From the IMG/VR virus record IMGVR_UViG_3300009529_000016, positions 1-41,908 of that record: a stretch of DNA of 41,908 nt; one strand, given 5' to 3'. Under the pieces are notes generated by a model. That model saw only the letters and a program-made list of their open reading frames with translations, did no database searches and was not told the DNA's origin. The stretch comes from a virus. Positions 1 through 41,908 of this stretch are shown piece after piece; positions within the stretch are counted from its first letter, which is position 1, and the number at the start of each line of letters is the position of its first letter. The position numbers and the translations under genes are program-made.

Positions 1-54
1 CTATACTCTTTTACTTCCCCCCTGTATCCCCTATCCCCAATACCTATTAAGGTA

Positions 55-72
55 GTTCTACAATTGTAGATC
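55..72. promoter_or_regulatory. Palindromic operator-like site, copy 1
   Basis: This site matches the perfect palindrome GATCTACAATTGTAGATC at 17 of 18 positions (T instead of A at the second base). It belongs to a set of three sites in the window with consensus GATCTACRATYGTAGATC; the others are at 920-937 and 5664-5681. Operator function is inferred from the symmetry and from the placement of the three copies around the early genes. Confidence 0.5.
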
Positions 73-347
73 ATCACTTGAAACAACACCCTTATACTTC
101 ACACAAGGCTTTAACCCTAACCTCAATTCCCAGAATCTTTAAGGCTAACCGCAATAGCTCCCCCCGTAGTGGTTAGAGGTAATCCTGTTACGATCCCTTA
201 AGGAATCCCTACAGCCCTAGAGACGTAAGCCTTTACCGATAACACTACTCCCCTACCCCACGGGGGGAGTAATAAAACTAGCCCTACCCCCGTGGTATGT
301 AGATGGGGACCCCGCTATATATGCGTAATACAAAATGCTACAATTGG

Positions 348-412
348 TGTACGTACACTTAAGGGTATTTGCTATGTACGTACAAACAATGATAAGGTGC
401 TATGTACGTACA
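348..412. promoter_or_regulatory. Cluster of three TGTACGTACA palindromes upstream of the RHH gene
   Basis: Perfect 10-bp palindromes lie at 348-357, 375-384 and 403-412, spaced 27 and 28 bp start to start, so they are close to helically phased. Two have extended symmetry: GTGTACGTACAC at 347-358 and TATGTACGTACATA at 401-414. The last ends 30 bp before the GTG start at 443. The same decamer recurs five times inside the gene and was not found elsewhere in the window. The likely role is binding sites for the encoded RHH protein, used for autoregulation, replication or partition; this is an inference. Confidence 0.7.
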
Positions 413-442
413 TAACCAGATTAACCAGAAAGGGGTATAAAC

Positions 443-919
443 GTGTTAAAGGTAGACGAAGCATATTTAGAGGTAGCGATTAAGAAGGCGTTTGCAGCTA
501 TGCGGATTAAAGGGCTAGTAGCAAACGATAAGTACGGCTTAAAGCTAAGACTACAAGAAGAAGCTGGAAGGCGGGGCTTCGTGAAAGGTAAACACAAGTT
601 TGTAGTTAAGGAAAAGAAAGACGGTTCTGGAACAATCAAGTATGTACGTACAAAGGGTAAAGATAGTGTACGTACAAAGCCTAAGAAGATAAAGACTAGT
701 GTACGTACAAAGAAGAAGCCTACTAAGCTTGTACGTACAAAGGTTAAGAAGGCAAAGACTGATGTACGTACAAAGGGGAAGCTTAGAACGCGGTTGGACC
801 TAAGACTACCGCCCAAGTTGATAGCCAAGCTAACCAGCTACGCAACAAAGACGGAACAGACAAAGACAAGCGTAGTGGAGTTAGCGCTAAAGGCTTACTT
901 GAAGAAGGATGAAGGGTAA
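443..919 (+). CDS. Ribbon-helix-helix DNA-binding protein with VRTK-repeat linker
   Basis: This 158-residue basic protein starts at GTG 443 behind an AAAGGGG Shine-Dalgarno sequence. The N-terminal 60 residues form an unrecognised, probably helical domain. Residues 67-112 are a Lys-rich linker with five V-R-T-K units, the VRT triplets at 68-70, 76-78, 87-89, 97-99 and 108-110. Residues 116-155 fit the CopG/Arc-type RHH fold: a strand (RLDLRLPP), helix A (KLIAKLTSYAT) and helix B (TSVVELALKAYL). Every VRT is encoded by the same codons, GTA CGT ACA, which create the palindrome TGTACGTACA that also lies three times upstream. The gene therefore seems to contain arrayed copies of its own presumed target. 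By layout it could be a replication initiator, a ParG-like partition protein or an autorepressor. The fold is fairly secure; the function is open. Confidence 0.75.
   Translation: MLKVDEAYLEVAIKKAFAAMRIKGLVANDKYGLKLRLQEEAGRRGFVKGKHKFVVKEKKDGSGTIKYVRTKGKDSVRTKPKKIKTSVRTKKKPTKLVRTKVKKAKTDVRTKGKLRTRLDLRLPPKLIAKLTSYATKTEQTKTSVVELALKAYLKKDEG
643..772 (+). repeat. Intragenic array of five TGTACGTACA palindromes
   Basis: Perfect copies lie at 643-652, 667-676, 700-709, 730-739 and 763-772, with start-to-start spacing of 24, 33, 30 and 33 bp. All are in the same reading frame and all are followed by AAG or AA, giving VRTK. The surrounding coding strand is strongly purine-rich. The layout resembles iterons embedded in the coding region of their own binding protein, as in the lambda O gene; equivalence to an origin is inference. 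Confidence 0.85.
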
Positions 920-937
920 GATCTACGATTGTAGATC
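920..937. promoter_or_regulatory. Palindromic operator-like site, copy 2
   Basis: GATCTACGATTGTAGATC begins directly after the TAA stop of the RHH gene. It is the exact reverse complement of the copy at 5664-5681. It sits between two converging transcription units (443-919 rightward and the operon ending near 1156 leftward), so it could instead contribute to transcription termination. No T-run follows it on the rightward strand. Confidence 0.55.
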
Positions 938-1155
938 ACGGGTAAAGGGCCAACCTACTAAGCCTAGCGTAGTTAGTAAAAAAGACTTCGGATGGCTCCG
1001 CTAACGCTACGCCTAAAGAAAAGGTAAGGGCTTCCCGATTTGCGAAGTATGCAAACCGGGGAAAGGGGAAGCGGAGTAGTAAACCTTCTAGGAAGTAATC
1101 TTGATAGCGGTAGCTGGACATAGGCGTTACTTGAAGTAGAGTAAGGCGAAGATTC
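938..1155. other. Convergent intergenic region with hairpins
   Basis: No convincing gene was found. A leftward open frame of 61 codons (936-1121) has no ribosome binding site and runs through the repeat hairpin at 1034-1060, so it was not called. A second inverted repeat pairs GCGTAG-TTAG (967-976) with CTAA-CG-CTACGC (1001-1012), with a 2-nt bulge and a 24-nt loop. The region probably holds the ends of both converging transcripts. Confidence 0.5.
1034..1060. repeat. 27-bp hairpin repeat, copy 1
   Basis: Arms are 1034-1043 (CCCGATTTGC) and 1051-1060 (GCAAACCGGG), with the 7-nt loop GAAGTAT. The single imperfect pair is a G-U wobble in leftward RNA but an A-C mismatch in rightward RNA, which fits leftward transcription of this region. 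This is the only copy not placed ahead of a recognised gene. Confidence 0.8.
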
Positions 1156-1203
1156 CTATACCAGGATCAGAAGTACCAGTAGCAACGCTATAAGGATCTT
1201 CAT
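1156..1203 (-). CDS. Possible 15-residue hydrophobic micropeptide
   Basis: The frame encodes MKILIALLLVLLILV and then stops. Its ATG overlaps the stop of the upstream gene in a TAATG junction, the same coupling used by the two preceding genes of this operon. A GGAAG sequence lies 8 nt upstream of the ATG. Apart from one Lys after the initiator Met it is entirely hydrophobic and long enough to enter a membrane. It is far below the size at which an ORF is significant, so chance cannot be excluded. Confidence 0.3.
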   Translation of the reverse strand: MKILIALLLVLLILV

Positions 1204-1460
1204 TATCGTACTTCCAGCGGTATTATTACGTTAGCAATGCGGTTCCAAATAGACTTACCTATAACGGGGGTACCCTTTGAAGGCATACGAGTAGGAATAA
1301 TAGAAACAGTACCGGTAGAGTTATCAGGTATAAACATTATGCAAGCGTAAGGGTGTACTTCATCAAAGGGGCAACCGCTTTGCTTATAGGTAAGGCAACT
1401 ACTACAAAGGGCGGGTTTACCCTTTGCTTCCTTCATTACGCTATCAAAGTCGATAGGCAT
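1203..1460 (-). CDS. Small Cys-containing protein of unknown function
   Basis: An 85-residue protein with four Cys in its first half (C19, C22, C30 and C40), a spacing that could bind a metal. No family is recognised. It starts at the ATG that overlaps the stop of the upstream gene (TAATG), so it is probably translationally coupled. It is near the promoter-distal end of the leftward operon. Confidence 0.7.
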   Translation of the reverse strand: MPIDFDSVMKEAKGKPALCSSCLTYKQSGCPFDEVHPYACIMFIPDNSTGTVSIIPTRMPSKGTPVIGKSIWNRIANVIIPLEVR

Positions 1461-2008
1461 TAACAGTTAATCCCTTTATCCAAACATTCGATCGATACTA
1501 GCCAGCCTTCCCTATGCTTGACGCGTAAGAAGGGGGGCCTACCCAAACGCTCTACCGTATAGACAAGGTGCTTAAAGCGATCGTAGTCAAACGCAGTAAG
1601 CTTTAGCCTATGCTCTTCACTGTTGCTATCTGTGAAGGTAGCGATACAAGCGGAGCCTAGGGAAGACTCTAGGCTAGATAGGGCGCAATGCTCTATTACT
1701 TCTGGATCCGGGGCTACGTTTACGGGTTTACCTTCTTCGTCTACGAAGGGCTTAGGGGGCGGGGTATGCTTACACTCGATAATGGTAAGCGGATCCAACC
1801 TTACAGCTACACCAGCAAGGCGTAAGCGGCAATCAACAGGTATAGCAAAGTCCGAAGCCTTTAGTTCTTTGTAGGGGGGAAGGGTAGCCGGGTGCGTAGG
1901 GTGCAAACATTCGCGCCATATAGGCCCCGCTTTCGTATAGGTGCGAGCATGGAACGGGCAATTATCCACGTCACATTTGGTAACGCTGGTACCTTCTATA
2001 GCTAACAT
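1460..2008 (-). CDS. Cys- and His-rich protein of unknown function
   Basis: A 182-residue protein. The N-terminal part has a Cys/His cluster (C12, C17, H20, C34, H36 and H39) that resembles a small metal-binding module. The rest looks like a soluble mixed alpha/beta domain with no membrane segment. Its start overlaps the previous stop as TAATG, and its own stop overlaps the next start in the same way. No function is assigned. Confidence 0.75.
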   Translation of the reverse strand: MLAIEGTSVTKCDVDNCPFHARTYTKAGPIWRECLHPTHPATLPPYKELKASDFAIPVDCRLRLAGVAVRLDPLTIIECKHTPPPKPFVDEEGKPVNVAPDPEVIEHCALSSLESSLGSACIATFTDSNSEEHRLKLTAFDYDRFKHLVYTVERLGRPPFLRVKHREGWLVSIECLDKGINC

Positions 2009-2202
2009 TATCGCTTTAGCCTTTCGTCGGGTTGTGGTTTACCGGTAACTACAATATGAAGTGGAAACATAGGGACCAAAGTAAGGTAAAGGTGTAGATC
2101 GTTTCTAGTGCGAAGCCCCGCAACCATCCTAAGCTTACGCGTCCAGTAAGCGCCTACCCAAAGGTCCCTAGGTTCAAATTCGATATTAAAGCTAAACGGC
2201 AT
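2008..2202 (-). CDS. Small conserved-type phage protein, unknown function
   Basis: A 64-residue protein beginning MPFSFNIEFEPRDLWVGAYW. The ATG at 2202 is preferred over a longer frame reaching 2316, because a GGGGA Shine-Dalgarno sequence lies just upstream of it and the longer form would read through the repeat hairpin at 2219-2245 and overlap the upstream gene. The F-x-P-R-D-L-W-V-G start followed by a hydrophobic segment ending PLHIVV resembles small phage hypothetical proteins I have seen, but their role is not known to me. Confidence 0.7.
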   Translation of the reverse strand: MPFSFNIEFEPRDLWVGAYWTRKLRMVAGLRTRNDLHLYLTLVPMFPLHIVVTGKPQPDERLKR

Positions 2203-2218
2203 TATGGATCCCCATTTT

Positions 2219-2245
2219 CCCGGTTTGCATAACTCGCAAACCGGG
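2219..2245. repeat. 27-bp hairpin repeat, copy 2
   Basis: Perfect 10-bp arms CCCGGTTTGC (2219-2228) and GCAAACCGGG (2236-2245) enclose the loop ATAACTC. The element lies in the 53-bp gap between two leftward genes, 16 nt ahead of the ATG at 2202 on the transcribed strand. Confidence 0.9.
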
Positions 2246-2255
2246 AACCGCCTAC

Positions 2256-2663
2256 TTATAGTAGTAGCTGGCGTTTGATATCTTCGATCGCTTTGTCTTG
2301 CTCCGCTAACTTCCATTCTACTAGCTCTAGCGTACTGATCAACGTAGCAAGTTTAGGGATCACAATATCCCTAAGCGCCGTACCCGTATCGTCTGATAGT
2401 TGGTTTAACTCGTTAGACGTTTCACCCTTAAGGTTAACTACGTCCCCTTCCAAATCCCCTACCCTTTCTTCTAGGCTAGTATTGTCCCCCTTGATTATCC
2501 CCGCCATAGTGATCACGTTATCGATCCTACCGTGAAGATCTCGTAGCTCTTCTACGATAACAGTAAGCGGGGCTGAAATGTACGTAGGCAATTGTTCAAA
2601 TTCTTTAAGGTAGTGTTTAGCTTCTAGTGCTTCTTCCATTTTCTTACATATACGTCTAACCAT
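2256..2663 (-). CDS. Coiled-coil protein of unknown function
   Basis: A 135-residue protein, largely helical, with heptad-like hydrophobic spacing through residues 45-130 and the segment LHGRIDNVI near residues 43-51. A similar stretch (VHQRIENVI) occurs in the coiled coil of the protein at 2899-3684, so the two may share an ancestor or assemble together. Its start overlaps the end of the upstream gene by 8 nt. No family is recognised. Confidence 0.7.
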   Translation of the reverse strand: MVRRICKKMEEALEAKHYLKEFEQLPTYISAPLTVIVEELRDLHGRIDNVITMAGIIKGDNTSLEERVGDLEGDVVNLKGETSNELNQLSDDTGTALRDIVIPKLATLISTLELVEWKLAEQDKAIEDIKRQLLL

Positions 2664-2853
2664 CGGTTTCCCCCGTAGCTATTAAACGTAAGCCTTCACG
2701 TTTGATTGTTGCTCTTTCCCGCATACGGATCATTTTCTTGTAGGACTTAGAACGCTTTTTGTCTTTGTGCTTATCTTCTAGCATTGCGATCTTTTCCTGC
2801 TTTGGTACGTCCCCTGGCATATCGTGAAATTTGATTCTTGGTTTCATAGTCAT
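2656..2853 (-). CDS. Small, highly basic protein of unknown function
   Basis: A 65-residue protein dominated by Lys and Arg in its central part (residues 27-53), which suggests nucleic-acid or acidic-partner binding. It overlaps the following gene by 8 nt and lies 45 bp downstream of the gene at 2899-3684. No family is recognised. Confidence 0.6.
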   Translation of the reverse strand: MTMKPRIKFHDMPGDVPKQEKIAMLEDKHKDKKRSKSYKKMIRMRERATIKREGLRLIATGETDG

Positions 2854-2898
2854 TGATCCTAGTAAATGGTTACCCCGATTCTATGCTTAAGCCCCGAC

Positions 2899-3684
2899 CT
2901 ATGGGCCGCATGAAGAATCAAGATCGGGATCTGTTCCCTGATCTAGTGGCTCTTCTACTTTGGTTGCTACTACATAAAGCCGGTTACACTTCCTACAAAC
3001 GAATAGGGCTAGATCGTTAGCTTCACCGTTTAGCCGGTAGTAGTTCTTTGGAACTGTCTTACCGGCTTTCTTGTCTTCGTCTGATACGTACCCATCCCAA
3101 TGTCTAAGCGACATCCAACCGCCGTTACCGCCGTATGGCTTTCCGTCACTATCGCAAGTAATGATCAACGGTTCGTGCTTACAGCCTATATCAGAGTTAA
3201 GGCTAAGATCGTTTACGGTACCGATCACGTTTTCGATCCTTTGGTGTACCCTTGCGATCTCTTCATGGATCAGCCTAACGCTTTCACTTAGCTCCGATAC
3301 TTCGTCGTCTAGGTCTATACCCTGTAGTTGCATATCTACTGCTTTTACCTGCTTCTGTAGGTCTTCTATTTCTTTTGTTAGCCTACCTATAGCCTCATGG
3401 ATTATCCGCCTACTCTCTTCCAGATCTACTAGGCGATCCTTTATGTCTTCAACGTCTGTAGGAAGTGAAGCTTTCAAAGCTTCAGCAAGATCGGTAACGC
3501 TGTTATGGGTACGTTGGGCGTATGTTTCGCTATAGGGTTTGTCTTTTTCTACGTCTAGATCTTTTGCTATGTATTCATCGTTAGCGTTTCCTTGAACGTC
3601 TTTATACTGTTCCGGTATTAGCTCGCTTAGAAGTTGTAGGGCTTCTTGGGCTGTTTCTGCTTCTACTGTTACTTTAACCGCCAT
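2899..3684 (-). CDS. Coiled-coil protein with C-terminal zinc-ribbon-like domain
   Basis: A 261-residue protein. Residues 1-70 are acidic and mixed. Residues 76-160 are a long predicted coiled coil that includes the segment VHQRIENVI. Residues 165-245 carry four Cys (C168, C177, C230 and C233, the last two as CRKC) and a conserved-looking Trp/Gly stretch, consistent with a zinc ribbon. No signal peptide or membrane segment is visible. It starts inside the end of the preceding RHH-like gene (11-nt overlap). Function is unknown. Confidence 0.75.
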   Translation of the reverse strand: MAVKVTVEAETAQEALQLLSELIPEQYKDVQGNANDEYIAKDLDVEKDKPYSETYAQRTHNSVTDLAEALKASLPTDVEDIKDRLVDLEESRRIIHEAIGRLTKEIEDLQKQVKAVDMQLQGIDLDDEVSELSESVRLIHEEIARVHQRIENVIGTVNDLSLNSDIGCKHEPLIITCDSDGKPYGGNGGWMSLRHWDGYVSDEDKKAGKTVPKNYYRLNGEANDLALFVCRKCNRLYVVATKVEEPLDQGTDPDLDSSCGP

Positions 3685-3883
3685 GGCTTACGCTCCGTTT
3701 CTTTTCTTGTATACGACAGAATAAACAATCTAGCTCGTATCGGTTTAGACCTTCTAGGATCCATTGTTGTAAGAGGTAGGTGCGATCACCGGATTTAGGC
3801 GCTATCACGTCTAGCCTTTGTATTACGGTAGAAGGTAGGCTTACACAAACCGCTTTACCATAAACGATCGGTGTTTTAGCCAT
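3674..3883 (-). CDS. Small RHH-like protein with CxxC motif
   Basis: A 69-residue protein. Residues 11-49 fit a ribbon-helix-helix fold: a strand (AVCVSLPS), helix A (TVIQRLDVIAPKS) and helix B (RTYLLQQWILEGLNRY). A C-L-F-C motif follows at 53-56. It is one of three RHH candidates in the first 5.6 kb and could regulate this operon. It overlaps both neighbours by a few bases. The fold call rests on pattern only. Confidence 0.6.
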   Translation of the reverse strand: MAKTPIVYGKAVCVSLPSTVIQRLDVIAPKSGDRTYLLQQWILEGLNRYELDCLFCRIQEKKRSVSHGG

Positions 3884-4409
3884 TGGTATCCCTGTTAATT
3901 ACGTCTTCTATATCTTCGCCTTCGGCTACTTCGTAGATGCCGCTTAACGCTCGTAACTGTTCCGTATCTAGGATCTGTTGCTTTTCTACTTGTGTTATCC
4001 GCCTATTCAATTCACGTAAGGCGCTTATAACGTCTTCTTGCCTTCTAGCTAGTCTACGAATGAACCCCCTTAGTATGTTAGGATCTCTGAACGCGGCGGG
4101 TTGCCTACCTTCAACGTCTAAGAAGATCGATACGTCTTCTCTACCTTTGGTCTTAGGGGTAAGTCTACCTTTGGTCTTAGGGGTAATGGTGATCGGTTCC
4201 AGCGGGTTTACTTCAGGCTTACAGTGACACTTGCTAACATTGTCGTAAGCCCTAGCCCAACTAGCAGAAGCGATACCGTGACAATCGGGGCAAAAGGTAG
4301 TTAGACAATTAGGGCAATGATGATCGATCACTTCACCTAGCCTACAGCAAGGGCAAGAACCTTCACATGCGCAAGGTTTGCTTACTTCTCTATCTGCTCC
4401 CGTTGTCAT
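3876..4409 (-). CDS. Cys-rich zinc-binding-like protein with helical tail
   Basis: A 177-residue protein. The N-terminal 63 residues contain eleven Cys and several His, arranged as multiple CxC and CxxC pairs, which suggests two or more zinc sites. A short linker contains TPKTKGR twice in tandem, the product of a 24-bp DNA duplication at 4140-4187. The C-terminal 90 residues are helical, with a likely coiled coil at 110-150. No family is recognised. Confidence 0.7.
   Translation of the reverse strand: MTTGADREVSKPCACEGSCPCCRLGEVIDHHCPNCLTTFCPDCHGIASASWARAYDNVSKCHCKPEVNPLEPITITPKTKGRLTPKTKGREDVSIFLDVEGRQPAAFRDPNILRGFIRRLARRQEDVISALRELNRRITQVEKQQILDTEQLRALSGIYEVAEGEDIEDVINRDTNG
4140..4187. repeat. 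24-bp tandem duplication inside a coding region
   Basis: Two adjacent copies (4140-4163 and 4164-4187) are identical except for the last base. They duplicate eight codons in frame and give the repeated TPKTKGR segment of the Cys-rich protein. The near-identity suggests a recent event. Confidence 0.9.
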
Positions 4410-4420
4410 GGCTTCACCTT

Positions 4421-4861
4421 TTAGTAAGTACGAAGTTGATTTAAAGCGTCATGGTAGCCCCTAACGTACATCCCTTCTTCGGATCCGGGGCTAGTCTTCT
4501 TTGCACGATCCTTAGACGTTTTGTGATTAACGATAAGGTTGTTAAAGATCCTTAGCACTATATCTATCGGCCCTTCACTAACGCCAGCCCGATCTATCTG
4601 ATCTTTCATATTCTCTTTAAGCCAAGCGCTAAGCTTTTCGATCGCTACTTCAGATCCGGCTTTGTCGTCTATTACTTCGCGCCAACTACGGATAAGCGGA
4701 TCGTCTACATTCAAGCCCCGGCTTATAGCCCAATCGGATAGCGCGTCTATAGTAGGTGCGGCTTCAAAGTCCCCGCCTACCTGGATCGGATCGTCTAGTG
4801 TAGTTAGGTACGAAGCGAGATCAAAGCAAGCCCCCGCTACTATGTTATGTCCGTTTTCCAT
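4421..4861 (-). CDS. Hypothetical protein
   Basis: A 146-residue acidic, mostly helical protein with no membrane segment. The C-terminal stretch EEGMYVRGYHDALNQLRTY has the spacing of a short amphipathic helix common at the ends of small phage proteins. It lies 11 bp upstream of the Cys-rich gene in the same operon. No family is recognised. Confidence 0.65.
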   Translation of the reverse strand: MENGHNIVAGACFDLASYLTTLDDPIQVGGDFEAAPTIDALSDWAISRGLNVDDPLIRSWREVIDDKAGSEVAIEKLSAWLKENMKDQIDRAGVSEGPIDIVLRIFNNLIVNHKTSKDRAKKTSPGSEEGMYVRGYHDALNQLRTY

Positions 4862-4919
4862 TAGCTACCTTCCTTCTTCTATAAAACGTAATTGCATTGA
4901 TCCAGAAAGGGATCGGGGT

Positions 4920-5096
4920 TCATTGACTACAAAGACGCGTACATAGTCGGGCCGGCCGGAAGTCTTCACCCATAGCAACCCTTAGCCCGTTTGCGTACTT
5001 GTGCATTAGTGAATCATCAAAAGCTATTGTTTCAGACTTAACGATCCTATCAGTAGGATCGTACCAACAGATTAAGTAACATTCTTTTCTACTCAT
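4920..5096 (-). CDS. Small hypothetical protein (58 residues)
   Basis: A short frame starting at ATG 5096 and ending at TGA 4920-4922. It overlaps the end of the upstream gene by 8 nt (ATGAGTAG), the same junction style as its neighbours, and has a GGAG sequence 9 nt upstream. It fills an otherwise gene-free gap of more than 200 bp in a tightly packed operon. The sequence begins MSRKECYLICWYDPTDRIVK and contains four Cys. No function is assigned. Confidence 0.65.
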   Translation of the reverse strand: MSRKECYLICWYDPTDRIVKSETIAFDDSLMHKYANGLRVAMGEDFRPARLCTRLCSQ

Positions 5097-5277
5097 GATC
5101 TATAACTCCAAACAGAACGATCGTTAGGCAATGGTGGGAACCGTCGGAAGATAGCCTTACTACAGTGTCTACTATCTTGAAAGCAGGGTTAGCCCTAATC
5201 CAATCGGTTATATCCGTGCCTTGCGTTCTACGTTTAAGGTGCGTTGTTGTTGTGAATACTTTAACCGCGTTAAACAT
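5089..5277 (-). CDS. Small hypothetical protein (62 residues)
   Basis: A 62-residue protein with alternating strand-like segments (MFNAVKVFTTTTHL, FKIVDTVVRL and HCLTIVLFGVI). It is the second gene of the leftward operon and overlaps both the first gene and the next one by 8 nt. No family is recognised. Confidence 0.65.
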   Translation of the reverse strand: MFNAVKVFTTTTHLKRRTQGTDITDWIRANPAFKIVDTVVRLSSDGSHHCLTIVLFGVIDHE

Positions 5278-5617
5278 TGTTCCGCCCCGCTTCTAACAAA
5301 CTTAGACAGGCATCTATTAACCATATGGTACGGTTAACGTTCCTATCTTCGCAAATTTCGTTTACCAATTCAGCGATTAAAGGATCAACGCGAATAACGA
5401 TCGGGATCTTATCGTTAAGGATTTCTTCCGCTGAAGTTACAGCTTGTATGGTATCAGGATCGTAGATCTGTTGATTGATAGCGATCCCGATCCATTGGTT
5501 CCTAGACACGTCTGAAGAGATCCTAGCTTGCTCTATTCGAATGAATAGCAAGCGCCCAACCCTGAATTGAAGAGTTGTCTTTTCGGGCGGGGGCACAGTT
5601 ATATACTGCTTAACCAT
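5270..5617 (-). CDS. Putative repressor with two RHH-like units in one chain
   Basis: A 115-residue protein. Residues 14-51 (strand TTLQFRV plus two helices) and residues 71-111 (strand IPIVIRV plus two helices) each fit the ribbon-helix-helix pattern, so one chain could form a pseudo-dimeric DNA-binding unit. It is the first gene of the leftward operon, beside a divergent control region with a nested palindrome. There is no Shine-Dalgarno sequence before the ATG, and the best promoter -10 box ends about 8 nt before it, so the mRNA may be leaderless. It could be the autorepressor that controls the divergent region. The fold is inferred from pattern. Confidence 0.55.
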   Translation of the reverse strand: MVKQYITVPPPEKTTLQFRVGRLLFIRIEQARISSDVSRNQWIGIAINQQIYDPDTIQAVTSAEEILNDKIPIVIRVDPLIAELVNEICEDRNVNRTIWLIDACLSLLEAGRNNV

Positions 5618-5625
5618 ATGGCTAG

Positions 5626-5655
5626 GCTATAGCATGGGGCCTAAATCCAATGCAA
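5626..5655 (-). promoter_or_regulatory. Candidate leftward sigma70-like promoter
   Basis: On the minus strand TTGCAT (5650-5655) is followed after 18 bp by TATAGC (5626-5631), with a TG extended -10 one base upstream. The -35 box overlaps the outer palindrome arm at 5647-5661, so protein binding there would affect it. Transcription would start at or next to the ATG at 5617. Confidence 0.4.
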
Positions 5656-5697
5656 GGTAACATGATCTACAATCGTAGATCAGTTGCCTTGCATTGG
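5647..5697. promoter_or_regulatory. Nested palindrome in the divergent control region
   Basis: The outer arms, CCAATGCAAGGTAAC at 5647-5661 and its complement at 5683-5697, match at 14 of 15 positions. They enclose the 18-bp palindrome GATCTACAATCGTAGATC at 5664-5681, copy 3 of the set also found at 55 and 920. The whole element lies between the leftward gene start (5617) and the rightward gene start (5744). It is most likely a two-part operator. Confidence 0.7.
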
Positions 5698-5743
5698 TTA
5701 GCGCTAAGTGTTATTACTCCGGTTAGAAACTGGAAGGGTGATT

Positions 5744-5968
5744 ATGAAAGACACAACAGTAATAGAGATCGTAACGGATAAGGATCTAGAGATATTCTGC
5801 AAACGATTGAAACAGGCTAAGAAGAAAGCGCCCAAATCTTTAACGTTCACTGTAGCTATAACCTTCGATCGTAAGGTTCGCTACAGGGAATTGAAGAAGC
5901 GCCTTAAAGGCGTCTTCGTTGATCCTATTTGGAGTAGGTTTAATGCCCAAAGACGCCAGCGGGGATAA
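5744..5968 (+). CDS. Small basic protein of unknown function
   Basis: A 74-residue protein. ATG 5744 is chosen over the GTG at 5708 because GGAAGGG lies 6 nt upstream. It is Lys/Arg-rich with an alternating beta-alpha pattern (VIEIVTDKDLEIF, then a basic helix, then LTFTVAITF). It is the first gene of the rightward unit opposite the putative repressor and overlaps the next gene by 26 nt. No family is recognised. Confidence 0.6.
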   Translation: MKDTTVIEIVTDKDLEIFCKRLKQAKKKAPKSLTFTVAITFDRKVRYRELKKRLKGVFVDPIWSRFNAQRRQRG

Positions 5969-6626
5969 CACGGTAAGGCTAGACGCAGCTACGGGAATCA
6001 ATGTTAGGGATCATTGGTTCGGTAAGTATAGGATCGCTGCTAGCGCTAACTCACGGCTTGATCGTTATCTGCTAGAGCTAAAGCGGGATTTCCCTAGTCT
6101 TGTATTTGAGACTAAGGATCGCTGGTATTGGAAGCTGATCTATTACTTCCTGCTTATCGTTTCATTCGGTAAGCAAAACGAATTCCTTAGCGCCTATACC
6201 ACTACGATTGGTATGCTGATCGCCTTTAGCGCTAAGGTTCATACTTCGATCGTTGAAGGTAAGCCGGGGGGCGATTGGGAAGATCGGCTATGGGCTTTAC
6301 TTCGGCATGAAGGTAAGCACCTAGAAGACTTCAAGCGCTTCGGTGTGTTCCTTATGTTTGTGATCTATATCTTCATCTTCTTCCCGGTTGGGCTTGCTTG
6401 GGGAAGGGCTTGGATAGAGCGCAAGGGCTACATAGAATCACTTAGGGCTAAGTTTGTTTGCGATCAACATTGGGCCGAAGATCCACGTTACCGCGTTTGG
6501 TGGATCGAACGGTTTACTGGATCGTCTTATATCTGGCAATGGCCGTTCAAGAAGCAGGTAGCTAAGTGGTTTGATACGGAGCTACAAGCATTAAGGGAAG
6601 CAGATGATAAAAGACAAACCGCCTAG
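5943..6626 (+). CDS. Membrane-anchored protein with HExxH metallopeptidase motif
   Basis: A 227-residue protein starting at ATG 5943, which has GGAG upstream. Residues 121-126 (R-H-E-G-K-H) contain an HExxH zinc-peptidase motif (H122, E123, H126). A strong hydrophobic segment at 133-153 follows, then WIERKGYIES, which offers E159 or E165 as a third ligand, as in gluzincin-type enzymes. A weaker hydrophobic stretch lies at 65-75. The protein is rich in Trp and aromatic residues. It sits just before the terminase genes. The fold and activity are not certain, because HExxH can occur by chance; the membrane segment and the E-rich motif after it support the assignment moderately. Confidence 0.5.
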   Translation: MPKDASGDNTVRLDAATGINVRDHWFGKYRIAASANSRLDRYLLELKRDFPSLVFETKDRWYWKLIYYFLLIVSFGKQNEFLSAYTTTIGMLIAFSAKVHTSIVEGKPGGDWEDRLWALLRHEGKHLEDFKRFGVFLMFVIYIFIFFPVGLAWGRAWIERKGYIESLRAKFVCDQHWAEDPRYRVWWIERFTGSSYIWQWPFKKQVAKWFDTELQALREADDKRQTA

Positions 6627-7080
6627 ACAGGTAGTAACGCCAAAGGATCAAACTATAGAGCGTTTAGAGAAGAAGCAGGATCAGGAACAAAGGCTTAAGC
6701 GGGTTAAAGATATGCTCGCTTCCCATGAAACAGAAGACGAAGACGTTACTATAGAGGAAACTAATAAGGCGCTAGTAGAAGCAGGGTTTAACGCTGAAGA
6801 GATCAGAAACTTCGCTAGGTTTTTAGTAGCGCAAGAAACGGAGCCTTTCGAGCTACCGGCTAGATCGCCAGAACATTACAAAGTGATTAGGGACGAAGTA
6901 AGAGAGTTAACGGTAAAGCTGTTAGGGGCGGGGGCCAATCGTTGGACAATCAAGCAAGCGTTAGAAGGTCGAATAGAAGAGCTAACTACACAACAACATA
7001 TTTTGAAGAATAGCCCCCGGTTTGCGGATCTCGCAAACCGGGAAGGTAGCTTAGATAGTGACGAAGAAGAAACAGACTAA
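6604..7080 (+). CDS. Candidate small terminase subunit
   Basis: A 158-residue, charged, helical protein with an AAGGGAAG ribosome binding site. It overlaps the preceding gene by 23 nt and the large terminase by 23 nt. The central segment (TIEETNKALVEAGFNAEEIRNFARFL, about residues 49-74) could be a helix-turn-helix. The small-terminase role is inferred from position and size, not from a recognised domain. Its last 20 codons are formed partly by the repeat hairpin at 7016-7042, which encodes SPRFADLANREG, so the C-terminus may be a recent addition. Confidence 0.45.
   Translation: MIKDKPPRQVVTPKDQTIERLEKKQDQEQRLKRVKDMLASHETEDEDVTIEETNKALVEAGFNAEEIRNFARFLVAQETEPFELPARSPEHYKVIRDEVRELTVKLLGAGANRWTIKQALEGRIEELTTQQHILKNSPRFADLANREGSLDSDEEETD
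7016..7042. repeat. 27-bp hairpin repeat, copy 3
   Basis: Perfect arms CCCGGTTTGC (7016-7025) and GCAAACCGGG (7033-7042) enclose the loop GGATCTC. This copy lies inside the end of the candidate small-terminase gene and ends 15 nt before the GTG start of the large terminase. The arm's GGG plus the next four bases form GGGAAGG. Confidence 0.9.
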
Positions 7081-8491
7081 ACCTAAACGTAGGACTAACT
7101 ATACCTACGCTAAGGAATACGAATCGGCTAAAGCTACTCGCCATAATATGATCCGCGATCTAGTGATCAATCAAAGGCGCTTTGATATCTTATCTGAATA
7201 CGTCTTAGGTTATGATCCGCAGCCCTTCCATTTGGAAATGATGGATTTCCAAGAAAGTAACCAAGAAGGAATGATCCTAGGCTGGCGCGGGGCCGCTAAA
7301 ACAACCTACCTTACTATCACAACGTGTATAGGTGAGATCCTTTGCGATCCCAATGTGCGGATCCTTATTTGTTCAGACGCAGCGGAGCAAGCTAAAACGT
7401 TCTTAAGGGCGGTTAAGCTGCACTTCGAACGTAACGAAGAGCTACGGGAGATCTTCGGAGACTACTGCTTAAACGCACCTAAATGGGCCGATAACGAAAT
7501 TATCGTTAACAAGCGTTCTAGCTTTGCAGCGGAAGCAACGATCACAACGATCGGCTACGGTTCAACCTTACCAGGAAGACACTTTGATCTTACCCTTTGT
7601 GATGACTTGATCACTAAGGACAATGCACAAACAGAAGGGCAACGTAAGAAGGTTCACGATTGGTTTTATGATACGTTGTTACCTTGTGTACAAAGCCCTA
7701 ACGGTAGGCTTTACGTTATTGGTACCCGCTGGCATGAAGAAGATCTATACGGTTGGTTACAAGACGAAGACTACGCAGACGCGTTTATTATCTTCAGCGT
7801 ACTAGACGAAGACGATCGATCCGTATGGGAAGACGTGTTCCCTACGGCTAGGATGCATAGAATTAGGAAAGGTAACTTACGCGCCTTTGAACTTCAGTAT
7901 ATGTGCAAGCCCGGTGAAAACTTGGGCGGTATCTTCACACCGGAACACTTCCGCTACTATGAACATTTACCCGCTGAAGTTTTTAAATGGCAAGGGGTAG
8001 ACCTTGCGATCGGGCAAGGGTCACAACATGATCACTTTGCACATTGTACAATAGGCGTTCACAAGACTAGCCGGGATATCTACTTGATCGATTACCGCAA
8101 GACTAAGATTACCTTCCCGCGTCAAGTGTCGTTTGTAGCCAACCGTTGGGAAGAGCATAGGGACGTTATACGAGTAGTGATCGAAAGCAATTCTTACCAG
8201 TTAGCGCTAAAGCAACAAATGAGAGAAAGCCATCCAGAAGTTCCAGTAATGGGACATCCAACGATCAAAGACAAGGTAGCTAGGGCGGAACAGTTGTCTT
8301 ACTATTTCACTGATCGCCCCTTGAATGTTAGGCGGGGGCACCACGAATTTATCCGGCTAATGTGCGGCTTCCCGTCTAAGAAAGGTTCTAAAGACGTTAT
8401 GGATGCATTAGAGATCGCGATCGGTAGGGGGTTGAAAGGGGCTAGAAAGACGCGTACTAGAAACCTAGGTTTAATAGGCGGAAGGCGGTAG
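7058..8491 (+). CDS. terL: Phage terminase large subunit (ATPase and nuclease)
   Basis: A 477-residue DNA-packaging motor protein that translocates DNA through the portal and cuts it. Walker A is G75-W-R-G-A-A-K-T-T83, Walker B is L178-T-L-C-D-D183 and the coupling motif is IGTRWHEEDL (221-230). The C-terminal RNase H-like nuclease shows D315 in GVDLA, E376 in VVIES and D449 in KDVMDAL as candidate metal ligands. Length is normal for the family. It starts with GTG 7058, 23 nt inside the previous gene. Its distance from the head genes is the usual one. Confidence 0.95.
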   Translation: MTKKKQTKPKRRTNYTYAKEYESAKATRHNMIRDLVINQRRFDILSEYVLGYDPQPFHLEMMDFQESNQEGMILGWRGAAKTTYLTITTCIGEILCDPNVRILICSDAAEQAKTFLRAVKLHFERNEELREIFGDYCLNAPKWADNEIIVNKRSSFAAEATITTIGYGSTLPGRHFDLTLCDDLITKDNAQTEGQRKKVHDWFYDTLLPCVQSPNGRLYVIGTRWHEEDLYGWLQDEDYADAFIIFSVLDEDDRSVWEDVFPTARMHRIRKGNLRAFELQYMCKPGENLGGIFTPEHFRYYEHLPAEVFKWQGVDLAIGQGSQHDHFAHCTIGVHKTSRDIYLIDYRKTKITFPRQVSFVANRWEEHRDVIRVVIESNSYQLALKQQMRESHPEVPVMGHPTIKDKVARAEQLSYYFTDRPLNVRRGHHEFIRLMCGFPSKKGSKDVMDALEIAIGRGLKGARKTRTRNLGLIGGRR

Positions 8492-8502
8492 CGCTTTTTG
8501 AT

Positions 8503-8532
8503 TTGACTTTAGCGCTTATGTTATTCTACATT
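8503..8532 (+). promoter_or_regulatory. Candidate sigma70-like promoter before the head genes
   Basis: TTGACT (8503-8508) is followed after 18 bp by TACATT (8527-8532), in the 88-bp gap between the terminase and the gene at 8580. The -35 matches consensus at 5 of 6 positions and the -10 at 4 of 6. This is the only roomy gap in this part of the late region. A good ribosome binding site (GGAGG) follows at 8566-8570. Confidence 0.5.
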
Positions 8533-8579
8533 CCGTCTTTAACGTTACGTGCATAACAAACCAACGGAGGATTGAAACA

Positions 8580-8924
8580 ATGTCTAGCGCAACTAGAGTA
8601 GTTCAAATGGGGCAGGTAACCGCAACTGGCGCGGCCCTACCGGTTAGGGCCGTTGGCTTCAAGCCGGAAAAGGTGATCTTGTTTAACAAGACAACTCTCG
8701 CAATGGTCGTTTGGAACAAGATGCTAGCAGACGACGAAGGGATCAAGACGGTAGCAGCGGGAACCGTTACGCTTGAAGCTTCGGCGGGGATTACTCCGCT
8801 TGCTGGATCTCCTACGCTCGGTGGTCCAGGCTTTTCGATCGGAGCTATGGCAGACGTGAACGATACGGCAACGGAACTGATCATGTGGGAAGCTTGGAGC
8901 GAAGCCGGTATGGGGGATGGCTAA
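8580..8924 (+). CDS. Probable small virion protein (head or decoration)
   Basis: A 114-residue protein with strand-rich sequence (VGFKPEKVILFNKTT, GPGFSIGAMADVND and TELIMWEAW). This is a pattern of small phage proteins found beside terminase or capsid genes, whose exact role I do not know. No membrane segment. It starts at ATG 8580 with GGAGG upstream and follows the candidate promoter. It could be a capsid decoration or fibre component. Confidence 0.6.
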   Translation: MSSATRVVQMGQVTATGAALPVRAVGFKPEKVILFNKTTLAMVVWNKMLADDEGIKTVAAGTVTLEASAGITPLAGSPTLGGPGFSIGAMADVNDTATELIMWEAWSEAGMGDG

Positions 8925-8979
8925 GCGGTAGGCTGATCCTTTTTTCTTGATCCAAACAAACTAACAAGGAAGGTCTATC

Positions 8980-9234
8980 GTGTCTGTTACGATCTATGAA
9001 GACAGTTTTAGCGGCGGAAGCGGAGTTACCCCGTATGACGGTGAACCTAATCTAGCCGCAGCCCTTCGGGTTGCAGTAGACGATCTTACGGAGATCCGAA
9101 CGCAGTTTATCGCCTTGCTGACAAAGATGGATGTAGACTTTACCGCGCAAAATATCGCGGTAGCTTCTAGCCAGCTAGACGAAGACTACGCTTCTACTTT
9201 GACGCCAGCGGCTTTGACTCTGATCAAGGGGTAG
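8980..9234 (+). CDS. Small acidic hypothetical protein
   Basis: An 84-residue protein started by GTG 8980 with AAGGAAGG six bases upstream. The middle part is helical (LAAALRVAVDDLTEIRTQFIALLTKMD). It may be a minor structural or assembly protein by position, between the terminase and the portal. No family is recognised. Confidence 0.6.
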   Translation: MSVTIYEDSFSGGSGVTPYDGEPNLAAALRVAVDDLTEIRTQFIALLTKMDVDFTAQNIAVASSQLDEDYASTLTPAALTLIKG

Positions 9235-9252
9235 CCTTCTTCTTTAGAAGGC
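9234..9252 (+). terminator. Hairpin after the gene at 8980
   Basis: GCCTTCT (9234-9240) pairs with AGAAGGC (9246-9252) around a 5-nt loop, immediately after the stop codon. No T-run follows, so intrinsic termination is doubtful. It may instead attenuate or protect the transcript before the portal gene. Confidence 0.25.
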
Positions 9253-9312
9253 GATCCTTCCCTGTCAACGATATGGGCGGGGGTATGTTTCCCGCTTAGT
9301 AGAAGGTGGGAA

Positions 9313-10986
9313 ATGTCTAAGCGAAAAGCCCAACCCAAGCGATCCACGCTAACACTAGAAGCTATCGACAAAAGCGGTAAGCGTTTCCCTGTTAACCTTC
9401 GGGCTAAAGTGATATCCGTTCGTAAGCAGGAAAACGGCGGGGAAGATCCTGTAGCTTCCAGCATTGAAGAAGAAGAAGACTTTAGTTCATTTGGTGGAAG
9501 GATCTTAGAACCGCCCTACCCACTTCGTAGGCTTGCTGCTACCAAAGAAAACAACGGGGAATTAGGAACAGCGATCGAAGCCATGGTTACAAATACCGTT
9601 GGCTTCGGTTGGACGCTAAAAGAACGTAGGATGCCTGAAGAGGTTAGGGCTAGTCTAGAACGCGATATCTTAAACGAACGGTTAAGGCTAACAGCGTTCC
9701 TAGAAACGGTACACCCTACTAAATCCCTTACTACTCTTTTGGGGCGGGTAAAAGACGATCAGCATAGTATGGGTAACGGTTACCTAGAACTGATCGAAGA
9801 TCAAAGCGGTACACTTCGCGGGTTGAATCATATCCATGGGCATAGCGTAAGACTAGCCCCTACTGAAAACCGGCCCGTTAAGGTTCTTGTCCCTAGGATC
9901 CGACATGACAACTTTATGATTGATCGGATCCCCATGTGGCATAGGTTTAGGAAGTTTGCCGTTCTACGCTTCAATAAAAAGACTTGGTTTAAGGAAGCTG
10001 GCGATCCTAGGTTGCTAGATAAGGATACGGGGATCTTTTATTCTGATCCGGCTAAGGTCCCCTTCAACAAACGTGCTACTTCACTAATCCACTTCTTAAA
10101 CTATTCCGCCCTATCGCCTTACGGTGTCCCCCTTTGGATCGGGAACGTCTTTAGCGTCTACGGCGCTAGGCAAGCTGAAGAGATCAACTTTCTTACCTTA
10201 TGCAATAACAACATACCTTCTATGTTTGTAATCGTAGAAGGCGGGATCCTTACCGACGAATCGATCGATAGACTTACGGAATTTACCGAAGCACAGATGG
10301 CGGGTTCCGCGAACTACAGTAAGTTTATCGTCCTAGAAGGTGAGGTATCAGACGAAGGATCGGTTAACCCTTCAAGCTTCAGGATCAAGATCGAACCGTT
10401 GAAGGGGCTTCAACAGAAAGATGAACTTTGGCAAGGATACATAGGCAACGCTAGGGACAAGACGCGTCAAAGCTTCCGGCTACCGCCTATTTTCGTTGGG
10501 CGCAGTGACGATTACACTAGAGCTACCGCCGATACTTCTAGGGACATTGCCGATGAACAGATCTTCGCCCCTGAAAGATCCCAAGACGGACATACGTTAA
10601 ACCGTAGCGTGCTTTTAGCAAAGGGTGTAGAAGCCCGTTACCATACGTTCCGTTTTAACCATCCCAACATTACAGACGACATAGAACTTATTCGCCTTAT
10701 GGCTATCGCTGAAAGAAGCGGAGCTATGACCCCTAGAAGGGCGGATCGTCTTGTACAAGACGTGTTCGGCGGGGAAGACCTAGGGCCGCTTCCAAAGGGT
10801 ATCGATCTGGATAAGCCCTATAGCCTAACGTTTGCTGAAGCGCAAAAGGGTGGGGCTGTTGGGCGAGGTGCGGCCCCCGGCGGGGAAGTTGCTAGACGTG
10901 TAATCGACGGTCTACTAGATCTTCGTAGTAGTATCGAAAAGGAATTAGATAACCGCTTTTTCTTGGAGGATAACGACAATGGATAA
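9313..10986 (+). CDS. Portal protein, PBSX-like family
   Basis: A 557-residue protein at the packaging vertex of the head, forming the DNA channel docked by the terminase. Recognisable features are PPYPLRRLAAT, ELGTAIEAMVTNTVGFGW (about 80-97) and YGVPLWIGNV followed by NNNIPSMFVIVEGG (about 265-315), which match the PBSX-type portal pattern. Length is normal for portals. It starts at ATG 9313 with AAGGTGGG upstream. Its last 8 nt overlap the next gene. Confidence 0.9.
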   Translation: MSKRKAQPKRSTLTLEAIDKSGKRFPVNLRAKVISVRKQENGGEDPVASSIEEEEDFSSFGGRILEPPYPLRRLAATKENNGELGTAIEAMVTNTVGFGWTLKERRMPEEVRASLERDILNERLRLTAFLETVHPTKSLTTLLGRVKDDQHSMGNGYLELIEDQSGTLRGLNHIHGHSVRLAPTENRPVKVLVPRIRHDNFMIDRIPMWHRFRKFAVLRFNKKTWFKEAGDPRLLDKDTGIFYSDPAKVPFNKRATSLIHFLNYSALSPYGVPLWIGNVFSVYGARQAEEINFLTLCNNNIPSMFVIVEGGILTDESIDRLTEFTEAQMAGSANYSKFIVLEGEVSDEGSVNPSSFRIKIEPLKGLQQKDELWQGYIGNARDKTRQSFRLPPIFVGRSDDYTRATADTSRDIADEQIFAPERSQDGHTLNRSVLLAKGVEARYHTFRFNHPNITDDIELIRLMAIAERSGAMTPRRADRLVQDVFGGEDLGPLPKGIDLDKPYSLTFAEAQKGGAVGRGAAPGGEVARRVIDGLLDLRSSIEKELDNRFFLEDNDNG

Positions 10987-11518
10987 CAAAGTAGAGATCG
11001 AAAAGGTAGATCTACAAGACGGTGAAGAATTGATGGACTATGTTGGTAAGGTCCATAGCGCTGTAGAAGCGCTGGCGCAAGTCCCTGCCCCTTGGGACAA
11101 GAAACAGAAGATCGCTAAGTATTGGCTTAAGGGGATCTTCAATGGCAACGTAGTAGTTAGGGAACGTGAAAGCGGTAAGTTCTACCGTATGCCGCTTTCC
11201 CGTAGTGACAAAGGTGAGATCAAGATCGGCCCCGGAAGCGAAGAAGTACGAACCGCCTTTGTTACTGTTAGCGCTAAGATGGCTAAAGCGGAAGGCGAAG
11301 ATCCAGCGGATCCAAGGCTGGTAGAACTTCCGGCCCTTACTCTTGTAGCTAAGGGTAATAGCCTTACGGAAGAATCGATCAACGTGCTAAACGAAATCGT
11401 AAAGGCTCAAGAAGACGGATCACCGGAAACACAGTATGTAGACGTTAAGCAGGAAGTAGCACCTACACAAGAACCGGAATCTAAAAAAAGCCTTTGGGAT
11501 AACGTGATCCCCGGATAG
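10979..11518 (+). CDS. Head-region protein ending in WDNVIPG
   Basis: A 179-residue protein of unknown fold between the portal and the Mu F-like head protein. An N-terminal helical part (YVGKVHSAVEALAQVPAPWD) is followed by a mixed region and an acidic, disordered C-terminal tail. The tail ends S-L-W-D-N-V-I-P-G, almost the same peptide that ends the scaffold-like protein at 14794-16008, with 19 identical nucleotides. This suggests that both are recruited to the same partner in the prohead. No family is recognised. Confidence 0.7.
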   Translation: MDNKVEIEKVDLQDGEELMDYVGKVHSAVEALAQVPAPWDKKQKIAKYWLKGIFNGNVVVRERESGKFYRMPLSRSDKGEIKIGPGSEEVRTAFVTVSAKMAKAEGEDPADPRLVELPALTLVAKGNSLTEESINVLNEIVKAQEDGSPETQYVDVKQEVAPTQEPESKKSLWDNVIPG

Positions 11519-11530
11519 CGCGATCTAGCA

Positions 11531-12556
11531 ATGGCAAAGCAGCTACTAAAGCTTTCCGACCTTTCAACGGAAGAGCTAGCCCACATTGAAGACGAAGTAG
11601 AAGCTACGCTAGCTACTATCTTCAAGATCAACACAAGACGGGCTAGCCTTTCGTTTGAAAGGCGTATGTCTGAAGCTGTTAACCGGGCTTGGAAGAAGGC
11701 GGCTAAGAACGCCATTACCGTTAGCTTGAAATTGCTAAAGGTAGCTAAGAAGCGGTTTACCGCTAAATCTATCAAAGCATTTCTAGCTAGGATAGGCGTA
11801 GCGCTAAAATCCCCGCTTACTTCAGCACAAGTAGACATATTAGGTAAGCGCCTTGAATCGATCTACAAGATAGGGAAGAAGCTAGCGGCTAAAGAAGCTA
11901 AGTTTAGTTTCAGCTTTAGAGCTAAAGACGCTAGGGCTATTAAGGCGCTAGGTAAGCAGCAAGTTTTCTGGATCGGTGATTTCTATAGTACGCAGCTATC
12001 AGAAAGGATCGCCGCTGTAACGGATGACATTTTATTACAGCGGGGGTTAGGCCCTAAAGAAGCCGGTAAGGAACTACAAAGGGTTCTAAGCCGTGAATTT
12101 GGGATCACCAAAGGGGGCAAGACAAGGGCCGCGCTACAAGTACCCGCCCGTTATGCTGGCAACCCCGAACATTACTTTAGACAAGTTGCGGCTAACGTAG
12201 CCCATAGGGCTAGAACGTTTGGCAAGATAACCGCCTTTCAAGAAGCGGGGATCACGCGTTACCGTTTGAATAATCCGATGGATTCTAGGACTGGTAGAGT
12301 ATGTCAAGTAATGCATGGCCAAGAATTTGATGTAGCAACAGGTGTTAAGCAAATGGATAAGATTCTTAATGCCACTTCACCTAAGCAGATCAAAACGCTT
12401 GCACCTTGGTTAAGCGGGGACGAAATAGAAGCAACGGTAGGTAACGCTAAGCCTGGAACTACGCAAGCAACGGAAGCGCTTACCGACGCTAACCAAATCC
12501 TCCCCCCATTTCACCCGCTCTGTAGGACAGAGCCGATCGTTGTATTTAAGAGCTAA
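11531..12556 (+). CDS. Mu F-like (SPP1 gp7-type) minor head protein
   Basis: A 341-residue protein. The N-terminal two thirds are Lys/Ala-rich helices. The C-terminal third carries the family signature: NPMDSRTGRVCQVMHGQEF (about 251-269) and PPFHPLCRTEPIVVF near the end. Proteins of this family sit next to the portal and act in head assembly or DNA ejection. No strong Shine-Dalgarno sequence is visible. The last 12 codons have a diverged copy at the end of the following endonuclease gene, whose start overlaps this stop as TAATG. Confidence 0.85.
   Translation: MAKQLLKLSDLSTEELAHIEDEVEATLATIFKINTRRASLSFERRMSEAVNRAWKKAAKNAITVSLKLLKVAKKRFTAKSIKAFLARIGVALKSPLTSAQVDILGKRLESIYKIGKKLAAKEAKFSFSFRAKDARAIKALGKQQVFWIGDFYSTQLSERIAAVTDDILLQRGLGPKEAGKELQRVLSREFGITKGGKTRAALQVPARYAGNPEHYFRQVAANVAHRARTFGKITAFQEAGITRYRLNNPMDSRTGRVCQVMHGQEFDVATGVKQMDKILNATSPKQIKTLAPWLSGDEIEATVGNAKPGTTQATEALTDANQILPPFHPLCRTEPIVVFKS
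12518..12556 (+). repeat. 3'-end duplication, copy A (Mu F-like gene end)
   Basis: The last 13 codons of the Mu F-like gene match 13387-13425 at 32 of 39 bases, and 11 of 12 amino acids are identical (LCRTEPIVVFK then S or R). Nearly all differences are at third codon positions, apart from the final sense codon and the stop. The copies flank the coding region of the endonuclease. Confidence 0.9.
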
Positions 12557-13425
12557 TGGGCCTAAGCGAAGAACATAAGCGTAAGATAGCCAAAGCGGTT
12601 AGTGCGGCTTGGACACCCGAAAGACGTAAAGCGCAAGCTGAGATTACTAGGCGCGTACATACTGGTAAGAAACGTTCTAAGGAAACACGCGATCGGTTGT
12701 CAGAAGCTAATAGACGCCGAACCCCGGAACAAAAGAAGGCGGCTACTAGTAAGGCAAACGAGAAAGTAAGAGCGCTAGCGGCTAGCGGCTTGTGGCATCC
12801 TGCCAAGGGCAAAAGACACCATAACAACACTAAGGATAAATCCGCAGCAATGCGGTTAGCAGCGGAAGCTAGACGCGGTTTGAATAATCCTGTCTATAAG
12901 GTAATAGACGGTCAAACCCATGCCGATCGTTGTAGGCTTACGCGTAAGCGTAATGGAACTACGATGAAGGGTAGGGCTAACCCCGCTTATGGGAAGGTCT
13001 ACGGATCTGGTATTAGGCGTTGTTGGCGGTTCTTGCCTAGCGGTTTTTTGGTTAGCTACCGATCAACTTGGGAATCGGCTTTTGCTGGATACCTTGAAGC
13101 GTTAGGTGTCGCGTATAACTACGAACCCAAGACTTTCTATTTTGACGGCTTCACGTATACCCCTGATTTCTATTTACCGGAGATCGACCTTTGGATCGAA
13201 GTGAAGGGGTATCTACGGGAAGACGACGAACAGAAGGTAGAAGCCTTACGGTCTAACGGGTATAACCTGCTTCTTATCGACGCTAACGCTTTTAAGCTAT
13301 TGGAGCTAGCAGCCTTCAAAGCTACAGCGATCGACATTGATAGTAGGCTTAGATCTAATGTAAGGCGGATCAGAAGAACAGATACCCTTTGTAGGACAGA
13401 ACCGATCGTAGTATTCAAAAGGTGA
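12556..13425 (+). CDS. Mobile (homing-type) endonuclease with NUMOD-like repeats and PD-(D/E)xK domain
   Basis: A 289-residue protein. Residues 1-110 are basic and contain repeated short helical motifs like the NUMOD3 DNA-binding modules of homing endonucleases (LSEEHKRKIAKA, SKETRDRLSEANRR and NTKDKSAAMRLAAEA). Residues 168-245 form a nuclease domain with candidate catalytic E173, D204 (YTPDFYLPE), E215 and K217 (IEVKGY), resembling the Vsr-like/EDxHD group. The last 12 residues (278-289) copy the C-terminus of the upstream Mu F-like protein. It starts by TAATG coupling. It is a selfish insert in the head operon and has no obvious virion role. Confidence 0.85.
   Translation: MGLSEEHKRKIAKAVSAAWTPERRKAQAEITRRVHTGKKRSKETRDRLSEANRRRTPEQKKAATSKANEKVRALAASGLWHPAKGKRHHNNTKDKSAAMRLAAEARRGLNNPVYKVIDGQTHADRCRLTRKRNGTTMKGRANPAYGKVYGSGIRRCWRFLPSGFLVSYRSTWESAFAGYLEALGVAYNYEPKTFYFDGFTYTPDFYLPEIDLWIEVKGYLREDDEQKVEALRSNGYNLLLIDANAFKLLELAAFKATAIDIDSRLRSNVRRIRRTDTLCRTEPIVVFKR
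13387..13425 (+). repeat. 3'-end duplication, copy B (endonuclease gene end)
   Basis: The last 13 codons of the endonuclease gene re-encode the C-terminus of the Mu F-like protein in the same reading frame, with 32 of 39 bases matching 12518-12556. This may be the original 3' end of the invaded gene, now fused to the endonuclease. Confidence 0.9.
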
Positions 13426-13429
13426 AGCT

Positions 13430-14746
13430 ATGTCTAAGCGACTTTCAGTAGCAGACCTAAACGCTAAAATGCTTTCAACACTTTCTGATAGCGAGTTAGA
13501 CTCTGTATCAGAAAAGGTTAGTAAGCTTTTTAAGCGTCACTTCGAAGGCAATAGCGTTGAAGCGATCGGCGCTACACAACGTGAAACCGTAGTTGAGGCT
13601 AAAGCGCTGATCGCTGAAGCGCTATCCAAGCGGATCAGCCTAGACGGTTTCGACGGTGAAGGGAACCCGCTTAAGGGCTTTGATGATAGCGGGGGTATCG
13701 TAGCTAAGCAAGCCGTACCCTCGGCTTCCGCTTCAACTGAAGACAAGAGGAAAGCGCAAAAGGAAAGGGCTGCTAAGTTTGGGATCGAAGCGCTAGATGG
13801 GAAAGGGGAACGTCTAACCTTCCCCGCTGGCTTCCCTACGGATCTAGCCTTGTACGGTGATCCGGTGAACCTTGCCTACCCGCTTGATCCGCCTAATAGG
13901 GCTAGGAACGCTAGGGCAAGGTTTAAGCAGTTTGCGGATAAGACCTACGCTAAGAAAGAATCTAAGCGGATCATTCATACCAGGATTGTAACGCGTCTAC
14001 TTGAATTGAAGGTTAAGCCTTCCTTTGATAAAGACGATCCGCTAGACGCGTTGCTACCGAAGGCGCTACAGACGCAGATCAGTAAACAGAAGACGATCGT
14101 TCAAACGCTGATCCTTGATCGTAAGAAGTTCAAGACACCGAAGGTAGCTGCCCAATGGGTAACAGACAACAAATTTAACGCGTCTAAGATAGACGTTACT
14201 GATACGTCTTACCGCTTCAGACAGATTGATCCTAGCCGATTCAAGCCTAGCAGCTTTAGAACTATCAAGCTTACCGACGGGGTTAGCGCTGTAATCGGGC
14301 TACTGAAAGAAGAGAAAGCGAAGACGGTAAAGCTAGTACAGTTAGAAAAGAAGAAAGACGACGAACAGATCATACTAGCCGTAGTCTTAGAACCGGGGAT
14401 AATTGACGCACAAAAGGATAAGATCAAGCCTGAAGTGATTTCCTTAGCGGCCCATATCTGGTTAGCTAAATTCCAGGATCGTGGGTTTATGCACAAGGAA
14501 ATAGTAAACCATAAGATAGAGATCTACGAAAGCTACATAGCCCCGGTTAACTTGACTATTAACGGTAAGCAGATTAAAAAGGGGACTTGGTTACTAATGC
14601 TGCATATCTTAGACGCTGCAATGTGGAAAGACATAAAGGCAAAGAAGCTAACCGGTCTTTCAATAGGCGGAACAGCAAGGCGGGTTCCTGTAAAGACTAA
14701 GCGGATTGAATTGGAAGAAATCGGGCTAGGTCGGCTTGCTGCTTAG
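13430..14746 (+). CDS. XkdF-type prohead serine protease with long N-terminal region
   Basis: A 438-residue protein. Residues about 1-290 are charged and not recognised. The C-terminal 140 residues match the XkdF (S78-like) prohead protease pattern: VLEPGIIDAQKDKI, H361 in VNHKIEIYESYIAP, KKGTWLLMLHILDAAMWKDI and S411 in LTGLSIGGTA. H361 and S411 are the likely catalytic pair. Such enzymes mature the prohead by cutting scaffold and capsid proteins. An AAAAGGTGA ribosome binding site precedes the ATG. The gene follows the endonuclease insert by 4 bp. The long N-terminal part is larger than usual and may act as scaffold. Confidence 0.85.
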   Translation: MSKRLSVADLNAKMLSTLSDSELDSVSEKVSKLFKRHFEGNSVEAIGATQRETVVEAKALIAEALSKRISLDGFDGEGNPLKGFDDSGGIVAKQAVPSASASTEDKRKAQKERAAKFGIEALDGKGERLTFPAGFPTDLALYGDPVNLAYPLDPPNRARNARARFKQFADKTYAKKESKRIIHTRIVTRLLELKVKPSFDKDDPLDALLPKALQTQISKQKTIVQTLILDRKKFKTPKVAAQWVTDNKFNASKIDVTDTSYRFRQIDPSRFKPSSFRTIKLTDGVSAVIGLLKEEKAKTVKLVQLEKKKDDEQIILAVVLEPGIIDAQKDKIKPEVISLAAHIWLAKFQDRGFMHKEIVNHKIEIYESYIAPVNLTINGKQIKKGTWLLMLHILDAAMWKDIKAKKLTGLSIGGTARRVPVKTKRIELEEIGLGRLAA

Positions 14747-14757
14747 TAGTCTGTTAT

Positions 14758-14787
14758 TTGCAACGTTAAAGTTAAACAAGGTACACT
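14758..14787 (+). promoter_or_regulatory. Weak candidate promoter before the scaffold-like gene
   Basis: TTGCAA (14758-14763) is followed after 18 bp by TACACT (14782-14787), in the 47-bp gap ahead of the gene at 14794. The -10 ends only 6 nt before the ATG, so a transcript from it would be essentially leaderless. This lowers the likelihood. Confidence 0.2.
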
Positions 14788-14793
14788 AGCGCA

Positions 14794-16008
14794 ATGGCGA
14801 AACCAGATAAGAAAACAGAAGTAACGGATCTAGAAGATTTGCAGGTAAAAGAAGTGTCGATCGTTGATCACCCTGCAAACCTTAGAACGTTTCTAATAGT
14901 CAAAAGAGCAACGGAGGATCTAACCATGGCTAGGGAAGCTTTCGCCGCTGGCGACGACACCGGAGATCATGAAGTAGAAGAGCAAGACGAAGAAACGGAA
15001 GACGTGATCAAAGACGCAGCGGAAGCAACCGCCGAAGCTGCGGAGGAAGACGCAGACGCGATCGATCTTCTGGAATTGACGGAAGACGAAGAAGACGACG
15101 AAGAAGAAGACGAAGAAGAAGAGGAACCCGATCCCGAAGGCGAGATCCAAGAAATCCTAAAGGCGGTAACAGTAGCGCAAGCGTTTAAGCCTTTGAACGC
15201 GGCCCTTGGGCAATTGATGAAGGCGACTAACGAGGTTAAGAAGCTTGGTAAGAAGGCGCTTACTAAAGAAGTAACTTCTAAGCTTCGGGTTGTAATGCTT
15301 GCCTTGAACATGATCAGCGGTAAGGGCAAAGTAAAAACCGAAAAGGCGGAAGGTGGAGCTATCGCGGTTGCTACGGCTTCACTTCAAAAGCTAATGACGT
15401 TGGTAAATACCCTTAAGGGTATGAAGCAAACGGATGCTTTCCCCGGTAAACTGGCAAGTGAAGCTAAAGCTATCGCAGGTTCGATTAGCGGTATGTTGGC
15501 AACTTCCCCAACAGCGGCTAGCAAAAAGAAGCAGAAAGCGGAAGCGCAAGTAAGCAAGGCTGAAGGTACCGACGATAACCCGATCGTTATTATCAAAGCC
15601 GGTAGTAAAATGAAGAAGACAAGGCTAGCCAAGCTACGGGAAGCTGTAACCCTATTGTCGTCAATCTTGAAAGAACTGGAAGGTGACAAAATGACGAAGA
15701 AGGAAGACGAAGCCGCTAAGACCGAAGACGCTAAAGAAGAGAAGAAGGCGGATAAGGTTGAAAAGGCGGAAGACGAAGCCAAGACGGAAGCCAAGCCCGA
15801 TACTTCAGCCGAAGCGATCAAGGAAGGGTTCGCTAAGTTAGGTGAAGCGATCAACGGGTTGGGTGATAAGCTGGAAGACATTACGAAGCGGGTAGGGGAT
15901 CTTGAAGGTACCGCCCCTGAAGGTAACGCAGAACCGGATCCCCCCGAAGAAGTAAAGAAGGCTAAGAACATTTGGGATAACGTGATCCCGAATTACCCAA
16001 CCCGCTAA
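14794..16008 (+). CDS. Acidic scaffold-like head protein ending near WDNVIP
   Basis: A 404-residue protein. Residues 12-37 (LEDLQVKEVSIVDHPANLRTFLIVKR) match the short motif found near prohead protease or scaffold N-termini. Residues about 50-120 are extremely acidic, with long Asp/Glu runs. The middle is helical, and residues 300-390 are a Lys/Glu-rich coiled coil. The C-terminus reads NIWDNVIPNYPTR and shares its core with the protein at 10979-11518. Size, charge and position directly before the capsid gene support a scaffolding role. An internal ATG at 14926 with GGAGG upstream could give a shorter second product. Confidence 0.75.
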   Translation: MAKPDKKTEVTDLEDLQVKEVSIVDHPANLRTFLIVKRATEDLTMAREAFAAGDDTGDHEVEEQDEETEDVIKDAAEATAEAAEEDADAIDLLELTEDEEDDEEEDEEEEEPDPEGEIQEILKAVTVAQAFKPLNAALGQLMKATNEVKKLGKKALTKEVTSKLRVVMLALNMISGKGKVKTEKAEGGAIAVATASLQKLMTLVNTLKGMKQTDAFPGKLASEAKAIAGSISGMLATSPTAASKKKQKAEAQVSKAEGTDDNPIVIIKAGSKMKKTRLAKLREAVTLLSSILKELEGDKMTKKEDEAAKTEDAKEEKKADKVEKAEDEAKTEAKPDTSAEAIKEGFAKLGEAINGLGDKLEDITKRVGDLEGTAPEGNAEPDPPEEVKKAKNIWDNVIPNYPTR

Positions 16009-16058
16009 CCAACAACCGACGTTAACGCTAAACGAAAACATACCGGAGGAAAAATCAA

Positions 16059-17264
16059 ATGGCTATGTCAAACGCTGAAGTAATCGAAAAAGCAACTATC
16101 ACCGTCGATCAAATGGCGGAAGGCCAAGGGCTGCTTTACCCCGAACAAGCGGATCAAATGCTGGACTTCGTAGAAGATGAAACTACGATGAAGGGCTTTG
16201 CTCGTATGGTTAGGGTTAAAGCCGGAAAGCGCTTGATTGAAAAAATCAACGTAGCCGATCGCGTTGCGTTGCCCAAAGCGGAAAGTGGGGATCCTGCTAA
16301 CCGTAGGGGCGTTACTACTTCGGCGGTTGAAATCGAGCCTAAAGAGATCATGGTTCCATTTTCGATCGAAGATTCCGTAGGCGAGGAATCGATCGAAAAT
16401 GACGCAGACATTAAACAGCATGTGATCAAGATGATGAGTAAGCGCCTTGCCAACAACTTGGAACAGTTGTTTTGGTATGGCGATCCGCTTGGCCCCGCTA
16501 TCGAACATAGCGATTGGGTTGAAGGCGGGGCCGCTGGCCAGTATCGCAAAGACACTTACTTTGGATTGATCAACGGTTGGTTGAAGCGAGCGGAAAGCGG
16601 ACACGTAGTGGACGCACAAAACCTCAAAATGTCCCCTTCCATTATGAACAAGGCGCTTAAGGCGTTGCCTACGAAGTTCCGCAAGAACAAGATGAACCTT
16701 AAGTTCTTTGCTAGTGCGGATCACGAACAAGACTACCGCGATAGTATCGGTAGCCGCGCTACTCCAAGGGGCGATCAGGCTTTGAACGCAGATGGTAACC
16801 TTCCCGCCTATGGCGTTGAATTGGTACCCGTTGCGTTGCTGTTGGCGGAACCGCAGTATGTTGAAAACAGCCTAGCCAATACCGACGGAACAACGCCTAC
16901 GGCGCTTTCGTTTGCGCCTATCGACAATCTGATCCTTACGCCTACTACGTTGGGGCTTGCCCCGGTTGCCCCGTTCATTCTTGCAACGGACTACAGCCAA
17001 GATCTAGCGGCGGGTACTTGGACGCGTTTAGGTGGGGCGATCGGCTCCGGGGCTACGATCAAAGCTACCTACGATACTATGGGTAGAATGATCCTTACCC
17101 TTAAGTCTAACCTAGTATGGGCGGTTTCGCGTGAGATCCGCATTGAACGGGCTAGAAACATCTGGACTACTACAGACGAATTCGCGATCACCGTTAAGGT
17201 TGACGCGGTTTACGAAGAAGTGGACGCGGTTGTTTTGGTCAAGAATATCCAGGTAGCAGCGTAA
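16059..17264 (+). CDS. Major capsid protein (HK97 fold)
   Basis: A 401-residue protein that forms the capsid shell. Features include an N-terminal helical region, the segment VPFSIEDSVGEESIEND (about 109-125), MSKRLANNLEQLFWYGD (about 137-153), a P-domain-like helix around MSPSIMNKALKALP and the C-terminal ARNIWTTTDEFAITVKVDAV. These fit the XkdG-like HK97-fold capsid family found in PBSX-type phages. Start ATG 16059 has GGAGGAAAA upstream. The next in-frame ATG, two codons later, is an alternative. Position after scaffold and protease is canonical. Confidence 0.9.
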   Translation: MAMSNAEVIEKATITVDQMAEGQGLLYPEQADQMLDFVEDETTMKGFARMVRVKAGKRLIEKINVADRVALPKAESGDPANRRGVTTSAVEIEPKEIMVPFSIEDSVGEESIENDADIKQHVIKMMSKRLANNLEQLFWYGDPLGPAIEHSDWVEGGAAGQYRKDTYFGLINGWLKRAESGHVVDAQNLKMSPSIMNKALKALPTKFRKNKMNLKFFASADHEQDYRDSIGSRATPRGDQALNADGNLPAYGVELVPVALLLAEPQYVENSLANTDGTTPTALSFAPIDNLILTPTTLGLAPVAPFILATDYSQDLAAGTWTRLGGAIGSGATIKATYDTMGRMILTLKSNLVWAVSREIRIERARNIWTTTDEFAITVKVDAVYEEVDAVVLVKNIQVAA

Positions 17265-17308
17265 GCTAATACCAGTAGCGACTAACGAAACTGAAAAGAG
17301 GATAGACA

Positions 17309-17596
17309 ATGGAATACGGAGATCCCATTAAAGCTGAAGTTACTTGGAACGGATCTAAAAGCTATCGGTTCGCGGCTAACAATAAGTTGATCTTCAAAGA
17401 CGGTAAAACAAAGGTCATTGAAGATAGCGAATTGATCAAGCGTTGCCAGTCTACTTACGGCTTCGCTGTTTTGGTCTTGAAGACGTACAAGCCAAAGAAG
17501 CAGATCCGGGCTACGCTGAAGGCGAAGAAGAGCGAAAGCAGTAGTAGCAAGAAGACGAAGAAGAAGACTACTAAACGATCCAGCTACTCCAATTAG
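17309..17596 (+). CDS. Small virion-region protein with basic Ser/Lys tail
   Basis: A 95-residue protein. Residues 1-70 are mixed with probable strands. Residues 68-95 are a disordered Lys/Ser-rich tail. By position, directly after the capsid gene, it may be a head decoration or head-tail completion protein. The ribosome binding site is GAGGA. No family is recognised. Confidence 0.6.
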   Translation: MEYGDPIKAEVTWNGSKSYRFAANNKLIFKDGKTKVIEDSELIKRCQSTYGFAVLVLKTYKPKKQIRATLKAKKSESSSSKKTKKKTTKRSSYSN

Positions 17597-17607
17597 CGCT
17601 ATGCCTA

Positions 17608-17958
17608 ATGGTGATCGTCAACACTACAGCGGGGAAAACGCTACACTTCGATCTAGTTGACGATCACCAATACCGATCCCTTCTATCACTTCTACGATCC
17701 GATTCAATAACCGCCCTAGCGTTGTTACAAAACAGCGTCCAACATACCCTTAGCCAGCCTATTGGGTTTAGGGCTAAGCCTTCTTTCGGTGTAGAGCGGA
17801 TCATGAATGGTACTAACAAACCCATAGCGGAACGTATTTACCTTCAAGCTGGGGAAATGCGGGTTAGTGTTACCCATACCTTCAATAGCAAGCTAGTTAG
17901 AACCGATCTAACAAAGACTGGTAAGCAAAGCTTTGATCCATTGAAGCGGCGGGGCTAA
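17608..17958 (+). CDS. Hypothetical protein after the capsid genes
   Basis: A 116-residue protein. It starts at ATG 17608, with no clear Shine-Dalgarno sequence and 11 nt after the previous stop, so reinitiation is possible. The sequence is beta-strand-like (TLHFDLVDDHQYRSL and RIYLQAGEMRVSVTHTF). No family is recognised. The repeat hairpin follows ten bases after its stop codon. Confidence 0.55.
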   Translation: MVIVNTTAGKTLHFDLVDDHQYRSLLSLLRSDSITALALLQNSVQHTLSQPIGFRAKPSFGVERIMNGTNKPIAERIYLQAGEMRVSVTHTFNSKLVRTDLTKTGKQSFDPLKRRG

Positions 17959-17967
17959 CCCCTTTTC

Positions 17968-17994
17968 CCCGGTTTGCGAAGTCCGCAAACCGGG
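17968..17994. repeat. 27-bp hairpin repeat, copy 4
   Basis: Perfect arms CCCGGTTTGC (17968-17977) and GCAAACCGGG (17985-17994) enclose the loop GAAGTCC, as in copy 5. The arm continues as GGGAAGG, which is the only Shine-Dalgarno-like sequence for the ATG at 18007, 12 nt after the arm. Folding of the hairpin would affect access to it. Confidence 0.9.
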
Positions 17995-18006
17995 AAGGTT
18001 AAAGAA

Positions 18007-18516
18007 ATGCGGTTGAAGGGGCAAACTGACGGGTTGGAACATGAAGCGTTAGAAGTAACGCCACATGATCATCATTCCAGACCTACAACCGTTTCGATCA
18101 ACAACACAACGCAATCCCTACCCCCGGGGACTACCTACGATTTGGACATAACGCTACCTAACGCTAATTATGTTAGAGCGAAGATCCTTATTACAGGGGC
18201 CGCGATAGCCGGGGGCGGATCCGGGGCTTTACAGCGGGAATGTGCGGAGCTAGTAGCTACGACGGATTCAGCGGAAGCCATAGCTTACAGCGTAAGAACG
18301 TCGGGGTTTAAGAAGGTCTACTGTTCTACGTATAGCAAGCAAAACGGGGATTCTTACCTTACACACAAGATCTTCGATAACAACACAGGTAGCAGCAACC
18401 GTTACATAGCGCTTCAAGACGCTTGGATTACGGGTAGCATACTTAGGCTTCGCTTCTATAACTTCTTCGGCGGTAGCGCTACGCTTTGGGTTAAAGGATC
18501 GGCGGAAGTGTACTAA
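18007..18516 (+). CDS. DHH-motif virion protein, paralogue 1 of 3
   Basis: A 169-residue protein starting at ATG 18007. A TTG start inside the hairpin at 17974 is less likely. An N-terminal segment contains H-D-H-H (residues 20-23), followed by a strand-rich beta domain of about 140 residues (TTYDLDITLPNANYVRAKILITG). The next two genes share the plan M-R-L, a (D)DHH motif and a beta-sandwich-like domain with little identity otherwise. The DHH segment is common in phage fibre and collar proteins. This is most likely a decoration, whisker or fibre subunit. Confidence 0.6.
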   Translation: MRLKGQTDGLEHEALEVTPHDHHSRPTTVSINNTTQSLPPGTTYDLDITLPNANYVRAKILITGAAIAGGGSGALQRECAELVATTDSAEAIAYSVRTSGFKKVYCSTYSKQNGDSYLTHKIFDNNTGSSNRYIALQDAWITGSILRLRFYNFFGGSATLWVKGSAEVY

Positions 18517-19001
18517 TGCGACTAGACGATCAAGAAATGGTAACAGATCACGATCTATTACAGATCGGCCCCGATGATCACCATACGCAAGCGGACATCT
18601 TTACGATCCTGATTAACTCTAAATCCATTTCACCCGGTTCGCACGAAGAAAGGGTTACGCTTCCTAGCAGCGGCTACAAGACTATTAGGGTGATTCTTAG
18701 GGGACATCAGAATGTACAGATACAGGGTCATGTAGGGGCTAGCGCGATCGGATCGGATAGTTCCGCAGAATCAACCGCGATCGGGATTATGCCTTATGGG
18801 GCTGGCGGCTACCTTACTTCTTATATAGGCGGCTACAGCCGTCTTCACGGTGATACTAACCTTACACATTCTTGGATATTCGGACCTAACATAGCGCTAA
18901 GGGACGTTTACATAGATGCCGACGAAGCCGTTTTAGTATTTTACAACGATAGTGGTTCTAACCGTAACCTAACCGTCTATGGTACGGGGGTTGTCAAATG
19001 A
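18516..19001 (+). CDS. DHH-motif virion protein, paralogue 2 of 3
   Basis: A 161-residue protein starting by TAATG overlap with paralogue 1. It begins MRLDDQEMVTDHDLLQIGPDDHH, with the DDHH motif at about residues 20-23, and continues with a strand-rich domain. It ends by ATGA overlap with paralogue 3. The three genes look like an old tandem duplication that has diverged strongly, perhaps encoding a hetero-oligomeric fibre. Confidence 0.6.
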   Translation: MRLDDQEMVTDHDLLQIGPDDHHTQADIFTILINSKSISPGSHEERVTLPSSGYKTIRVILRGHQNVQIQGHVGASAIGSDSSAESTAIGIMPYGAGGYLTSYIGGYSRLHGDTNLTHSWIFGPNIALRDVYIDADEAVLVFYNDSGSNRNLTVYGTGVVK

Positions 19002-19519
19002 GGTTAGAAGACAAACTAAGACATGCGATCGATCATTCCGTCTACAGCAACATAGGTGTAGACGATCACCATATTAAGCCTTCGAATATCGAAGTAGCTA
19101 ACACAACCCTTAGTGTCTACCCGCTACCCGCTGGCCCCTACGATTGGGATATTTCTGTACCTGAAGATACGAAGGCGGTTCTTTTTCAGCTTAGGAGTAG
19201 CCGAACGATCGAGCTAGCTAACGCTAAAGCTGGCTTGGTTGGGATCGCTACCCGTTCTAGCTTGCAAGCTACAACGGCTTCAATGGGCGGGGACGTTCTT
19301 ATTACGATCACAGCTTACGCTGCAATTTACAGCAAGGTAGCAGCGGCTTTGAACCTTAGCCATAAGGTCTTTAGTTCGGCGGGGGATGGCATAGCGCTAA
19401 CCGACGCGTACCTAACTCTAACCGGACCTTCTACTAGGGTTCTTAGGTTGTCTTGGACTAACTACGGCGCTTCTATCAAAACGCTAAACTGTTGGGGCGA
19501 AGTAGGGATACTAGGGTAA
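18998..19519 (+). CDS. DHH-motif virion protein, paralogue 3 of 3
   Basis: A 173-residue protein starting at ATG 18998 within the stop of paralogue 2. It begins MRLEDKLRHAIDHS and has VDDHHIK at about residues 22-28, then a beta-rich domain with a WDISVPEDTKAVLFQL segment aligned with the equivalent strands of the other two. It is directly followed by the glycosyltransferase gene, so it or its relatives could be glycosylation substrates. That link is inference from position. Confidence 0.6.
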   Translation: MRLEDKLRHAIDHSVYSNIGVDDHHIKPSNIEVANTTLSVYPLPAGPYDWDISVPEDTKAVLFQLRSSRTIELANAKAGLVGIATRSSLQATTASMGGDVLITITAYAAIYSKVAAALNLSHKVFSSAGDGIALTDAYLTLTGPSTRVLRLSWTNYGASIKTLNCWGEVGILG

Positions 19520-20964
19520 TGCTGAAAAGGGAAACGGAAATGTTGCACGTACTAGCTATTTGCCAGGAAGACACCGAATGGATCTTGGGCGGGATGGGAA
19601 GACACGTAAGGGAACTTTACCGCTTCATGGGCTATAGGGGGGACGTGAAGGTAGACCTTCTTAGCGGCGGGTTGGGGGAAGGTTCAAGCGTCTACCTTAG
19701 CTATCATCGGCATATGGCTAGTAAGGTTGTTTGCTTCAAGCCTAGGTCGGAAAACCTAGCAACCCAATTGATCCAAGATATGCAGCTAGCGAAGACTTTA
19801 CAGCGGTTGTTAGCTGAAGGTCATAGGTGGGATGTTATTCATTGTCACGAATGGAATAGCCTACAAGTAGCTTGGGGCGCTAGGGAAGCGCTTAACGTGC
19901 CTTTGGTTTCTACTATGCACCTTTGCATATCTACGCTAGGGGAACACGATGGTAGCCCTAGCGTAGATCAAGACGAAGAAGACAAGCGGCTACTAGCTAA
20001 GGTCATAGCTAGATCAGATCTAAACGAAGACGAAATTAAGACGGTTAAGGCTAAGTTTGCTTTGGCGGGTATTCCGGGTAGGGAACTGATCAACTACATT
20101 CACAATCAAGAAGCCCGGTTGATCGTTGAATCAGATGAAACGATCCTATGTTCTAAGTCATATGCTGAAATGGCTAAGCGCTATTTTCTAGGGGATGTAT
20201 TTGAAAAGCCGCTTAATATGATTTACAACGGGATCGATCTTGAGTCTTGGAACCCTAAAGCCGGTAACGCTGAAAGGGCTATAAGGAAATTCCATTTACC
20301 TTACGATCGTCCTATCGCGTTGTTTGTTGGGCGGGTAGCTCACATGAAGGGGCTGATCCCTTTACTAAACGCGCTAGAGCAAACCGATCCAGGCTACCTA
20401 GTTTTATTGGTAGGCGCAGTTAACGCGGTTACTGACGAAGAAGGGGAAGCTTGGGACGTTACCAAAAAAATTAGATCCATAGTTAAACGGCATCCTGAAA
20501 GGCTACGATGGCTAGAATACCAGCGGGATCAAATCCTGAAAGACGTATACGCTAGCGCTACAGTAGGTGTTATGCCTTCCATTCATGAACCATTCGGACT
20601 TGTAGCCCTTGAATTTATGGCTATGGGCGTTCCGCTTATTGCTACTGAAGTAGACGGGCTAGGGGAAATCGTTTGTAGTGGTAAGGGTGAAGAAAACGAA
20701 TACGCCTTGATCATTCCGCGCAACAGCCCCGAAGCGATCTTGAAGGCGCTTGAAACCCTGAAAGACGAAACTAGGCGTGACTACCTTCGTAAGCAGGGTT
20801 TGAAACGCGTTCAAGATTTCACTTGGGAAGAAGCAGCGGCTAAGACGGTTGATGTTTATAGACGCGCTATAGGTAGAAAGGAACAGATCGATGCCACTAC
20901 AGCTTATCAACCCGAAGGAAACGGTAGCACTAGACCAGATAAGGATCGCTTCCTTCAAGGTTGA
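19519..20964 (+). CDS. GT-B glycosyltransferase (GT4/GT5-like, glycogen-synthase-type)
   Basis: A 481-residue enzyme if ATG 19519 (TAATG with the previous stop) is used. ATG 19540, with AAAAGGG upstream, would give a slightly shorter form beginning MLHVLAICQE. Motifs are the N-terminal glycine loop LGGMGRHV (23-30), WDVIHCHEWNS (104-114), YNGIDLESWNP (236-246), FVGRVAHMKG (269-278, nucleotide-sugar contacts R272 and K277) and the E-x7-E motif E357-PFGLVAL-E365. No membrane segment, so it acts in the cytoplasm. A glycosyltransferase in the structural block suggests sugar modification of virion proteins or host polymer. Donor and acceptor cannot be told. The last 74 nt overlap the next gene. 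Confidence 0.85.
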   Translation: MLKRETEMLHVLAICQEDTEWILGGMGRHVRELYRFMGYRGDVKVDLLSGGLGEGSSVYLSYHRHMASKVVCFKPRSENLATQLIQDMQLAKTLQRLLAEGHRWDVIHCHEWNSLQVAWGAREALNVPLVSTMHLCISTLGEHDGSPSVDQDEEDKRLLAKVIARSDLNEDEIKTVKAKFALAGIPGRELINYIHNQEARLIVESDETILCSKSYAEMAKRYFLGDVFEKPLNMIYNGIDLESWNPKAGNAERAIRKFHLPYDRPIALFVGRVAHMKGLIPLLNALEQTDPGYLVLLVGAVNAVTDEEGEAWDVTKKIRSIVKRHPERLRWLEYQRDQILKDVYASATVGVMPSIHEPFGLVALEFMAMGVPLIATEVDGLGEIVCSGKGEENEYALIIPRNSPEAILKALETLKDETRRDYLRKQGLKRVQDFTWEEAAAKTVDVYRRAIGRKEQIDATTAYQPEGNGSTRPDKDRFLQG

Positions 20965-21367
20965 AGATAACCCGTATCGTAACCAATACTGGATAGAGGT
21001 TTGGTGTGTATTGGGGCGCATTGAAAATGGGACTTTCATTGAATACGCAGATCCCATTACTGGCGCGGAAGCGATCTACTACAAGATCGAAAATGGTAAG
21101 AACCCGCTTGACAACGATCAAGCTTTGGGCCGCTGCAATGCTTGCGGGGCTTGGCACAAAGCGATCGGCGGTAATTGTACACATGAAGGTTGCAGCGGGA
21201 TCGTACAGCCCTACGATGGCTTTACGCGGTTAGCGCTAGGAACGCCTACCGAATTGGACAACTACCGCAACCTTCTTAAGAACGGGCTTTATGGGTTCCT
21301 TACTACAGAAGAAGTACCAGATCTGATTACCGGTGAAATGCGTAAGCTGATCGAAGCGGAAGGTTAA
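20891..21367 (+). CDS. Zinc-ribbon-containing hypothetical protein
   Basis: A 158-residue protein. The start ATG 20891 has AAAGGA upstream and lies 74 nt inside the end of the glycosyltransferase gene in another frame. An N-terminal strand-rich part is followed by a zinc ribbon with C82, C85, C96 and C101 and an aromatic C-terminal region (YDGFTRLALGTPTELDNYRNL). It may be a virion or assembly protein. No family is recognised. Confidence 0.65.
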   Translation: MPLQLINPKETVALDQIRIASFKVEDNPYRNQYWIEVWCVLGRIENGTFIEYADPITGAEAIYYKIENGKNPLDNDQALGRCNACGAWHKAIGGNCTHEGCSGIVQPYDGFTRLALGTPTELDNYRNLLKNGLYGFLTTEEVPDLITGEMRKLIEAEG

Positions 21368-21369
21368 CT

Positions 21370-23694
21370 ATGTCTTGTGTACGGATACAAACCGACGCTA
21401 CCGAACGGATCCAATGTACGGCGCTTGACGCTGCAACAGATCCGCTTACCGGGCTAACGGATCTGTTGATCGCTATTCAACGCGTATCAGATGGCTTCTG
21501 GTATGACTTTAACGATGACACGTTTAAGTCTACGGGCTGGACTACCCGACAAATGGCTATGACAGAAGTAAGCGCTTCGTTAGCCCCCGGTGAATACCGC
21601 TATGATTTTGATACTAGCGCGATCGTTTCCCCTACGGCTAACGATACCTATATGGTTTATGTTGAACAGTCCCCCGGAACAACGGTCAAGAACACACCGA
21701 TCACCGGGGAAGTGAAGGTAGGGCAGTACGTAGACAACTTGGATCAGAAACTTTCTGCTACAGAAGCCAACATTAGGGGTACCGACGGGGATGATCTGAA
21801 GACGCTTAGTGATCAGCTAGACGGAGTAGACACCGATCTAGGAACCATGCAAGGCAACGTTACAGATATCCTAGCGGATACAAACGAAACCCAAGGTAAG
21901 CTACCCACTAACGAAATTATGGGTAGTAGTGATAAGGCGGATCATGACGGGGAGATCGGGGACATACTAGCAGATACGGCGGATATGCAACCGAAGCTAG
22001 GAACGCCAGCGGTTACCCTTGCTGACGATATCGCCGCTGTACAAACCAGCGTAGACGATATAAGCAACAACACTCGGTTTAGCGCGACTATCCCCGATCT
22101 GGAAAGACCTTTGACCGGATCGGTTGCTTATAAGATTAGGGTTAACCTTGAAGACACAAGCGGTAACCCTGAAGATCCCGACGCTGACACGATCACCGTT
22201 AACGTTGTAAACAATGCGGGGGCTAGTAGGAACAGCAACCTTAGCTCTACAACGATGACGAAGCTAGCGGTTGGGCGTTATGAGGTTACCTATAACCTTG
22301 CTTCAACGCACTTGCTAGAACAGTTGATCTTTGAATTCTCTTACGCTGAAAACACGGTAGCGTTTACTAAGGACAAAACGAAGACGGTAGTTGACGCTAC
22401 AGAAGTTGGTTACACTTCTACGGATCGCAGTAGAGATAATCAGATCGCGGTTGATACCGCCGCTATCGTGTTAGATACGGATGAAATGCAGCTTAAGCTA
22501 CCCACTAACGAAATCATGGGTAGTAGCGTTAAGAGTGATAAAGACGACGAAATAGACGCGATCAAGTTGCAGACTGATCAGCTAAACTTTAGCGGGGCTA
22601 ATGTACAAGCTAGGGTAGCTGATAAGGGGATATTGAACGATCTAAGCGCCGTACAAGTAAACGCAGAAGTAGATCAAGCGTTGCTTGATTACGATGGTCC
22701 AACGAAGGCTGAACTTGATACAGCGGAAAGCAACATTAGAGGAATCGACGGGGATGATCTGAAGACGCTTAGCGATCAGCTTGACGGGGTAGATACTAAG
22801 CTAGGTACCCCTGTTACTTCGATCGCCGCAGACATAGCCGCTACACTTGCCAGGCTTAACGATCTACACGTTGCAGCGGAAACAACGGTAGACGCTGTTT
22901 CTACACCTATCCTGATCAAGACGGGGTTAGCGGGGGCAGACGATCTCTATAACAATATGGTAGTAGTGATCGTAAACGCTGGCGGGGCTGTTGCTCGTAA
23001 TGTAGACGATTACGCTAGCGGGGACTTCACGGTAGTACCGCTACCCTTTACGCCAGCGGTAAGCGATCCCGTCTTAGTCCTAAAGCGGACTGGATCAGTT
23101 CCGGTTGATCTGTCTTCTATCACTACAACGCTAGCAAATATCCTAGCGGATACAGACGAAACACAAACCAAGCTGCCCACTAATGAGATCATGGGAAGCA
23201 GCGATAAGGCGGATCACGATATCCAGATCGGGGACATACTAACCGATACGGCGGATATCCAGCCTAAGATCGGTACACCTTCAGTAACCCTAGCCGCAGA
23301 CATAGCAGCGGTAGGGACAAAGGTAGACGGAGTAGAAACAAAGGTAAACGCGGTACAAGTTGACGTTACTTCTATCAAGGCAACGATTGAAGCCAGAACT
23401 ACGGTTAAGCAAAGCTTCAGCTACAACCCAACAACTAACACGCTAGTAGCTAATGTTTGGGCGGAACGATCTAACCTTGTACAAACTGGCCCTAGCGCTT
23501 TGACGTTTACCCTGTATGACGAAGACGGGGCGCAAGTTTTCCAAGAAACCGCAGCTAGCCCAGACGCCCAAGGGTTCTTTAAGGTGTCAAAGGTTACCCC
23601 CGGTATCGTGAAGAATAAGGCTTACTATGCTGTTAGCCAGCTAACTCTAGGTTCCGCGATTAGTAGCGGGAAGGCCGCTTTTACAATTGGCTAA
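21370..23694 (+). CDS. Large repeat-containing fibre-like virion protein
   Basis: A 774-residue protein. Residues 1-125 are a strand-rich N-terminal domain that probably attaches to the particle. Then come long repeat regions: LPTNEIMGSS occurs at about residues 178, 377 and 602, each followed by an acidic KADHD or KDDE stretch, and NIRGxDGDDLKTLSDQLDGVDT occurs twice (about 134 and 455). Regular helical, coiled-coil-like segments with D/T-rich turns alternate with beta domains (about 230-330, 495-570 and 690-770). This fits a trimeric tail or head fibre. Receptor binding is possible but not shown. Its TAA overlaps the next start. Confidence 0.65.
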   Translation: MSCVRIQTDATERIQCTALDAATDPLTGLTDLLIAIQRVSDGFWYDFNDDTFKSTGWTTRQMAMTEVSASLAPGEYRYDFDTSAIVSPTANDTYMVYVEQSPGTTVKNTPITGEVKVGQYVDNLDQKLSATEANIRGTDGDDLKTLSDQLDGVDTDLGTMQGNVTDILADTNETQGKLPTNEIMGSSDKADHDGEIGDILADTADMQPKLGTPAVTLADDIAAVQTSVDDISNNTRFSATIPDLERPLTGSVAYKIRVNLEDTSGNPEDPDADTITVNVVNNAGASRNSNLSSTTMTKLAVGRYEVTYNLASTHLLEQLIFEFSYAENTVAFTKDKTKTVVDATEVGYTSTDRSRDNQIAVDTAAIVLDTDEMQLKLPTNEIMGSSVKSDKDDEIDAIKLQTDQLNFSGANVQARVADKGILNDLSAVQVNAEVDQALLDYDGPTKAELDTAESNIRGIDGDDLKTLSDQLDGVDTKLGTPVTSIAADIAATLARLNDLHVAAETTVDAVSTPILIKTGLAGADDLYNNMVVVIVNAGGAVARNVDDYASGDFTVVPLPFTPAVSDPVLVLKRTGSVPVDLSSITTTLANILADTDETQTKLPTNEIMGSSDKADHDIQIGDILTDTADIQPKIGTPSVTLAADIAAVGTKVDGVETKVNAVQVDVTSIKATIEARTTVKQSFSYNPTTNTLVANVWAERSNLVQTGPSALTFTLYDEDGAQVFQETAASPDAQGFFKVSKVTPGIVKNKAYYAVSQLTLGSAISSGKAAFTIG

Positions 23695-24022
23695 GCTTTT
23701 CGTCTATAGCGATACTGAAAGCCAAGCGATCCATTTCTCGCAATACTTGGATCCTACGCTTGTAATATTTGGTCCGGGGGATCAAGTAACGCAACCGATC
23801 TATGTAGACCTTCCCAAGTTCCCCGACGCTTGCATAGTGCTACGGGTTTTACCCGACGGTGAAGCGATACTTTTGGTTTTGTTAGACGCAAGTGTTACCT
23901 TAGACGTTGGGCTAGACGCAAGCTTAACGCTAAACAACGAAGTTGGGCCGGATTTGGTTTTGGATTTAGGGCTAGACGCTAGCATAATTTACAACGTAAC
24001 GGAAGGTGATCAATGTCCGTAA
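23687..24022 (+). CDS. Small Asp/Leu-repeat virion-region protein
   Basis: A 111-residue protein with a TTG start (23687) inside the end of the fibre-like gene. The Shine-Dalgarno sequence is poor, so the exact start is uncertain. The second half contains a short repeat (LDASVTLDV, LDASLTLNN and LDASIIYNV). It is coupled to the following baseplate-like gene by a 10-nt overlap. It may be a fibre attachment or chaperone protein. No family is recognised. Confidence 0.55.
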   Translation: MAKLFVYSDTESQAIHFSQYLDPTLVIFGPGDQVTQPIYVDLPKFPDACIVLRVLPDGEAILLVLLDASVTLDVGLDASLTLNNEVGPDLVLDLGLDASIIYNVTEGDQCP

Positions 24023-24408
24023 GACAAGACCTAACAGCGGAAGCGCTACAGGCTTTAGGGTTTCGCCCTATCCATGCGGGGGATGATTACGATCTAACTA
24101 TTACCGTCCAGATCGATAGTGTTGCTGTTGACCTTACAGGGGCTACCGCTTGGTTCACTGTAAAGGAAGACGCGATCGATACAGACGCTAACGCTAAGCT
24201 TGCGTACAAATCAGATCAGGTAACAGAAATAGAATTTACTGATCTGATCAATGGCGTTATGAAGATATACTTTCGTGAACCGACAACAAAGGATCTAGAA
24301 GGGCTTTGGCCCTATGACCTTCAGGTGAAGATCTCTAGCGGAACGATCATAACTGTTGGACGTGGGGATATCGAATTCTTGGCTAACCTTACACGGGAAA
24401 TTGCATAG
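24013..24408 (+). CDS. BppU-like beta-domain phage protein
   Basis: A 131-residue protein. The pattern DYDLTITVQIDSVAVDLTGATAWFTVKEDAIDTDANAKL, then an ITD-like turn with G-V-M-K-I-Y-F, YDLQVKISSG and ITVGRGDIEF, is typical of N-terminal domains of baseplate upper or fibre-associated proteins in many phages. It probably helps attach fibres. Length fits a stand-alone domain. Confidence 0.65.
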   Translation: MSVRQDLTAEALQALGFRPIHAGDDYDLTITVQIDSVAVDLTGATAWFTVKEDAIDTDANAKLAYKSDQVTEIEFTDLINGVMKIYFREPTTKDLEGLWPYDLQVKISSGTIITVGRGDIEFLANLTREIA

Positions 24409-24417
24409 GAGAGAACG

Positions 24418-24852
24418 ATGACGATTAACGCTAATTGTCTACAGGTGAAGCCAGATTATTCGCTACACCGTACTAGGGGATCAACCCCTGATAACATAGT
24501 GTCCCTAGACGCTTTGATCGAAGTACCCGGTAACAAGCAAGCGGCGATCAGTTGTAGGGGTTGGGATACTGTTAGGGTACTAGTCGCTATCGTTGGGGGC
24601 GGGGCTACGGCAACTATCCAACCCCTTGAACATATCGAAGCTGTAAACGGTTTCCCAAATCGTACTGATGTTGATCAGGGTTTTGTAGCGCTAGGGGCTG
24701 CTACAGCGGGGGCGGTAGACGGGGATACGTTTAGCGTTACCGTTAATCAGGCTAGGCTATTCCTTCAGATTACAGCGCTAGCCGGGGCAACCGCCGTTAG
24801 GCTTTACGTTGCTGGCGAAACTAGAGCTAACAGCCCCGTAGAAGGAAGGTAG
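24418..24852 (+). CDS. Virion-region protein, paralogue A of a tandem pair
   Basis: A 144-residue beta-rich protein. It shares with the next gene the segments LHRT, CRGWD, VDGDTF and RLYVAG, and the end RANSPVE-x-R. AGGAGA lies upstream of the ATG. It may be a decoration or collar protein. No family is recognised. Confidence 0.65.
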   Translation: MTINANCLQVKPDYSLHRTRGSTPDNIVSLDALIEVPGNKQAAISCRGWDTVRVLVAIVGGGATATIQPLEHIEAVNGFPNRTDVDQGFVALGAATAGAVDGDTFSVTVNQARLFLQITALAGATAVRLYVAGETRANSPVEGR

Positions 24853-24855
24853 ACA

Positions 24856-25293
24856 ATGATAAACGATCTAAACCCAAAGCCGCTTTATGGGCTACACCGG
24901 ACAAAGACGGGATCCCCCGCTGTAATAGACGAAGCGGTAGTAAAGGATCTGTTTGAAGAGGTAGGACGAAATAGGGACTTCGTTAACTGTAGGGGTTGGG
25001 ATTCGATCAAGGTGCTAGTAGCCCTTGAAGGCGGGGTTACTCCTACGATCGATGTTCAGGCTTTTGAACACTGTAAGGCGGAAGACGGTTTCCCTTCTTA
25101 CACTAATCCAGACGAAGGCTTTACGCTGATCGGTACACCGGAAACCGGACTAGTAGACGGGGATACATTCACGGTTAGCGTTAAGCAGGGATTAGTTTAC
25201 CTTTCGATCGTGGCACTAACTAGCGTACCTACCGCGATCCGCCTTTATGTTGCGGGGGACGTTAGAGCTAACAGCCCCGTAGAAGCGAGGTAG
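24856..25293 (+). CDS. Virion-region protein, paralogue B of a tandem pair
   Basis: A 145-residue protein homologous to the previous gene along its whole length (for example NCRGWDSIKVLVALEGG against SCRGWDTVRVLVAIVGG, and both end SPVE-x-R). This is a tandem duplication that has since diverged. The start has GGAAGG upstream. The pair may form a hetero-oligomer or supply two binding specificities. Confidence 0.65.
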   Translation: MINDLNPKPLYGLHRTKTGSPAVIDEAVVKDLFEEVGRNRDFVNCRGWDSIKVLVALEGGVTPTIDVQAFEHCKAEDGFPSYTNPDEGFTLIGTPETGLVDGDTFTVSVKQGLVYLSIVALTSVPTAIRLYVAGDVRANSPVEAR

Positions 25294-25297
25294 CCCA

Positions 25298-26020
25298 ATG
25301 GGAAATTACGTTACCGCAACTGAAGTAAAGGCGGAAGGTGCGCCCCCCGAATACAGCGATAGTAGGATCAACGCTAGGATCGTTAAATGGGAAGAGATCG
25401 TAGAAATGATCACCGGTCAAGTCTTCAGGGAAGTAACACCGGGAGAACTGACATTTGACGGTAACAATTCCTACATACTACATTTCAACCTACCGTTGAT
25501 TACGGTTACTAGCGTTAAGGTTAACGGTGAAGAAACAGCACTAGGCGCTACGGAGTATACCGCCTTTACTGGAAGGTCTAAGCCGCAAGACGATAGAAGG
25601 AACCCTAAGATCAAACTAAAGAACATAAGAGAAAGCGTCTACGAATCGCTACGGGTAGCTAAGTTCTTGAAGGGCTACGATCAGTTGATTGACGCTACTT
25701 GGGGGTTCCTAGACGAAAACGGAGCAACGCCAGCCCCGATCAAAGCGGCTGTTATTGAGCTAGTGTTATACGATCTACATGACTACTTTGATTCACAGAC
25801 AACCGCCGCGATCCTTTCGTCTTTGAAGCGGGAAAAAACAGACGATCACGAAGTAGAATACCAGCCCGTACAAAACGCTAAAACGCTTTGGTCTTTTATC
25901 CCGAAAGACATACAAGACGTATTAGCGCTTTATCGTAGACCTTGGAAGATTAGCGCCCCACAAAGGATCATGTATCCAGAAGGATCGATCATAGAAACGA
26001 TTTCCGTAGGGGCTTGGTAA
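25298..26020 (+). CDS. Head-tail connector protein (gp6-like)
   Basis: A 240-residue protein. An N-terminal helical region (YVTATEVKAEGAP, SRINARIVKWEEIVEMITGQVF) and a domain with AAVIELVLYDLHDYFDS fit the adaptor proteins that bind the portal (HK97 gp6 / SPP1 gp15-like). It follows the decoration block and precedes other connector genes, coupling to the next gene by TAATG. Confidence 0.65.
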   Translation: MGNYVTATEVKAEGAPPEYSDSRINARIVKWEEIVEMITGQVFREVTPGELTFDGNNSYILHFNLPLITVTSVKVNGEETALGATEYTAFTGRSKPQDDRRNPKIKLKNIRESVYESLRVAKFLKGYDQLIDATWGFLDENGATPAPIKAAVIELVLYDLHDYFDSQTTAAILSSLKREKTDDHEVEYQPVQNAKTLWSFIPKDIQDVLALYRRPWKISAPQRIMYPEGSIIETISVGAW

Positions 26021-26442
26021 TGGCAACGCCTAGACTACTTCACCCTATCAAGGTCTTCCTTCGTAAAGCAGACAAGGAAGAAACCGCCGTATGGGATGAA
26101 AAGCTTAAGGAACCGATAGGGCAAGTAAGACGGAAGCAGAAGCCGATCAAGCTTACCGCCCAAATCGGAAAGGGATCGGCTGATAGGTCTGTAGCAACTG
26201 AAGGTGGTACTAGCGAAAAATCAGACGGCTACCTTTTGTTTCTTACGTCTGAATTGAAGCGCAAGAAGGTAACGATAGAAATAGGCGATCGGGTTGTCCA
26301 GATCGGGGAAGGTGATAGCGAAAGGGAAGTTGATTACTACTTACTTCGTTTAGCATGGCGGGGACACTACCCGGAACATAGGGGGCATACCATGCTAAAA
26401 GCCTTCTTCGAAGATCGCCAGTCTTCAAGGGTACGCGGTTAA
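26020..26442 (+). CDS. Putative head-closure (stopper) protein
   Basis: A 140-residue protein. ATG 26020 (TAATG with the previous stop) is chosen over the TTG at 26014. The sequence is beta-rich, with a central basic stretch and the segment DYYLLRLAWRGHYPEHRGHTMLKAFFED near the end. By gene order it should be a head-closure or joining protein. The sequence alone does not prove this. Confidence 0.5.
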   Translation: MATPRLLHPIKVFLRKADKEETAVWDEKLKEPIGQVRRKQKPIKLTAQIGKGSADRSVATEGGTSEKSDGYLLFLTSELKRKKVTIEIGDRVVQIGEGDSEREVDYYLLRLAWRGHYPEHRGHTMLKAFFEDRQSSRVRG

Positions 26443-26446
26443 GACA

Positions 26447-27058
26447 ATGGGTGTAGTAGGTGGCGGGGTAAAGTTAACCCTAAAGAATTTTGATCAGCTT
26501 AAGAAAATGCTAGACGCTAATCGCTTTACGAAAGAGTTTAAGAAGCAGATAAAGCAGGCTACCAAAGTTAATGCTCTAACCGCCGCAGACGCGATCAAGG
26601 TTGCTATAGCCCAACAAAAGGTAGGCGATCCAAATCACCCGTTAACACAAATACTAAAGGGTAGTAGCAAACCGTTGATCGATTCCGGGGATCTTTCTGC
26701 TTCGATCAATGGTAAGGCGGTTAATTGGAATCTAGCCTTTATCGGTGTACTTAAAGAGAAGAGAAAGAAGGGGCTACCGTTTGCTTCGAAGAAAGCGCTA
26801 CTAGGCCAGATAACGATCGCGGCCCTACTTCATGAAGGGGTAGATATAAAAGTTACCGACAAAATGCGGCGCTTCTTTACTATTATGGCTATGAAGCATC
26901 CGGGTAAGATTAAGCCGCTTAAGGCTGGTACTACTACGATCCATATTCCGGGTAGACCGTTTCTAGAAGAAGGATTCGCGTTAGAGCTAATCAATATCTA
27001 TAAGGGCAATTGGGAAGACGCGATCAACGAAACGTTTAGGATGCTAAAGCGTAGATAA
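26447..27058 (+). CDS. Tail-completion protein (HK97 gp10 / Mu G-like)
   Basis: A 203-residue protein. The start (KLTLKNFDQLKKMLDANR), DSGDLSASINGKAV near residue 78, a LLHEGVDIKVTDKMRRF segment (about 127-143) and IPGRPFLEEGF near the end are the typical motifs of tail-completion proteins that cap the tail tube at the head side. Confidence 0.75.
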   Translation: MGVVGGGVKLTLKNFDQLKKMLDANRFTKEFKKQIKQATKVNALTAADAIKVAIAQQKVGDPNHPLTQILKGSSKPLIDSGDLSASINGKAVNWNLAFIGVLKEKRKKGLPFASKKALLGQITIAALLHEGVDIKVTDKMRRFFTIMAMKHPGKIKPLKAGTTTIHIPGRPFLEEGFALELINIYKGNWEDAINETFRMLKRR

Positions 27059-27067
27059 GGATCAGTT

Positions 27068-28342
27068 ATGATACAGCGGCTAGTAAAGTGCTTCAGCTTT
27101 CAAGAGAAGAACCGATCTAGGTTTACCTTCAGCGATAGTACCAAGATTAGGCTTAACCCTATAACGAATAGGATAGAGCTAAAACAAGTAGGTACGGATC
27201 GATCTACGGGTGAAGTGCTTTACTCTATCGACGCTGATCTATACGTTGCTACTTGGATAACCAATCCAACCGCGATCAGGCAATGGGCGGGGTTTAGCTT
27301 TGATCCGCTGGAAGGCAACCAACCCGCTAACACAACAGTACGCTTTAAACTAAATGACGGTACGAACGATCGCTATTGGGGCGGGGCTTCTTGGGACGTA
27401 GCCGGGGCTTCTAACTGGAATACGGAAGCAGACATAGCGGCAAACATCGCAACCTTCCCGGTGATAGATCAGAAGATCGGAATTATCGTTAACCTGCAAA
27501 CAACCGATCCCAAGGTAACGCCTTCCGTAACAGCGGTAGACGTTCTTATGTCTTGCGAGATCGATTATCTATATTCTCTAGTAGGGGACGCGTTGATCTC
27601 TAGTCTTGAGTCTTCGTTTCAGCCTATGGCGGATTTCGCGGTAAGGGCAGACGGCGGTACTAAGGTTAGCCTTAAGGATATGGAAACACCGTTCGAGGTT
27701 ACCGACGTTCCCGAAGCCTACGATCACGATACAGATCCAAGCCATTTAACTAACCTTGCTTTAGCGTATGACGCTACAGCCAAGGTGCTAACTCTAACTT
27801 CAGCGGTTGATCGCGGAACCGTTGTTTGGTTCCGTTTTGCGTTTCAAGCAAGAATTTACCTTAACTGGCCTAGTCAAGATTACCTAGAAGTTGAAAAGCT
27901 ACCCGCTGTAGTTGTAGATTCATTTGAAATCAGCGGGAACGAAATTTGGGCGGAAGCTTCAGTTAGGGATATGCCCAACTTTCAGGCAACACTTAGACGG
28001 TTCCCTTTTAGACTTAAACTAGAATTTGATATAGTATTGCTAGCTGAAAAGAATAGAACTTTATTGGTAATGATGGATCTAGCTCTAAAGCATGTAGCGG
28101 ATAACCCGTTACTTCACTGGCCAGCGGTAGACGAAAACGTTTCTATGCGTATCGTAACGGAAGGGTTGTTTAGACCTAGACCTAACTTAGACGATATACA
28201 TAGTACGCGTTATACGTTGTTAATTGAAAATGTCCACCTATGGTTACGAACGGAAGAAGTGAAGCCTTTGGTTCAACGTTTTAACTTGTCGCTAAGCGAT
28301 CCAAGTTTGCAAGGTGGACCTAGGTGGACTGGAATTAAATAA
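27068..28342 (+). CDS. Virion protein of unknown function before the sheath
   Basis: A 424-residue protein, beta-rich in its first 300 residues with several Trp-containing segments and no membrane segment. It occupies the place of tail terminator or neck proteins between tail completion and sheath, but is longer than a typical terminator. AAGGA lies upstream of its ATG. No family is recognised. Confidence 0.6.
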   Translation: MIQRLVKCFSFQEKNRSRFTFSDSTKIRLNPITNRIELKQVGTDRSTGEVLYSIDADLYVATWITNPTAIRQWAGFSFDPLEGNQPANTTVRFKLNDGTNDRYWGGASWDVAGASNWNTEADIAANIATFPVIDQKIGIIVNLQTTDPKVTPSVTAVDVLMSCEIDYLYSLVGDALISSLESSFQPMADFAVRADGGTKVSLKDMETPFEVTDVPEAYDHDTDPSHLTNLALAYDATAKVLTLTSAVDRGTVVWFRFAFQARIYLNWPSQDYLEVEKLPAVVVDSFEISGNEIWAEASVRDMPNFQATLRRFPFRLKLEFDIVLLAEKNRTLLVMMDLALKHVADNPLLHWPAVDENVSMRIVTEGLFRPRPNLDDIHSTRYTLLIENVHLWLRTEEVKPLVQRFNLSLSDPSLQGGPRWTGIK

Positions 28343-28371
28343 GCCATACCACGAAACGGAGGATTAGAAAA

Positions 28372-30714
28372 ATGGCAAAGCGCTTCGGACCTACTAACGA
28401 TGCTGGTACAGTGATCATTGAAGAGGAAAGCGAAAAGACGATCACTCCTAGCCAACTTGGATCTACCGGCTTCGCTGGTATCCTAGAACGCGGAAAGATC
28501 GGAGAACTGATTACATGCGTTTCTAAGCGGGATATGTTGAAAAAGACTGGCGGGTTTATCCCCGATAGTCTGCTACCAGACAACAATCAAGACTTTTGGG
28601 ATCATTCTGAAGGGGCTGGGGTTCTTTTCCTTTGCAGGGTAACAGATGGAAATGAAGTTAAGGCTAGTCTTACTTTGTTGGATCGTAGCGATCCCCGTAA
28701 TCCGGTTATGCGTTTCGACGCTGAAAACGGCGGGGGTTGGGCGGGTAGCCGTGACGAAGTTGTTTTAGATCTAGACGCTGTACCCGCAGACATTGGGGAA
28801 ACAACGGTTACGCTTCCGCTGGCCTATATTGTCCCCGCTGATAAATGGAAGGGCGGGGTTCTTACGATCACAGACGTTACAACTAAGACCTATCAGATCG
28901 TAAGTAACACAGAAGGGAGCGGGGTTACCGCTGCTATCCTTACCCTTAAAGCCGATTCAACCGCTCTTACCGACTATGGCGCGGGGGTTGATCCAGAAGT
29001 TGTTATCGAATCTTCTAGCGTAGACGCTTGGGGGCGTAGCCGTTACGTATCAGTAGAGATCCATGATGGCGAGCTAAACCCGTCTACCGAATTTGGTTGC
29101 ACGATCTACGTTAACGGAGATCAGGTAAAGAACTATCCGGATCTGAACATGGATCCGAATAGTGATAACTACTTCGTAAATATCATTAACGAAGATACAA
29201 GTAACTACTACGTTACGGTTACCGATCTTTGGTCACCTAATACGGTACTTGCTGCAAACCGCCCCGCTAACCATTACGGGCTTATCCCAACTTCTGGCGT
29301 TACTACAACCTTGTTAACGCTGGCGGTTGCGATCGTAGACACTAGCAACATTCAAGGAACGTCTACGATCGCCGCTTTCACTTTCGGATCGAAGGTTGTA
29401 AGGGATAGGCTGAAGATCACCTATGACCTTGCGGGGCCTACAAACTGGACGGTTGAAAGCCAGCTTAAGATGGCTAATCATACCTTCCCCGACGCTACCG
29501 GTGGGGTTCCTTACGTTGCCGATAACGATTGGTCTATCGGGTTCACGGTAACAGAAACCGGCCCGGTTGATACGGAGTATTTCTTGGTAGACGTTTACCC
29601 GCTTAGGGCAGACGAAGCGATCGGCGGTAAGGTCTTCCCCGACGTTGACAATTTCCCCACTACTTGGCTTCGCATTTTCGACAATGACGAAACCACCGTA
29701 ACGATCCAGGTAGGCGATCTTACCGTAGTAGGTGCAGACGCGGATCCGTACCGTTTGGAATTCCCCCAACGGCTTGAGGCTGGCTACGATGGGATCGCCG
29801 CTGTAGATACTAACGCGTACCTTGCTTGCTTTGACGTAGACAATTCTAAGTTTAACGATACGGAAGGGGAAGACTACGGGCTTATCAAGTTTGCTACCCC
29901 CGCTGTCTACAACGATCTTTCAGTAGCCGCAGACGCGGATACTGTACAGAAGGCGGGGGTTGCTTACGCAGACGCTAAGAACCACCAATTTAGGCTTACT
30001 ATTCCTTCTAACGTTACCGACGAAGTTAGCGCTAAAGCGTATGTCCAAGATACGCTAGGTAAGAGTGATTATGAATCGGTAACGTTCCCAAGCTACGCAA
30101 GCGTTACGGATCCAGTCTTGTCTAACCGGCTTAAGTCTATTCCGCAGATCGGAGCCATCTTAGGAAGGGACGCTTTAACGGCTAAGAACTGGAACGGGTA
30201 CCATAAGGTTAGTGCGGGATTAGACGTTACCTTTCCCCGTATTCGTGAATTGCCTACCGGTGATACTAAGCTTAATGGCGAGATCCTTAACCCCGCTGGT
30301 ATTTCCCGCTTTAGGAAAAAGAAGGGTAACTACGTTCTTTGGGGCGGTAGGATCCCTGCTTCCGATCCGGCTTGGAAGTTTAAGCAGCATAGGGAATTGA
30401 TGAGCTACTACGAACAAGTGTTAGCCATTAACTTTGATTGGTTGATCTTTGCGATCAATGATGAAGTGGAGCAACCGAAAGCGCTTGCTGCTTTGCAATC
30501 TTTCTTTATGCCGGAATGGAAGAAACGGGCTATCAGGGGTAGCACCTTTAAGGATGCGGCGATCCTGAAGATCGATGAAGAGAATAACACAGACGCTACT
30601 AGGGGTGCGGGGGATATGTACGCGGAAATCAAGCTACGCCTAGCCGATCAGATCGAACGCTTTATTATGGTCATTTCGAAGCAGGGGATTTTTGAATCTA
30701 CTTCTTCGGTCTAG
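28372..30714 (+). CDS. Tail sheath protein
   Basis: A 780-residue protein that forms the contractile outer tube. The N-terminal part resembles sheath domain I (GSTGFAGILERGKIGELITCVSKRDMLKKTGG). A large variable middle part is strand-rich and longer than in minimal sheaths. The C-terminal 200 residues carry the conserved sheath core: AKNWNGYHKVSAGLDVTF, NYVLWGGRI, then the helix ELMSYYEQVLAINFDWLIFAIND and FFMPEWKKRAIRGSTF. This makes the phage a contractile-tailed type. The ribosome binding site GGAGG is strong, in line with high expression. Confidence 0.85.
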   Translation: MAKRFGPTNDAGTVIIEEESEKTITPSQLGSTGFAGILERGKIGELITCVSKRDMLKKTGGFIPDSLLPDNNQDFWDHSEGAGVLFLCRVTDGNEVKASLTLLDRSDPRNPVMRFDAENGGGWAGSRDEVVLDLDAVPADIGETTVTLPLAYIVPADKWKGGVLTITDVTTKTYQIVSNTEGSGVTAAILTLKADSTALTDYGAGVDPEVVIESSSVDAWGRSRYVSVEIHDGELNPSTEFGCTIYVNGDQVKNYPDLNMDPNSDNYFVNIINEDTSNYYVTVTDLWSPNTVLAANRPANHYGLIPTSGVTTTLLTLAVAIVDTSNIQGTSTIAAFTFGSKVVRDRLKITYDLAGPTNWTVESQLKMANHTFPDATGGVPYVADNDWSIGFTVTETGPVDTEYFLVDVYPLRADEAIGGKVFPDVDNFPTTWLRIFDNDETTVTIQVGDLTVVGADADPYRLEFPQRLEAGYDGIAAVDTNAYLACFDVDNSKFNDTEGEDYGLIKFATPAVYNDLSVAADADTVQKAGVAYADAKNHQFRLTIPSNVTDEVSAKAYVQDTLGKSDYESVTFPSYASVTDPVLSNRLKSIPQIGAILGRDALTAKNWNGYHKVSAGLDVTFPRIRELPTGDTKLNGEILNPAGISRFRKKKGNYVLWGGRIPASDPAWKFKQHRELMSYYEQVLAINFDWLIFAINDEVEQPKALAALQSFFMPEWKKRAIRGSTFKDAAILKIDEENNTDATRGAGDMYAEIKLRLADQIERFIMVISKQGIFESTSSV

Positions 30715-30774
30715 TAGTAGCCCCGAAAGGATAAGCCCACCTTACCGGTAATGAAGGATAGGAGATAAAAGCCA

Positions 30775-31221
30775 ATGGCTATCAAAAACGTAATCGACGA
30801 AAACAGGATCCAGGTTAATAAGTACCTTCTGGATCTACAGCCCGGAATCGGTGGCGTCTTGCTTACCGCTATCAGCGGATTGGAAGAAGAGCTAGACGCG
30901 GTAGAACTTCCCGATCGTACTATGCGTAGTGGCGGTAGAAAAAAGGCGGTAGAGTTTGAAGTAACGCAACCTATGCACCACGATCTAGAAGTAGCAAAAA
31001 TGGAGCTTGCCTATGTAGAAGCGCAAGATCCGGTTTCACCTTTGCACCTTAAGCTAGGTACGCTGATCCAATTCGATCAATCTGGTTTGCCTAGGCGGAA
31101 GTTTACGCTTCTTAATGTTTGGGTTAAGAAGCGGGTTCATAGTGATCTTGAATTGGAAAACGATGGTGATATGGCTACTATCGTTTGGACACTTCAAGCC
31201 GACGAAATCTTGCCAGTGTAA
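30775..31221 (+). CDS. Tail tube protein
   Basis: A 148-residue protein of the size and position of contractile-tail tube proteins, directly after the sheath. It is rich in strands, with a helix in the middle (MHHDLEVAKMELAYVE). The end reads ATIVWTLQADEILPV. GGAGA lies upstream of the ATG. The assignment rests on gene order and length together with its beta-strand character. Confidence 0.75.
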   Translation: MAIKNVIDENRIQVNKYLLDLQPGIGGVLLTAISGLEEELDAVELPDRTMRSGGRKKAVEFEVTQPMHHDLEVAKMELAYVEAQDPVSPLHLKLGTLIQFDQSGLPRRKFTLLNVWVKKRVHSDLELENDGDMATIVWTLQADEILPV

Positions 31222-31235
31222 GGATCGACATAGCC

Positions 31236-31262
31236 CCCGATTTGCGAAGTCCGCAAACCGGG
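31236..31262. repeat. 27-bp hairpin repeat, copy 5
   Basis: Arms CCCGATTTGC (31236-31245) and GCAAACCGGG (31253-31262) enclose the loop GAAGTCC, identical to the loop of copy 4. One pair is an A-C mismatch in rightward RNA. It lies between tube and chaperone genes, 50 nt before the start at 31313, which has its own GGAGGT. Confidence 0.85.
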
Positions 31263-31312
31263 GATCCTTCCCACTACCTAACAAGCCTTAAGGGCAATTG
31301 GAGGTAGCACCA

Positions 31313-32137
31313 ATGGATCCCAAGAAGACACTAGAAGAGAACGGACCTATCCTACCTATCGGTATTACCGTTAGCGGTAATCTGGTTAAGTCTTTCGAGC
31401 TACGCCCCTACAAGACTAAGACGGATAGAGCGCTAGCTATTTGGCGTGAAGCGAACGGAGACAAAACAGTAGCGCATTTGATCCCCAAGTACCTTAGTCT
31501 AGTAATCAGCAAGGTAGGGGATACGCCTTACGAGTTAGACGCAGACAGTAACAGTAGCGCGGCCCAAGAATTGATGTTCCATAATTGGAACTTGGTAGAC
31601 GTGTTTTATGCTTACGTCTATTCACGGGTTAAGCATTTGGGCGGGAAGGTTTTGGTACCTTATGTTTGTCCGGTTCCTAAATGCGGAGCTAAAGATAGAG
31701 GTACGTTTAATATTGCTACCGCAGACGTTGTTATAGCTAACAGCATTAAGGGGCTAGTTAGATGGGTTGACCTTAAGCGGGGCTTCCAGCTTAGGGACGG
31801 TAAACAATGTACGTCTGTTAAGATTCAGCCCGTTACTTGGCAAACAATGCTAGCGATAGGCGCGGGGCAAAGCGCGGTAGGGACGATCACTTACTCCAGT
31901 ATGCAAAGCGCTATTTGTGGAGTTAACAAAAGTGAAAAGCCTTACACCCTAAGTGAAGCCGAAGTAGACGAAATAGAGAAGATCGACCTAGTAACCATTG
32001 ATAGGTCTAACGATCAAATGGGGATCGGACTATCGCTAGATACGGAAGTACCTTGTAAGAAATGCGGGTACGTCATATCAGGGGCGCTAGACTGGAGTTT
32101 TGATGATTTTTTCGGGGAATCCTTCCCGTTGGACTAG
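31313..32137 (+). CDS. Tail assembly chaperone, zero-frame product
   Basis: A 274-residue protein starting at ATG 31313 with GGAGGT seven bases upstream; a GTG-type start at 31298 is less likely. It contains two Cys pairs (C119 and C124 in CPVPKC, C248 and C251 in VPCKKC) that may bind zinc, and ends DWSFDDFFGESFPLD. Its location just before the tape measure and its relation to the overlapping -1 frame mark it as the shorter of the two chaperones. These guide polymerisation of the tail tube around the tape measure and are absent from the finished particle. Confidence 0.8.
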   Translation: MDPKKTLEENGPILPIGITVSGNLVKSFELRPYKTKTDRALAIWREANGDKTVAHLIPKYLSLVISKVGDTPYELDADSNSSAAQELMFHNWNLVDVFYAYVYSRVKHLGGKVLVPYVCPVPKCGAKDRGTFNIATADVVIANSIKGLVRWVDLKRGFQLRDGKQCTSVKIQPVTWQTMLAIGAGQSAVGTITYSSMQSAICGVNKSEKPYTLSEAEVDEIEKIDLVTIDRSNDQMGIGLSLDTEVPCKKCGYVISGALDWSFDDFFGESFPLD

Positions 32138-32295
32138 GCGAGCAATTGCGGGAAGAGATCTTTTTACTTACTTACTATATGCCTAATACTACTTTTGAAG
32201 ACGTTTTAGAAATGACAAGTAGCGAACGGCTTTGGTTTCTTGATCGGCTAACCAAACAACGTGAAGCCGAAGATCGGGAAGCAAAGAAAAAATAA
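31313..32295 (+). CDS. Tail assembly chaperone, -1 frameshifted long product
   Basis: If ribosomes slip by -1 at TTTTTTC (32107-32113), translation leaves the zero frame after residue 267 and adds 60 residues read to TAA 32293-32295, giving about 327 residues. The added part contains LREEIFLLTYYMPNTTFEDV and then ERLWFLDRLTKQREAEDREA, which matches the second domain of frameshifted tail chaperones in many phages. The -1 frame has a stop just upstream of the slip site (TGA 32104-32106) and stays open after it. The last 38 codons could alternatively start at ATG 32179, but no Shine-Dalgarno sequence precedes that. Confidence 0.75.
32107..32113 (+). promoter_or_regulatory. Slippery heptamer T-TTT-TTC for -1 frameshifting
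   Basis: In the zero frame the codons are GAT TTT TTC, so the heptamer has the canonical X-XXY-YYZ phase. It lies 24 nt before the zero-frame stop. No strong downstream pseudoknot was identified by eye. Confidence 0.75.
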
Positions 32296-32304
32296 GGATC
32301 TGCT

Positions 32305-34629
32305 ATGGCGCAAAAAGTAGGGCTTATAGCCAAGCTTCAGTTTATCGGCGGGGCCGCTGTATCTGGCATCAAAGCAGCTGGCGGGGCGTTTGGGCGTATG
32401 TCCAAGCAAGCCGCAATAGCCAAACGCGGGGTAGGCCAGATACAGCAAGGCTTCGGCGGTTTGGCTTTAGCAGGTTTAGGAATAGGCGGGGCTGTACTAA
32501 AGACCATTAAAGACTTTAGCGGTTTTGAATTTGCGATGGCTAAAGCGGGGGCGCTTGCCAAAACAACAAAGGGTGAATTTAGTTCGTTAGAAAACCTAGC
32601 TAAGAAAATGGGGGCTACTACTTTCTTCACGGCTACCCAATCCGCAGAAGCAATGCAGGTTCTAGCTAGGGCCGGTTTCAAGACTGAAAAGATCCTATCT
32701 ACACTCCCTACAGTAATGAACCTAGCAGCGGCGGAAGATATCAGCTTAGCCGAATCGGCGGATATTCTAACCAAGACGCTTAACGCTTTTAGGCTTTCAG
32801 CAAAAGAAGCAGCGGTAGTAGCAGACGCGCTAGCCTTCACGTCTACAGAAACAGCAACAGACGTGAAGGGCTTAGGTGAAGGTCTTAAGTTCGTGGGTAC
32901 TGTTGCTGGCGGTTTGAAGATCCCCGTTCAACAAACGGCTTTCGCGCTAGGTATTTTGGCAGACGTTAATAAGAGCGCGTCTACCGGCGGTACGGCGCTA
33001 AACAACGCGCTAGTTAAGATTAAACAGAACATGAAAGATGGTGCTGTACAGGTAGGCGAGTATAGCGCGACAATCGAGCGAACAGAAAACGGTGGGGTTA
33101 ACCTTAACTCTACTTTGTTGAATATCACTACCGCCTTGAAAATGGAAAAAGACGAACTAAAGCGTAGCGCGTTAGCTACAAAGCTATTGGGGATTCGTGG
33201 CGAAGCTGTAGCGGGGGCTGTTGACGCTATGGAAGCAAAGCTACGTAAGATGTTCCCCACTACGGAAAACAATAAAAAGAGTCTTGAAGCGTTCAACAAA
33301 GCCGCAAAGGGTACGGCGGAACGCTTAAGGCTTGCCCAAGAAAATACTTCGTTAGGCGATTGGAAGAAGTTTACTAGCGCCTTGTCCGGTGTTAGTACGG
33401 AATTTGGGCGTATGATCGTTCCGGCCCTTACTCCATTCCTGAAGGGGCTTACTTCTGTTTTAGGTGATACTGCCGCTGTTTTAAGCGGGGTTACAGCGGG
33501 ATCGGTTGGATCTGCTAAGCTGCTTCAATCTACAGGGGGCCAATTAGCGTTAGGTCTACAAGAAGGGTTCAAAGGCGTAAAAGAGGTTTTCGGTACGGTA
33601 GCCGAAGTGATCAAGAGTATAGGATCCGCCTTTGGGATCAACTTTGGTAAGGGCCAACTAAAAGACGTTATCTCTATCGGTATGCAAACCGGGGCTTGGT
33701 TGATTACGCTTAAGCTTGCTACCGGTATGCTAGGGCGCTTAGGTAATGTAGCTTCGGGTTCCTTCAAGGTGATTAAGGGTGTTCTAGGTACAGTAGCTTC
33801 TGGATCTAAAAGTGTTGTAGGTTTCTTAGGGACAAAGTTTCCTAGGCTAGCTAAGGTGCTACCCGGTAGTTTGAAGAAGCTAACCGGGGCTGTTAGTGCA
33901 GCGGAAAAGATAACCGCGCAACCGGTAAGAGTAGTCAACTTTGACGAAGCCGGGGGCGGGTTTGGATCTGGCTTAGGTACAGATACAACTAAGACGACGA
34001 AGGGGTCGGGGGTTCTAAGCCGTATTGGAACCGGGGCAAAAGGCTTAGGCGGTAAGCTACTAGGTTTAGCTAAAGGGGTAGGCGGGGCTATAAAAGCTTT
34101 TGGGATTGGTAAGCTTGGGCTAGTAGGTGCGGCGGGGGCCGCTGGCTTTGCCTTGGGTACGTTACTTGATCAGACGTTTGGGCTTAGCGATAAGATCAGT
34201 AAGGGGTTTTGGGACAAAGACGTAGGCGGGGTTAAGACAGCTTTACAACAGGTCGAAAGGGGTAAACATATTCTTAGCAATATTAGACAAGCCCCCGGCG
34301 CTTTAAAAGAAAAAGCGGCTAGGTTTGAAGCTATGGCTAGGGGCGGTATTACAAAAGTAGATACGAAGGGCGGGGGACGGGAAGCCCTAACCGCTGCATT
34401 TGAACGGACTGCTAGACAGCAAGCTAAGGATCTAGGAGTAAACGCAGACGTTCTTATTAAAGAGCTATCCGCAAAAATCAAAGCGATCCAAGACGCAAAG
34501 ATCGAAGTTAAGGTTAACCTAGACGGTAGGGAAGTAGGTAAGGGTACAAGCAAGGCTAAGGGTGAATCGGATAAGCGTAGGGGCGTTAAACGCCCCGCTG
34601 GTAATAAGCTTCAGGAAAGGGCCGGATAA
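32305..34629 (+). CDS. Tail tape measure protein (TP901 type)
   Basis: A 774-residue protein that sets tail length and is ejected with DNA. Residues about 45-70 are Gly/Ala-rich. Residues about 75-280 match the TP901-like core: FEFAMAKAGALAKTTKGEFSSL, KKMGATTFFTATQSAEAMQVLARAG, NLAAAEDISLAESADILTKTLNAF and KASTGGTALNNALVKIK-like segments. Hydrophobic Gly-rich stretches follow at about 450-620. The C-terminal 150 residues are charged helices. At the usual 0.15 nm per residue a tail of about 110-120 nm would be expected. It follows the chaperones by 9 bp. Confidence 0.9.
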   Translation: MAQKVGLIAKLQFIGGAAVSGIKAAGGAFGRMSKQAAIAKRGVGQIQQGFGGLALAGLGIGGAVLKTIKDFSGFEFAMAKAGALAKTTKGEFSSLENLAKKMGATTFFTATQSAEAMQVLARAGFKTEKILSTLPTVMNLAAAEDISLAESADILTKTLNAFRLSAKEAAVVADALAFTSTETATDVKGLGEGLKFVGTVAGGLKIPVQQTAFALGILADVNKSASTGGTALNNALVKIKQNMKDGAVQVGEYSATIERTENGGVNLNSTLLNITTALKMEKDELKRSALATKLLGIRGEAVAGAVDAMEAKLRKMFPTTENNKKSLEAFNKAAKGTAERLRLAQENTSLGDWKKFTSALSGVSTEFGRMIVPALTPFLKGLTSVLGDTAAVLSGVTAGSVGSAKLLQSTGGQLALGLQEGFKGVKEVFGTVAEVIKSIGSAFGINFGKGQLKDVISIGMQTGAWLITLKLATGMLGRLGNVASGSFKVIKGVLGTVASGSKSVVGFLGTKFPRLAKVLPGSLKKLTGAVSAAEKITAQPVRVVNFDEAGGGFGSGLGTDTTKTTKGSGVLSRIGTGAKGLGGKLLGLAKGVGGAIKAFGIGKLGLVGAAGAAGFALGTLLDQTFGLSDKISKGFWDKDVGGVKTALQQVERGKHILSNIRQAPGALKEKAARFEAMARGGITKVDTKGGGREALTAAFERTARQQAKDLGVNADVLIKELSAKIKAIQDAKIEVKVNLDGREVGKGTSKAKGESDKRRGVKRPAGNKLQERAG

Positions 34630-35412
34630 ATGGCAAGCAAAGAAACACCGGGATGGTCTATCAAGAATCTTGATACGGGTAAGCTTCTAATCCCGCCCTA
34701 CCCGATTGGGGAAGACGGGGTAAATGTAGAAGTAGGGGGCGTAATATCCGAGCAAGAAAGGTTCGGCTTTCAGGATCCTATTACCCAATGGACTAGGGGC
34801 AAGACTAAGGCGATCACTTTTACTACTGTTCTTTTTGCTGAAGACTCCACACAATCGATCCTTAGCAAGTTGCGGGAATTTGAAAACCTAGCGATCAAAG
34901 ACGAAAGCCTAGGTAGGCTCCCGGTGTGTATCTTCACTTACGGGCTGGCCCTTAGCGAAACCGTTTTGATTGAATCGGTAGACCACGATATAGCCCCGCT
35001 TCGTAGTGACTTTGAACCTAGACTAGTTACGATCAATTTTTCTATCAAGCGCTACCGGCCCTTCAGCCAAACGCAGATCGATCCAACGAAGCCAGCAAAA
35101 GAAAGCTACTTCTTAGTTGTGAAGGCAACGGAAGCAAGTTACGAAGCGATAGCTAAACGCTACTATGGACAACCGCTATACGGTGATCGCCTTCGTAAGC
35201 GGATCGCTAGCGCTACTGGTACGAACCTTGATCGTGAAGCTATGGCGTTAACGCCACCGGTTGGGGCTAAGATCAAGATCCCTGCTAGGTCGATCATTCT
35301 GAAAGAGGTAGTAGAGCCTAGCTTCCATGCGTTCAACCTAGAAGACGAAATAGTTTTAACTTCATGGTTAGCGCTATTGGGAAGGCGTAGCAGGAAGACG
35401 GCGGTTATCTAA
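34630..35412 (+). CDS. LysM-containing baseplate protein (CIS tube/hub-associated)
   Basis: A 260-residue protein starting one base after the tape measure stop. Residues 10-150 are a strand-rich domain similar to the LysM-type tail protein that joins tube and hub. Residues 160-222 form a LysM-like module (SYEAIAKRYYGQPLYGDRLRK followed by LTPPVGAKIKIPA). In contractile systems such proteins sit between tape measure and gpD-like hub, as here. Confidence 0.75.
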   Translation: MASKETPGWSIKNLDTGKLLIPPYPIGEDGVNVEVGGVISEQERFGFQDPITQWTRGKTKAITFTTVLFAEDSTQSILSKLREFENLAIKDESLGRLPVCIFTYGLALSETVLIESVDHDIAPLRSDFEPRLVTINFSIKRYRPFSQTQIDPTKPAKESYFLVVKATEASYEAIAKRYYGQPLYGDRLRKRIASATGTNLDREAMALTPPVGAKIKIPARSIILKEVVEPSFHAFNLEDEIVLTSWLALLGRRSRKTAVI

Positions 35413-36759
35413 ATGGCTAAGCGGGTAGATTCTAGGTTCACTTCATTAGGTGATGATCTAGCCCCTGATTTTGATTTGTCCATTAGCGGTAAAGACGCGG
35501 GGCCAGCTACGCAACTGTTTGAAGCTGTAAGACCACTAATCCAAAGTGTCACCTATGAAGAAGACGAAGATATGTCGTCTATGCTTACTATCATGGTAAT
35601 AAACCAACCCGAAATAAAGCTAGGGTATGGCGTTAACTGGAATGCGGTTCTTGATAGTAAGGCTTTCCAAGAAGGAAACTATATCGATCTCTTTATGGGC
35701 TACGGCGGGGTTAGACAATTCCAGGGGCGATCGGAGATCGTAAGCTGGTTACCAAACTTCACCCCCGAAGGAACGGGTAGCTTTGAAATAAAAGCCTATG
35801 ACGCTAGGCATAGGATGACGATCGGCAATAAGCCGAAGGCTGGTAATAAGCGGAAAGTAGCCTACCGCAATCTTTCTGATGAAATGATCGTTAAGCAGGT
35901 AGCTACTAAATACGGCTACGCTTCTAAGACGGATCCAACGGAGCACAAGAAACATAGCAGGGTAACGGTTAGGGCCGCTGGCGGTAAGACGGTTAAGAAA
36001 AGCTTTCTACCTACTAGGGTACAAAGTGCAGATACTACAGATTGGCAATTCCTAAAACGTCTAGCAGCGATCAACCGTTTTGATCTTTGGCTAGACTATG
36101 ACCTTTCAAAAAAACAATTCGTAGTTAACTTCAAGAAGCGGTTAGACACCGGACAACCGATCTACGAATTTACATATAATGGGTTAGACGGAAGCCTAAT
36201 AGAAGCTCAACCCGAATTCGCAGTAGACGAACAATCTACAGACGTAGAAGTTTTATACTTCGATCGGCGGAAGCGAGCTATAGAGCTAACCCAAGTAATC
36301 GATCAAACCAAATCAGAAAACGTAAAGCTAACTTCGGCTAAGCCGGGGGACCTTGAAGTTAAGAAGACTATGGCTAAGGGCGCTAGGGTTCGCTTTACCG
36401 CTTTCGGTCAAACCGTAGAAGCGTTTTCAGACAAGCCGTTTAGATCTAGGGGGGACGCTGAAACGTTCGTTAAGCATTGGTTGAAGGAACGGGAACGGGA
36501 TCTTATGATCCTTAAGGGTAGGGTTGTAGGTATTGAAACGCTTAGGCCCCGCCAATTCCACATATTCCAAGGTATGTCAAAACGGATAGACGGGATTTAC
36601 CGGCTAACACAAGTTAAGAAAACTATGATCCCCGGATCCCCGTTTGTCTGCGAATTCCTAGCACACAAGGTGCTAACGCAAAGGGTAGTTACCAAACCTA
36701 AGAGCGTAGCAAGGCGGAAGCGGAAGACGGTAAGCAAAGCCGGAAAGGTGATCAGCTAA
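35413..36759 (+). CDS. gpD-like baseplate hub protein
   Basis: A 448-residue protein similar to the late control protein D / VgrG-like hub. Features include an N-terminal beta-barrel region (DLFMGYGG, SWLPNF, IKAYDARHRMTIG), DTTDWQFLKRLAAINRFDLWLDYD (about 210-233), which is the classic hub signature, and a C-terminal domain ending in a Lys/Arg-rich tail. It forms the trimeric hub at the end of the tail tube and passes directly into the spike gene (TAATG). Confidence 0.85.
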   Translation: MAKRVDSRFTSLGDDLAPDFDLSISGKDAGPATQLFEAVRPLIQSVTYEEDEDMSSMLTIMVINQPEIKLGYGVNWNAVLDSKAFQEGNYIDLFMGYGGVRQFQGRSEIVSWLPNFTPEGTGSFEIKAYDARHRMTIGNKPKAGNKRKVAYRNLSDEMIVKQVATKYGYASKTDPTEHKKHSRVTVRAAGGKTVKKSFLPTRVQSADTTDWQFLKRLAAINRFDLWLDYDLSKKQFVVNFKKRLDTGQPIYEFTYNGLDGSLIEAQPEFAVDEQSTDVEVLYFDRRKRAIELTQVIDQTKSENVKLTSAKPGDLEVKKTMAKGARVRFTAFGQTVEAFSDKPFRSRGDAETFVKHWLKERERDLMILKGRVVGIETLRPRQFHIFQGMSKRIDGIYRLTQVKKTMIPGSPFVCEFLAHKVLTQRVVTKPKSVARRKRKTVSKAGKVIS

Positions 36760-37538
36760 TGACTATGACGTTTGAAATACAAGACGCGATCGTAACGAGC
36801 AACAAAGATCCGGCTAAGACAAACCGGATCAAGGTTGCTCTTCAGGATATGGAAGGGCAAGAATACCCGGAATGGATCGAACCCGTATTCCCGCCTTCGT
36901 TTTACGGTACACCGGAACCTGAACAAAAGGTTAAGGTGTTACTACCTGAAGGTTTGGACCTAGTAGAATTTGCCCACTTAGTACGTTACATAGGCGTTGT
37001 TTGGGACGAAGAAAACCCTATACCGCAAGACTTCCAAACTAATCACCCTTACCGCCATGGTATGCAAACTAAGGCGGGGCATACCCTGATGTTTGACGAT
37101 AAGACGGGGGACGTATGGCTATGGAACGGGAAGACAGCGGATTACATTAAGCTGTTGAAGAATAGCAACGTAGAAATAAAAGCCGCTGTTAAGTTTCTGG
37201 TAGAAACGGTTAACGTTGAATTGAAGGCTACCGCTAAGAATCATTTGAATAGCCCACTAACGGATCTATCAGACGTAGCTACAGACTTTATAATCAAGGG
37301 TACTACGTTTAACGTTCAAGTAGGTTTGCTTTACGCGCTATGGCTTACTTACCAAACTACGCTTAAGGCTATTCAAGCCGAATGGAAGAGTTTTGCTAGT
37401 AGCGGTCTTCCGTGGATTCCGGTAACGCTTACACAGACGGCTTTTGAAGCAGCACAAACCGCGTTGATAACCGGGATAGGTGCTTACACTACTGCGGGGG
37501 TTCCCGCGTTTACTTCTTTGAAAGTGAAGACGGGGTAA
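36759..37538 (+). CDS. OB-fold baseplate spike protein (gpV / gp5-like)
   Basis: A 259-residue protein. Residues 5-100 form an OB-fold-like barrel (NRIKVALQDMEGQEYPEWIEPVFPP, KVKVLLPEGLDLVEFA, RYIGVVWDE), followed by GMQTKAGHTLMFDDKTGDVWLWN, the start of a beta-helical spike, and a helical C-terminal half. No lysozyme domain is visible. It is the membrane-piercing spike under the hub. Start ATG 36759 overlaps the hub stop. Confidence 0.75.
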   Translation: MTMTFEIQDAIVTSNKDPAKTNRIKVALQDMEGQEYPEWIEPVFPPSFYGTPEPEQKVKVLLPEGLDLVEFAHLVRYIGVVWDEENPIPQDFQTNHPYRHGMQTKAGHTLMFDDKTGDVWLWNGKTADYIKLLKNSNVEIKAAVKFLVETVNVELKATAKNHLNSPLTDLSDVATDFIIKGTTFNVQVGLLYALWLTYQTTLKAIQAEWKSFASSGLPWIPVTLTQTAFEAAQTALITGIGAYTTAGVPAFTSLKVKTG

Positions 37539-37542
37539 CGCA

Positions 37543-37914
37543 ATGGCGCAAGGGGCAACCATACCCGCTAAGATCCGTAACGGTAGGCTTGTTAAGATTA
37601 GCGGCAACGAATACATTAGACAGCTATTGATGCTCGCCTTCGGTGAAGGGGAATCGGATAACCCGTTCCAAGATCTTGGACTAGGCGAATTTATGATCTT
37701 CGCTATTAATGACGCTGAATCGGAAGGCGACATACGCCCAAGGGTAGAGCGTATGTTTGAAAGCTTCGAACGCGATCAGCTAGCGCGGTTAGACAACCCC
37801 GCCGATGATATCGAGTTTTTTCAATCTGAAGCTGATAAGTATATGGTAGTACGCTACCGCGATCTTGAAACACAAGAACGGGTAGAAGTTGAAGTACCGA
37901 TCCCTACCCCATAA
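37543..37914 (+). CDS. gp25-like baseplate wedge protein
   Basis: A 123-residue protein with the size and layout of gp25/gpW-family wedge proteins: an N-terminal strand and helix, then GEGESDNPFQDLGLGEFMIF, a helical middle, and a strand pair ending VVRYRDLETQERVEVEVPI. It connects wedge and sheath in contractile tails. It is normally followed at once by gpJ; here the HNH gene intervenes. Confidence 0.75.
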   Translation: MAQGATIPAKIRNGRLVKISGNEYIRQLLMLAFGEGESDNPFQDLGLGEFMIFAINDAESEGDIRPRVERMFESFERDQLARLDNPADDIEFFQSEADKYMVVRYRDLETQERVEVEVPIPTP

Positions 37915-37944
37915 AGGAAGGTTTAGCTATGACGCTAATAACCG
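37914..37944 (+). repeat. 5'-end duplication, copy 1 (RBS and first codons at the HNH gene)
   Basis: A 31-nt stretch covering AAGGAAGGT, a 6-nt spacer, ATG and the codons for MTLIT matches 38441-38471 at 25 of 31 bases without gaps. Five of the six differences are in the spacer. It precedes and begins the HNH endonuclease gene. Confidence 0.85.
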
Positions 37945-38381
37945 AATGTCCACAACAGCGCTACCTAGAAGCTGTAGTAAAGGTAGTTCCTTGTTCTTGC
38001 GGTTGTGGATCTTTGGTTGAAGTGAAGCGCTATGCTACTTTTCCTAGCTACATGAAGAAGCGAAAATACAAAGGGCATTTTATATTAGGCCATAAATCAA
38101 AAGAAGAATTAGAAGCCACTAAAGAACGTAACGCCAAACGTGATTACTTGTCAGGTGAAGACGCGTTACATTGGAAGGGCGGTAAGTTTACTGATAAGAA
38201 CGGTTACGTTTGGATTAACGTTAACGGTGAATTTAGACAGGAACACCGTTTAGTAGTAGAGAAAGCGCTAGGGCGAAAACTAAAGCCTAATGAAATAATC
38301 CATCACAAAAAACGTGGTAACAAAGCAAATAACAGCTTGTCTAATCTGAAACTGACAAACCGATCAGATCATGCTCGCTAG
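37929..38381 (+). CDS. HNH homing endonuclease inserted in the baseplate operon
   Basis: A 150-residue protein. An N-terminal Cys cluster (C22, C24 and C26) is followed by a basic linker and a classic HNH_3-type core: EHRLVVEKALGRKLKPNEIIHHKKR with H106, H125 and H126, then NNSLSNLKLTNRSDHAR with N139. It starts MTLIT, as does the next gene, and shares the upstream AAGGAAGGT. Codons look more A/T-rich than in the neighbouring baseplate genes, in line with recent arrival. A selfish mobile element; no virion role is expected. Confidence 0.9.
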   Translation: MTLITECPQQRYLEAVVKVVPCSCGCGSLVEVKRYATFPSYMKKRKYKGHFILGHKSKEELEATKERNAKRDYLSGEDALHWKGGKFTDKNGYVWINVNGEFRQEHRLVVEKALGRKLKPNEIIHHKKRGNKANNSLSNLKLTNRSDHAR

Positions 38382-38440
38382 CATGATAAAGATCGACAAA
38401 GGGATAGCTTAGGGCGCTATACATCGTATACCAGAAGGCT

Positions 38441-38471
38441 AAGGAAGGTGAACTAATGACGCTTATAACCG
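38441..38471 (+). repeat. 5'-end duplication, copy 2 (RBS and first codons of the gpJ-like gene)
   Basis: This is the counterpart of 37914-37944 and gives the ribosome binding site, ATG and MTLIT start of the baseplate gene. Together the copies bracket the HNH gene and its 74-bp downstream spacer. Confidence 0.85.
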
Positions 38472-40912
38472 TCCCCGACGTTGATTGGAGCGGTTTCTAC
38501 TATCCCGATATTCTACGCGAGCTACTGTTACAGCTTAGGCGTAAGCGGGAAGAGATCGGGCTTACCGACGAAAACGAATACGAACTACACGTTCAGTTTA
38601 TGCGATCACTGGCCCTAGTAGGCCACTTGAATAACTGTAGAGCAGACGTGATCGCTACGGAGCTACTGTTAGCTTCTTCTAGTTTGCTTGAAAGCGCTAA
38701 GCGCCTTCTTCGGTTGATCGGTGTAGAGCTTGCTTCAGCTACTCCGGCTAAAGCAGACGTAGTGTTAACGCTAAGCGAAGTTACAACGCTAGACCTTACA
38801 GCGTTCATACCGGAGTTAGCGGAGTTTTCAACCGATAGTGTACCGCCGATCGCTTACGAAGTTTTGGAAGAAGACGGGATCGATCTAGATAGAACAGATC
38901 AGGTTAGCTACGTCTTCGGCTTGGAAAAGGTGAAGACAGGGGCGGGGCAAGTAGACACCGGATCCCCGGATATCTTTACCCGTACAAGCGGGGATAGCTT
39001 TGTAATTGGTACAGACGAAGCTAGACACCTTTTTATCCCCGCTGGAATAGGATCAAACGGCGGGGAATTCCGGGTAGTGGAAGTGATCGATACGGACAAC
39101 GTTAGGGTAGTTCGTGTTCCGGGTAGCGGATCCCCCGGCTTCCAATCTGAAGCTAGCCTTACTTGGGTTCTAATGGCGTTTACTGCTAACTACGCTACTG
39201 AAGCTAACACCGGTAGTAGCTTCTTTAGCCCTTGGGCTAGCCTTGAAGTAGGGGACCTTTTGTTTATCGGACATGATCAGATCCAATGGGATCAGATTGA
39301 TCTGATCCTTAATACACCGGGGGCGGGGTTCACAGGGGTATGGGAATACTTTGATGATCGGTTTAGTCTGTTTACCCCCGCCGCAGACGTAACAGACAAC
39401 GGATCAAACCTTACCGCAGACGTAACAACGTTGTTAGGTACACCCGATAGATCCGGGGCTGAAGTAAAGATCGAATACGTACCAACCGGATCACAAGAAA
39501 CCGTAGTATCTACTTTCAGCGGCGGTAAGAACGTAATTACTACCCAAGGTCTGTTAGGGCAAACCGCGATAGACACCGATAAGGATAACTACCGCATAAC
39601 CGCCCAATGGGTACCAGTAGACAACGTAGACGATCAGACGCTTAACTTTCAGCAAGACGATAGCGTTACCTTTGATCATCCCCAAGATTCTGAACGCGGT
39701 TGGCAAAAGGCGGAAGTAGATTTAAATGAAGCAGAGTTTATACGCTACCGCGTATTAACGGTAGCTGGCCCTACCGAACCGTCGATCGATAGGCTACAGA
39801 TAGATCAGGGTAGCCAGTATTTGAACGTAGAAGTAACGCAAGGTGAAACCGTCGGGCCGCAAGACCTAGGGACTTCAGATGGTAGCGCCTTCCAAGAATT
39901 TGAGCTACCAGATACACCCCTATTTGATGACTCTGAATTGATAGAAGTAGACGAATCGGGGGGCGGTACCTGGATCATATATACCGGAGTAGCGAATTTT
40001 CTAAACTCTACCGCTACAAGTAGACACTACATTAGGGAAACAAACGCAGGCGGTAAGGGAACGATCCGCTTCGGGGATGGTACGAACGGTAAGATACCCC
40101 CGGCTACTGCGGATATCCGGGGAACGTATAGAATAGGCGGGGACGAAGACGGTAACGTAGGGATAGGCCAGATCAGCGTTAACGCAGACGGGATAGGCGG
40201 GGTAGGGGAAGTAAGCAACCCGCGATCGGCTACCGATTGGAAACAGAAAGACGGGGCAACCGAAGACGATCTAGAACGTGTAAAGCGAGATAGCCCCGCC
40301 GCGCTTAGGACAAGGCAAACCGCGTCTAACCCTTCCGACGTTTTGAGGTTAGCGCTAACCGCTTTTAGAGATCGTAACGGGGTTAACCCGGTAGCTAGGG
40401 TTTTTGCTATCGAGGAAGGGTTAGGCGTTAAGACGATCAAGCTTCTAGTAGTTGGAAGCGGGGGCCGAACACTTACAGCGGAAGAGAAAGAAGATCTAGA
40501 AGAATACTTTAACGGTAACCGTAACGTGATTCCGATCGTTGAAGGCGTACTACTGATGAACTATAAGGTCTTCGTCTTCAACTACGAACCGCTAGTTACT
40601 TCGGTTACCGCTAACGTTGTTTGGCCAGGGGGAAACCAACAATCGATCCGTAACGCTTTGTTGAACCTGCTTACCCCGCTATCGTTTGAAGAAGACGGGC
40701 TAACGTATACTTGGGTATTCGGCGGTAGGATCGCTTTCAGTAGGATCCATTCCGAGATCCACCTAGTAAACCCGTCTATTCAAAACGTATCAGCCTTAAC
40801 GGTAAACGGGGTTAGCCCAACGGTTTTGATTTCAGGTATCACGTTAGGCGCTAATCAGCTACCTACTTCGGTATCCGGCGGTATAACGATCAACATTTTG
40901 GAATCGCTTTAA
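38456..40912 (+). CDS. gpJ-like baseplate wedge protein
   Basis: An 818-residue protein. The N-terminal part (ELLLQLRRKREEIGLTDENEYELHVQFMRSLALVGHLNN) and the C-terminal core (ENAGGKGTIRFGDG-like segment at about 525, GATEDDLERVKRDSPAALRTRQTASNPSDVLRLA at about 600, and EEGLGVKTIKLLVVGSGG) match the baseplate J family. A long variable insertion fills the middle (about 140-510), so the protein is larger than P2 gpJ. It forms the wedges that link hub, sheath and fibres. A repeat hairpin follows its stop. Confidence 0.85.
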   Translation: MTLITVPDVDWSGFYYPDILRELLLQLRRKREEIGLTDENEYELHVQFMRSLALVGHLNNCRADVIATELLLASSSLLESAKRLLRLIGVELASATPAKADVVLTLSEVTTLDLTAFIPELAEFSTDSVPPIAYEVLEEDGIDLDRTDQVSYVFGLEKVKTGAGQVDTGSPDIFTRTSGDSFVIGTDEARHLFIPAGIGSNGGEFRVVEVIDTDNVRVVRVPGSGSPGFQSEASLTWVLMAFTANYATEANTGSSFFSPWASLEVGDLLFIGHDQIQWDQIDLILNTPGAGFTGVWEYFDDRFSLFTPAADVTDNGSNLTADVTTLLGTPDRSGAEVKIEYVPTGSQETVVSTFSGGKNVITTQGLLGQTAIDTDKDNYRITAQWVPVDNVDDQTLNFQQDDSVTFDHPQDSERGWQKAEVDLNEAEFIRYRVLTVAGPTEPSIDRLQIDQGSQYLNVEVTQGETVGPQDLGTSDGSAFQEFELPDTPLFDDSELIEVDESGGGTWIIYTGVANFLNSTATSRHYIRETNAGGKGTIRFGDGTNGKIPPATADIRGTYRIGGDEDGNVGIGQISVNADGIGGVGEVSNPRSATDWKQKDGATEDDLERVKRDSPAALRTRQTASNPSDVLRLALTAFRDRNGVNPVARVFAIEEGLGVKTIKLLVVGSGGRTLTAEEKEDLEEYFNGNRNVIPIVEGVLLMNYKVFVFNYEPLVTSVTANVVWPGGNQQSIRNALLNLLTPLSFEEDGLTYTWVFGGRIAFSRIHSEIHLVNPSIQNVSALTVNGVSPTVLISGITLGANQLPTSVSGGITINILESL

Positions 40913-40915
40913 TCC

Positions 40916-40942
40916 CCCGGTTTGCGAACTATGCAAACCGGG
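40916..40942. repeat. 27-bp hairpin repeat, copy 6
   Basis: Perfect arms CCCGGTTTGC (40916-40925) and GCAAACCGGG (40933-40942) enclose the loop GAACTAT. It fills most of the 43-bp gap after the gpJ-like gene and ends 13 nt before the ATG at 40956. The continuation GGGAAAGGA serves as that gene's ribosome binding site. Confidence 0.9.
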
Positions 40943-40955
40943 AAAGGATCAGACA

Positions 40956-41908
40956 ATGGCGCTTAAGTTTATGAATGGTATTCAAGTAGGGCTAGAATCC
41001 AGCGGGGGGCTTGGGTATGGTTGGGGTATGCAGCATATAAAGCGGTTAATCTATCTTTGGTTGAAGAATGTAGTAGGCTGGACGCAAGTAGACATTAAGG
41101 GTAACGGATTTTGGGGTAGTGCGGGTAATTGGGATAATCCACTATCGGCACTAGTAACCAATGGAGCAACCGACGCAACCGATCCGACTAAGCTAACTTC
41201 TGCTACGTCTACTTGGGTTACTGATACCGTGACAACCGGGGATCTAGCACTAATAATCGGTTTTGCTGATCCTGCTAGAAACGGCTTCTATACTGTACAG
41301 AAGACACCGGGGGAAGGCGAGATCAGGATCCAACCTTGGAACGGTGTACATACAGACGGGTTACCGCTTGGGGAAATCGGCTTGTCTGTAGTGATTCATA
41401 GACTGCATACTAGCGCGTTAATGCCTATTGATGATGACGCGTGGATCCTTGAAGGTACGGGGGTAGGCGGTACCTTCCACCTTCGTTGTGTTAATGATCG
41501 TACTATCAATTACGGCGGGGGTTGGGAATTTGATATTAGCCCCTGGCCAGATTGGTTGGTAGGTACCCACGTTTGGGATACACCTTCCCGTCATACTTCG
41601 TTACCTAATAAAGCTTGGAATTCGGGGGCTGATATTTGTTGGGTATACGCTGTAGCCGATCTAGACTTCGTATTCGTTTGGTTTAGATCTTATGGTTGGA
41701 CTTTTAACGCTGTTGAAACTGGCCTTTTGTATGCTGGCGATATTGACGCGTACCATCCGGGCTTTGATCCTAGGCCAGTAGTTATAGCGCTAGGTCAAAA
41801 TACACTTTGGAATGAACCAAACGATCTAAACGAATTTTCCCGCATGATCGGGGCAGACGATCTAACGGAAGTAACGGCTATCCATATGGGGGCTAGGTTC
41901 GCTAGGGA
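40956..41908 (+). CDS. Baseplate-region protein, runs off the window end (partial)
   Basis: An open frame from ATG 40956 to the last base, at least 317 residues, without a stop. AAAGGA lies 8 nt upstream. The sequence is Trp- and Gly-rich with many strands and no membrane segment. It begins MALKFMNGIQVGLESSGGLG and includes ADPARNGFYTVQKTPGEGEI. Its place after gpJ suggests a gpI-like, fibre or further baseplate protein. No family is recognised. Confidence 0.7.
   Translation, partial: MALKFMNGIQVGLESSGGLGYGWGMQHIKRLIYLWLKNVVGWTQVDIKGNGFWGSAGNWDNPLSALVTNGATDATDPTKLTSATSTWVTDTVTTGDLALIIGFADPARNGFYTVQKTPGEGEIRIQPWNGVHTDGLPLGEIGLSVVIHRLHTSALMPIDDDAWILEGTGVGGTFHLRCVNDRTINYGGGWEFDISPWPDWLVGTHVWDTPSRHTSLPNKAWNSGADICWVYAVADLDFVFVWFRSYGWTFNAVETGLLYAGDIDAYHPGFDPRPVVIALGQNTLWNEPNDLNEFSRMIGADDLTEVTAIHMGARFAR

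Follow-up and report, generated by a model that had tools for sequence, protein, structure and literature searches.

An RHH (ribbon-helix-helix) protein gene in the 41,908-base phage contig analysed here (the window) is preceded by three and contains five copies of the perfect palindrome TGTACGTACA (10 letters, its own reverse complement). The reading we favour, with a probability of roughly 0.6, is that the gene encodes an Arc/CopG-like RHH autoregulator whose operators reach into its own coding sequence. Judged from sequence, binding of TGTACGTACA by the encoded protein is highly probable, and the case that the DNA sequence of the genic copies is itself under selection appears well supported. 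The relevant features of the window are as follows.

348..357, no strand: palindrome copy 1, upstream of the gene; exact TGTACGTACA match
375..384, no strand: palindrome copy 2, upstream of the gene; exact TGTACGTACA match
403..412, no strand: palindrome copy 3, upstream, 30 bp 5' of the start codon; exact TGTACGTACA match
429..435, + strand: likely ribosome-binding site AAAGGGG; sequence inspection
443..919, + strand: RHH protein gene, 158 aa, GTG start; ORF and translation, PHROG 582
443..640, + strand: N-terminal domain, residues 1-66, no known family; Pfam/PHROG search and structure model
641..778, + strand: Lys-rich linker with five VRTK motifs; translation
643..652, no strand: palindrome copy 4, genic, read T then GTA CGT ACA; exact match and frame
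667..676, no strand: palindrome copy 5, genic; exact match and frame
700..709, no strand: palindrome copy 6, genic; exact match and frame
730..739, no strand: palindrome copy 7, genic; exact match and frame
763..772, no strand: palindrome copy 8, genic; exact match and frame
779..916, + strand: C-terminal RHH domain, residues 113-158; Pfam/PHROG searches
791..805, + strand: presumed DNA-reading strand R117-L-D-L-R121; alignment of array-associated RHH proteins

An exact search of the whole contig confined the eight copies to 348-412 and 643-772, which confirmed the original prediction of three copies before the gene, five inside it and no other full copy. Base composition predicts ~0.04 exact copies per contig, compared with the 8 observed, and the reversed control pattern had zero exact copies in the contig. 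TGTACGTACA is the most frequent palindromic 10-mer of the window, and its nearest match outside the array, at 41345 of the contig, carries one mismatch. When two mismatches were allowed, 18 TGTACGTACA-like matches were found in the contig against 15.3 expected; as this is chance level, the signal lies only in the exact copies. Copies are spaced 27 and 28 bp apart upstream and 24, 33, 30 and 33 bp apart in the gene, and their helix phasing is not uniform.

The best family match of the encoded protein was PHROG 582 ('Arc-like repressor', E = 5e-5), with PHROG 7325 and 876 at ~1e-3 and a Pfam RHH_1 match (E = 0.017) under the Pfam cut-off. On the PHROG 582 match, the Pfam match being sub-threshold, we assign the protein to the RHH (Arc/CopG) superfamily. 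Helices 124-137 and 141-156 were modelled with a confidence of ~90 in a structure model that is poor overall (pTM 0.33) and of low confidence across much of the linker (641-778); the N-terminal domain was modelled, at low confidence, as helix-helix-strand-strand. The strand of the RHH domain appears as a helix in this monomer model; the strand pair needs a dimer. In an alignment of ten array-associated RHH proteins, both Arg residues of R117-L-D-L-R121 are invariant. The sole relative of the gene among the viral contigs searched was a 100% identical fragment from the same phage. Zero relatives of the protein were found among annotated phages and zero in genome contigs, and a TerL search returned no further close relative. 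Plasmids yielded no convincing relative; weak RHH matches there came from small enterobacterial plasmids, in which the matched genes do not carry the palindrome. The source contig has genes for TerL, portal, sheath and tape measure and thus belongs to a tailed phage; the contig is incomplete, has no end repeats and gave no integrase match. An endonuclease/resolvase-like ORF (12556-13425; PHROG 9019, E = 1e-17) lies within its head gene cluster.

The five genic copies share one frame, and each reads V-R-T (GTA CGT ACA) followed by an AAG Lys codon, so that the prediction of a common frame, identical codons and a following Lys held for 5/5 copies. The residue before VRT varies (Y, S, S, L, D; codons TAT, AGT, AGT, CTT, GAT), with T always as third base. 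The array accounts for each of the five CGT codons in the gene, and 0/7 of the gene's other Arg codons are CGT. Given the codon usage of the window, five identical VRT codings would arise by chance with a probability of ~2e-9, or ~2e-11 when the preceding T is included, figures that are weakened by tandem duplication. Recent duplication is not enough as an explanation, since the spacers have diverged and the 10-mers are identical. The constant GTA CGT ACA, the varied preceding residue with its constant T and the restriction of CGT to the array therefore give good support to selection at the DNA level.

Codon use in a pair of analogous genes also supports the original prediction that the DNA sequence itself is selected. 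Two phage RHH genes from loci L034 and L101, 46% identical to each other, have three GTACGTAC sites inside each, read as VRT; among their identically encoded residues, the same codon was used in 8/9 of the VRT residues vs 12/35 elsewhere (Fisher p = 0.0045). These genes resemble the window gene in their R-x-E-x-R strand (R-x-D-x-R in the window) and in the VRT reading of the sites. They differ from it in having the sites within the RHH domain, a C-terminal Cys cluster and a location near terminase, and they show no detectable homology to it beyond the RHH domain. GTA and CGT are likewise scarce outside the array in other genes with internal arrays: in L104 and L112, Val is encoded by GTA in 1/24 cases outside the array vs 8/8 inside. 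In L114, three GGTACGTACC copies occur, each in a different frame.

The palindrome recurs beside genes of the same kind in other viruses. A search of IMG/VR for close TGTACGTACA pairs returned 63 loci, and the reversed palindrome, used as control, returned 12. An RHH-like ORF lay within ~110 bp of the sites in 44/63 TGTACGTACA loci (own phage counted) vs 0/12 controls, a count that is partly circular because the search profile was seeded from array-adjacent ORFs. When the profile excluded the lineage under test, the ORF beside the array was still the top match in 12/12 loci from 9 non-actinobacterial lineages; the match for the window's own phage was too weak to count (2.4 bits, tied), and the large actinobacterial group, not reliably recovered by this profile, was assigned by inspection. 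For most array-associated proteins the RHH assignment lies under Pfam cut-offs. An R-x-[D/E/N]-x-R strand is common to twelve non-actinobacterial lineages (window included, one by inspection), L035 being an exception:

RLDLR: window
RIDLR: L036
RLNLR: L015
RFELR: L013/L029
RFEMR: L018/L056, L032, L038, L055
RLELR or RFELR: L034/L101
RCEFR: L046, by inspection
RLEIR: L054
RLELR: L058

Two or three palindromes 5' of a small RHH gene is the commonest layout, and several loci have them overlapping the promoter or start region (flanking a -10-like TATAAT in L013, adjoining the ATG in L054). L015 has seven copies directly 5' of its RHH gene, spaced 22, 21, 22, 33, 22 and 53 bp apart, ~whole helical turns, a regularity that the window array does not have. 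Because TGTACGTACA recurs beside RHH-like genes of many unrelated phages, it is very probably the target of such an RHH protein, in line with what the original prediction had presumed of the encoded protein. One short palindrome tied to a recognisable R-x-[D/E/N]-x-R strand across many unrelated phage regulators would amount to a testable recognition rule. The parts of the literature retrieved for TGTACGTACA describe no RHH system; one match concerns AraR of B. subtilis, which belongs to the GntR-type regulators. A search for GTACGTAC together with ribbon-helix-helix found no paper. In cellular genomes, three-copy arrays are in part actinobacterial RHH operators and in part unrelated tandem repeats. 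An Acidovorax contig (L088, 2927-3895) has twelve TGTACGTACA copies in ~1 kb, and no RHH-like gene was found there. Tandem arrays containing GTACGTAC, with 21-, 22- or 42-bp spacing, were seen in Tannerella, Spirochaetaceae and Bacteroidales assemblies (L095, L096, L099, L100).

Operators 5' of RHH genes, the recurrent context of the palindrome, fit autoregulation, and the window shows the layout of an RHH autorepressor, with three exact palindromes 30-95 bp before the start codon. For the autoregulator, we propose that TGTACGTACA is the operator and that an RHH dimer would bind each palindrome through its R-x-D-x-R strand pair. With the three sites at -95 to -30 from the start codon occupied, the gene's own promoter would be repressed, and perhaps also a divergent gene past the contig end. 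The five genic sites would extend the nucleoprotein array, either making binding more cooperative or blocking transcription within the gene. We infer all three elements of this scheme: that the protein binds the array, that it thereby represses and what the genic sites do. A promoter-like scan of 300-440 of the window found nothing, which counts against the scheme, as does the uneven helix phasing of the copies. Five genic sites exceed the needs of simple autorepression and may do something more. Arc/CopG-type autorepressors of phages and mobile elements share with the window the small RHH protein and the palindromic operators at its own promoter; the window gene adds to this design an N-terminal domain, a Lys-rich linker and five putative operator copies within the coding sequence. 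One RHH autorepressor of this type is MobC of plasmid RA3, whose dimer autoregulates through a palindrome in its own promoter (PMC4175270); it differs in that its operator is single, imperfect and unrelated in sequence, that its gene contains no array and that it has a role in conjugation.

The original prediction had also proposed a packaging site, a phage origin or a partition centromere, none of which is supported as stated. Packaging survives best. The array would then be a pac-like recognition site within the gene that encodes its recognition protein, like P1 pac, a 161-bp site with seven hexamer repeats located in pacA (PMC10028697). We regard this as rather unlikely for the window, and as a live rival because the arrays of L034, L101, L113, L116 and L015 lie within ~2 kb of TerL. 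In L034 the RHH gene is followed by TerS and then TerL; TerL is ~1.9 kb from the array gene in L101, abuts it in L113 and is separated from it by one small gene in L116; and in L015 the RHH gene with its upstream array abuts TerL. (The L015 TerL gene, 2104-4338, 3' of the RHH gene, carries an intein-like insert.) L015, L034 and L116 are short contigs, more likely to have been catalogued if a terminase is present, so that this adjacency is biased upward. At promoter-type loci the distance to TerL is often 13-70 kb, and a general link between palindrome and terminase was rejected, the promoter-type loci being scattered.

For the window itself, a packaging site would suit the position of the contig ends: the two contigs of the phage terminate less than 100 bp apart, just to the left of the array. 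Like P1 pac in pacA, the window has short repeats (seven in P1, five genic copies here) inside the gene of the presumed recognising protein. The protein and the repeat are different ones, however, and PacA is a terminase subunit, whereas no terminase match was found for the window protein and its gene is not beside TerL. TerL (7058-8491) starts 6.1 kb from the RHH gene, beyond a cluster on the opposite strand, and 6604-7080, overlapping TerL, is the likelier small-terminase position. This distance argues against packaging.

Since GTACGTAC arrays were also found in MazE-like, Phd-like and HTH genes, RHH proteins are not the only ones to read the site, a point against the autoregulator reading; the shared core is partly due to only one palindrome having been searched for. 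The fold matches of L113 (Phd/YefM-like, E = 0.0055), L116 (MazE-like, E = 0.0085) and L104 (HTH_36, E = 0.15) are under comfortable significance, that of L114 (HTH_36, E = 0.0005) excepted. In-frame GTACGTAC arrays lie in the genes at 2814-3125 of L113 and 6316-6543 of L116, both next to terminase. As a tentative generalisation, phages might repeatedly evolve DNA-binding genes (RHH, MazE-like, Phd/YefM-like, HTH_36) with internal GTACGTAC arrays, mostly read as VRT in one frame, the gene itself being a nucleoprotein target that, often beside terminase, marks the genome for packaging; we think this doubtful. Several independent genes whose coding sequence doubles as an array of protein sites would offer a rare instance of DNA-level selection within a gene, and one that lends itself to clean tests.

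The occurrence of the same core inside genes of several folds would also suit another regulator as the binder of the palindromes or, with no role of the DNA at all, an expanded Lys-rich peptide repeat; the gene's only known relative is identical, so its codon conservation cannot be followed over time. We consider either improbable: three of the copies are non-coding, the variable codons before VRT all retain T as third base, the spacers have diverged and the sites have not, and the palindrome recurrently adjoins RHH genes.

About equally improbable is a replication origin with the protein as its initiator. The lambda O gene has origin iterons in the part that codes for the linker of its DNA-binding protein, and the window repeats, similarly iteron-like, also fall within a linker; the GTACGTAC arrays of the actinophage HTH_36-type genes L104/L112 also lie in linkers, and the L114 sites occupy three frames. 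The comparison with lambda O, drawn in the original prediction, holds as an analogy of layout and fails on the initiator: the lambda O initiator is a winged-helix protein whose DNA-binding domain is N-terminal, whereas the window protein has its RHH domain at the C-terminus and gave no Pfam or PHROG match to a replication initiator domain, its N-terminal domain being of no known family. RHH proteins are not known to act as replication initiators. Neither an initiator nor a helicase-loader nor an AT-rich unwinding element was identified, and composition skew, to which the original prediction had pointed, makes no sharp turn at the array (the contig is incomplete).

A partition centromere bound by an RHH protein of the ParG, omega or ParR type is very improbable: loci of this kind usually combine an RHH protein gene with an array of repeats at the promoter of that gene, as seen here, but the window has no AAA_31 ParA-type ATPase match (the search control works), and the contig, which is incomplete, has structural genes and no match to an integrase.

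Other repeats of the window lie apart from the array. A second palindrome, TTAGCGCTAA, is dispersed in seven copies (881, 5698, 6226, 8201, 11268, 30026, 40349). Four dispersed hairpins of the form CCCGGTTTGC...GCAAACCGGG (2219-2245, 7016-7042, 17968-17994, 40916-40942), possibly terminators or mobile repeats, have arms that also occur singly at 1051, 31253 and 33684, and a perfect 24-bp tandem duplication lies at 4140-4186.

Follow-up and report, generated by a model that had tools for sequence, protein, structure and literature searches.

We found that an HNH endonuclease gene in the window, that is, the whole 41,908-base virus record analysed here, begins with the same ribosome site and first codons as the gpJ-like baseplate gene that follows it. 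Judging from the sequence, it is rather probable that the HNH gene inserted within the native gpJ start, appropriated it for its own translation and supplied gpJ with a new one. The insertion of this putative free-standing homing endonuclease gene between the upstream gene and gpJ would have followed a cut or nick made by the enzyme in the gpJ start. The original gpJ ribosome site and opening codons would have stayed upstream, where they would now start the HNH gene, and the insert would have carried a gpJ start of its own, from a related phage, so that gpJ kept a ribosome site and an unchanged N-terminus. Such a patch would keep the essential gene working, and it may in addition ruin the nuclease target. 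The changes in the spacer (five of six) and at one silent site are those that would be expected of two working gpJ starts evolved in separate genomes. The duplicated end of an invaded gene stands on both sides of an endonuclease at two places in this genome, 5' at gpJ and 3' at a head gene. In this mirror arrangement the nuclease would have brought a gene end recoded at silent positions, and the native one would have moved onto the nuclease C-terminus. The 5' version appears in the window alone.

The two starts at the gpJ junction

The gene upstream of the junction (37543-37914, plus strand, 123 aa) had been called gp25; position is all that speaks for this name, since blastp, hhalign and Pfam/PHROGs gave no match, and a single-sequence structure model of the protein had a pLDDT of 41, too poor to use. 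It is followed by the free-standing HNH endonuclease gene (37929-38381, plus strand, 150 aa), a separate ORF assigned to PHROG HNH endonucleases, with an HNH_3 domain at residues 106-150 (PF13392, E 3.9e-7, 30.0 bits, over the cut-off of 24.8, spanning profile positions 4-46 of 46). The gpJ-like baseplate wedge gene (38456-40912, plus strand) matches PHROG 219 baseplate wedge (E 8e-12) and has distant baseplate J relatives. It is a single ORF of 818 aa with its own ribosome site, not split into two reading frames, and an insertion that splits its host gene, of the Aeh1 mobE type, was therefore ruled out. In three annotated Streptomyces phages the corresponding protein has 511 aa, and that of the window has much additional sequence in the N-terminal half.

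Copy 1 (37914-37944) reads AAGGAAGGT TTAGCT ATGACGCTAATAACCG and copy 2 (38441-38471) reads AAGGAAGGT GAACTA ATGACGCTTATAACCG, with identity at 25 of 31 bases. The ribosome-site blocks (37914-37922, overlapping the TAA stop of the upstream gene, and 38441-38449) are equal at 9/9 bases and the 6-base spacers at 1/6. The start codon and the 13 bases after it (37929-37944 in the HNH gene, 38456-38471 in the gpJ-like gene, all on the plus strand) agree at 15/16, both encoding MTLIT, and the sole coding difference, CTA/CTT, is silent. These values bear out the original prediction, namely that both genes share a ribosome site and MTLIT codons one silent base apart and that their spacers differ (5/6 bases changed). 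The likeness breaks off directly after ...ACCG, the first base of codon 6, and upstream of AAGG the copies have no clear match, with a TAA abutting or overlapping each of them. In the reading proposed above, copy 1 would be the native ribosome site and start of gpJ, now serving the HNH gene, copy 2, the working gpJ start, would be an element-borne patch, and the 59-nt spacer that separates the HNH stop from copy 2 (38382-38440, plus strand) would be part of the insert. The block AAGGAAGGT is a native ribosome site of the window, present in five copies, so the weight rests on the coding match. The shared coding part, with 1 silent change in 13 bases, comprises five codons, too short for a selection test, and codon use in the first 30 codons of gpJ is not clearly atypical (z -1.4, 4th lowest among 31 genes).

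Among all pairs of the 49 gene starts in the window the HNH/gpJ pair is the best, with 15/16 against 13/16 for the runner-up. When codons were resampled from the 41 remaining gene starts, a match at 12/13 bases after the ATG had P ~8e-5 per pair. With ~48 neighbouring pairs, the coding part by itself would be matched by chance in roughly 0.4% of genomes, and the ribosome-site match, which is exact over 9 bases in 2/820 pairs among those other 41 genes, lowers this much further. In the wider survey of 8,668 neighbouring ORF pairs (452 records), four pairs reached at least 12/13 start bases, and both a 12/13 coding match and a 9/9 ribosome-site block occurred only in the window and in a dispersed repeat (L072). 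Of the other two 12/13 matches, one, rejected as evidence, comprises adjacent internal-protein genes in a T4-like phage (L112) and lacks the 9/9 block, and the other is a GC-rich ORF pair (L441) with a ribosome-site block of 2/9. An HNH pair with 11/13 bases and a block of 3/9 (L045) was taken for chance. The search of HNH genes for a start shared with the next gene thus returned the window pair and none besides (1/338 HNH-first ORF pairs). Start matches of this kind are not common by chance, given both the P of ~8e-5 per pair and their rarity in the survey, and a chance origin of the start duplication is very unlikely.

An uninterrupted junction was sought in relatives of the window phage. 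For 36759-40912, blastn gave no DNA match in 50,697 phage records. IMG/VR scans with gpJ, the HNH gene, the upstream gene and the terminase returned only near-identical contigs of sample 3300024433, of which the one covering the site also has the insert and shows a single mismatch over 6,038 bases, and a gpJ search of genome contigs gave no relative. Hence no relative without the HNH gene at this junction was found in the phage records, IMG/VR and genome contigs searched. Wider gpJ searches reached relatives at 24-36% identity, and 13 IMG/VR loci at 26-36% are usable for gene order only. A readable gpJ ORF is present in 11/13 of these loci, the other two having no closed gpJ ORF. In 8/11 (L010, L013, L014, L016, L017, L018, L019 and L022, with L013/L014 and L016-L018 being near-identical sets) an ORF of 130-145 aa abuts or overlaps gpJ with nothing between them, and at L015, L020 and L021 (3/11) the upstream gene is not clearly readable. 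Also, the baseplate wedge gene overlaps baseplate J in 3/3 annotated Streptomyces phages, and in those distant relatives where both gpJ and the gene before it are readable, no HNH gene stands at the gpJ junction. Since the upstream gene abuts gpJ in most of these distant relatives, the HNH gene was likely inserted between the two, by the evidence of gene order; the original gpJ start is not given thereby. The expected uninterrupted junction is therefore met with in distant relatives, but not in a close HNH-free relative that could be aligned.

Duplicated 3' ends in the window and in other phages

The 3' case of the window involves a Mu gpF-like minor head gene (11531-12556, plus strand), whose last codons are duplicated, and an endonuclease gene of 289 aa with a NUMOD3 motif (12556-13425, plus strand). 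The latter is EndoI-like by PHROG 9019 (E 1e-17), with Pfam matches to PF05367 (E 2.8e-5, 24.2 bits, below the cut-off of 29.1) and PF07460 (20.8 bits). The block encoding LCRTEPIVVFK ends the head gene (12518-12552) and recurs at the end of the endonuclease gene (13387-13421), both on the plus strand. The two copies differ at 5 of 33 bases without altering any amino acid, a silence that free drift of one copy would give at P 0.00025. The last ~30 codons of the head gene are atypical (z -2.7 and -2.8 in windows of 20 codons), and the endonuclease-side copy has typical codons (z +0.9). The atypicality is driven by two CTC codons, CTC making up 10/806 leucine codons elsewhere, and the head-gene tail ranks sixth from the bottom among the 1,730 30-codon windows over all genes. 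Codon usage thus suggests that the head-gene tail is foreign, a mark that is not unique in the genome. The block in the head gene would be the element-borne patch, and the one in the endonuclease gene the displaced native end. As had been predicted, two different nuclease families, HNH and EndoI-like, stand at duplicated gene ends in one genome. Another pair with shared ends (24418-24852 and 24856-25293, 144 and 145 aa, in a structural operon) was rejected as tandem paralogs by alignment.

An empty site was available for a 3' duplication in Gordonia phage Pupper, found by tblastn of the window's endonuclease against phages. The Pupper tail sheath and the next gene, an endonuclease of the same broad kind as the EndoI-like enzyme of the window, both end in ...EVNETSV, and the 98%-identical relative CherryTomatoes is without this endonuclease. 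Over the last 1,097 bases of the two sheath genes, 1 codon differs before the final 24, whereas 14 of those last 24 codons differ, all silently. The Pupper endonuclease overlaps the sheath stop, its last 8 codons with the stop (24 bases) are the native CherryTomatoes sheath end, and downstream of the insert 60/60 bases equal CherryTomatoes. This comparison shows that the element brought a recoded sheath end and that the endonuclease now bears the native one, displaced from the sheath gene. Phage SCentae has the same arrangement as Pupper. A donor of the patch was not found in the phage collection, where only Pupper, SCentae and CherryTomatoes matched. In our set of loci the Pupper patch and endonuclease lie at L111 2020-2806, and the CherryTomatoes empty site is L123. 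The earlier idea that the boundary was duplicated at insertion holds insofar as the end is duplicated, but it was probably not copied from the target, given that the extra end in Pupper is element-borne and recoded.

The survey for shared gene ends covered 452 records less 7 duplicates, chosen because they bear nucleases. ORFs had at least 60 aa and were taken with the longest start, and neighbours were on the same strand with the next start at -60 to +250 bases, criteria by which many of the 8,668 are not true pairs of genes; the classes of nuclease were assigned by regular expression. Shared C-termini occurred in 8/389 pairs with a nuclease second and in 4/8,279 other pairs. Two HNH-HNH pairs (L341 and L447), tandem paralogs judged from segments, were dropped before the Fisher count. 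With these and the window excluded, the counts are 5/386 for nucleases against 4/8,279 (P 1.9e-5), and 3/380 against 4/8,279 for HNH alone (P 0.003). Of the four non-nuclease scorers, one consists of tandem paralogs by alignment, L072/L246 is a dispersed repeat, and L198 and L269, judged by eye, look like paralogy or low complexity. At L072 (3300-4000) an exact repeat of ~26 bases recurs at starts and ends of several small genes, with no nuclease link seen.

Beyond the window and Pupper, the survey yielded four independent 3' cases (L090, L262, L328 and L340), three of them with HNH enzymes. At L090 the end RFRMQQISLT, with 4 silent codon changes, is common to an EndoI-like endonuclease and a gene that tblastn relates to tail sheaths. 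Being a second sheath-like gene with a shared end, it suggests that sheath ends may be a repeated target. This case lies at 99-1832, and an HNH gene then follows at 2261-2992. At L262 a gene and an HNH gene share GVFTLA with 3 silent changes. Relatives of this gene, which include an annotated minor tail protein, end in VFTLS or VLTLA and have no HNH gene after them (two records), and they are too distant for a base-level test. The 60-kb virus record of L262 (G004) contains six HNH_3 matches. In the case at L328 (59-1941, reverse strand), in a genome from the phylum of G003, the last 29 residues are common to an HNH gene and a gene called tape-measure-like from its own sequence, with silent changes in 22 codons. 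A second empty site was looked for here in 19 other genomes of the family, with no match. At L340 (786-1914, reverse strand) the HNH C-terminus resembles that of the preceding gene, with amino-acid changes between the two; the HNH C-terminus also hits a Pfam holin profile at the profile's last 24 positions, and the preceding gene was taken for a holin. Differences over the shared stretch are silent only in the 3' case of the window, L090, L262, L328 and Pupper, and not in L340.

The 3'-end version is thus recurrent, has an empty site in another phage and involves both EndoI-like and HNH enzymes. The original prediction went further in proposing a general strategy of free-standing homing endonucleases. 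This is too strong: the 3' type does recur, but most HNH genes have no shared end (the 3' version is present in 3/286 distinct HNH ORFs) and the 5' type was seen only in the window. Most EndoI-like relatives also lack shared ends (L110, L112, L113, L114 and L116-L121).

Other possible origins of the second gpJ start

A target-site duplication would leave a direct repeat on both sides of the insert, as is observed. Staggered cuts, or two separated nicks, at the gpJ start would be filled in to give identical 31-base copies that drifted later, and some phage HNH homing enzymes are described, in the available part of a review, as nicking their targets (PMC2988022). We consider this origin unlikely. 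The 6-base spacer accounts for five of the six changes, whereas the silent positions and the HNH-side MTLIT codons, on which no constraint should act, are nearly unchanged, and drift would be expected to cost the HNH side its MTLIT codons. Moreover, in the tested 3' case of Pupper the extra copy is recoded and foreign-looking, and is no native copy.

Recombination at shared starts, by which an HNH gene with a similar start arrived through a crossover in short homology and has no rescue role, would fit with phage nucleases reported at the borders of exchanged segments (PMC10448857, in the part of the source at hand). It seems quite improbable, as two unrelated genes would already have had to agree at some 25 bases, and the silent recoding in the 3' cases is left unexplained. 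The HNH start could also resemble the enzyme's own target at the gpJ start, so that the enzyme binds there and lowers its own expression, as is reported for I-TevI, with no rescue involved. For I-TevI the homing site and the operator just upstream of its gene have 15/20 identity, according to the accessible text (PMC2988022). However, the I-TevI mimic is in a promoter, whereas here a ribosome site and codons are concerned, an intact presumed target would be left in the same genome, and the 3' duplications would not be explained; we give this possibility a very small chance. An independent favoured translation start, with a common ribosome site and a similar short N-terminus arising by chance, is hardly credible: AAGGAAGGT is native with 5 copies and MT also opens other genes, e.g. 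those at 36759 and 24418, but the match has P ~8e-5 per pair in the coding part and 2/820 in the ribosome site, and, one dispersed repeat aside, the two together are seen nowhere else among the 8,668 pairs.

Relation to known systems and consequences

The closest known parallel to the 3' phage cases is that of the fungal mitochondrial mORFs, with duplicated C-termini of host genes in Allomyces (atp6) and Glomus (atp6, atp9, cox2 and nad3) (PMC3630166). As far as the accessible portion of that report goes, the endonuclease gene likewise adjoins a duplicate end of the gene that it invaded; the host gene owes its completion to the inserted copy, and the native copy lies beyond the endonuclease. 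The copies differ far more in DNA than in protein, and the protein end is largely kept (PMC3630166). In contrast, the fungal elements are mitochondrial, encode LAGLIDADG or GIY-YIG enzymes and, in that portion, always involve the 3' end (PMC3630166), whereas the present ones are in phages, have HNH or EndoI-like enzymes and include one 5' end. What is new relative to the mORFs is therefore the phage setting, the other nuclease families and, in the window case, the 5' end. Mitochondrial introns of Tremella fuciformis, in the part of the report available, are also mobile elements that contain a homolog of the exon next to them, which has been proposed to take the place of the host's own fragment (PMC7315562). 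They differ in being introns and in the position of the copy, which is termed N-terminal but corresponds to the following exon and lies at the intron 5' end; we read this as the 3' arrangement despite the label (PMC7315562).

Free-standing homing endonucleases of the T4 type resemble the window case in that phage HNH genes stand at or in essential genes (PMC2988022). The accessible text of this review describes mobE in Aeh1 nrdA and mobA in T4 gene 60 as splitting the host gene, whereas here the gene is kept whole through a duplicated end; the word stem 'duplicat' is absent from that text (PMC2988022). The literature that we searched, which covered few subscription papers, yielded no description of recoded gene ends carried by phage endonucleases.

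A broader reading can be put forward tentatively. Phage free-standing endonucleases, of at least two families, may be natural home-and-rescue elements at either end of essential virion genes, with a silently recoded end that preserves the gene's function and protects it from being cut again, and the HNH-gpJ pair would be the first with a 5' patch, made up of a ribosome site and start codons. If this is true, it would explain how selfish endonuclease genes sit in packed operons of essential virion genes without harm. The nuclease would also be hard to lose, since imprecise removal would damage the rescued gene. In addition, a natural counterpart of the engineered home-and-rescue drives would become testable in a simple phage cross. 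The HomeR element reportedly carries a recoded rescue copy. Like the proposed phage elements, this synthetic home-and-rescue drive has a homing nuclease aimed at an essential gene, but it was engineered in Drosophila with Cas9, as stated in the part of the source available, whereas the phage elements are natural (PMC7968924). For annotation, the reading would carry the warning that the ends of phage structural genes and the adjoining nucleases can be transplants.

As a separate observation, the major capsid gene of Bacillus phage SP-15 (L109, 1482-3999) is annotated as two joined pieces around an EndoI-like endonuclease.
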